Origin: Thermodesulfovibrionales bacterium
GTDB taxonomy: Bacteria > Nitrospirota > Thermodesulfovibrionia > Thermodesulfovibrionales > Dissulfurispiraceae
NCBI GenBank assembly: GCA_026415415.1
Contig: JAOAHE010000011.1
Location: 1 to 39,066 of the forward strand
Length of the DNA stretch: 39,066 bases
Direction: 5' to 3'
Translations under genes and position numbers: made by a program
In this document: positions 1-39,066 of the stretch, one piece after another
How positions within the stretch are numbered: position 1 is the stretch's first letter
Layout: every line of letters begins with the position of its first letter
Notes under the pieces: model-generated
Seen by the model: only the letters and a program-made list of their open reading frames with translations
Databases searched by the model: none
What the model was told of the DNA's origin: nothing

Positions 1-75
1 GGAGATAAAGATATACTTTTTAATCTTTCTAAATGCCTAAAAGAAGCAGAGAATGAGATATTTTTTAAATTTTAA
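1..75 (+). CDS. C-terminal tail of an unidentified protein (5' end outside window)
   Basis: Frame 1 is open from the first base and ends in TAA at 73–75, giving 24 residues that end in EIFFKF. The amino-acid make-up (mixed charged and hydrophobic, helix-like) is compatible with the end of a real plus-strand gene, but the piece is too short to assign to any family. It is followed by about 490 bases without a convincing gene. Confidence 0.45.
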   Translation, partial: GDKDILFNLSKCLKEAENEIFFKF

Positions 76-568
76 AACTTCTATCGGCAAATTTGGGTCC
101 TTCTTAAAAACTTGACAAAAAATTTAAGATTAGTTATCACTAAAAATGTGAGTTTATCTTAAACTTTAGTTATCCTAAGAAACCTTCCTAAAAATCTATT
201 CCGTTCTTATTACACCCGAGATATTTAAATTATTGGTTAAAAAAGGCTCTACAGTAAATGTAAACTTTTTTGCAATTATGAAAAGGTAGAATTAAAAACT
301 AAACATTAAAAGAATAGTTTATTATGTGTTATTACCTCATAGTAAAGCTTGATCTATGATCTGTTTTAGGTATGTTTTTAAAACTATAGACAGGAGTTAT
401 GCTTAAGATGACACAAGAATTTTTGATCACTTATCTGGCGGAATAGATTTACCTGTTATATTTTATTTCTAATTAGAGGTTTTAGATTGGTGTACAGTTT
501 TTTTAATTTGTTTTTTTTAACCTAAATTTTTTAAAATTTTCAAAAGGAAGAAAAAAACCACTAACCCC
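76..568. other. Gene-poor intergenic stretch
   Basis: No gene of normal length is supported here. It holds a possible plus-strand promoter (112–140), a 9-base direct repeat TTAGTTATC at 130–138 and 166–174, and a 15-codon mini-frame at 399–446 whose ATG is preceded at good distance by CAGGAG. The 3' end, next to the minus-strand gene that stops at 569, is rich in A/T runs, but I see no clean G+C-rich terminator stem. Confidence 0.5.
112..140 (+). promoter_or_regulatory. Candidate sigma-70 promoter
   Basis: A perfect -35 TTGACA (112–117) is followed after 17 bases by TATCAC (135–140), four of six matches to the -10 consensus. No normal gene lies downstream on this strand, so if it works it would drive a small RNA or the mini-frame at 399–446. 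In DNA this AT-rich such matches also arise by chance. Confidence 0.25.
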
Positions 569-3133
569 CTATGCTACTTTCTTTATATACATCTTACAAA
601 AATCCTCTATATAAAAATCAGTTATAGCATCGTTATACATAACCATATCAAGTTGCTTAGTATAGACAGTTAACCTTCCCATTATCTCAAGGATGTTTTC
701 AAGCTGATCTTTTTTATATTTCATTAAGGAAGCATTTATAACATCTTCTTTAGTTTTAACATCAAAGTCAAGAGTAGTTAATATCTCTTTAATTAGTCTT
801 ACCCTTCTTAATCTTCTGTCAACTACAGCGCCTCCACCTTTAAAGAAAAATTTAATATAATTATCATTTATGTTATCACTCACAAGAGCTTCCACTGACG
901 AAAAGTGATACCCTAACCTTATAGCAAAGTTCATATAATCCTTAGAAATTATAAGAAAATTTTTTTCTCCAACTTTTCTCAGTTCCTCTTCAGAAATAGT
1001 AACAGTTCTAAATATTGAGTCAATAAAACCCTTAGCGTCAACTGGCTGTCCTTGAGGCCATCTCATTGAAGAGAGCCCTTTAAAAAATGCTTTGAAAGGG
1101 ACTGATTTTATATTTTCTGGCTTAACAAAAGTCTTATAATTGGCGATGCCTTCACCGATATCTAATAACCATATCTCCATTGGAATATTTGATTGAAACT
1201 GGATAGCCCCTACTTCATCTGGTGAAGTTTTTGCTACATCAAAGAGCTCATGGATAGCCATCTCATGGCAATAACGAGTTATATCATGAAAAGTCTCACA
1301 ACATTCAGGCTTAAAATTTAGAGAATCAGGATTTGAAAGGTGTAGAGGAACAATTAACTTAACTACCTTTTGTAATAGTTTATATATATATGTCTCTTTA
1401 AAAGGATCCCTCTTTTTATTGGCATGTTCTATTAGTTCTTTAACATAGCCTTCATATACGTTGCAATTATATGCATCAACAGTAATCTCCTGGCCATTTC
1501 TCAGTATCTCAGTTGCTTTTTCTGTATCTAATATTGTAGGTACCTGAAATTCTCTTGCTAATGAAGCCATATGTCCAGTCATGCCACCAAAATCAGTTAT
1601 AATAGCTGAAGCCTTATCCATAATAGTTACATATTTAGGAGAAGTATGCCTAACTACTAATACAGAATTAGGAGTAAATTCCTTCAAATCTTCATCAGTT
1701 CTTACAATATGAACCTTGCCATACCCAACCCCTTTACATGCAACTGCACCCTTATCTATAAGTAAATTATACCCCTTAATTATTGTTGGAATTGGTTTTG
1801 TTTCTTCTTTCTCAATAATCCTTAAAGGCCTTGTCTGTAAAATATAGGGATTACCATCTTTATCAATTGCCCACTCAATATCTTGAGGGCATCCATAGTG
1901 TTTTTCAATTTGCAATGCAAACTCACATAACTTTATAACCTGTTCATCAGTAAGACTTGGCGTTCCTACTACAGCCTCGGGAAGAGGTACTTCGCTAACT
2001 GCACCATCCAAAGTGCAAAAAAGCATTTTTTTCTGTATAGGGATATATTTTTCAATAATTCTAAAATTGGGGTTCCTTGAAACTCTGTATATCTCTGGAC
2101 TTATTGTACCATCTACTACACACTTACCAAGACCATGGACTGAACTGATGATTATATCGCCTTCTTCATATTCCCTATTTGGATCAGTGGTGTATATAAC
2201 TCCTCCAGCTAATGCATCTATCATATTTAATACTCCAACTGACATAACCATTCCAGTTTCTTCAATGCCTTTAGACTTAAAATAAAAAATAGCTCTTGGA
2301 GTAAAAAGACTTGCTACGACTTCTTTCCATTTTTGAATAATATCACAGGGTAAGACATTCAAAAAGGTGTAATACTGTCCTGCAAAACTATATTCTGAGT
2401 CCTCAAAAATAGCACTACTTCTTACAGAAACTCTTAGGTTTTCATTTTTCAATTTCAGTTTTTGGCTTTCAATCTCTTCAATTATAGCCTTTTCTAAATC
2501 ATCTGGGATCTCACCAGAAGAGACCATTTCTTGAATCCTTTTACTTATTAATCCCAATTGTTCAAAATTATTTAAAGAGATCTCTCTAAGATAGTTATCT
2601 ATTTTTTCTAAAAAACCATTATGTTCCATAAACCTTTTGAAAGCATATGCTGTAATTGCAAAACCTGAAGGTGTGGGAAGCTTTAAGATGTTTTTGACCT
2701 CTCCAAGATTAGCATTTTTACCACCGACTCTTTCAACCATCTCTTTTGTTATGTTTTCCAACTTTAACGTGTATGAATCAAAGGCTATGGTGTATTTTTT
2801 CTCTAATAGTTCTTGAATCTTTTGATCAATTAGAACAATCTTTTCACTTAAGATTTTATATTTTTGATCAGATGATAGCTTCTGCAGGTTGCTAACTATG
2901 TCTTCTACATTGATCTTTATTTTTTTTGTTATTTGCTCTAAATATGCCTTATCAAATAAGAATTCTCCAGAAAGTTTCTCACTCAAATCAGCCATCAACT
3001 CTAAGACATTGTTGTTAGAGGTAAGAAGATTCCTAAATATAAAGAATCTCTCTCTTATTTTTTCTGCTTTGCTTTTTGTATGTTGAGTTACTGAATTACC
3101 TATTTTTAATTTTTTTAAAAAATCAAAAAACAT
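569..3133 (-). CDS. PEP-synthase/PPDK-like phosphotransferase (ATP-grasp plus phosphohistidine domain)
   Basis: An 854-residue cytoplasmic protein. Residues 1–125 are a charged helical region. About 130–440 form the PPDK-type ATP-grasp domain, with VGGKNANLGE (136–145), SVRSSAIFEDSEYSFAGQY (236–254) and QDIEWAIDKDGNPYILQTRP (417–436). About 455–575 is the swivelling phosphohistidine domain; GGMTGHMASLARE (516–528) carries the expected catalytic His521. The PEP/pyruvate TIM barrel that ends true PEP synthase and PPDK is missing. Instead about 270 residues of another type follow, with FKGGGAVVDRRLRRVR in the last third. Known family members transfer phosphate from ATP via the histidine to an acceptor; with the barrel absent the acceptor here is unknown, so I do not call it ppsA. 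It stands alone, transcribed away from the binding-protein cluster. No strong ribosome site precedes the ATG. Confidence 0.85.
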   Translation of the reverse strand: MFFDFLKKLKIGNSVTQHTKSKAEKIRERFFIFRNLLTSNNNVLELMADLSEKLSGEFLFDKAYLEQITKKIKINVEDIVSNLQKLSSDQKYKILSEKIVLIDQKIQELLEKKYTIAFDSYTLKLENITKEMVERVGGKNANLGEVKNILKLPTPSGFAITAYAFKRFMEHNGFLEKIDNYLREISLNNFEQLGLISKRIQEMVSSGEIPDDLEKAIIEEIESQKLKLKNENLRVSVRSSAIFEDSEYSFAGQYYTFLNVLPCDIIQKWKEVVASLFTPRAIFYFKSKGIEETGMVMSVGVLNMIDALAGGVIYTTDPNREYEEGDIIISSVHGLGKCVVDGTISPEIYRVSRNPNFRIIEKYIPIQKKMLFCTLDGAVSEVPLPEAVVGTPSLTDEQVIKLCEFALQIEKHYGCPQDIEWAIDKDGNPYILQTRPLRIIEKEETKPIPTIIKGYNLLIDKGAVACKGVGYGKVHIVRTDEDLKEFTPNSVLVVRHTSPKYVTIMDKASAIITDFGGMTGHMASLAREFQVPTILDTEKATEILRNGQEITVDAYNCNVYEGYVKELIEHANKKRDPFKETYIYKLLQKVVKLIVPLHLSNPDSLNFKPECCETFHDITRYCHEMAIHELFDVAKTSPDEVGAIQFQSNIPMEIWLLDIGEGIANYKTFVKPENIKSVPFKAFFKGLSSMRWPQGQPVDAKGFIDSIFRTVTISEEELRKVGEKNFLIISKDYMNFAIRLGYHFSSVEALVSDNINDNYIKFFFKGGGAVVDRRLRRVRLIKEILTTLDFDVKTKEDVINASLMKYKKDQLENILEIMGRLTVYTKQLDMVMYNDAITDFYIEDFCKMYIKKVA

Positions 3134-3573
3134 ATTCTTCAGTCTTTTTAAATAAATAATTTGTACAAAAATTTTATATATTTTTCAAACACTCAATTTA
3201 AAGAATAACAGATTTATATAAACAATACAATAATCTAATTTTGGTCTCAACCATCTAACAAAAATATTTAATTGCAAAGACATTATAATCCATTAGAGAT
3301 TTGCAGAAGGCAGAAATTTCTCCTTGTATTTGTATTAAGATGTTAATATTGATACTTAAATTTCATTATCTATTTTAATAGCATTAAACTATATGAAAAA
3401 AAAGCTGAGACAGTCTATTTTTAAAAGTCTCAGCCTTTTGTGAAATATTTTAACACTACTACCTCACTTAATCATCAATCTAAATACAACTTGGTACCCT
3501 TACTGTTTTATAGGTAAAATTAATTGCTGTTAGATGATAGTCTAAGTCACTTTCTAAATCATGTAAAATTATT
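3134..3573. other. Intergenic region with terminator and probable promoter
   Basis: This 440-base stretch separates two minus-strand genes. Its right part (3435–3573) is the 3' untranslated region of the binding-protein operon, ended by the hairpin at 3404–3434. Its left part must carry the promoter of the PEP-synthase-like gene; on the minus strand TTGTAT and TATTCT with 17 bases between them are a weak candidate. I see no gene in it. Confidence 0.5.
3396..3434 (-). terminator. Rho-independent terminator of the ACT/binding-protein operon
   Basis: GTCTCAGC (3427–3434) and GCTGAGAC (3404–3411) form a perfect 8-base-pair stem around a 15-base AT-rich loop. Read on the minus strand the stem is followed directly by eight T residues (complement of 3396–3403), the classic layout. 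It lies about 140 bases after the stop codon of the second binding-protein gene. Confidence 0.85.
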
Positions 3574-4728
3574 CTACTTTACAAGTTCCCAATCACCATT
3601 TTTTACAACTACTATCTCAAAAGCTGTTCTATCAAGTCCACAGTGCTCATTTGGAGACATATTGAAAATACCACCTGTGCCAGGCCAATTCTTTATCTCA
3701 TTTTCAAGATAATCCCTTATTTTCTTTTTATCTGGTCCCACTTTTCGTAAAGCCTCAACTATCATCATAAACGAATCATAAGCATGTCCACCAAAAGTAC
3801 CTGGTTCACTCTTAAAACGCGCTTCATAATCTTGAGTAAATTTTTTAAGAACTGCTTTCTGTGGATGCTTATCAGGAAGTTTATCCCATACAACTATTCT
3901 ACCAAGAGGAGCTATAACCCCCTCTGCTGCTTTACCAGCTAACTCAATATTTCTCTTACTGCCCCAGCCATGACTCTGAAAAAGAGGTATGCCCATTTTC
4001 AATGCATGCCAGTTCTTAGTAACTATTACCTGCCCTGGACCTACTGACCAGTTTATTATTGCTTGAGCTCCACTTGCTTTAATCTTAGTTAACTGTGTTG
4101 TCATATCAGTATCTTTTGGACCATACCTTTCATCAGCAACTATTGTAATTCCGAATTTTGGTGCTACCTCATGTAAAGCCTTTCTACCTGCATCACCATA
4201 ACTTGTAGTGATAGTTAGAATACCAACCTTTGAAATAGATTGTTTTTTGAGATAACTATAAAGAGCCTCTACCACGCTAAAGTCATACTGGGCAACTTTA
4301 AATATCCAGTATCTTTCAGATACAGGCTGAGTAATAGAGGCACCTGTAGCACATGATATCATCGGAGTTTTAGCATTAGTCATTATAGGAATAATAGCCA
4401 TCGACTCACCAGTCGTTGAAGGCCCTATAATAGCTAAAACATTGTCTTTTTCTATTAGCTTTTTTGCCGCAAGCACAGCATGAGTTTCATCACTTTTTGA
4501 GTCCTCAATTATAACTTCAATTGGATGTCCGTTAATCCCTCCTGCTTTATTAATTTGATCTTGTAACATTATTACCGCATTTTTTTCAGGCTCACCTAAA
4601 AAAGAAGCAGGTCCAGTGACAGAAAATATAGCCCCAATCTTGTAAGGCTCTTTTGCATTAGTTACTGCTGTAAAGAGACAAAAAACCATTAAAAAAACTA
4701 AAAAAATACTAAAGAAACCTTTTTTCAT
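3574..4728 (-). CDS. Periplasmic amino-acid (LivJ/LivK-type) binding protein, copy A
   Basis: A 384-residue ABC-transporter substrate-binding protein of the branched-chain amino acid family (Peripla_BP_6). A clear Sec signal peptide (basic MKKG, then a hydrophobic stretch to about residue 23, cleavage near TNA-KEPYK) shows export to the periplasm. The mature N-lobe has YKIGAIFSVTGPASFLGEP, GGINGHPIEVIIEDSKSDE and the ligand-contact region IIGPSTTGESMA. It follows its paralogue after 24 bases with a good ribosome site (AGAGGTGAT), so both are co-transcribed with the ACT protein. The two mature proteins are about four fifths identical by eye. No permease or ATPase gene is in the window, so the membrane partner must be encoded elsewhere. 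The ligand cannot be read from sequence; hydrophobic amino acids or amides are the family norm. Confidence 0.9.
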   Translation of the reverse strand: MKKGFFSIFLVFLMVFCLFTAVTNAKEPYKIGAIFSVTGPASFLGEPEKNAVIMLQDQINKAGGINGHPIEVIIEDSKSDETHAVLAAKKLIEKDNVLAIIGPSTTGESMAIIPIMTNAKTPMISCATGASITQPVSERYWIFKVAQYDFSVVEALYSYLKKQSISKVGILTITTSYGDAGRKALHEVAPKFGITIVADERYGPKDTDMTTQLTKIKASGAQAIINWSVGPGQVIVTKNWHALKMGIPLFQSHGWGSKRNIELAGKAAEGVIAPLGRIVVWDKLPDKHPQKAVLKKFTQDYEARFKSEPGTFGGHAYDSFMMIVEALRKVGPDKKKIRDYLENEIKNWPGTGGIFNMSPNEHCGLDRTAFEIVVVKNGDWELVK

Positions 4729-4752
4729 ATAATCACCTCTTATAAAATTTTT

Positions 4753-5913
4753 TTATTTTATAATCTCCCAATCACCATTTTTAACAATTACCATCTCAAA
4801 TGAATCCTTATCTAAACCACAATGGTCCTTTGAGGACATATTAAATATACCACCGGTGCCAGGCCAATTTTTTATACTATTCTCAATATAATCTCTTATC
4901 TTTTTTCTATCAGGACCAACCTTTTTTATAGCCTCTACAACCATCATCAAAGAGTCATAGGCATATCCACCAAATGCACCTGGTTCGCTTTTGTATCTTG
5001 CTTCATATTCTTGGCTATATTTTCTTAGCAAAGCTTTCTGTGGATGTTTATCAGAAAGTTTGTCCCATACTACTAATCTACTTAAAGGGGCTATCACTCC
5101 TTCGGCTGCTTTACCTGCTAACTCAATATTCTTTTTACTTCCCCACCCATGACTTTGAAGTAAAGGTATATTCATCTTTAAAGCATGCCAATTTTTTGTA
5201 ACTATAACTTGCCCTGGCCCAATAGACCAGTTAATCACAGCTTGTGCACCAGCAGCTTTTATCTTTGCTAACTGAGTAGTCATATCTGAGTCTTTAGGCC
5301 CATACCTTTCATCTGCTACTATCGTGATACCGTATTTAGGTGCTAATTCTAACAAAGCTTTTCTGCCTGAGTCACCAAAACTCGTAGAGATTGTTATAAT
5401 CCCTGCCTTTGTATATCCATGCTTCTTTAGATAAATATAGATGGCTTCTACGGCACTGAAGTCATACTGAGCTGTCTTAAATACCCAGTACCTTTCTTCC
5501 ACAGGTTGAGTGATCCCAGCACCCGCAGCGCATGATATCAAAGGTATTTTTGCATTGGTAACTATAGGTATAAGAGCCATGGACTCGCCCGTTGTTGATG
5601 GGCCTATGATTGCCAAAACATTATCCTTTTCTATCAATTTTTTTGCAGCAAGGACGGCATGGGTTTCATCGCTCTTTGAGTCTTCAATTATGACTTCTAT
5701 AGGATGTCCATTGATTCCGCCAGCTTTATTAATTTGTTCCTGGAGCATTAAGACCGTGTTTTTTTCTGGTTCACCTAAAAAAGAAGCCGGGCCAGTGACA
5801 GAAAATATAGCTCCTATTTTATAAGGCTGTTTAGCATATAAATCATTAAGTGAAAAACTTGCCAATAAAAAGGCTACCATAAATATTAAAATCAACCCCT
5901 TATTATTTCTCAT
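4753..5913 (-). CDS. Periplasmic amino-acid (LivJ/LivK-type) binding protein, copy B
   Basis: A 386-residue paralogue of the next gene in the operon, with its own signal peptide (MRNNKG, hydrophobic core, cleavage near LYA-KQPYK). The first lobe is almost identical in protein sequence to copy A, including a stretch of more than 45 unchanged residues across INGHPIEV to TTGES, although the codons differ at many third positions. That means an old duplication held by selection rather than a recent copy. Differences gather after about residue 110 (for example CAAGAGITQPVEERYWVF against CATGASITQPVSERYWIF) and in the second lobe. The ATG has a strong ribosome site (GGAGGG) and lies 19 bases after the ACT-domain gene. 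Confidence 0.9.
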   Translation of the reverse strand: MRNNKGLILIFMVAFLLASFSLNDLYAKQPYKIGAIFSVTGPASFLGEPEKNTVLMLQEQINKAGGINGHPIEVIIEDSKSDETHAVLAAKKLIEKDNVLAIIGPSTTGESMALIPIVTNAKIPLISCAAGAGITQPVEERYWVFKTAQYDFSAVEAIYIYLKKHGYTKAGIITISTSFGDSGRKALLELAPKYGITIVADERYGPKDSDMTTQLAKIKAAGAQAVINWSIGPGQVIVTKNWHALKMNIPLLQSHGWGSKKNIELAGKAAEGVIAPLSRLVVWDKLSDKHPQKALLRKYSQEYEARYKSEPGAFGGYAYDSLMMVVEAIKKVGPDRKKIRDYIENSIKNWPGTGGIFNMSSKDHCGLDKDSFEMVIVKNGDWEIIK

Positions 5914-5932
5914 ATAACCCTCCTATCGTTAT

Positions 5933-6364
5933 TTATAATGAATAAACCTCCTCACCTGATAAGATCCTAACCCCTTCATCCTTAAGCACATCTATTGCCT
6001 TTTGTAATTCATCAAAGCGAAATACCACTATCGCATTTTCTGTGCTTTTCTCTATAAAGGCGTACATGTATTCTACATTTATTTCTTTATTTCTAATAAT
6101 CTGTAAAACCTTTGCTAACCCCCCAGGTTTGTCAGGTATTGCTACCGCTATAACTTCAGTTTTTGATACAGTAAATCCACTATCTTTTAAAACCTCTAAA
6201 GCGAGATCTGTCTTATTAACGATCAATCTTAAAATCCCAAAATCCCCTGCTTCAGCAAGATATAAAGCTCTAATATTGATATCTGCATTAGCAAGCACTT
6301 GCGATACCTCTGCAAGTCTTCCTGAACGATTCTCTACAAAAACTGAAATTTGCTCTACACTCAT
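5933..6364 (-). CDS. Tandem ACT-domain protein
   Basis: A 143-residue protein made of two ACT domains: residues 1–70 ([32 protein letters not shown]) and 72–143 ([32 protein letters not shown]). ACT domains bind small ligands, usually amino acids, and regulate enzymes or transport. Stand-alone double-ACT proteins of this type are typically found beside phenylacetate-CoA ligase, indolepyruvate oxidoreductase or liv transporter genes in anaerobes; here it heads the operon with two binding proteins. That suggests a sensor for imported amino acids, but its target is unknown. A good ribosome site (GGAGAT) precedes the ATG. Confidence 0.85.
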
Positions 6365-6990
6365 AAACTCAATCTCCTAAATAATATCAGTTTTATTGCA
6401 ATAATACCAATACAATATTGACACTCAAAAAATTGAAATTTATTAAACAGTTAATTATCTATCAGCTATTCAGTTATTTTTTATTAGTCTAAACTTTATG
6501 AGTTTTTTTAAATTATAGAGTAAAAATCTAATCACTTTCTCATATCATTAAATTATACACTATCAAAATCTTAAAATAATCTTCTATCATCTTTTAATAA
6601 AGAAGATATTATAGGCATTGTATTGACTTTTTTTAAAAAATTTCTTCTCTTACTTATATCAATTTAACTGCAATTTTGCAGCATTTTTTCTAATATTAAG
6701 GTTTAATCAAAACCATTCTTTAATGAATTATACATAGGTAAAATTTTAATTTTTAAAGATAAATCTAAATAACTATTATTTCAACAAAAGATTTAGTTAT
6801 GTAAGTTACTCAAAGAAATTAATAATTATTAATGAAAAATAAAAATTATTTATATTACCGTTTTCGTATTAATTAAAAAAACACTTTGAGTGCATGCAAC
6901 AAATCTCAATAACATTAAATGTTATAACTAACATTATAAAAAGGAAAAGAAGCTGGATTTTTTAAGGCTTGCTTGATTTTATAAAGTAAA
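6365..6990. other. Long AT-rich intergenic region
   Basis: About 620 bases without a supportable gene on either strand. It contains the promoter candidate for the ACT operon (6401–6428), a small hairpin CTGCA/TGCAG followed by a T run at 6668–6690, and a perfect 16-base palindrome at 6818–6833. Its extreme AT content makes short palindromes unremarkable. Confidence 0.5.
6401..6428 (-). promoter_or_regulatory. Candidate promoter of the ACT/binding-protein operon
   Basis: On the minus strand TTGAGT (complement of 6423–6428) and TATTAT (complement of 6401–6406) are 16 bases apart, about 37 bases before the ATG of the ACT gene. Spacing and position fit a sigma-70 promoter; hexamer matches are four and five of six. 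Confidence 0.4.
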
Positions 6991-7062
6991 TAGGCGATGT
7001 AGGGATTGAACCTACGACCTCTTCCGTGTGAAGGAAGCGCTCTCCCACTGAGCTAATCGCCC
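6991..7062 (-). tRNA. tRNA-Val (anticodon CAC)
   Basis: The minus strand folds as a full 72-base cloverleaf. The acceptor stem GGGCGAT pairs with ATCGCCT (one G-U at the end) with discriminator A. The D arm has AGCTCAGTGGGAGAGC, the anticodon stem is CTTCC/GGAAG around TTCACAC, and the T arm is GTAGG-TTCAATC-CCTAC. The anticodon at the standard position is CAC, which reads the valine codon GUG. CCA is not encoded and must be added after transcription. It is a lone tRNA gene with no tRNA neighbour in the window. Confidence 0.93.
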
Positions 7063-7251
7063 TGATAAAAAATAAAATAACATTTTCTTACATAAATTGC
7101 AAAAGGCTCTTAAAAAATCAGAGATTTATATTAACTGAAAGTCAAAATCTAAATTATATTTCTATCATCAATTAGGTTCTTGCTTAAGTTTTTCTAAAAT
7201 ATTTAAAATTAAAATATGCAATTAAAATATTTATATATTAGGAGGTAACAA

Positions 7252-7557
7252 ATGTTAGACAAACCAAGTGAAAGAGAAGAAGAATATTTTGCTAAAAAAG
7301 AATTTGAAAGATTAAGAAAAATTGAACAGGAAAAACAAGCTAAACTCGCTGAAGAAGAGAGAAAAAGATTAAAAGAACTCCATTACATGAAATGCCCTAA
7401 GTGTGGAATGGAACTTATTGAGATAGATTTCAAAGGAATAAAGGTTGATAAATGCTCAGAGTGCGAAGGATTGTGGTTTGATGCAGGTGAATTTGAGACA
7501 GTAACAAAACTTGAAAAGAGCGGGTTAGAAAAACTTTTCAGTGTTTTTAAGAGATAG
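7252..7557 (+). CDS. Small zinc-finger protein (zf-TFIIB type)
   Basis: A 101-residue protein. Residues 1–44 are a highly charged probable coiled coil rich in E and K. Residues 47–80 form a zf-TFIIB zinc ribbon, with CPKC (Cys48, Cys51) and CSEC (Cys68, Cys71) followed by the family hallmark EGLWFDAGE. Such proteins are common in bacteria, and their role is not established; a nucleic-acid or protein-binding function is assumed from the ribbon. The ribosome site AGGAGGT is strong and 6 bases before the ATG. It stands alone, convergent with nnr. Confidence 0.8.
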   Translation: MLDKPSEREEEYFAKKEFERLRKIEQEKQAKLAEEERKRLKELHYMKCPKCGMELIEIDFKGIKVDKCSECEGLWFDAGEFETVTKLEKSGLEKLFSVFKR

Positions 7558-7603
7558 TAGCTAAGGGTCAAGTAAAAAATTCCTTTAATTAGCCTTTTAA
7601 AGT

Positions 7604-7642
7604 AAATGGTAATCGTAGTATTCAAAGCTATGATTACCATTT
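7604..7642. terminator. Bidirectional hairpin between convergent genes
   Basis: AAATGGTAATCGTAG (7604–7618) pairs with CTATGATTACCATTT (7628–7642) through 15 positions with one G-T wobble, leaving a 9-base loop. It lies between the ends of the zinc-finger gene (plus) and nnr (minus). The T run after the stem is poor in both directions, so the terminator role rests on stem strength and position. Confidence 0.55.
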
Positions 7643-7741
7643 CAAAAACTAAAAAATATCAACTATTAAAAATTCTTAAATCTTAATTAATCTTATTCCC
7701 TAATTTACCATAAAGATAAACATCTACTTCAGCCCTTACCT

Positions 7742-9298
7742 TTATTTATAAAAGCCATCGGATACATCGCTGAAAGCACTGCTTAAGCAGTTAATAATGT
7801 CTGAGGCTAACATGCTTTGTTGAGTTATTTTATCAGCTGCTATATCCCCTGCTAAGCCATGTAGATAGACCCCACAAATAGCAGCATTTATGGGTGAAAG
7901 CCTCTGCCCAATAAGCGATGTTATTATACCTGTAAGGACATCACCAGAACCTGCCGTCGCCATTCCAGGATTACCAGTAGTATTTATGTATATATCCCCT
8001 TTGGGTGAAGCAACTACTGTTGGCACACCTTTTAATACTAAAACCACATTGTATTCTTTGGCAAATTTAGTGGCTATTTCAATTCGGTTTTTCTCTATAT
8101 CTTTAATAGTTAGATTTGTTTTAAAAGAAGAATTCCACAACCGCATCATCTCTCCAGGATGAGGAGTTAAGACAACAGATGCTTTAGAGTTATTAAGAGT
8201 GTCTGGATCAAAACAGAGAGAGTTTATCCCGTCAGCATCAATAACAATAGGGATCGGGCAGCTCTTTACTATTTGCCTCACAATCTCTTGGGTGTCAGTT
8301 GATACGCCAATACCTGGTCCTATAGCAAGGGCATCAATTTTTTCTGACAAAAAAGAAACAATCTGAGGTAGTGCTTTAGCTGAAAACTCTCCTTTACCAC
8401 TGTCTTCCACTATTAGGGTCATTTCCTCTGTTACCCTGCTTTGAATAATTTCAGAAATACCCTTAGGTATAGCAATAGTTACAAGACCTGAGCCAGATCT
8501 TAAAGCTGCTTTTGAGCATAGTAAAGCTGCCCCTGTTTTACCCTTTGAGCCAGCGACAACTAATATATGGCCATAGTTACCTTTATGAGAATAATTATCT
8601 CTCGGGGTAAGGAAACTACTTATAAAAGATTTCTCTATTAGATTTTTTTTGAGATTTTCATGATTAATCAGTTTTATATCAAAACCTATATCTTCAACAA
8701 ACAACCTCCCTCTATAAAGAGCTCCTGGGAAAAGATAATGTCCTAACTTAGGTAGTCCAAATGTGACAGTGATATCTGCCTTGACAGCATCGCCCATTAT
8801 CTGACCTGTATCAGAGGAAACCCCTGATGGTACATCTACAGATACAACCGGACAACCTGAAGATTTAATCTGTCTAAATATCCTAATAAAGGTATCACCC
8901 ACCTCTTTATTTAGTCCTGTGCCAAAAATCGCATCTACAACTATAGCACTATGCAAATCCGAATAGGTTACAGATGATGTAAAAGAGATTTCTATATTAA
9001 ATCTTTTCGCTATCCTATACTGGATAGCACAATCTTTACTTAGCTCATCTTCTGAGGCTATAATTATAACCTTTGATCTGTATCCCCAGTTCTTAAGAAT
9101 TCTTGCCACCACTAATCCATCGCCACCATTATTACCTCTGCCTGATAATACAACAACTTTTTTAGGAGGAAATAGTTCTCTTATCTTCAAAGCAACAGCT
9201 AAGCCAGCTCTTTCCATCAAAACAACAGATGGAATACCATAATCATCAATAGTAATTCTGTCTATTTCCCTCATTTCTTGTGCTGTAACAATCTTCAT
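7742..9298 (-). CDS. nnr: Bifunctional NAD(P)H-hydrate epimerase / ADP-dependent dehydratase
   Basis: A 518-residue cytoplasmic repair enzyme that recycles damaged NADHX and NADPHX. The N-terminal epimerase domain (YjeF_N, about 1–215) shows SGRGNNGGDGLVVARIL (52–68), VDAIFGTGLNKEV and SVDVPSGVSSDTG. The C-terminal dehydratase domain (carbohydrate-kinase fold, about 235–510) shows AGSKGKTGAALLCSKAALR, ALAIGPGIG, VLTPHPGEM and the nucleotide-binding TAGSGDVLTG. Both halves are complete and the length is the usual one for the fused bacterial form. The ATG is preceded by GAGGT. It is divergent from the radical SAM operon and ends at the convergent hairpin. Confidence 0.95.
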   Translation of the reverse strand: MKIVTAQEMREIDRITIDDYGIPSVVLMERAGLAVALKIRELFPPKKVVVLSGRGNNGGDGLVVARILKNWGYRSKVIIIASEDELSKDCAIQYRIAKRFNIEISFTSSVTYSDLHSAIVVDAIFGTGLNKEVGDTFIRIFRQIKSSGCPVVSVDVPSGVSSDTGQIMGDAVKADITVTFGLPKLGHYLFPGALYRGRLFVEDIGFDIKLINHENLKKNLIEKSFISSFLTPRDNYSHKGNYGHILVVAGSKGKTGAALLCSKAALRSGSGLVTIAIPKGISEIIQSRVTEEMTLIVEDSGKGEFSAKALPQIVSFLSEKIDALAIGPGIGVSTDTQEIVRQIVKSCPIPIVIDADGINSLCFDPDTLNNSKASVVLTPHPGEMMRLWNSSFKTNLTIKDIEKNRIEIATKFAKEYNVVLVLKGVPTVVASPKGDIYINTTGNPGMATAGSGDVLTGIITSLIGQRLSPINAAICGVYLHGLAGDIAADKITQQSMLASDIINCLSSAFSDVSDGFYK

Positions 9299-9432
9299 AT
9301 TTTAACCTCACAAAAATTTATCAAATTACTTTATAGTATTAATACAAAATTATACCCATCAATAGTATTGTAAATAAAGGATATTCACAAAATTTCTTGC
9401 TCAAATTTTATATTAGATGATATTTTAAAAGA

Positions 9433-11898
9433 GTGAACTTTTCTTTGTTTATATCCCCAAGTCGGTACATCAACTCAGAGATTAACAGTATCAAAAAAAA
9501 ACACCAAGAGGGAATAATTCTTAATTGCGCATTAGTTTTTCCAGATATCTATGAAGTAGGGATGTCCCATATCGGTCTAAAGATTTTATACGAGATTATA
9601 AACTCCTTACCCTATGCATCAGCTGAAAGAGCTTTTTCCCCATGGATAGATCATGAACATTACTTAAGATATAATAACCTAAAATTGACTTCATTGGAGT
9701 CACATAAACCTCTAAAAGACTTTGATCTTGTAGGATTTAGTCTGCAATATGAACTATCCTACCCAACTGTCTTAAATATTTTAGATCTTGCAGGTATACC
9801 TATTTATACTGAAGACAGACTAAACCACAAAGGTCATCAACCTTTGGTTATAGCTGGTGGACCTTCAACTGTAAATCCTCTTCCCCTAAAACCCTTTATA
9901 GATGCATTCCTCATAGGTGATGGCGAAGAGGCTATTTTAGAGCTTTTAGAGACCATGAGAAGATGGAAAATAGAAAATGGTATAGATAGAGAAAGCTTAC
10001 TTAAAGAGATAGCAAAAATTGAAGGGTTTTATGTCCCTATTCTGCATAAAAACGATACAAAAATTAAAAGAAGATTTATACCAGACCTTGATCTTGCTCC
10101 TTATCCTTTAAAGCCAATAGTGCCTTTCAAGAGGATTATCCACGACAGAGTTGCCGTTGAGATTTCACGTGGTTGTGCAATGGGTTGTAGGTTCTGTCAA
10201 GCAGGGATAATATACAGACCTTTAAGAATGCGATCACCACAAAAAGTCATTGAAATTGCTGAAAAATCACTTGATTGCACGGGATATGAGGAGTTGTCTT
10301 TAGTCTCTTTAAGCTCAGGTGATTATCCATTCCTATATGATGTTATGAGGAAACTTAATAATAGATTCAAAGCCTCAAAAGTTGCTTTATCATTGCCCTC
10401 CTTGAGGGTTGGATCGGTCAATAAGGAAATTCTAAAGGAGATCAAATCAGTAAAAAAAACTGGTTTTACTATCGCACCTGAAGTCGCAACTGACAGACTA
10501 AGAAGCATAATTAATAAAAATTTCTCTGAAGAAGATTATGAAAAAGCTTTAATAACTTTATTCTCAGAAGGATGGCTTAATTTAAAACTTTACTTTATGA
10601 TTGGTCTACCTTTTGAACAACAACAAGATATTGAAGAGATTCCTAAAATGGTTACCAAAGCTATCAAGATCGCAAAAAGATACTCAAAAAGATTTGTAAA
10701 TATAAGTGTAACCATTTCTCCATTTAATCCAAAACCTCATACCCCCTTTCAGTGGTTTGGTAGAGCCTCCTCTGAAGATATACAAAAAAAGCTAACTTAC
10801 CTAAAAGAAATTTTTTTCTCAAAAAAGATAAAGTTTAAAGGACACAATGAGAATATAAGTCTTCTTGAGGCAGCTTTTTCAAGAGCAGACGAAAATATCT
10901 CCAAACTAATATTAAAAGCATGGGAATTAGGATGCAGGTTAGACGCATGGACTGAGTGCTTTGACTTCAATAAATGGAATGAGGCAATGAATATTACTTC
11001 TATTGACGTTTATAAATATGCAGAGAAAAGTTATAAAATAGATGATCCATTACCATGGGGAATTATTGATGTTGGAGTAAAAAAATCTTTTTTAGTTAGT
11101 GAACTTCAAAAAGCCATCTCATCTCAGCGAAGTTATACCTGCAATAAGTCTTGTTTATCTTGCGGTATCAACTGTACTGAGATAAAGAAACAACAGACCC
11201 TTTTAAAAAACATAGATGAAAACTCACAAGAAAAATCTGAAGACTTTTACAAAATACTCTCACAAGATACTTTAAGGGTCAGAGTTGAATATTGTAAAAA
11301 AGATCTCATGAGATATTTATCTCATCATGAATTAATCTCAACTATTCTAAGAGGCTTAAGAAGGGCAAAAATCCCCGTTGTTTACTCTCAAGGATTCACC
11401 CCATCACCTCTTGTATCTTTTTGCCCACCTTTAAATGTTGGCGTTGAAGGTGAGAGAGAATATTTTGATATGATTGTATTTGAACCATTTGATCTGATTA
11501 AACATCAACAGACACTAAATACAGTCTTACCTGAAGGGATAAAAGTCTCTAAAATGGCTATTATCAGTAAAGATGAGCCTTCATTGGACAGCTTTATTAG
11601 ACGCTATGAGTATCAAATAACAATAGACAATGATGATCTCCTCCATTTAAAATCAAAAAAGCATGAAATAGAAAAAAAAGATAAAAAAATAGATATTTCT
11701 GAAAATATTGAGGATATAATATTAAATATAGATGTAAAAGGCAAACAGACTATTAACATAATTCTAAAAGATACAGATACTTATCAAGTGAGATTAAGCG
11801 AAGTTGTAGAAAAGTTATTCAATAAAAACATAAATGAGCTTAAAATCAGAAGATTAAATTTATTTGGCTGGAAAAAAGAATGGGTGGTACCGCTGTGA
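9433..11898 (+). CDS. Radical SAM fusion protein (TIGR03960 type with C-terminal DUF2344/TIGR03936)
   Basis: An 821-residue protein starting with GTG. An N-terminal B12-binding-like region (about 25–180, with VFPDIYEVGMSHIGLK and VIAGGPSTVNPLPL) is followed by the radical SAM core; CAMGCRFC (Cys248, Cys252, Cys255) is the CxxxCxxC cluster site. A second cysteine group, CNKSCLSCGINC, lies near residue 575 and could hold another cluster. The last 200 residues match the DUF2344 domain, which in many bacteria is a separate protein. The substrate is unknown. The family is known to sit beside ribonuclease G and ribosomal protein genes, as here, suggesting an RNA or ribosome modification. The stop codon overlaps the next start. 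Confidence 0.9.
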   Translation: MNFSLFISPSRYINSEINSIKKKHQEGIILNCALVFPDIYEVGMSHIGLKILYEIINSLPYASAERAFSPWIDHEHYLRYNNLKLTSLESHKPLKDFDLVGFSLQYELSYPTVLNILDLAGIPIYTEDRLNHKGHQPLVIAGGPSTVNPLPLKPFIDAFLIGDGEEAILELLETMRRWKIENGIDRESLLKEIAKIEGFYVPILHKNDTKIKRRFIPDLDLAPYPLKPIVPFKRIIHDRVAVEISRGCAMGCRFCQAGIIYRPLRMRSPQKVIEIAEKSLDCTGYEELSLVSLSSGDYPFLYDVMRKLNNRFKASKVALSLPSLRVGSVNKEILKEIKSVKKTGFTIAPEVATDRLRSIINKNFSEEDYEKALITLFSEGWLNLKLYFMIGLPFEQQQDIEEIPKMVTKAIKIAKRYSKRFVNISVTISPFNPKPHTPFQWFGRASSEDIQKKLTYLKEIFFSKKIKFKGHNENISLLEAAFSRADENISKLILKAWELGCRLDAWTECFDFNKWNEAMNITSIDVYKYAEKSYKIDDPLPWGIIDVGVKKSFLVSELQKAISSQRSYTCNKSCLSCGINCTEIKKQQTLLKNIDENSQEKSEDFYKILSQDTLRVRVEYCKKDLMRYLSHHELISTILRGLRRAKIPVVYSQGFTPSPLVSFCPPLNVGVEGEREYFDMIVFEPFDLIKHQQTLNTVLPEGIKVSKMAIISKDEPSLDSFIRRYEYQITIDNDDLLHLKSKKHEIEKKDKKIDISENIEDIILNIDVKGKQTINIILKDTDTYQVRLSEVVEKLFNKNINELKIRRLNLFGWKKEWVVPL

Positions 11899-13400
11899 GT
11901 GCTGAGCTGATAATAAACGCTATGGGTGAAGAAAATAGGGTTGCCCTATTAGAAGACGGACAAGTTGTTGAACTTTATATTGAACGCAGAAGAGATGCCA
12001 GTCTTGTTGGCAATATTTATAAAGGCAAGGTCATTAAAGTATTACCAGGCATGCAATCATCATTTATAGATATAGGTTTAGAGAAAGCAACCTTTCTTTA
12101 TGTTGCAGACATAATGAGAGATCTTGAAGAATACTATTCTGCTTTTGTTGATAATGAGATTGTAAATATTGATTACAACAGAAATGAATTTATTGGCAAA
12201 CCCCTCTCTATTGAAGAGCTAATTCAAGAAGGACAAGAACTCCTTGTCCAAGTCTCAAAAGATCCTATCGGTACAAAAGGTGCAAGAGTGACCTCCTATA
12301 TTACTATTCCTGGTAGATACATTGTTCTGATGCCCAACGTTGAACATATAGGAATTTCCCGGAGGATTGAAAATGAAGAGACAAGACAACGGTTGAAAAA
12401 TATTGCTGCAGAAATAAAACCTAAAAATTTTGGTCTCATCATGAGAACCGCCAGTGAAGATGCAACAAAAGAGGAGATTTGCAAAGACTTAGAGTTTTTA
12501 TTGTTACTTTGGGAAAATATTCAGATGAAAAAAGACAAATTAGCAGCTCCAGCTCTTCTTTATAGTGATATGGACTTGCTGTTTAGATCTGTCAGAGACT
12601 TTATGACTCATGATGTAGAGAGACTTGTAATAGATTCACCTGAAGAATATGAAAGATTAAGAGAATTTGCAAAAAATTACTTCCCAAAGTTGATAGATAA
12701 AATAGAGTTGTATGAAGGTAAAGAACCAATTTTTGATGCATTTGCCATAGAGCTTGATATCTCAAGGGCTTTAGGCAGAAGGGTTTGGCTAAAATCGGGA
12801 GGATACATCGTTATAGATCAAACTGAAGCCATGACAGTTATAGATGTAAACACAGGGAAGTTTGTTGGCAAAGAGAGTCTTGAGGAGACTATTTTAAAAA
12901 CAAACCTCGAAGCAGCTAAAGAGATTGCCTATCAAATAAGGCTTAGAAACATAGGTGGGATCATAATTATAGATTTTATAGATATGGAAAAAGTTGAAAG
13001 CAGAGAAAAAGTACTAAGAGCTTTTACAGATTTCATGAAAAAAGATAGATCAAAAAGCACTATTTATAATATCTCAGAATTAGGCATAGTGCAAATGACA
13101 AGAAAGAGAGTAAGAGATAGCCTTGAAAGGGTTCTCTGTGAAAACTGTCCTTACTGTGAAGGTAGAGGGTTTGTAAAGTCTACAAGAACTATAACCTATG
13201 AGATTTTAAGGAAATTAAAGAAAATGAATCCTCAAAAAGGTTCAACTATTATAATAAACGCTAATCCAGCGGTTGCTGAACTACTGTCTGATGAAGAAAG
13301 ATCAGCCGTTGAGGATGTTGAGAAGACCTTTAATGTAAATATAATTATTAAAGAAGACAATAACATCCATCAAGAAAATTATAAAATCTCTGTTGTATAA
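11895..13400 (+). CDS. rng: Ribonuclease G/E family endoribonuclease
   Basis: An Rne/Rng-family single-strand RNA endonuclease for rRNA and mRNA processing. From the start chosen here it has 501 residues. An S1-like RNA-binding domain (GNIYKGKVIKVLPGMQSSFI) is followed by the DNase I-like catalytic domain; VIDVNTGKFVG and IIIIDFIDMEK carry the two metal-binding aspartates, and CPYCEGRG is the zinc-link. The long scaffold tail of RNase E is absent, so this is an RNase G. I chose GTG at 11895 because it overlaps the upstream TGA as GTGA and gives VSAELIINA, the family's usual beginning; ATG at 11880 in the same frame adds five residues and cannot be excluded. Confidence 0.93.
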   Translation: MSAELIINAMGEENRVALLEDGQVVELYIERRRDASLVGNIYKGKVIKVLPGMQSSFIDIGLEKATFLYVADIMRDLEEYYSAFVDNEIVNIDYNRNEFIGKPLSIEELIQEGQELLVQVSKDPIGTKGARVTSYITIPGRYIVLMPNVEHIGISRRIENEETRQRLKNIAAEIKPKNFGLIMRTASEDATKEEICKDLEFLLLLWENIQMKKDKLAAPALLYSDMDLLFRSVRDFMTHDVERLVIDSPEEYERLREFAKNYFPKLIDKIELYEGKEPIFDAFAIELDISRALGRRVWLKSGGYIVIDQTEAMTVIDVNTGKFVGKESLEETILKTNLEAAKEIAYQIRLRNIGGIIIIDFIDMEKVESREKVLRAFTDFMKKDRSKSTIYNISELGIVQMTRKRVRDSLERVLCENCPYCEGRGFVKSTRTITYEILRKLKKMNPQKGSTIIINANPAVAELLSDEERSAVEDVEKTFNVNIIIKEDNNIHQENYKISVV

Positions 13401-13444
13401 GTGAAACCTCAGAAAAGTCTTTTTTGCCTAAAGAGAGTTAAAAA

Positions 13445-14254
13445 ATGTTTGAGAAATATGAAGAACTGCTATCCTTATTAAAAAACATGGGGTCTTTACT
13501 GTTAGCTTTTTCAGGAGGCGTTGATAGCACTTTGCTACTTAAAGCTGTTAAAGACTCCCAAATAAGAGCTTATGCGGTAACCTCTGTATCAGAAGTAGTG
13601 CCTAACTCAGAGGTCAAGGATGCGTTAGAATTACTAAAGTTTTTTCAAATAAATCACTTAGTAATAAAAACAACGATATTATCCAATCCTAACTTTACAG
13701 ATAATTCTTTTAATAGGTGTTTTTATTGTAAAGACGAATTTTTTACAAAGCTTAGAGAAATTGCTAAAGAGTTTAATCTTAACTTTATAGTTGATGGAAG
13801 TAATTCTGACGACATCTCAGATTGGAGGCCAGGTATGAGGGCAGCTAAAAAACATTGCATACGGAGCCCTTTAATGGAGATAGGGTTTACAAAAACTCAA
13901 ATTAGAGAATTGTCCCGTCAACTCAACTTACCAACCTGGGCAAAACCTTCTTCAGCATGTTTGGCTACACGAATTCCTTATGGAGTTAAAATTGAGATGT
14001 CAGCCCTGAAAATGGTAGAGAAAGCTGAGAATTTCTTAAAAAATTTGGGATTTAATATAGTAAGAGTTAGAAATTATAACGGTTTCGCCGGCATAGAAGT
14101 ACCTCTTGATGATTTCTATATATTTAACAATACTGAGATTAGAAAAAACATCTTTGATTACTTAAAATCATTAGGATTTAAACAAGTATTCATTGATATA
14201 GAAGGCTTCAGAAGTGGAAAACTTAATGAAATTTCTTACTCAAGCCAAAGATAG
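13445..14254 (+). CDS. larE: LarE-family pyridinium-dicarboxylate sulfurtransferase
   Basis: A 269-residue PP-loop ATP pyrophosphatase. LAFSGGVDSTLLL (20–32) is the PP-loop, and PSSACLATRIPYG (168–180) contains Cys172, the position of the sulfur-donating cysteine in Lactiplantibacillus LarE. LarE makes the sulfur groups of the nickel-pincer nucleotide, the cofactor of lactate racemase LarA and relatives. This copy also has RCFYC (Cys92, Cys95). Three such cysteines occur in LarE forms proposed to bind a [4Fe-4S] cluster and act catalytically rather than by sacrificing the cysteine. No larA, larB or larC is in the window. It lies between rng and a GlcF-like gene and overlaps the latter. Confidence 0.88.
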   Translation: MFEKYEELLSLLKNMGSLLLAFSGGVDSTLLLKAVKDSQIRAYAVTSVSEVVPNSEVKDALELLKFFQINHLVIKTTILSNPNFTDNSFNRCFYCKDEFFTKLREIAKEFNLNFIVDGSNSDDISDWRPGMRAAKKHCIRSPLMEIGFTKTQIRELSRQLNLPTWAKPSSACLATRIPYGVKIEMSALKMVEKAENFLKNLGFNIVRVRNYNGFAGIEVPLDDFYIFNNTEIRKNIFDYLKSLGFKQVFIDIEGFRSGKLNEISYSSQR

Positions 14255-15443
14255 TAATTTAAAGAACTTAAGAAACTATAGCAACTGTGTCAGATGTGGT
14301 AAGTGTAAAGCACATTGCCCTACTTATCTCGAAAACCCCTCAGAGTCAATGAGCAGCCGCGGGAGAATTGCAATTATTAATAAATTCAATGGTGGCCAAT
14401 TACAATTCTCTAATAAGTTATATGAAAGTCTATATAGCTGCATCTTATGTGGCTCTTGCAGTAAAGCATGCCCTATGAGGATAGAGATTACAGAGTCTAT
14501 ATATGAAATAAGGAAAAAACTTAAAGAGCATAAAAAAAACATTTTCTTAGACAATTTTTTAAAATTCGTCTTTAAAAGCCATCACCAAACCTTTCTAACC
14601 TTGAAAGTATTAAAACTTATAGCTGATATCCCTAAGATAAATGCTCTATATCCTTTTAAATATCTAAATAGGTATGGCGTTATCAAAGTTAACAACGCGC
14701 TGCGAGGAAAAAATTTTGTATATAAAACTATAGACTCAAAAGCAAGGATAGCCATGTTTACAGGATGTCTGGTAAATTGCCTTTTTACCTCTTATGGTAA
14801 AAATCTAATAAATCTTTTAAACACAATGGGCTACGACGTTATACTACCTGCTGCAGAGGTTTGCTGTGGCGCACCATTACTTGAGGCTGGCTTAGAAGGT
14901 GATGCTATGAAACTTGCAGAGATGAACTTGCATGCTTTTAAGAATCTAAACGTTCAGTATACAATTTGTTTATGTCCTACCTGCATTCATTTTATTAAGA
15001 ATATTTATAGTAAGTATTTAGGACAATCCATCGAAAACGCCATAGACATATCAACTTTTTTAATTCTTAAAAAGGAAGAATTCAAACAATTATTAATAAA
15101 AGGATTGGAAGGGAAAAAATTTAAAGAAAAAATCGTTTATCATGACCCTTGTCATCTAAAAAATAGCTTATCTATATACAATGAGCCAAGAAAGGTTTTG
15201 AATTATATGGGCTTCAATATCTTAGAGCCATCTGAAAGTGGTTGTTGTGGTTTTGGAGGTTCCTTTGGGTTAAACTTTGAAAAACTATCAGAGAGCATTC
15301 TAAATAGAAGACTTTCTGCTTATAAAGATGCAGATATGGTTGTTACTGCCTGTCCAGGTTGTGTTCTTCAGTTAAATACTGGAGGTAGAAGCTTAAAGAT
15401 AAGCCATATCATTGATTTATTAGGTAAGCTTAATAGTAATTGA
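14226..15443 (+). CDS. GlcF-like (Fe-S)-binding subunit with two CCG domains
   Basis: A protein of 405 residues from ATG 14226 (GTG 14214 in the same frame adds four). Two [4Fe-4S] ferredoxin motifs come first: CVRCGKCKAHCP (Cys21, 24, 27, 31) and CILCGSCSKACP (Cys72, 75, 78, 82). Two cysteine-rich CCG domains follow, visible as VCCGAPLLEAG and SGCCGFGGSFGL, with HDPCHLKN between. This is the plan of the iron-sulfur subunit of glycolate oxidase and of D-lactate dehydrogenase complexes, which passes electrons from a flavin subunit to the quinone pool or another acceptor. No FAD subunit is adjacent, so the exact substrate is open; LarE just upstream makes lactate a reasonable guess. The ATG has GTGGA at suitable distance. 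Confidence 0.85.
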   Translation: MKFLTQAKDSNLKNLRNYSNCVRCGKCKAHCPTYLENPSESMSSRGRIAIINKFNGGQLQFSNKLYESLYSCILCGSCSKACPMRIEITESIYEIRKKLKEHKKNIFLDNFLKFVFKSHHQTFLTLKVLKLIADIPKINALYPFKYLNRYGVIKVNNALRGKNFVYKTIDSKARIAMFTGCLVNCLFTSYGKNLINLLNTMGYDVILPAAEVCCGAPLLEAGLEGDAMKLAEMNLHAFKNLNVQYTICLCPTCIHFIKNIYSKYLGQSIENAIDISTFLILKKEEFKQLLIKGLEGKKFKEKIVYHDPCHLKNSLSIYNEPRKVLNYMGFNILEPSESGCCGFGGSFGLNFEKLSESILNRRLSAYKDADMVVTACPGCVLQLNTGGRSLKISHIIDLLGKLNSN

Positions 15444-15445
15444 AA

Positions 15446-16609
15446 ATGTATGAAAAAGTAATAATAGATAAAACAGATAGGCTTAGAAGAGGATATCAAT
15501 GGGTATTCTCAAACGAGATAGCCTCAGATTTCAAACACTTTATCCCTGGCTCTTTAGTAGAACTTTGGGATAAAAAAAATAAATTTCTTGGAATTGGTTA
15601 CATCAACCCCCATAGCCTTATCACAATTCGTATCTTAAGCAGAAAAAAAGAAGAGATTAATAATGATTTCTTTCACAAAAGAATAATTGAAGCATTAAAC
15701 TATAGGAAAAAGCTTAATCTAAATAGAGATTTTGTAAGATTAGTTTATAGTGAAGGGGATTTCATCCCTGGCTTAATAGTAGATAAGTTTGCTGAGTGTC
15801 TTGTTGTTCAAATAAACACAGCTGGGTTAGAGATCATAAAAGATACTATCCTAAATATTTTAGAAAATACTCTAAATCCTAAAATAATAGTTTTAAGAAA
15901 TGACAGCCCAAGTAGAGTCATTGAAGGCTTACAATCTGAGATAAAGGTTATAAAAGGTAGTTTAGAAAGTCCCCCTGTTATAAAGGAAGATGATGTATTA
16001 TTTGAAGTTAATCCTTTAGAGTCTCAAAAAACAGGTTTCTTCATAGATCAGTCTGAGAACAGGCAAGCTTTTTCAAAATATATTAGAGAAGGGATAGGTT
16101 TAGATGTTTTTTGCAATACAGGTGCATGGGGACTTCATCTTGCTAAGAAAGGATGTATAGTGATCGGAATTGATGAATCTCCAAAGGCTTTACAGCAAGC
16201 TCAACGAAACATTGAGATAAACAAGGTCAAATCAAACTATAGGATTATCCAACAAGACGCTTTTAACTTTTTAAAACAAAAAGCTTTAGAAGGTGAACAA
16301 TATGACTTTATTATTTTAGATCCCCCTGCCTTTGTAAAGAGCAAACAAAAAATTAAAGAAGCAATCAAAGGATATATAGACTTGAACAAAAAAGCCTTTA
16401 TGCTACTTAAAAAAGATGGCTTTTTAGCTACATCCTCATGTTCCTACCATATAGCAAGAGAAACATTTAGAGAGATTATAACCATAGCTAGCAATAGTGC
16501 TGGTAAAACCCCAAAACTATTTGAGTTTCGCTCACAAAGTTTAGATCACCCTATACTTCTAAATATGCCCGAGACAGAGTACTTAAAATGTGTCTTTTTG
16601 AAAGTTTAA
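15446..16609 (+). CDS. rlmI: Class I SAM-dependent rRNA methyltransferase, RlmI-like
   Basis: A protein of 387 residues. The N-terminal PUA domain (1–75, RGYQWVFSNEI) binds RNA. The middle region has KTGFFIDQSENR (195–206), typical of the RlmI/RlmK group. The AdoMet-binding motif is LDVFCNTGAWGLHLAKKG (219–236), and the catalytic region has LDPPAF (291–296) and TSSCSYHI near 335. RlmI makes 5-methylcytosine in 23S rRNA; the exact site here is inferred from the family. ATG 15446 is used; TTG 15440 would overlap the previous stop and adds two residues. It is the last gene of the plus-strand run. No clear terminator follows. Confidence 0.85.
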   Translation: MYEKVIIDKTDRLRRGYQWVFSNEIASDFKHFIPGSLVELWDKKNKFLGIGYINPHSLITIRILSRKKEEINNDFFHKRIIEALNYRKKLNLNRDFVRLVYSEGDFIPGLIVDKFAECLVVQINTAGLEIIKDTILNILENTLNPKIIVLRNDSPSRVIEGLQSEIKVIKGSLESPPVIKEDDVLFEVNPLESQKTGFFIDQSENRQAFSKYIREGIGLDVFCNTGAWGLHLAKKGCIVIGIDESPKALQQAQRNIEINKVKSNYRIIQQDAFNFLKQKALEGEQYDFIILDPPAFVKSKQKIKEAIKGYIDLNKKAFMLLKKDGFLATSSCSYHIARETFREIITIASNSAGKTPKLFEFRSQSLDHPILLNMPETEYLKCVFLKV

Positions 16610-16842
16610 GTTACAATTATCATCAATCTAAATATTCTTACAACTTAATGTAAATTTTTTATTTAAATTTATTGTTAAAAAAATTAGAGATAGCTAAATG
16701 CAAACTGGATAAATTTAGTATTTAATTAAATAACTTTACAGTTATCTAACATAAGTAAATCAATCCCATATCTTACTGAGATGTTTTTTTATGAGATATC
16801 TTTATGTTAATGTATTTAATAAAAGTAGAAATATAAACCCAA

Positions 16843-18126
16843 CTAAAGCTTTTTTAATACTTCATAAGCCCTGTCAATCGTTTTTGATAAGTCTTTCTCT
16901 GAGTGAGCAGTACTTATAAAGCCTGCTTCAAACTGAGAAGGAGCTAAATATACCCCTTTATTGAGCATGCCCAAAAAGAATTTAGCATACAATTGAGTAT
17001 TAGCTTTTTTTGCTGTCTCATAGTCATAGACTTCTGTATCAGTAAAGTATGAGCAAAACATTGTCCCTATTCTATAAAACCTCGTTTTCTTCCCTGACTT
17101 AAGAGATATTTCTTTGAAGCCTTCTTCAAGATATCTCATTTTTGATTCAAGCTTTTCGTATATACCTTTCTTTGATAAGATCTTAAGAGTCTCAATGCCT
17201 GCTGTAACAGCTAAAGGGTTACCAGAAAGAGTACCTGCTTGATACACAGGTCCCTCAGGGGCTACTAATGACATAATCTCCCTTTTGCCTCCATAAGCTC
17301 CAACTGGCAAGCCACCTCCAATAACCTTACCTAAGCAAGTAAGATCAGGTTTTATTTTAAAAAATTCTTGAGCTCCTCCTTTTGACACTCTAAAACCTGT
17401 CATTACTTCATCAAAGATAAGAACAATATCAAATTTAAGAGTTTCTTCTCTAAGAACATGAAGAAATTCCGAAGAGGGAAGAATACATCCCATGTTACCA
17501 ACTACTGGCTCGACAATAACGCAGGCTATGGATTGAGCCTCTTTTTGTAAGGTTTTTTTGAAAAGATCTATGTTATTGAAAGGTAAAGTTATAGTGTCTT
17601 GAGCAAAAGACTGAGGAACTCCTGCACTATCCGGTATTCCAAAGGTTGCAGCCCCAGAGCCAGCCTTTACAAGAAGCGCATCAAAATGGCCATGATAGCA
17701 ACCTTCAAATTTTACTATTTTATCTCTTTTAGTAAAACCTCGAGCTAACCTAATAGCGCTCATAGTTGCTTCAGTGCCTGAATTTACAAGCCTTACTTTT
17801 TCAATATTTGGGAAAAACTTGATAATTAATTTAGCTAACTCTATCTCCAACTGCGTTGGTGCACCATAACTTGTCCCATTTTCCGCAGCTTTTTCAATCG
17901 CCTTAATAACTATTGGATGAGCATGTCCCAATATCATAGGTCCCCATGAGAGTACATAATCTATAAACTCATTTCCATCAACATCGTAAATTTTTGAGCC
18001 CTTAGCACTCTTTATAAAAAGTGGTGACCCCCCCACAGCCTTAAAAGCCCTAACAGGACTATTAACGCCACCTGGCATTAGTTGAAGAGCTTGTTTGTAA
18101 AGTGTTTTAGACTTTGTGATTTTCAT
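16843..18126 (-). CDS. hemL: Glutamate-1-semialdehyde 2,1-aminomutase
   Basis: A 427-residue PLP enzyme of the C5 route to 5-aminolevulinate and thus to heme, siroheme, B12 and other tetrapyrroles. PGGVNSPVRAF near the start, FEGCYHGHFDALLVKAGSG, IFDEVMTGFR (Asp239 for PLP) and CLGKVIGGGLPVGAYGG with the Schiff-base Lys267 are all intact, and the length is the family's normal one. A strong ribosome site (AAAGGAG) precedes the ATG. It begins 23 bases after the hybrid kinase gene and is probably co-transcribed with it, which is unusual company for hemL. Confidence 0.97.
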   Translation of the reverse strand: MKITKSKTLYKQALQLMPGGVNSPVRAFKAVGGSPLFIKSAKGSKIYDVDGNEFIDYVLSWGPMILGHAHPIVIKAIEKAAENGTSYGAPTQLEIELAKLIIKFFPNIEKVRLVNSGTEATMSAIRLARGFTKRDKIVKFEGCYHGHFDALLVKAGSGAATFGIPDSAGVPQSFAQDTITLPFNNIDLFKKTLQKEAQSIACVIVEPVVGNMGCILPSSEFLHVLREETLKFDIVLIFDEVMTGFRVSKGGAQEFFKIKPDLTCLGKVIGGGLPVGAYGGKREIMSLVAPEGPVYQAGTLSGNPLAVTAGIETLKILSKKGIYEKLESKMRYLEEGFKEISLKSGKKTRFYRIGTMFCSYFTDTEVYDYETAKKANTQLYAKFFLGMLNKGVYLAPSQFEAGFISTAHSEKDLSKTIDRAYEVLKKL

Positions 18127-18149
18127 TTAATTCTCCTTTAAAAGTTTTA

Positions 18150-20495
18150 TTATATTTCTTCGTTCACTATTTTTAATAAATAAGGCTTTAATTTTTCAAT
18201 CTCATGAATCAATTCAGATAAAACCTCTTCCGCTTTAGTCAAATCGTCTTTTTTTGCGAGGAGTTCAAGCTTTTCAACAGCCCTTTGGGATGGTTTAGCC
18301 GAAAAGTTACCTATAGCACCTTTGAATGTATGACATGCTCTTTCTAATTTATTGCTATCTTTTTGCCTTATAGCAACTTCTATAGCAGTAATATAATTCT
18401 GAATTTCTCTCATAAAAAGTATAGCTATCTCCCTTAAAAGCTTTTTGTTCCCCTGAAGATTAGATAAAGCAGTAGGTATATCTAAAATCTCCTCCTGTTT
18501 TTCTTCTTTTTGAGGAAATTTTTCAACTAATCTATAGATACTGTTGAAAAGTTCTTCTCTATCTATAGGTTTAGATATATAATCGTCCATACCTGCCTGC
18601 AGACACCTTTCTCTGTCACCTTTTGAGGCAAGAGCAGTCATGGCTATAATTGGGGTATATCTTCTACCTTCTGCCTCTTTTCTTCTTATTAGTGCTGTGG
18701 CTTCAAAACCATCCATTACAGGCATCTGCACATCCATCAGAATAATATCAAACTCCTCTCTATCAAAGGCTATAACGGCTTCTGAACCATTAGCAGCGAT
18801 TTTAACTTTATGTCCCTCATTTATAAGAAAAGACATAACAAGATATTGATTCACAGGGTTATCTTCAACTAATAAAATCTTAAGATCTTTAATATCTTGT
18901 TTAGTCCTGAAAGGTTTTATTATCTTAGTCTTGCTATGGAAATATTGAGGTTTTGGATGAATAACATTGACAATCTTATTGAAAACATCAGATTTTTTAA
19001 CTGGCTTCATCAGATAATCAGAGATACCAATTTCTCTGAAATAGGCATGGTCATATCTTATATCTTCTGAATATAGCATTACAATGTTTATCTTATTGAA
19101 AAGAGGGTTTTTCTTTATCTCCGAGACAATAGCAAAAATATCCACTTCAGGTAAAAAGGCATTTAGAAATAGTATTCTATAAGGCTTATTTAAAGCTACT
19201 GCTTTGAACATCTCATCTATAATGGAAGAGCCGATCTGGACTGTCATAGGTCTAATACCAAAACTTCTAATAATCTCTGCCAGATTATCTCTATCCATCT
19301 CATTTGAGTCCGCAATAAGTATTCGCAGATCTTTTAAATTGGAAATACAATCAAGAGCATAGTCTTCCTCTTGGCATACTCCAAACTGAGCAGTAAAATT
19401 AAAGACGTTGCCACTGCCTTCTCCTTGCTCTATCCAAAAATTCCCTCCCATTAATTTTACAATGCCAATAGATAAGCTTAATCCTAACCCCCCTAAATTT
19501 TTATTAACAAGATCATTTTCTTGAGAGAAAGGCTCCAAAATTCTTTCAAACTTATTTTCAGGTATTATTCTTGCGCTGTCTTTTATAGAAAAATGTAAAG
19601 CACAGTCTGAGATAAGAGATGATAAAGCAGAATACCATGAGTCAAAGGATTTAAGGTTTTGCGATGGAAAATTTACATCCCGCATAGATACATTATTTAA
19701 GGTATCAGGAATGATATTTTTGATGTTTAAGACTACTTCACCTTGGTTACTAAACTTAATAGCATTAGTCAGAAGATTGAGCAAAACACGCTTTAGCCTA
19801 TTAACATCACCTATTAAGTATTCGGGGACATCTTTGTCTACATAACAGAGTAGTACTACACCATTTTTTCTGGCACTGATACTCACCGAATCAATTACAG
19901 AATCTATACAATCCATAAACCTAAATTTCTTGAAATCAAGTCTAAGTCTACCCGATTCAATATCAGAAAAATCAAGTATATCATTTACAAGAGATAGTAA
20001 AGTCTCAGCAGAATTCTGTAACATACAAAGATACTCAATCTGTAGAGAAGTAAGTCCGGTTTTCAATAAAAGTTCAGACATCCCGATAATACCAGTTATG
20101 GGTGTTCTAATCTCATGGCTTATCTTAGCCAGAAAATCAGATTTTATTTGTTCAATTGTATAATAGTTGTCAGTCTCACAGTTTGTAGTACTATTTAGAG
20201 CATGTCCCTCAAATATTAAAACCTCTTGATCATCTAAGATAAGTGGGTAAATTGAAAGATTAAGTAATAATTGTTCTTTGTTTCTTTTAATAACAAATAT
20301 TTGTTTTGAAATAGATTTAGTTCTGATTGGCAGATCAAATTTTGAGTCTTCAAAGAAATCTCCTATCTGTTTACCTATTAGCTCTTTGTCTTCATACCCT
20401 ATAAGCTCACTTACAGCTTTATTGGCAAAGCAAATCTTTCCTTTGGAATTAGTAATAATGAAAAGCTCATTCTTCAACCTATTTGTCTGTTTCAT
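18150..20495 (-). CDS. Hybrid sensor histidine kinase (PAS-HisKA-HATPase-REC-REC-HPt)
   Basis: A 781-residue protein without membrane segments. Order: PAS (about 8–105); HisKA with FLAKISHEIRTPITG (phospho-accepting His127); HATPase with N-box LLNLLTNAIKFS (238–249) and G2-like GGLGLSLSI; a receiver at 390–512; a second receiver at 538–660 with LMDVQMPVMDG (Asp588); and an HPt domain with ACHTFKGAIGNF (His722). Two parts are damaged. The G1 box, normally D-x-G-x-G, reads DSARII (306–311), and the first receiver has Asn445 where the phosphorylated Asp should be. ATP binding may therefore be weakened, and receiver 1 is probably a pseudo-receiver. It follows the GGDEF regulator by 12 bases. Confidence 0.9.
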   Translation of the reverse strand: MKQTNRLKNELFIITNSKGKICFANKAVSELIGYEDKELIGKQIGDFFEDSKFDLPIRTKSISKQIFVIKRNKEQLLLNLSIYPLILDDQEVLIFEGHALNSTTNCETDNYYTIEQIKSDFLAKISHEIRTPITGIIGMSELLLKTGLTSLQIEYLCMLQNSAETLLSLVNDILDFSDIESGRLRLDFKKFRFMDCIDSVIDSVSISARKNGVVLLCYVDKDVPEYLIGDVNRLKRVLLNLLTNAIKFSNQGEVVLNIKNIIPDTLNNVSMRDVNFPSQNLKSFDSWYSALSSLISDCALHFSIKDSARIIPENKFERILEPFSQENDLVNKNLGGLGLSLSIGIVKLMGGNFWIEQGEGSGNVFNFTAQFGVCQEEDYALDCISNLKDLRILIADSNEMDRDNLAEIIRSFGIRPMTVQIGSSIIDEMFKAVALNKPYRILFLNAFLPEVDIFAIVSEIKKNPLFNKINIVMLYSEDIRYDHAYFREIGISDYLMKPVKKSDVFNKIVNVIHPKPQYFHSKTKIIKPFRTKQDIKDLKILLVEDNPVNQYLVMSFLINEGHKVKIAANGSEAVIAFDREEFDIILMDVQMPVMDGFEATALIRRKEAEGRRYTPIIAMTALASKGDRERCLQAGMDDYISKPIDREELFNSIYRLVEKFPQKEEKQEEILDIPTALSNLQGNKKLLREIAILFMREIQNYITAIEVAIRQKDSNKLERACHTFKGAIGNFSAKPSQRAVEKLELLAKKDDLTKAEEVLSELIHEIEKLKPYLLKIVNEEI

Positions 20496-20507
20496 CTTGA
20501 GATGTAA

Positions 20508-21428
20508 CTAATTTTTAATAGGTCTTGCTTTCTCTACCCTATTTCTTCCCTTTTGCTTTGCTATATAGAGAGCTTCATCAGCTGAATTTACGAGGGTTAT
20601 AGCACTTAACTCTTCCTGAGGAGACATTGAAGAAATACCAAAACTCATAGTAACTTTTATCAAACCCTTAGGGGTCTCTATTGGAAAAGACTCAATTATT
20701 TTTCTAATTCTTTCTGCGATCTTGAAGGTATTATCTATATTACAACCAGGAAGAATTATTAAAAATTCTTCTCCACCATATCTACCTACACCACTATATA
20801 TCCTCAAAGAGCCTTTTATTCTCTTTACTACCTCCCGTAATACAATATCTCCTGTAATATGACCATATTTATCATTAATAAGCTTAAAGTGATCTATATC
20901 AGACATTATTATTCCTAAATGTTCTCTTACTCTTTTGCTTCTGTTGATCTCCATTTCAAGCATCTCCCAGATAGTGATCCTATTCCAAGCACCAGTAAGA
21001 CTATCCCGAGCGGCTAAATCTCTAAGTACCTCACGAGTAGCAATTAGTTCTTCATGAAGATTTATAATTCTCTGTCCTACTCTAAGCCTAACCTTAAGTT
21101 CATCAGGATTAAACGGTTTTAAGATGTAATCATCTGCTCCTGATTCCAAACCTGTTATTATATCTTTTATATCATTCTTAACTGTCAGCAAGATTATATA
21201 TATATAAGGTTCTTTATTTAGCTGTCTAATTGCTTTACACACCTCAATTCCATCCATTTCAGGCATAAGCCAGTCTAAAATGGCAAGCTTAGGGGAATTG
21301 TTTAAACTTAAAACATCAAGAGCCTCTTTTCCATTTTTAGCTAAAATTACTTCATAACCACTATCAGTTAAGATAGACTCAAGAATTTTTAACGATACAG
21401 GGTCATCTTCTGCTACTAATATCTTCAT
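20508..21428 (-). CDS. Response regulator with GGDEF output (diguanylate cyclase)
   Basis: A 306-residue protein. The receiver at 1–120 has acidic residues at 7–9, phospho-acceptor Asp52 in AILDWLMPEMDG, and Lys104. A short helical linker leads to a GGDEF domain (about 140–302) with DSLTGAWNR, SDIDHFKLINDKYGH and an intact GRYGGEEF active site (GGEEF at 218–222), so it should make cyclic di-GMP from GTP. The RxxD inhibitory site expected five residues before GGEEF is absent (RIYS), so no product feedback by that route. It is directly upstream of the hybrid kinase, its likely phosphate source, and 51 bases downstream of the AOR gene. Confidence 0.93.
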   Translation of the reverse strand: MKILVAEDDPVSLKILESILTDSGYEVILAKNGKEALDVLSLNNSPKLAILDWLMPEMDGIEVCKAIRQLNKEPYIYIILLTVKNDIKDIITGLESGADDYILKPFNPDELKVRLRVGQRIINLHEELIATREVLRDLAARDSLTGAWNRITIWEMLEMEINRSKRVREHLGIIMSDIDHFKLINDKYGHITGDIVLREVVKRIKGSLRIYSGVGRYGGEEFLIILPGCNIDNTFKIAERIRKIIESFPIETPKGLIKVTMSFGISSMSPQEELSAITLVNSADEALYIAKQKGRNRVEKARPIKN

Positions 21429-21479
21429 TTATAAGTGTCTTTTCATTTTTAAACAATAATTCTAATACAAAGTTAGAAC

Positions 21480-23177
21480 CTATTTTATATCTCTAATTTT
21501 ATAGTAATTTTTTTTAGCTTGCAAAAACTCGTTCCTATCTATTGGCAAAACTTTAACCTTATCATCTGATGAGCCTTCCTCAGTAAAAAACCTCTTTGGT
21601 AAGTCATCATGATATTCATTGAAACCTAAGGACTTATTTAACTGCCTTTCTAAATTACAAATCTTTTCACCTATCTTTAATAACCTTTGTAAATCAAAAT
21701 TAGCACCAGTCACTGCATTAAGTGCTTCACAATACTCGTGAAGAGTTGCAGCTAAAAAAACAAATTTACAAGCAATTAAAGAGTCTATAACAGCGTTAAG
21801 GTCTTCAGAAATTTTTATTATACGGGCTTTCCCCTCAAAAGAAAATCTATCTGTAGAGATAGGTTTTCTCAGAATTTCATGGCTGATTGGGTATGCTCTT
21901 AAGTGACAACCTCCTCTGCTGGAAGTGGCATAAGCTAAAGCAAGTCCGTAAGCACCTCTTGGATCATAAGCGGGCAACTCTAATCCTTTTACTGATATAC
22001 TTAGCTCAGGACAACCAACTGATTGAGCATATCTCAAAGAGCCCTCTGCCAAAGCATCTCCAATTCCATTCCGCAGACAGATATTTATCAAAGTTTTTTT
22101 AATATCGTCGGGGTTGGTTCTTAAAGAGTTTATCTCCGAAAAACAAGCAATCGTTGAAGCAGCACTGATTGTATCAATACCATAATCATTACATATCTCG
22201 TTTGCTTCAATAATAGTTGAAAGATCGCTACAGTTATTAAGGGCCCCAAAATGTGACAGAGTTTCATACTCAGGTATTTTTATACCATTAGTCCCAATTT
22301 TTTTACAGAGGATAGGGCACCCTGAACACCCCGTTTTTTTATATTTAAAAGTTTTTTTGAGTCTATATGCTGAATAGTTATATGAGTAAGGAAAATAAGT
22401 TTTGCGAAAATTATCAGTTGGTTCAAGTCTTCTTGCGTGTATTAAATCTACGAAAGCGGCTGTGCCAAACTCAGATATCCCAAACTCACCAAAAATAGCC
22501 GGAGATGCCCTAAGTAATCTAATTATTTTTGAGTTAACATTTTTTAATCTTTTTAAGTCAGAAATAATAACTTCTTTATCACCCCAAATAAAGATTCCCT
22601 TCAGTTTTTTAGCTCCTAATACTGCACCTAAGCCTCCTCTGCCTGCACAGTAATAACCATCAATAACTATAGATGAAAATTTTACTTTTTTCTCTCCAGC
22701 AATACCTATCCCAGCAAAACTAAAACCCTTTTCTTTTAAAGGAATTAATTCTGAAATATTTTTACCCTCTAATTTTCTTGCATCGAGGATATTTACTTCG
22801 TCATTTTTAATCTCTATGATAACCCAAGTTTTAGAGATACCAAATATTTTGATAAAATCATAGCCGGCTTTCTTTAAGGATTTACCAAAATGCCCACCTA
22901 CTGAACTATCAAATATAGTACCTGTCAAAGGTGATTTTGTTATTACCGATGACCTTCCTGACGTTATAGCTGCTGTAGCAGTAAGCGGTCCTGTAGCAAA
23001 AATAATTGGAATCTCAGGTGAATCATATTCATACTTTATATAATCAGACATTAAAGAAACTCCAATACCTCTTCCTCCAATAAATTGCTCATACTGATCA
23101 GAGGATATTTTTTGCATAAATATTTCCGATTTTGATAAATTTATTACTAAGCCTTTGCCTGTGTAGCCTCTCATCAT
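21480..23177 (-). CDS. Aldehyde:ferredoxin oxidoreductase family protein (tungsten-bispterin)
   Basis: A protein of 565 residues from ATG 23177 (ATG 23216 adds 13). It starts MMRGYTGKGLVINLS, the usual AOR beginning, which is why I prefer the inner start; neither start has a clear ribosome site. ATGPLTATAAITSGRSSV, SSVGGHFGKSLKKAGYD and GAVLGAKKLKGI mark the N-terminal pterin-binding domain. CSGCPILC and a distal Cys (Cys297, 300, 304 and 483 counted from 23216) match the [4Fe-4S] ligands. PAYDPRGAYGLALAYATSSR is the family signature before the second pterin site. AORs oxidise aldehydes to acids with ferredoxin, or run in reverse; the substrate here is unknown. It heads the minus-strand run ending in hemL. 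Confidence 0.9.
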   Translation of the reverse strand: MMRGYTGKGLVINLSKSEIFMQKISSDQYEQFIGGRGIGVSLMSDYIKYEYDSPEIPIIFATGPLTATAAITSGRSSVITKSPLTGTIFDSSVGGHFGKSLKKAGYDFIKIFGISKTWVIIEIKNDEVNILDARKLEGKNISELIPLKEKGFSFAGIGIAGEKKVKFSSIVIDGYYCAGRGGLGAVLGAKKLKGIFIWGDKEVIISDLKRLKNVNSKIIRLLRASPAIFGEFGISEFGTAAFVDLIHARRLEPTDNFRKTYFPYSYNYSAYRLKKTFKYKKTGCSGCPILCKKIGTNGIKIPEYETLSHFGALNNCSDLSTIIEANEICNDYGIDTISAASTIACFSEINSLRTNPDDIKKTLINICLRNGIGDALAEGSLRYAQSVGCPELSISVKGLELPAYDPRGAYGLALAYATSSRGGCHLRAYPISHEILRKPISTDRFSFEGKARIIKISEDLNAVIDSLIACKFVFLAATLHEYCEALNAVTGANFDLQRLLKIGEKICNLERQLNKSLGFNEYHDDLPKRFFTEEGSSDDKVKVLPIDRNEFLQAKKNYYKIRDIK

Positions 23178-23216
23178 ACGATAATACAAATCGGAATTTA
23201 TATAACATTTTATCAA

Positions 23217-23596
23217 CTTTTGATTATTTTGGCTATTGTCTAAAATAATAGAAAAGAATATACTGTTAGATACTTATTGTATCTAAACCCCCATTTTTAA
23301 ACTTACAAAATAGATTATCGTATAATTGGAAAGGATTTCTTCAAGAGAAAATTTAAGATTGTTAGATCTTTCACGACTTCACCAAATAAATCTTTCTTTG
23401 ATAACGAAAGTCACTTAAAGATAAGCATCATTAAACAATATAAAGGTAAAATTTAAATATATATTATATTCATTGAGTTTTCAGATATTTACACTTATTG
23501 TGTCTTACTATATAAAATAAAAGTAGCTTTACATAAATTTCTTGAACATATTTGCTTAAGCTTAATAATATAAAAAATCATATCTTTTAATAAGTT
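23217..23596. other. Divergent intergenic region between AOR and thioesterase genes
   Basis: This 380-base stretch must hold the promoters of the AOR run (minus) and the thioesterase run (plus). Visible structure: the inverted repeat at 23266–23286, and a weak CTTTC/GAAAG hairpin near 23391–23409. No gene is supported in it. Confidence 0.45.
23266..23286. promoter_or_regulatory. Perfect inverted repeat upstream of the AOR gene (possible operator)
   Basis: TTAGATAC (23266–23273) and GTATCTAA (23279–23286) are perfect 8-base inverted repeats with a 5-base spacer, about 90 bases before the preferred AOR start. On the minus strand a TTGTAA hexamer lies 17 bases before TAGATA, which is part of the repeat, so a bound regulator would cover the possible -10 box. 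The regulator is unknown. Confidence 0.35.
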
Positions 23597-24037
23597 TTGG
23601 AAAATTCAAATAAAATCAAGGAGGTAGTTCTGGATAGGATAAGACGTATCGTAGAAAATGATAAAATATTTAGCTTATTTTCAATGGAGCTTATAAATGC
23701 TCATGAAGGTTATGCTTTATTAAGTGCTGAGGTAAAGGAAGACTTTTTAAATGCTCACAAGATCGCACATGGTGCCATGATTTTTGCCATATTAGATGTT
23801 GCTTTTGCGATTGCTGTAAACTCCATCACTGATGCTGTTGGCATTCAATGGAGTTTTAATATGTTTCGCTCGGCTTCCTTAGGAGATAAAATTATAGCAG
23901 AAGCAAAAACTATACATAGGGGAAAAAACTTACTTGTTGTAGACTTTACCGCAAAAAGTTTAAAGACACAGAGATTATTGGCACAAGGAATGGCAACCGC
24001 TATGCCTTTGCCTATCGACAGGAAAGCAACGCAATAG
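23597..24037 (+). CDS. PaaI-type hotdog-fold thioesterase
   Basis: A 146-residue acyl-CoA thioesterase-like protein. NAHKIAHGAMIFAILDVAFA (52–71) corresponds to the family's conserved HGG and Asp region, with the second glycine replaced by alanine. The rest follows the usual hotdog pattern to GMATAMPLP. PaaI proteins hydrolyse aromatic or other acyl-CoAs to rescue CoA; the substrate here is unknown. The frame starts at TTG 23597, which lacks a ribosome site. A perfect AAGGAGGT lies inside the frame at 23618–23625, 4–5 bases before an in-frame CTG (23630); starting there gives a 135-residue protein that begins where relatives do. The true start is therefore uncertain. Confidence 0.8.
   Translation: MENSNKIKEVVLDRIRRIVENDKIFSLFSMELINAHEGYALLSAEVKEDFLNAHKIAHGAMIFAILDVAFAIAVNSITDAVGIQWSFNMFRSASLGDKIIAEAKTIHRGKNLLVVDFTAKSLKTQRLLAQGMATAMPLPIDRKATQ
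23618..23625 (+). promoter_or_regulatory. Strong Shine-Dalgarno inside the thioesterase frame
   Basis: AAGGAGGT is the full anti-16S complement. The only in-frame start-like codon at suitable distance is CTG at 23630. It could define a rare CTG start, or be a chance reading of Lys-Glu-Val codons. Confidence 0.4.
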
Positions 24038-24059
24038 AGATAAAATATAAACAATACAT

Positions 24060-24983
24060 ATGATTAAGCTGATTTCTCCTGTAGATAATGACATAGGTAA
24101 AAGACTTGATGTTTTTTTAGCTGAAAAAACTGGTATTACCCGTTCTCAAATACAAAAGATTATTAAAGAAGGAAATGTTTTAGTTAATAACTGCTTAAGT
24201 TTTCAAAACTATAAAGTTAAGCTTGGTGATGTTATTAGATTAACTAAAAAAGAAGAAGAAAGAAAAGATACACTAAAACCCCAAGATATCCCAATCGAGA
24301 TACTGTATCAAGATGACCATATTATCGTGGTTAACAAACCATCTAAGATGGTTGTTTATCCCTCTTATGGGCATCCTGATAGCACGTTGCTTAATGCTGT
24401 TTATTTTCATACTGGACGCCTTCCCTCAGTTGGATCTCCCCTCAGAAAAGGTGTTGTTCATAGGCTTGACAAAGATACTACTGGAGTTATTGTAATCGCT
24501 ATTGATGATAGTTCATATTATAATTTAGTAGAGCAATTCAGAAGTCGTATTATAAAAAGGAAATACATAGCCCTTGTTTATGGTAATTTAAAAGATGAGT
24601 CGGGAAAAATAGAGCAAAAAATTGGCAGATCCTCTGTAAATAGAAAAAAAATGACAGTTAAAGCTAAAATAGGTAAAGAAGCAGTTACTCACTGGAAAGT
24701 GATTTCAAGATTTAAACAGGCAACACTAATAGAGGTAACCTTAGGAACTGGTAGGACTCATCAAATAAGGGTGCATTTTTCCTCCATCGGACATCCAGTT
24801 TTAGGAGATAGTCTCTATGGCAGAAAAACACTTCTTACAATAGAGAGGAAAGCAATAAATTTTCCAAGGCAGATGTTACACGCTCAAACCTTAGGGTTTA
24901 AACATCCAGTAAAGGATATTTATATGGAATTTACATGTCCTATACCCGATGATTTCGTTGACTCTATAAAAAAGCTTACTTAA
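24060..24983 (+). CDS. rluD: RluA-family 23S rRNA pseudouridine synthase (RluD-like)
   Basis: A 307-residue enzyme. The N-terminal S4 RNA-binding domain (about 12–65, KRLDVFLAEKTGITRSQIQK) is followed by the RluA catalytic domain with VVHRLDKDTTGV; Asp137 is the catalytic aspartate that attacks the target uridine. GTGRTHQIRVHFSSIGHPVL is the second family signature. An S4 domain plus this length fits RluD, which modifies helix 69 of 23S rRNA, but RluC-like specificity cannot be excluded. It begins 22 bases after the thioesterase gene, with only a weak ribosome site. Confidence 0.9.
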   Translation: MIKLISPVDNDIGKRLDVFLAEKTGITRSQIQKIIKEGNVLVNNCLSFQNYKVKLGDVIRLTKKEEERKDTLKPQDIPIEILYQDDHIIVVNKPSKMVVYPSYGHPDSTLLNAVYFHTGRLPSVGSPLRKGVVHRLDKDTTGVIVIAIDDSSYYNLVEQFRSRIIKRKYIALVYGNLKDESGKIEQKIGRSSVNRKKMTVKAKIGKEAVTHWKVISRFKQATLIEVTLGTGRTHQIRVHFSSIGHPVLGDSLYGRKTLLTIERKAINFPRQMLHAQTLGFKHPVKDIYMEFTCPIPDDFVDSIKKLT

Positions 24984-24997
24984 TAGGGAGATCAAAC

Positions 24998-25516
24998 ATG
25001 CTCGATATTCTTAAAAAGCGAAGAAGTATTAGAAACTATTTAAAGAAGGAAGTTGAAGATGATAAATTAATGGAGATCCTTAAGGCTGCTATGTATGCAC
25101 CTACTGCAAAAAATCTAAGACCTTGGGAGTTTATTGTTGTTAAAGATGAAAAGACAAAAGAGCTGTTTTCAATGGCTACACGATACTCTGGATTTTCTAA
25201 AAATGCTCCTGTCGTTATAGTAATCTGTTATGATACAAAAAAGGGCAACAGGTTTAAAGAAGACTGCGCAATTTGTGCTCAAAACATATATCTTGAAGCC
25301 ATAAATCAAGGGTTAGGCACCTGCTACATACAGATAGCAGAAGGAACAGAAGGTTCTGTTGGAGAACCAGAGGCTTTTATAAAAAAAATCTTAGATATAC
25401 CAGACGCTTATAGGGTATTATGCTTAATGCCAATAGGTTATCCAGAAAAATATCCTGAAGAATACGAGTGTAGTGTAGTTTTTAATAAAGATAAGATTCA
25501 TTATGAGAGATTTTAA
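24998..25516 (+). CDS. Nitroreductase-family FMN protein
   Basis: A 172-residue flavoprotein. RRSIRNYLKKEVEDDKLMEI (8–27) and the PTAKNLRPWEFIVV segment form the FMN-binding N-terminus. The central AICAQNIYLEAINQGLGTCY and the final LMPIGYPE motif are standard for the family. These enzymes reduce nitro groups, quinones or other small electron acceptors with NAD(P)H, or serve in cofactor metabolism; the substrate cannot be read. The length is at the short end of the family. GGGAG precedes the ATG, which is 14 bases after the pseudouridine synthase gene, so both are in one transcript. Confidence 0.88.
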   Translation: MLDILKKRRSIRNYLKKEVEDDKLMEILKAAMYAPTAKNLRPWEFIVVKDEKTKELFSMATRYSGFSKNAPVVIVICYDTKKGNRFKEDCAICAQNIYLEAINQGLGTCYIQIAEGTEGSVGEPEAFIKKILDIPDAYRVLCLMPIGYPEKYPEEYECSVVFNKDKIHYERF

Positions 25517-25598
25517 TCTTACTACTTAAATAATTAAAAAAGGATTTAGTATAATAACTATAAGAAGTATTTTTAGCTATTAAAAAGCATCTCTATTC

Positions 25599-27551
25599 AT
25601 GGCTGCAAGTAAAGATTTAGAGAAATTAGGTGAATATTTTCTTAGAAAAAATAGGATAACCGAAGATCAATTAAATCATGCTTTATCACTGGCTAAGGAA
25701 AAAAAGACCAAGATAGGGGAAGTATTAGTTGAGTTAGGATATATTACTAAACAGGAGTTAATGAATGTGTTATTAGAGCGTTTAAATCCAAATGAATTGG
25801 GCAAAAAAAGAAAGATAGGTGAGATACTTTTAAACTCTGGAATAGTTACTGAAGATCAGCTGCAACATGCCCTTCAAGTTCAGTTTGAGCAGAAAAAGAG
25901 GATTGGAGAAATATTAGTTGACTTAGGGTATGTGTCAAAGGAGGAAGTTACTAAAGCTTTAGCAAAAAAGCTTAATTTAGATATTGTTTTATGCTCTGAT
26001 TATGTTATTGATGAAGATTTAAAAAATCTCATTCCCAAAGAGATATTGAAAAAGTATACCATCTTTCCCTTAGCAAAAAAAGATGGAGCATTATTATTAG
26101 CAATGGCTGATCCATTAAACATAAACGCCATTAATGAGATAGCCTTTAGAACTCGCTTAAAGATAATACCTGTCATGTCTTATGATTGGTCTATCGAGAT
26201 GGCAATAGAAGATAATTATGGCTATGATACTGATGTACATGAATCCCATGAAGAGATTATGTTTACAACCTTAGAGTCTGAACTAATAGAAGAAAAAGAG
26301 ATCAAATTCAAAGAGTTAGAAGAACATCATATGGGAGGATTGGATGTTGAAACTCTTTATTTACAAAGTAACGCTCCAAAAATAGTAAAACTGGTCGCTA
26401 TGTTGATAACAGATGCAACAAAAAAGAGAGCAAGTGATATACATATAGAACCAAGATCAAAGTATGTGCAGATTAGGTTCAGAATTGATGGCGAGCTGCA
26501 AGATATTTTCAAATATCAAAAAGAGCTCCATGACTCGGTAGTATCAAGAATAAAGATTATATCAAAACTTGATATTACTAATAGAAGAACCTCTCAGGAT
26601 GGCGGTGCTACTGTCGTTATGAAAGGAAGAACTATTGATCTTCGTATATCCACACTTCCTATTATTTATGGCGAGAAGGTTGTTATTAGGTTATTGGATC
26701 AAGGCAGAGGGTTAGTCCCTCTTGATAAACTCGCTATGCCTGTAGATATAGAAAAAGCCATTATCCAAATGTTTAAAAAACCACAAGGTATGTTCATAGT
26801 AACAGGACCTACAGGCAGCGGCAAAACTACAACACTTTATGCCTGTCTTAATCATCTCCGTTCAAATACTCGAAATGTGATCACTATTGAAAACCCCGTT
26901 GAATATAAATTAGAAGGAATATCTCAGACAGCTGTAGATGAAGCAGTAGGTAGAACTTTTGCAAGTATTTTACGTTCAGTCCTCCGTCAAGATCCAGATA
27001 TTATAATGGTTGGTGAGATAAGAGACTTAGAGACAGCTGAAATAGCTATTAAAGCTGCTTTGACAGGGCATCTTGTCTTAACTACACTTCATACCAATAA
27101 CACTGTTGCCTCCATCACAAGATTAGTAGATATAGGTATACCACCCTATTTAGTAGCATCATCTGTTAGCGGGATTTTATCTCAAAGACTGGTAAGAAAG
27201 ATCTGTCCCCATTGCAAAGTTGAGACAGAAGTTTCAGAGGATATCAAAACCTCTCTTGCTGGTTTTGGCATTGAGCATATCGAAAAATTCTACAAAGGTG
27301 CAGGTTGCAATAAATGCTTCAATACAGGATATCTTGAAAGAACTGCTGTATATGAATATCTATCAATGACAAGAAATCTTAAGATGGCTTTATCAAAAAC
27401 CTCTGATGAACAGTATTTACTCTCTGTGGCAAGGAAAGATGGGTTAAAGTATATTTATGAAGATGCTCTTGATAAAGTAAGTAAAGGTATTACAACAATT
27501 GAAGAAGTTTTATCAAAGGTTCCTTTTGATTTCACTCTTAAAGAAATTTAA
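25599..27551 (+). CDS. GspE/PilB-type secretion or pilus assembly ATPase with tandem MshEN-like repeats
   Basis: A 650-residue cytoplasmic hexameric motor of type II secretion or type IV pili. The N-terminus has four about 33-residue half-repeats (near 10, 38, 72 and 101) of the pattern IGExLxxxGxxxxxxL, which is two tandem MshEN-like units; in MshE and some PilB proteins one such unit binds cyclic di-GMP. A GspE_N domain follows (about 125–205). The ATPase core has Walker A GPTGSGKTTTLY (403–414), the Asp box region FRIDGELQDI, Walker B DPDIIMVGEIRDLETAE (465–481), and a zinc site CPHC…CNKC (Cys536, 539, 570, 573). No other pilus or secretion gene is in the window. Confidence 0.92.
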   Translation: MAASKDLEKLGEYFLRKNRITEDQLNHALSLAKEKKTKIGEVLVELGYITKQELMNVLLERLNPNELGKKRKIGEILLNSGIVTEDQLQHALQVQFEQKKRIGEILVDLGYVSKEEVTKALAKKLNLDIVLCSDYVIDEDLKNLIPKEILKKYTIFPLAKKDGALLLAMADPLNINAINEIAFRTRLKIIPVMSYDWSIEMAIEDNYGYDTDVHESHEEIMFTTLESELIEEKEIKFKELEEHHMGGLDVETLYLQSNAPKIVKLVAMLITDATKKRASDIHIEPRSKYVQIRFRIDGELQDIFKYQKELHDSVVSRIKIISKLDITNRRTSQDGGATVVMKGRTIDLRISTLPIIYGEKVVIRLLDQGRGLVPLDKLAMPVDIEKAIIQMFKKPQGMFIVTGPTGSGKTTTLYACLNHLRSNTRNVITIENPVEYKLEGISQTAVDEAVGRTFASILRSVLRQDPDIIMVGEIRDLETAEIAIKAALTGHLVLTTLHTNNTVASITRLVDIGIPPYLVASSVSGILSQRLVRKICPHCKVETEVSEDIKTSLAGFGIEHIEKFYKGAGCNKCFNTGYLERTAVYEYLSMTRNLKMALSKTSDEQYLLSVARKDGLKYIYEDALDKVSKGITTIEEVLSKVPFDFTLKEI

Positions 27552-27562
27552 AGTGAGTCTAC

Positions 27563-28417
27563 CTAAATCTCAAAAAAGCTATTAATCTTTAAGACTGACG
27601 ATATAAAATCTTTTTTAAGCTCATTTATAAACTCATCTGATAGATTACCAGTTGCTAAAAGCGATTGATGATCTTCAGACCATTTTTCATCATTCATTGT
27701 ATTTTCAATTATCTCACCTATAAGGCCTTCTGCTAAATAAAGTGATAGTATAATTACTTTATAAGGCAAGTTAATCTCACTATGTTTATAATAATCATGG
27801 TGGTAGTATACTGGAACTACAATCTCTTCAGGAAAAAAGAGTTTCTCCAAAAACCATTTAGCGGCTTCATTATGAGTACAATTAAAAAGTGCTCTCTCCT
27901 CTAATAATAGTGCATCTGATTTAAGCTGAAAGATTTTTTCTACATCATTCATAGGGTATATAGAGTTACTTATAGTTAAAAGAATAGCCCTTCCAATATC
28001 ATGTAACAAACCAGCAAGGAAACAAACACCACTATCTTTCCCTGTAATTTTTTTATAAAAAGTAGATGATAAAGAAGCAATAAAAAAAGCATGAGCCCAC
28101 ATCTTTTTCAACTTTACATATGGGATAGGGAACATAGTAAATATTGAGATGCTCAAAGCAATGCTTTTTACAAGATCAAATCCTAACATAAGGACCGCTT
28201 GATCTAAACTATTAATCCTTCCAGGGTATCCAAAAAATGGAGAGTTAGCTATTGATACGATCTTTAATGAGATTGCCTGATCATGTTTTATTACATCAAC
28301 TAACTCTTCTATAGTTGCGTTTTCTTTCTTCATTATATTTATCAATTTAGTGACAATAAGAGGAATGGTAGGGATTGCAGTTAACTCAGTGATTTTTGTT
28401 TTAATATCAGTTTCCAT
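27563..28417 (-). CDS. HDOD-domain signalling protein
   Basis: A protein of 284 residues from ATG 28417 (a TTG at 28426 adds three). The HDOD domain covers about residues 5–205: ITELTAIPTIPLIVTKLI, IKHDQAISLKIVSIANSPFF and QAVLMLGFDLVKSIALS are typical, and FLAGLLHDIGRAILL keeps the HD pair. HDOD proteins act in bacterial signalling, often without phosphodiesterase activity, beside kinases and c-di-GMP proteins. Only a few bases separate it from the upstream kinase gene, so the two are translationally linked. The gene end is 11 bases from the convergent ATPase gene, leaving no room for a separate terminator. Confidence 0.88.
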   Translation of the reverse strand: METDIKTKITELTAIPTIPLIVTKLINIMKKENATIEELVDVIKHDQAISLKIVSIANSPFFGYPGRINSLDQAVLMLGFDLVKSIALSISIFTMFPIPYVKLKKMWAHAFFIASLSSTFYKKITGKDSGVCFLAGLLHDIGRAILLTISNSIYPMNDVEKIFQLKSDALLLEERALFNCTHNEAAKWFLEKLFFPEEIVVPVYYHHDYYKHSEINLPYKVIILSLYLAEGLIGEIIENTMNDEKWSEDHQSLLATGNLSDEFINELKKDFISSVLKINSFFEI

Positions 28418-28428
28418 TTTTTGCAAGC

Positions 28429-29547
28429 CTATTCTGATACAATTTTTCTTATTTCTTCTAACCCGATAGGCTTATGAAGCACAGGTATTTTACAACTCTG
28501 CATCTTCTCTTCAATATTAAGCCCTACATAACCAGTAATAAGAACAAATTTTTTCAAATCAACAAATTCAGATGCCAACTTAATAAACTCTACCCCATTT
28601 AATATTGGCATCTTATAATCAACAAGAATTTTATCATAAATATTCCTTTTAACCTCTTCAAGAGCCTCATAAGGTTTTGTCATAAATGTAACACTACACC
28701 CAAGAAGTCTTATTATACCAACTATTGCATGGACTACCATCTCATCATCATCAATTATGAGAATCCTCTTAGAGCTGATTTTTGATCTTAAAGTGTCTGT
28801 AGATACTTTATCATACTGAATCTCTGCAGATGTTGGAAAAATGAGTTCAAAAGTACATCCCATAAGATCATTAAGCAATTTAATTTTACCATCGTGTTCT
28901 TGGACTAATCCTTGAACTATACTTAGTCCAAGACCTGTACCATTTTTTTTAGTAGTATGTAGTGGTAAAAAAATCTTCTCTGCTTCCTCCTTTGCTATTC
29001 CTGCGCCACTGTCGGAGAAGATAATAGATATCGTGTTTGCTGAAGATTTTGTATGAATTGAAATTTTTCTTGTCCCTTCCCAATTTTCAAGTGATTGTAT
29101 AGAGTTTATTATGAGGTTGAAAAAAATCTGCTGTAGCTTGTGAAAATCCCCTAACATTGTATGTGTTGCACGAAGATCTACTTCTACAGAGATATCATTA
29201 GTGTTTAATTGATATTCAAATATTGCTAAGGTTTTTGATATAACCTCGTTAATATCAATAGCGACTAACTTGATATCCTTTTTTCTTAAAAATGTCAACA
29301 AACTTTCTGCTATTTTTGATGCTCTCATAGAAGATACATAAATATTATGGGCGTATTTCTTAGCTCTTGAGTCTAAATCCATAGCTTGTAACATTTCTGC
29401 ATAGCCAATAATAGCTGAAAGAGGATTGTTCAGTTCATGGGCAATAGTTGCTATCTGTTTCCCCAAAAGGGCGAGTTTTTCTAAATCTTGGATATCTTTA
29501 ATAGGTGAAAACTGATTTATTTTTTTTTCGGTAGTGTGGTTATTCAT
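28429..29547 (-). CDS. Soluble histidine kinase with C-terminal receiver
   Basis: A 372-residue protein with no membrane segment and no recognisable sensor domain. HisKA with ATIAHELNNPLSAIIGYAEML (33–53; phospho-accepting His37) lies almost at the N-terminus. HATPase has N-box FFNLIINSIQSL (142–153), G1 FSDSGAGIA (177–185) and G2 NGTGLGLSIVQGL. A receiver at 260–370 has IIDDDE and Asp310 in ILVDYKMPILNG. All catalytic motifs are intact. With nothing to sense by itself, it probably depends on a partner, and the HDOD protein encoded immediately downstream is the obvious candidate. The ATG lacks a clear ribosome site. Confidence 0.9.
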   Translation of the reverse strand: MNNHTTEKKINQFSPIKDIQDLEKLALLGKQIATIAHELNNPLSAIIGYAEMLQAMDLDSRAKKYAHNIYVSSMRASKIAESLLTFLRKKDIKLVAIDINEVISKTLAIFEYQLNTNDISVEVDLRATHTMLGDFHKLQQIFFNLIINSIQSLENWEGTRKISIHTKSSANTISIIFSDSGAGIAKEEAEKIFLPLHTTKKNGTGLGLSIVQGLVQEHDGKIKLLNDLMGCTFELIFPTSAEIQYDKVSTDTLRSKISSKRILIIDDDEMVVHAIVGIIRLLGCSVTFMTKPYEALEEVKRNIYDKILVDYKMPILNGVEFIKLASEFVDLKKFVLITGYVGLNIEEKMQSCKIPVLHKPIGLEEIRKIVSE

Positions 29548-30195
29548 AAATGTGATTATAAAAACTAAACATAGCTCATAATTAAAGAATTTTCAGATAT
29601 GAATAATAACATATCACTTGTAGATTATCATATTTATTATATCTTTATATTTTTAAAATTTTTTAAAATTAACTATAAAACAATTTTAACATATAAAAAT
29701 TAAATTTTGTTTAAGAAAATTACAAAAAAATTAAAAAAATCAAAATATTTTAAATTTTAATTATTAACTATAACTTTCAATGGGTAGTCTAAAAATTATA
29801 AATTAACTTATAGGAATCTACAACATATTCTTATTCTTAAACTCTCCAATAACTTAAGAGAGATTGTATAATAAATCTCCTACACAAAAACAGTCCCATA
29901 GTTTTTAGCATATAAACTGGGATAACTAATTGAGATCTTTACAATCCAAAAGATAAAGAGTAAATTTAGTTTGTTATCCTCTCAGAATTGTTAAAGCATA
30001 TTTAGAGATAATAAGAGATACTTTTGAAATACATAACACCTTTTATAACATTATAAGTTAATCTGTGTTATACCATCTTTTTTACAAATTGAAGATAATG
30101 AGATATTGAATTGAAAGATAATTTTTCTTTACAAAAAAAAGGCATTTCGTTTTAGTATTAATATCAAGTACTATATAACACACTTTTATTTTTCC
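29548..30195. other. Empty divergent AT-rich region
   Basis: A 648-base stretch between divergent genes with no frame I can support on either strand. It shows small inverted repeats only: CTCTC/GAGAG at 29842–29862 and ATAACAC/GTGTTAT at 30033–30071. It must hold promoters for the kinase–HDOD pair and the AsmA-like gene, but I could not pick convincing hexamers. No tRNA-like or known riboswitch fold was seen. Confidence 0.45.
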
Positions 30196-32793
30196 ATGAA
30201 AAAGAAAAAAATTTTCATTTTAATAGTATCTTTTTTATTTTTTGTAACAGTTGCTTTGTATGCCGTCCAGAGTCCTTTTTTAATAAATAAACTCACATAT
30301 CTCATTAAAGATAACATTGGCTATGAAATCAAGATTAGCAATATCTCTCTTTCACCCATACTTAAAGGTGAGATAACAGATCTTTACATTAGCGGATTAG
30401 ATAAAGAGGGCTTAATTTTTTCTGCATCCAATATAGAGGTTGAAGGTAGAATTAATTATCCTTTACAAGGTGAAATAAAAAGGGCATCTCTAAAAGAGCC
30501 TAAGTTATCGTTATTAATAGGTAAAGGAGGAAAAACTGAACTTTCCTTCCTTTATAAATTACCTCCAATTGAACTTCTTGAAATTAAAAAAGGTGAAGCT
30601 AAATTTCTTCTTAGTTCCTCCGGTATATTTATAATACTTTCTAATATCAATTTAAACATACAAAACTTTTCCCCTATTAAAGGAGGCAGATTTTTAGTTA
30701 AATCACAAATCATTATAGAATCCAAAGACCATGGTTTTATCTCAGAACAAGGAAATCTTGAGGCTGATTTTAATTTTACGGCTATTCAACCTACCCCTAT
30801 CGGCAAAGGTAATATAAAGCTTACCTTAAACAATTTAAGACTTAAAAATTTTGAGTTTATCAATACTATGGTCTATCTGGCTTTAGAAATAAACAAAGAA
30901 CAAGTTACACTAAACAATCTCTCTATCATCACTTCAGATTTAATATATAGAGGTAAAAACAAAAATATAGAGTTAAAAAACTTTAAATTAAAGCCATACG
31001 GAATTTTTTATATTAACAAAGGTGAACTATATGCTGGGGTGAAACAAAGCGAGATTTCAAGTCTTGGATCTATTGATATAGATATTTACTCAACATTGAC
31101 AAAAAACCTTCCATGGAATGCTTCGATAAAGTTACGCTCTGTTAATATTGATAAGGTAGCTGAGATAATAAAACATTTTTTGCCTTCTCAATATAAAAAC
31201 TGGTTATTTCAAGGATATGGGGATTTAGAAATCAAGATGACAGGAGACTTTATTGATAATAATATTACCGCGAAAGGACAATTGAGGTTGCAGTTCAAAA
31301 ATGGAGGTTTTAGTTCACCAGATGGTAACAAAGCAGTACAAGGAGCAGCGGGAACTATAATTTTAAACATCCTAATACCAACCCAAGATAAAAAAGGTCA
31401 TATAGAGCTAATGACACAGATATATCTTGGGGAGTTATTATGGGGAAAATACTATAAAGATTTTAGCAAAATAAGATTTTCTCTCACCGCTCAAGGTTTT
31501 ATTTATGATAAATCGCCTAAGTCTGGGAATTTTTCTGGTATTATTGATCTTGAGGATGCTGGTAAATATTACTTTACTATATCTTCTAATAACCCAAAGT
31601 GGAATGTTAACCTTAAAAGTGACTATATAAATCTTGAAGACTTCACTACCCTGTTTATCAAAGACTTTTTAATACAGGAAAGTCCATCTTTGTCAGAACT
31701 TGAACTTAAAGGTTTATCTACCTTAGAGGTTAATTTTGAAACTCTCAAAGAAAGTTTTTCTCTCAAAGGGAATTTAATGCTCAAAGAAGGTTATATAAAT
31801 ATCCCCAACAGCTTTTCATTAAATATAGATTTAAAACTCCCTTTCGATTTTAATCATCCCTCCAAAAATAATCAAATAACAAAAGATGAAGAAATAAAAA
31901 GAGGCTATATTACTTTTAAAAAAATAAAGCTCACATCTTTTGAGATACCAACATTTAATATTCCTGTACTTTCATCAAAAAGCTCTTTCTGGATACAAGA
32001 AAAGATAACTATTCCCTTTCTTGATTCTACTTTATCTATCTTAAATTTACGAGCGGATAACCTTTTTACATCAGAGGCTACCTTAAAAATAGGTTTAACA
32101 GCGAGTGATTTAGATTTGGGGTTGGTAATTGAGAATACCATAGGAGTAAAAGTACCTGCAAAACTAAGTGCTCATTTCAATGAAGCAGTTTTAAAAGGTG
32201 ATGATTTAAAAGTCAATGGCTCAGCAGTAGTTGATATTTTTAGTGGTAAGGTTAATATATACAATATACACTGTAGAAAACTCTTTTCAAATTCAAGAAA
32301 GTTTGGCTCAGATATTACTTTTGAAAATATAAACTTAAAAGAACTTACAGATTTTATAGAGGTAGGAAAGATGTCAGGCATTATAAAAGGTTATCTTAAA
32401 GACTTTGAAATTGAATATGGGCAACCCTCTCACTTTATATTAAGCATTGACTCTGTAAAAACTGAGGGTATACCCCAAAATATCAGTGTAGAAGCCATTG
32501 AGAATATATCCATTATCGGCTCTGGCTCAAAAGGTATTGGAACCACCTTGAGGCGTGGATTAAGTCAGTTTTTTAAGCACTACAGCTATAGCAAAATTGG
32601 TATTTTATGCACTTTAGAAAAAGATATTTTCGCCCTAAGAGGTAAAATCTTAGAAGGTGGAAAGGAATATTTAATAAGGAAAACCCTTTTTGGGGGAATA
32701 GATGTAATTAATCAAATCCCACAAAATAATATAAGTTTTAAAGACATGAAAGAAAGAATTAATAGAGTTTTTAGGAAAAAACAAGAAAGCTAA
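30196..32793 (+). CDS. AsmA/YdbH-like inner-membrane-anchored bridge protein
   Basis: An 865-residue protein with a single N-terminal membrane anchor (residues 4–23, KKIFILIVSFLFFVTVALYA) and a long periplasmic part of beta-strand-rich repeats such as LSNINLNIQNFSPIKGG and LEADFNFTAIQPTP. The anchor followed by a GYEIKISNISLSPILKGEI-like first repeat is typical of the AsmA/TamB/YdbH/YhdP superfamily. These proteins bridge inner and outer membrane and are thought to carry phospholipids. The C-terminus (GIGTTLRRGLSQFFKHYSYS to FFR-like KKQES) resembles YdbH-type proteins. The precise member cannot be fixed by eye. The ATG lacks a ribosome site. Its presence supports a diderm cell. Confidence 0.7.
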   Translation: MKKKKIFILIVSFLFFVTVALYAVQSPFLINKLTYLIKDNIGYEIKISNISLSPILKGEITDLYISGLDKEGLIFSASNIEVEGRINYPLQGEIKRASLKEPKLSLLIGKGGKTELSFLYKLPPIELLEIKKGEAKFLLSSSGIFIILSNINLNIQNFSPIKGGRFLVKSQIIIESKDHGFISEQGNLEADFNFTAIQPTPIGKGNIKLTLNNLRLKNFEFINTMVYLALEINKEQVTLNNLSIITSDLIYRGKNKNIELKNFKLKPYGIFYINKGELYAGVKQSEISSLGSIDIDIYSTLTKNLPWNASIKLRSVNIDKVAEIIKHFLPSQYKNWLFQGYGDLEIKMTGDFIDNNITAKGQLRLQFKNGGFSSPDGNKAVQGAAGTIILNILIPTQDKKGHIELMTQIYLGELLWGKYYKDFSKIRFSLTAQGFIYDKSPKSGNFSGIIDLEDAGKYYFTISSNNPKWNVNLKSDYINLEDFTTLFIKDFLIQESPSLSELELKGLSTLEVNFETLKESFSLKGNLMLKEGYINIPNSFSLNIDLKLPFDFNHPSKNNQITKDEEIKRGYITFKKIKLTSFEIPTFNIPVLSSKSSFWIQEKITIPFLDSTLSILNLRADNLFTSEATLKIGLTASDLDLGLVIENTIGVKVPAKLSAHFNEAVLKGDDLKVNGSAVVDIFSGKVNIYNIHCRKLFSNSRKFGSDITFENINLKELTDFIEVGKMSGIIKGYLKDFEIEYGQPSHFILSIDSVKTEGIPQNISVEAIENISIIGSGSKGIGTTLRRGLSQFFKHYSYSKIGILCTLEKDIFALRGKILEGGKEYLIRKTLFGGIDVINQIPQNNISFKDMKERINRVFRKKQES

Positions 32794-32856
32794 TATTATT
32801 TAAATTTATAAAATTAAAAAGCTAATTTTTGATTTAAGATTAAGCCTTCTAATCCA

Positions 32857-33102
32857 TTATTCTTTATTTTCACCTATCTTCTGAAGTAGATCTTTTAGTC
32901 TAATCCTACCGTGTAAAGCCGTCCCATCTTTAAACTCAAGGACAGGGATATCATGTCGATAAAGCTCATATAGCTCATTATCAGTGGTAATGTCAATCTT
33001 CTTAATATAAAGACTATATTTTTCCTCTAATCCATTTAGCATTTCTTGAACTAAATCACAAAGCCAGCATTCTGGCTTATGGTAAAAGGTTATGTGAACC
33101 AT
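32857..33102 (-). CDS. Glutaredoxin-like thiol protein (DUF836 type)
   Basis: A protein of 81 residues. MVHITFYHKPECWLCDLVQE carries the CxxC redox motif (Cys12 and Cys15), followed by a thioredoxin-fold pattern with IKKIDITTDNELYELYRHDI and the cis-proline in IPVLEF. It is likely a small thiol-disulfide protein. I chose ATG 33102 because GGGAG lies 6 bases before it and homologues begin there; an earlier ATG at 33132 adds ten residues without a ribosome site. A terminator (33221–33260) separates it from the flavodiiron gene, so it is not clearly part of the PerR island. Confidence 0.8.
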   Translation of the reverse strand: MVHITFYHKPECWLCDLVQEMLNGLEEKYSLYIKKIDITTDNELYELYRHDIPVLEFKDGTALHGRIRLKDLLQKIGENKE

Positions 33103-33220
33103 AAAGTTCTCCCAAAAATGATATATAATCAAAATTTAAGAGAATTATTAAACCTTAATATTTAAATTTAAACATTTTTACTTTACCAAAGGCATACTAC
33201 ACTTAGTAAGAAAAGAGTTG

Positions 33221-33260
33221 AAAAGGTAGTTGCGTAATAATAGCTATACAACTACCTTTT
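33221..33260 (-). terminator. Terminator after the flavodiiron gene
   Basis: AAAAGGTAGTTG (33221–33232) and CAACTACCTTTT (33249–33260) form a perfect 12-base-pair stem with a 16-base loop, starting 11 bases after the end of the flavodiiron gene. The stem itself ends in four T on the minus strand. It closes the oxygen-defence operon. Confidence 0.82.
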
Positions 33261-33271
33261 ATTTGAAAACT

Positions 33272-34492
33272 TTATGAATCAAATTTTTTATGATACTCTT
33301 TGACTTTTTTCGCAAATTCTTTTCCAAATTCGTAACACTTTAATTCATCTTCAAGAGATGGCTTATAGTTAATCTGAAGCCCAGGTTCAAAAGTTTCTAA
33401 CCCCATTTTCTTAAACTCCTCGTAAGCATTCTTAACAGCACCACCACCCCATCCATAACTTCCAAAGGCACCCACAATACGATTTTTCGGTCTTAAACCA
33501 CTAAGATGATAAAGAATCTGAGCAACTGTTGGGAACATTACGTTGTTTATAGTTGGGGTCCCGAAAAGGGTTCCACGAGACTTCCAGAACTCTTTCACAG
33601 CCACACTCATAGGAGTCGCTCTTAGCTTCATAATCTTACACTCAAGTCCTTCATCTTTAATCCCTTGCATTATAGGGGTTGCCATGATCTCTGTGCTGTG
33701 CCACATTGTATCGTATATAATTGACACAGAAAGTTTTGATTTACCTGATGCCATATCAAGATACATACTAAGAATCTTTTCAGGATGAGAACGCCAGATT
33801 ATACCATGATCAGGTGCTATCATCTCGATAGGAATACCTAATTTTTGAACCTCTGCGATTTTAGACTTAATAAGCTGACCAAAAGGCATTAATATATTAG
33901 CATAATAATCAAAAATTGCATCTTCAAGTTCATACATAGACTCACAAGATATAAATTCATCGTCAAATCTTACTGCTGAAGCTATATGTTGTCCAAAAGC
34001 ATCTTGGCTAAAAAGAATTTTATCCTCCTTAGCATAAGTCATCATTGAATCTGGCCAGTGAAGCATTGGAGTTTCAAGAAATAGTAAAGTCTTTTTTCCT
34101 ATTGAAAGAGTATCTCCTGTTTTTACTATTTTTATATTCCATTTAGATATATCAAAGAATCTACTAAGACCTTTTTTACCTTTCTCGGTTATATAGACAG
34201 TTGCGGTTGGTGTCAAAGACATAATTCTGTCTATACTTGTAACATGGTCATTCTCTATATGATTAATAACCACATTTTTAATCTTTTCAGGGCTAACTAT
34301 GCTCTGAATATTTTTTATAGTTACATCGGCAAAATCTTCTTTAACGGTATCTATTAAGGTTATATCATCATCTATAATAAGATAGTTATTATATGATGTA
34401 CCACGAGGAGTTTCATACCCGTGGAAGTCCCTAACGGACCAGTCTATCGCACCAACCCAAAATATATCCTTCTTAATTTCTACTGCTGTCAT
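33272..34492 (-). CDS. fprA: FprA-type flavodiiron protein (O2/NO reductase)
   Basis: A 406-residue cytoplasmic protein. The metallo-beta-lactamase-like diiron domain (1–250) has HIENDH (78–83), the exact H-x-E-x-D-H iron site, then MLHWPDSMMTY, LFSQDAFG and APDHGIIWR with further iron ligands. The flavodoxin-like FMN domain (about 255–400) has IIYDTMWHSTEIMA and GAFGSYGWGGGAV. Class A flavodiiron proteins reduce O2 to water (or NO to N2O) with electrons from rubredoxin-type partners. The genes just upstream encode two desulforedoxins and a rubredoxin fusion, the likely donors. The ribosome site AAGGAGGT is perfect. It is the last gene of the operon. Confidence 0.95.
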   Translation of the reverse strand: MTAVEIKKDIFWVGAIDWSVRDFHGYETPRGTSYNNYLIIDDDITLIDTVKEDFADVTIKNIQSIVSPEKIKNVVINHIENDHVTSIDRIMSLTPTATVYITEKGKKGLSRFFDISKWNIKIVKTGDTLSIGKKTLLFLETPMLHWPDSMMTYAKEDKILFSQDAFGQHIASAVRFDDEFISCESMYELEDAIFDYYANILMPFGQLIKSKIAEVQKLGIPIEMIAPDHGIIWRSHPEKILSMYLDMASGKSKLSVSIIYDTMWHSTEIMATPIMQGIKDEGLECKIMKLRATPMSVAVKEFWKSRGTLFGTPTINNVMFPTVAQILYHLSGLRPKNRIVGAFGSYGWGGGAVKNAYEEFKKMGLETFEPGLQINYKPSLEDELKCYEFGKEFAKKVKEYHKKFDS

Positions 34493-34510
34493 TTACACCT
34501 CCTTAAAAAG

Positions 34511-34645
34511 CTATTTACACTCATAGCCCTCACCAATAAGAGTCATTTTAGCATTACAACAGACTAAATCGCCACCACCAGCATTAGTGACTACAACTTC
34601 CTGCTCACAAATATTACATCTATATTTCTGGCCAACTTTTGTCAT
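34511..34645 (-). CDS. dsr: Desulforedoxin-like iron protein, copy 1
   Basis: A 44-residue protein read directly from the minus strand. YRCNIC (Cys10, Cys13) and LVCC (Cys29, Cys30) give the C-x2-C…C-C iron site of desulforedoxin and of the N-terminal domain of desulfoferrodoxin. The superoxide-reductase catalytic domain is absent, so this is a stand-alone electron carrier. AAAGGAG precedes the ATG. It lies 18 bases before fprA and 37 bases after its paralogue; the two proteins share about half of their residues. Electron donation to the flavodiiron protein is inferred from position. Confidence 0.88.
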   Translation of the reverse strand: MTKVGQKYRCNICEQEVVVTNAGGGDLVCCNAKMTLIGEGYECK

Positions 34646-34682
34646 CTTAAAACTCCTTTAATCTAAAAATTAAAATAATCTT

Positions 34683-34817
34683 TTATTTACACTCAAACCC
34701 CTCCCCTATCAACTCCATAAACTTTCCACAACATGATAAAGCCCCTCTACCGGGAGCTGTAACTACAACTTCATTACCACAAATCATACATTTATATTTC
34801 TGTCCTAATTTTGCCAT
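34683..34817 (-). CDS. dsr: Desulforedoxin-like iron protein, copy 2
   Basis: A 44-residue paralogue of the next gene, with YKCMIC (Cys10, Cys13) and LSCC (Cys29, Cys30), the same length and the same ending IGEG-F/Y-ECK. A perfect ribosome site (AAGGAGGTGAT) precedes the ATG. It follows the rubredoxin-fusion gene by 13 bases. Why two copies are kept is not clear: they differ mainly between the cysteine pairs, so they may serve different partners or redox potentials. Confidence 0.88.
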   Translation of the reverse strand: MAKLGQKYKCMICGNEVVVTAPGRGALSCCGKFMELIGEGFECK

Positions 34818-34830
34818 GTATATCACCTCC

Positions 34831-35310
34831 TTAACCTAAATTTTCAAAAGAATCCTTCCCTGCCTTACATACTGGACACTTCCAATCAGATTGCAGTTTC
34901 TCAAAAGGTATACCTTGATCTTTTTCTTTATAGAGCCATTTACATACAGCACATCGCCATACATTATAGTCTTCTCTGTCATGTATACTACTAATAATTT
35001 CCCATCCTCTCTTTTCCCATTCATTAACTGAAGGTGGATAAAAACCTGAATATATTACTTTATCCCTCGCATCATCAAAATCAACCTCAATAATATAACT
35101 ACCTTTTCTTACTTTATATCCCCATTTAAAATTATCTTTAGTAGAAGGAGTTGATGCCTTAGCAGAAAAAGAAAAATGATTACTATTTCTTTTAACCTTA
35201 GAGTAACTATAACAGCAGGGAAGTATAGAGGTACATCCACATTTACCATTTTTAAGCTCCAACCCATCTACTCTAAAACCACCCGGTATCTTTTCTATGT
35301 AAATTTCCAT
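34831..35310 (-). CDS. Rubredoxin fused to a cysteine-rich N-terminal domain of unknown function
   Basis: A 159-residue protein. The C-terminal part (117–157) is a rubredoxin-like domain: WRCAVCKWLY (Cys120, Cys123), GIPFEKL, and DWKCPVCKAGKDSFE (Cys145, Cys148). The glycine of the usual CxxCG knuckle is replaced by lysine on both sides. Residues 1–115 match no family I recognise. They contain KCGCTSILPCC (Cys24, 26, 32, 33), which could bind a second metal, then a beta-strand-like segment KWGYKVRKGSYIIEVDF. Its place between peroxiredoxin and desulforedoxin/flavodiiron genes argues for electron transfer in O2 or peroxide reduction. The ribosome site is weak, and a stem-loop lies between it and the peroxiredoxin gene. 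Confidence 0.8.
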   Translation of the reverse strand: MEIYIEKIPGGFRVDGLELKNGKCGCTSILPCCYSYSKVKRNSNHFSFSAKASTPSTKDNFKWGYKVRKGSYIIEVDFDDARDKVIYSGFYPPSVNEWEKRGWEIISSIHDREDYNVWRCAVCKWLYKEKDQGIPFEKLQSDWKCPVCKAGKDSFENLG

Positions 35311-35375
35311 TAAAACACCATATTAATAATTAATAAATAGCTCTCCTTGAGCTTATTTTTATTTGTTATATATCC

Positions 35376-35410
35376 TTAGCCCCCTACAAAATAGGAGAAT
35401 AGGGGGCTAA
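35376..35410. terminator. Strong stem-loop between peroxiredoxin and rubredoxin-fusion genes
   Basis: TTAGCCCCCTA (35376–35386) pairs perfectly with TAGGGGGCTAA (35400–35410): 11 base pairs, five of them consecutive G-C, loop 13 bases. It starts 14 bases after the peroxiredoxin stop. On the minus strand no T run follows, so it may attenuate or protect the upstream transcript rather than fully stop transcription; on the plus strand TCTTATTTTA follows. Confidence 0.6.
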
Positions 35411-35424
35411 TCTTATTTTAAAGA

Positions 35425-36069
35425 CTATTTTGATATAACATCTTCGCCACCATAGTAACCTTCAAGGGCTTCATAAACCTTACCCACCATCTGAGCTGAT
35501 GGTTTTAAAGTTTTATCTCCTTCATCTTTCCATTTTGCTGGGCATGCTTCTTCTGGATGAGCAGAAAGGTAAAGATTTGCTTTAAATTTCCTCATTAATT
35601 CATCGATATTCCTTCCGATGTTATAGAAATTAACTTCTGAGTTAAAAAGTTTTCCATCTGGGCTGATTATAAAAGTTCCCCTTAAAGCTAAGCCTGTCTC
35701 TTCATCATATACCCCAAACAATTTCGAAACTCTGCCTGTTGGATCTGCACCCATAGGATATTTCACATTTTTTAACATCCCCTCGGATGCTTGCCAAGCA
35801 AGGTGAGTAAACTTTGTATCAGTACTTACTGTTATAACCTCTGCACCAAGATTTTTAAACTTTTCATACTGTTCTGCAAGTGCTGCAAACTCGGTTGCAC
35901 AAACAAAGGTAAAGTCAGCTGGATAAAAAAACAGTATTGTCCATTTTTTATTAGCCTTTAACGTCTCAAGACTAATCTCACCAAAGTCACCTTTTGAAGG
36001 TTCATAAGTCTCCATCTTAAAATTAGGTACATCTTGCCCGACTCTCAAACCACAACAAATTTCTTCCAT
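35425..36069 (-). CDS. Typical 2-Cys peroxiredoxin (AhpC/Prx1 family)
   Basis: A 214-residue thiol peroxidase. PADFTFVCATEF (50–61) carries the peroxidatic Cys57 in the PxxxTxxC setting, Arg130 is the conserved catalytic arginine, and EEACPAKW (174–180) carries the resolving Cys176. The C-terminal YYGG-like tail resembles sensitive Prx1 forms. It reduces H2O2 and organic peroxides; the electron donor would be thioredoxin or, given the neighbours, a rubredoxin-type protein. The N-terminal pair Cys5-Cys6 is an extra. AGGAGGT precedes the ATG. It is encoded 66 bases downstream of the RCKP mini-gene and is likely under PerR control. Confidence 0.94.
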   Translation of the reverse strand: MEEICCGLRVGQDVPNFKMETYEPSKGDFGEISLETLKANKKWTILFFYPADFTFVCATEFAALAEQYEKFKNLGAEVITVSTDTKFTHLAWQASEGMLKNVKYPMGADPTGRVSKLFGVYDEETGLALRGTFIISPDGKLFNSEVNFYNIGRNIDELMRKFKANLYLSAHPEEACPAKWKDEGDKTLKPSAQMVGKVYEALEGYYGGEDVISK

Positions 36070-36135
36070 CTTTTACCTCCTCATTTTATCTTTTTTGATA
36101 ACAATTTAGAACTGAGCTTATATGCTCATTTAATA

Positions 36136-36240
36136 CTACTTTTTCTCCATTGTGCCCTGCTCTCCACATTTAGGGCATTTCTTAGGTTTACACCTTGTAT
36201 CCTTTGTTTCACCACATTTACTGCAAGCATAAATTGCCAT
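36136..36240 (-). CDS. RCKP-type rubredoxin-like mini-protein
   Basis: A 34-residue protein read directly from the minus strand: YACSKCG (Cys6, Cys9), then RCKPKKCPKCGE (Cys17, Cys22, Cys25). The RCKP motif and the two CxxCG knuckles place it in the small RCKP-type rubredoxin-like group found in anaerobes. It probably binds one iron or zinc through four cysteines and may carry electrons. AGGAGGT is 6 bases before the ATG, and the gene begins 20 bases after perR, so the two are co-transcribed. Confidence 0.85.
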   Translation of the reverse strand: MAIYACSKCGETKDTRCKPKKCPKCGEQGTMEKK

Positions 36241-36260
36241 CTCTTTACCTCCTAAAAATT

Positions 36261-36659
36261 TTATTTTTCTTTAGTTTTACATGACTTACAGATTCCATAG
36301 AAATCTATGTGAGTTGTTGTAATCTCAAAATCCTCTAAATAGTCCTTGGGTACTCTGATATCAAAATCAATATCTACATCAATTATTTTTTTACACTGTA
36401 CACAAATCAAATGGTGATGATGACGAGTGTCAGGATCATAATGCTTCTTATCAGGGTCAATAGTTACTTCTTGTACAAGCCCCATATTTTTAAGAATATC
36501 AATGTTTTTATACACAGTAGCTAACGAAATATTTGGGAATTGTTCAACCACATAATTATAAATATCTTCTACAGTTGGATGATTCTTGTTGCCCTGAAGA
36601 TATTTCATAATTGCCATTCTTTGAGGAGTTTGTTTAAGTCTTAAAGTTTGTTTATCCAT
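36261..36659 (-). CDS. perR: Fur-family peroxide-type repressor (PerR-like)
   Basis: A 132-residue winged-helix regulator. Helix-turn-helix region: TPQRMAIMKYL and NISLATVYKNIDIL. Two zinc knuckles, CVQC (Cys86, Cys89) and CKSC (Cys124, Cys127), give the structural site. By spacing from Cys86, the residues His27, Asp75, His81, His83 and Asp94 line up with His37, Asp85, His91, His93 and Asp104 of Bacillus PerR, the iron-sensing site where histidines are oxidised by H2O2. The aspartate at the Asp85 place favours PerR over Fur. It is the first gene of the defence island, with PerR-box-like elements around its own promoter. Confidence 0.92.
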   Translation of the reverse strand: MDKQTLRLKQTPQRMAIMKYLQGNKNHPTVEDIYNYVVEQFPNISLATVYKNIDILKNMGLVQEVTIDPDKKHYDPDTRHHHHLICVQCKKIIDVDIDFDIRVPKDYLEDFEITTTHIDFYGICKSCKTKEK

Positions 36660-36669
36660 ATCAATCTCT

Positions 36670-36725
36670 TAATAATAATTATTTTCAATTGATATAAGTT
36701 ATCATATAATAATAATTATTGTCAA
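36670..36725 (-). promoter_or_regulatory. perR promoter with paired PerR-box-like operators
   Basis: On the minus strand -35 TTGACA (complement of 36720–36725) and -10 TAACTT with an upstream TG (complement of 36696–36701) are 18 bases apart. The identical 14-mer TAATAATAATTATT occurs at 36670–36683 (between the start point and the perR start codon) and at 36707–36720 (in the spacer, touching the -35). Each matches 11 of 14 defined positions of the Bacillus PerR box. The imperfect palindrome TGATATAAGTTATCA (36690–36704) covers the -10. This fits autorepression. Confidence 0.65.
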
Positions 36726-36823
36726 TAGGTATTTTAAATTTTTTTAAATTTTTTTTTAAAACTTAAAATATACTTTACAACATTAAGGTTACAAGTGAAC
36801 TATCAAAATGTTAAATTAAAATT

Positions 36824-38356
36824 ATGGATGTTGAAAAAGATAAGGTCTTAATCAGGGGAGTTAACTGGTTAGGTGATGCCGTTATGACTATACCAGCAAT
36901 TAACTCCTTAAGAAAGACTTATAAAAACCAATACCTCTGCCAGCTACTAACGCCTTCAGTCTCAGCTATTTTTGAAAAAGATCCCAAAATTGATGAGATC
37001 ATTTTATACGAAAAAAAATTTAAAACTATTCCTGGACGAATAAACCTCTCTTTTTTATTAAGAAAAAAAGGGTTCTCAAAGGCATACCTCTTACAAAACG
37101 CTTTTGATGCTGCTTTAATAACTTTTTTAGCAGCAATTCCTGAAAGAATCGGGTATAACAGAGATGGTAGAGGTTTTCTACTTACAAGCCCTATCCCTTA
37201 CCATAAAGAGGATAGAAAACTCCACCATATAGAATATTATCTAAACCTTTTAAGGCAATCTGGATTAAAAGCTGAATACTCTATCCCTTATATATTTTTA
37301 TCATTAAATGAAAGGCTATATGCAAAAGATACGCTTTCAACTTTAAGAAAACCAGTTCTTGGAATTAACCCAGGAGCATCTTATGGCTCTGCTAAAAGAT
37401 GGTTAACAGAAAGATTTACAGATGTTTCAGAATGGTTTATAAAGGATTTAAAAGGAAGTGTAGTAATTTTTGGGAGCAAAAATGAAGAGCAAATTGCTTA
37501 TGAAATTTACAGCAAATTAACGAGAAATCTTTCGGAAGAAGCACCCATTATTAATTTTACGGGTAAAACATCAATAAGACAGCTAATGAGCCTTTTATCA
37601 GAATGTGATTTAGTCTTATCTAATGATTCAGGACCTATGCACATCTCTTATGCTGTTGGCACTCCAGTAGTCGCTATCTTCGGCTCTACATCACCAGAAC
37701 TCACTGGTCCACCGCTAAAAGGAAACATAGTTTTGCAAGGAAAAGCTATCTGTAGTCCTTGCTTTAAAAGAAAATGTGACCAAGAATATATAAAGTGCAT
37801 GTATGATATTTCATCTGAAGATGTATACTTCGCTTTAAAAAATATAATGCCTTATAATAGGGCTGTTTTTTTTGACAGAGATGGCACTCTTTGCGAAGAT
37901 GCTAATTACCTAAGAAGATGGGAAGATTTAAAAATTTTTCCACAAATTTATCACCTTAAAAAATTAAGAGAAAAAGGCTACCTATTAATTGGGGTTTCAA
38001 ATCAATCAGGAATAGCAAGAGGTATTATTGATGAAGATTTTGTAAAAGCAGTAAACAAAGAATTTATTGATAAATATTTTTTCCATGATTTTTTCTACTG
38101 TCCTCATCATCCAGATGAAAAATGTTCATGCAGAAAACCTGAGTTATCAATGATTTTTGAAGCAAAAATTAAATATAAAATAAATCTAAAAGAATCATTT
38201 GTGGTTGGGGATAAAGAGAGCGACATAATGCTTGCAAAAGCTATTGGAGCTAAAAGTATATTTATTATCAACAATAAAAAACGAGAAGATGTTTATTCCG
38301 CTGACTATACTGCATCCAACTTAAAAGAAGTAGTCGATTACATTCTCAATGATTAG
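36824..38356 (+). CDS. waaF-gmhB: Lipopolysaccharide heptosyltransferase II fused to GmhB phosphatase
   Basis: A 510-residue fusion of two LPS-core enzymes. Residues 1–345 are a GT9 heptosyltransferase: RGVNWLGDAVMTIPAINSLR (11–30), NPGASYGSAKRW, and NDSGPMHISYAVGTP (267–281) for ADP-heptose binding. Residues 346–510 are a HAD-IIIA phosphatase of the GmhB type: FFDRDGTLCEDANYL with nucleophile Asp351 and Asp353, SNQSG, the zinc loop CPHHPDEKCSC (Cys426, His428, Cys434, Cys436) and VGDKESDI. GmhB makes heptose 1-phosphate from the bisphosphate, an early step to ADP-heptose; WaaF uses the final product. Both halves look complete. It is divergent from perR. Its ATG has no ribosome site. Confidence 0.92.
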   Translation: MDVEKDKVLIRGVNWLGDAVMTIPAINSLRKTYKNQYLCQLLTPSVSAIFEKDPKIDEIILYEKKFKTIPGRINLSFLLRKKGFSKAYLLQNAFDAALITFLAAIPERIGYNRDGRGFLLTSPIPYHKEDRKLHHIEYYLNLLRQSGLKAEYSIPYIFLSLNERLYAKDTLSTLRKPVLGINPGASYGSAKRWLTERFTDVSEWFIKDLKGSVVIFGSKNEEQIAYEIYSKLTRNLSEEAPIINFTGKTSIRQLMSLLSECDLVLSNDSGPMHISYAVGTPVVAIFGSTSPELTGPPLKGNIVLQGKAICSPCFKRKCDQEYIKCMYDISSEDVYFALKNIMPYNRAVFFDRDGTLCEDANYLRRWEDLKIFPQIYHLKKLREKGYLLIGVSNQSGIARGIIDEDFVKAVNKEFIDKYFFHDFFYCPHHPDEKCSCRKPELSMIFEAKIKYKINLKESFVVGDKESDIMLAKAIGAKSIFIINNKKREDVYSADYTASNLKEVVDYILND

Positions 38357-38450
38357 ATTATCATATAATAATCATAAATCCATACATTTATCCTAATTAT
38401 CAAAAAATCACTTTATAGTAAAATAAGAAAATTTTAAAGGATGTTAATAT

Positions 38451-39066
38451 TTACTTAGCAAAGCTTTTTCTGAATCTCCAGACTGAGAAACTAAAAAGAG
38501 CAACACCAAGTAAAACTATTCCCACAATATCATGCCAAACATACTCTATTCCATTTCCTTTAAATAGGACACTGTAGCCAAAATCAATAAAATAACGCAT
38601 TGGTGAGATAAGACTTAGATACCGCATTATTGGATGCATTGACTCAGGGGGTGTCCATGCACCTGAAAGAAAAAGCATAGGGATAAGTATTACAAGCATT
38701 AGCATCATAGATTGGGCAAGATTTCTTGCTACCGTTGATATGACAAGACCCAAAGATGAAATAGTAAAGGCATAAAAAAGCATAACAGGATAAAAAAGAA
38801 GCAGACTTCCTCTTAATGGGACATCAAAAACTCCTTTAAGTATGCCAAAGATACTTATTGGTGAAAGAAGAGCTATGGCAAAGACTGTAGGAATTATTTT
38901 GGCAATGAATATCTCCCAAGTTCTTACTGGAGTAACTAATAACTGTTCTACTGTTCCATGCTCCTTTTCCCTAACCATTTGAGCAGCAGTTACAAGCAAA
39001 GCGACCATTGTAATCATATTGAAGTATTCAAGTAAACTCATAAACCATGAAGTAAGAGTATTGGGA
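38451..39066 (-). CDS. ABC-2 type transporter permease, 5' part outside window
   Basis: An integral membrane protein whose frame stays open to the window edge. The residues before the first internal Met (PNTLTSWF) continue the family pattern, so the ATG at 39041 is not the start. The visible 200 residues contain MVREKEHGTVEQLLVTPVR, the cytoplasmic coupling signature of YhhJ/YbhR-type permeases, and five hydrophobic segments, ending in FSVWRFRKSFAK. These permeases export drugs, sterol-like lipids or antibiotics together with an ATPase, which would be encoded upstream, beyond the window. Confidence 0.9.
   Translation of the reverse strand, partial: PNTLTSWFMSLLEYFNMITMVALLVTAAQMVREKEHGTVEQLLVTPVRTWEIFIAKIIPTVFAIALLSPISIFGILKGVFDVPLRGSLLLFYPVMLFYAFTISSLGLVISTVARNLAQSMMLMLVILIPMLFLSGAWTPPESMHPIMRYLSLISPMRYFIDFGYSVLFKGNGIEYVWHDIVGIVLLGVALFSFSVWRFRKSFAK

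Follow-up and report, generated by a model that had tools for sequence, protein, structure and literature searches.

Which function is served by a rubredoxin that carries, on its N-terminal side, a second group of four cysteines in a domain of no recognised family? The question is raised by a gene (34831..35310, minus strand; ATG start, 159 aa) in the window analysed here, the whole stretch of 39,066 nucleotides of contig JAOAHE010000011.1 from a Thermodesulfovibrionales bacterium (Nitrospirota; assembly GCA_026415415.1). Rubredoxin fusions often reveal an enzyme that is fed by rubredoxin. Here the partner domain is conserved and without a library match, and the surrounding operon gives a fair idea of its task, so that its function can be tested directly. 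The product is a rubredoxin fusion, a known kind of protein, carrying a domain absent from the libraries searched, and a literature search found no published description of this combination. Most probably we are dealing with a redox protein, not described before, that takes part in defence against oxygen stress.

The two domains of the fusion protein

The C-terminal domain (residues 118-159; 34834..34959, minus strand) is a member of the rubredoxin family PF00301. Residues 118-155 score 28.7 bits in Pfam against a curated cut-off of 23 (E 1.4e-6), the CxxC...CPxC ligands are present, and the predicted model has the rubredoxin fold, superposing on solved rubredoxins (best VIA-align Z 9.1, rmsd 0.7 Å over 45 residues, 1yk5), which this part also matches by sequence. 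The original prediction of a rubredoxin at this end of the protein is thereby borne out. Judged from its sequence, the domain would be a short rubredoxin in which one iron is held by four cysteines, with a lysine after the first CxxC. Its likeness to the short rubredoxin of Desulfovibrio desulfuricans (6rxn) extends over residues 115-159 in sequence and predicted fold, and includes the CxxC...CPxC arrangement; unlike rubredoxins of the 6rxn type, it is fused to an orphan domain, and members of its family have K or R directly behind the first CxxC, in contrast to the G of the separate rubredoxins encoded at related loci.

The N-terminal domain (residues 1-115; 34966..35310, minus strand) has a cysteine group of its own, as first read in the ORF translation. 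The stretch KCGCTSILPCC supplies Cys24, Cys26, Cys32 and Cys33, arranged as a C-G-C-x5-C-C loop (codons 24-33; 35212..35241, minus strand). This part had been described as unrecognised, and every library tried, by sequence (Pfam, NCBIfam, PDB) or by predicted fold, was without a match. At E values up to 10, residues 1-115 matched 0 Pfam and 0 NCBIfam families; matches in PHROGs were at chance level only (E 0.17 and above), and a 20-sequence profile searched against PDB chains gave nothing better than E 0.8. Profile searching of these residues thus yielded no confident match to a characterised domain.

AlphaFold2, supplied with 10 natural sequences, modelled the whole fusion protein with a mean pLDDT of 87.5. 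As a fold search with the whole protein was swamped by rubredoxin matches, residues 1-115 were also folded and searched alone. A folded domain was predicted, again with 10 sequences (mean pLDDT 85.4, pTM 0.77), composed mostly of beta strands with one short helix, and with the cysteine loop between strands. The best scores of this model were a Foldseek E of 0.24 in the PDB and a VIA-align Z of 2.6 against solved structures, and E 0.32 against viral structures, with no confident match to a known fold; this is to be read as the absence of a match and not as proof of a new fold. Block 21-30 belongs to the regions of lowest confidence in both models (mean pLDDT 62 in the whole-protein model and 69 in that of residues 1-115), so that the models do not settle the geometry of the cysteine loop. 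The N-terminal half resembles no family tested, and its domain is not contained in the libraries searched.

Several known families and fusions were compared with the protein. Rubrerythrin, flavorubredoxin, class III hybrid cluster protein and other rubredoxin fusions act in defence against oxygen, nitric oxide or peroxide and likewise combine rubredoxin with another redox domain, and rubredoxin-fused chains also appear among the sequence matches of the window protein to solved structures; the orphan domain, however, matches none of their partner domains. CDGSH-type iron-sulphur proteins have a ligand loop of three Cys and one His, whereas a conserved His after the loop is absent here. Desulforedoxin (PF06397/TIGR00319), of which two copies are encoded next to the fusion gene, also has a vicinal CC pair. 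Its spacing is given as CxxC-x15-CC in the available part of one source (PMC3116461), in contrast to the CxC-x5-CC found in every row of our family comparison in which the loop can be read, and hhalign returned a probability of 0.3% with one aligned column. Superoxide reductase, with Fe(His)4(Cys) ligands according to the same portion of that source (PMC3116461), was likewise rejected, since no His occurs among the invariant columns (hhalign probability 0.3%).

Conservation and distribution of the family

The N-terminal domain was found in 13/100 related genomes, in 29/230 genomes of the class at E 0.001 or better, and in 33/395 genomes of the phylum, the window's own genome being included each time. 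A scan of named genomes, the sole test of other phyla, relied on short peptide patterns taken from the protein of the window. It recovered 9 loci, each with Nitrospirae, Nitrospiraceae, Nitrospiria or Nitrospira in its title; because such a scan misses divergent members, restriction of the family to the phylum is not proven. No copy of the fusion gene was found on plasmids or in viral contigs.

In 19 aligned relatives the N-terminal domain is 48-67% identical to the window copy and all four cysteines are unchanged, and recurrence at this level of identity with the cysteines kept argues that the domain is not there by chance. We compared 38 rows, namely the window and 37 Nitrospirota loci from 36 genomes. 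L091 (E 0.004) and all class-genome matches above E 0.001 were left out, as were a locus with an assembly gap over the cysteine region (L089) and a decayed remnant (L090); two rows are readable in part, one starting inside the N-terminal domain (L080) and one truncated after residue 50 (L081). Cys24 and Cys26 are invariant in 37/37 readable rows; for Cys32 and Cys33 the count is 38/38. The cysteine group singled out in the original prediction is thus conserved in every row of the comparison where it can be read. Further invariant residues of the domain are K7, T27, K40, K51, W63, D80, D83, K84, W103, R112 and D114. The N-terminal domain has a mean pairwise identity of 0.59 (minimum 0.45), the rubredoxin one of 0.65. 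Of the rubredoxin cysteines, Cys120, Cys145 and Cys148 are kept in 37/37 readable rows and Cys123 in 36/37. At L077:3270-3743 a Ser replaces the second rubredoxin cysteine (WRCAMSKW), as a natural variant or through a sequencing error, and all four N-terminal cysteines are kept.

Every intact copy in the 38-row comparison carries the rubredoxin, and no other fusion partner was found there. Copies without an intact fusion are frame-shifted (L078), truncated (L081) or reduced to a decayed remnant (L090). At L081 and L090 the decayed fusion gene lies next to retained genes of the surrounding island, which indicates that it is dispensable in some lineages. Frame-shifted and truncated copies (L013, L015) were left out of two of the family alignments (A2, A3).

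The fused rubredoxins also differ from ordinary ones. In 37/37 readable rows the first CxxC is directly followed by K (27 rows) or R (10 rows) and then by W. Separate short rubredoxins compared at 10/33 loci, in contrast, have CxxCGY without exception. The same motif is found in the ordinary rubredoxin that the window's genome encodes elsewhere, which with the fused one makes just two rubredoxins in that genome at E up to 0.01. Standalone rubredoxins were also seen at L078 and L081, but fall below the distance filter of this comparison. A separate ordinary short rubredoxin is present at 10/33 fusion loci or more; a simple donor role of the fusion would thus be redundant. As the separate rubredoxins share the short form of the fused domain, the fusion probably derives from one of them.

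Gene neighbourhood and promoter

In the window the fusion gene is the third in a series of minus-strand genes. A Fur-family, PerR-like regulator (36261..36659; PF01475; best NCBIfam match NF052545 PerR, at 121.5 bits below its cut-off of 180) is followed by an AhpC-type peroxiredoxin (35425..36069; PF00578; best NCBIfam match TIGR03137, below cut-off), the fusion gene, two desulforedoxins (34683..34826 and 34511..34645; both PF06397 and TIGR00319), a flavodiiron protein of 406 aa without a rubredoxin domain of its own (33272..34492; PF19583 and PF00258; best NCBIfam match NF008887, below cut-off) and a glutaredoxin-like protein (32857..33132; PF05768). Pfam and NCBIfam searches of the window ORFs thus agree with the peroxiredoxin upstream and the desulforedoxin and flavodiiron genes downstream that had been predicted earlier; the PerR-type regulator, one gene upstream of the peroxiredoxin and part of the same recurrent island, is an addition to that description. 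The tandem desulforedoxin genes (34511-34826), directly behind the fusion gene, are without a fused superoxide reductase domain. For the first of them the listed start is GTG, and an ATG at 34817 is the likelier start; it is preceded by a ribosome-binding site overlapping the stop codon of the fusion gene.

Beyond the window, we placed the neighbours of the fusion gene by tblastn at 33 loci, which come from 32 further genomes. Within 5 kb, PerR/Fur was present at 23 loci, rubrerythrin at 21, the small orphan protein c2 at 20, FMN reductase at 16, the small cysteine protein c36 at 13, flavodiiron protein and desulforedoxin at 12 each, superoxide reductase at 8 and peroxiredoxin at 7. Six of these genes served as markers (PerR, peroxiredoxin, desulforedoxin, flavodiiron protein, superoxide reductase and rubrerythrin); one or more of them was found within this distance at 27/33 loci, and none at 6/33. 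The redox-defence setting proposed from the window alone is therefore kept across the family. At 20 loci both flanks reach 3.5 kb or more; PerR/Fur lies within 5 kb at 18 of these, as does rubrerythrin or flavodiiron protein (rubrerythrin at 14, flavodiiron protein at 10), so that no single partner is constant. Two long-flank loci, L075 and L079, belong to the six without any marker gene and have neither PerR nor rubrerythrin or flavodiiron protein within 5 kb. As the surveyed genomes contain 0-5 Fur-family matches each, proximity of PerR to the fusion gene by chance was estimated at about 1%. With the 309-408 aa extracted for them, the flavodiiron proteins encoded nearby leave no room for a rubredoxin domain of their own. 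A broken 47-aa superoxide reductase piece (L060) was left out of one alignment (A5), L081 out of another (A6), and L069, because of an assembly gap, out of the c2 alignment (A7).

The typical island runs perR, c2, c36, fusion gene, superoxide reductase/desulforedoxin/flavodiiron protein, rubrerythrin and FMN reductase, with genes mostly on the same strand and often short gaps. It recalls the perR-rbr-rdl operon of Desulfovibrio vulgaris, in which PerR, rubrerythrin and a rubredoxin-like protein occur together, according to the portion of the source available (PMC545781). The likeness is one of gene content, and an N-terminal orphan domain of Rdl goes unmentioned in that same portion (PMC545781).

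A conserved palindrome, TTGACAATAATTATTATTA, lies in the perR promoter (36707..36725, minus strand, 0 mismatches to the motif), with a second copy upstream of perR at 36670..36688 (minus strand, 1 mismatch). The general form of the promoter upstream of perR is TTGACAAnAATnATTnTTA...TGATA. With up to 3 mismatches, its first part occurs upstream of perR at 17/23 loci versus 10/1980 random windows from the same loci, a count that is descriptive and not independent of discovery, since the motif was read by eye from the same upstream regions. The palindrome is a candidate PerR operator, and its position fits autoregulation by PerR. A general PerR-box consensus gave 31 matches in the window versus 24.4 expected, nothing clearly beyond chance. 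A strong hairpin (35377..35409, minus strand; fold of 35311-35424, MFE -29.4 kcal/mol, z -2.54) splits the peroxiredoxin from the fusion gene and is a possible partial terminator or processing site; co-transcription of the fusion gene with perR in the window is accordingly likely but not certain.

Possible roles of the N-terminal cysteines

We favour, at a probability of roughly one half, a PerR-linked two-domain redox protein of Nitrospirota peroxide and oxygen defence, in which the iron site of the rubredoxin, together with a further centre made of cysteines, would exchange electrons with diiron reductases. The rubredoxin domain would hold one iron in four cysteines and take electrons one at a time, and the C-G-C-x5-C-C loop of the family-specific, mostly beta N-terminal domain would provide the second centre, which is the most likely reading of its cysteines because all four are strictly conserved within a ten-residue loop. 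This centre would most likely be a metal site, occupied by a single iron or zinc ion or by an iron-sulphur cluster. The two domains may act as one unit, the rubredoxin exchanging electrons with the N-terminal centre; alternatively, the N-terminal domain could dock the rubredoxin onto the diiron oxygen and peroxide reductases of the same operon. We infer that the fusion protein serves rubrerythrin, the flavodiiron protein or both. If the four cysteines do form a redox centre, anaerobes would own a component of oxygen defence that is so far undescribed.

The main rival gives the N-terminal domain a catalytic role. Its cysteines would work as thiols and disulphides, and the fused rubredoxin would be a built-in source of electrons, as in rubrerythrin and flavorubredoxin; a disulphide reductase for peroxiredoxin or a peroxide or superoxide reductase would be examples. 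Rubredoxin is usually fused to the enzyme that it feeds, and here the fusion is obligate in all intact copies, many charged and aromatic residues are invariant besides the cysteines, and a peroxiredoxin adjoins the fusion gene in the window. That neighbour is not constant, however, as it recurs within 5 kb at only 7/33 other loci, and four invariant cysteines in ten residues suit a metal site too; that no known enzyme fold was matched neither supports nor excludes an enzyme. On this evidence a catalytic thiol domain is possible but rather unlikely. A bolder proposal, which we put forward tentatively and consider doubtful, is that CGC-x5-CC forms a contiguous cysteine redox centre of a new type, in a new domain fed by the modified rubredoxin fused to it, and that the protein is an anaerobic oxygen-defence enzyme not seen before. 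It could, for example, turn the one-electron supply of rubredoxin to two-electron thiol chemistry that serves peroxiredoxin, or itself be a novel reductase of peroxide or superoxide.

Structural zinc at the four cysteines, with an N-terminal domain whose sole task is to dock the rubredoxin onto its partner, is the lesser rival. Four-cysteine structural zinc sites are common in small proteins, and the conserved lysines and aspartates could form a docking surface; yet the cysteine proteins neighbouring in the islands include redox-active families (desulforedoxin, rubredoxin), and structural zinc alone leaves the changed first knuckle of the fused rubredoxin unexplained, which makes this reading unlikely. 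An ordinary rubredoxin with a meaningless N-terminal extension, in keeping with a rubredoxin part that passes the Pfam cut-off, is very improbable, being contradicted by 26 invariant columns of the extension among 20 sequences, by its prediction as a folded domain (mean pLDDT 85.4) and by the coexistence of the fusion with separate ordinary rubredoxins.

Through the fusion family a PerR island that recurs in Nitrospirota can be recognised, and a further orphan protein with conserved cysteines is encoded there. This protein, c2 (L072:3800-4252), is about 145-160 aa long; aligned with 18 relatives, it shows a GWRKA end and invariant Cys at positions 2, 9, 11, 35 and 38. The members scanned had no Pfam or NCBIfam match above cut-off, and nothing better than E 0.26 was found in the PDB. 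Kinship of the fusion's N-terminal domain with c2 was rejected by profile comparison (probability about 0.3%). c2 is absent from the window's genome and occurs in 97/230 class genomes; of the 29 that have the fusion gene, 21 also have c2. The third small cysteine protein, c36 (L050:6779-6955 and 12 relatives, about 52-63 aa), has four invariant cysteines as two CxxC pairs, in a zinc-ribbon-like arrangement, and is encoded upstream of the fusion gene at 13/33 loci.
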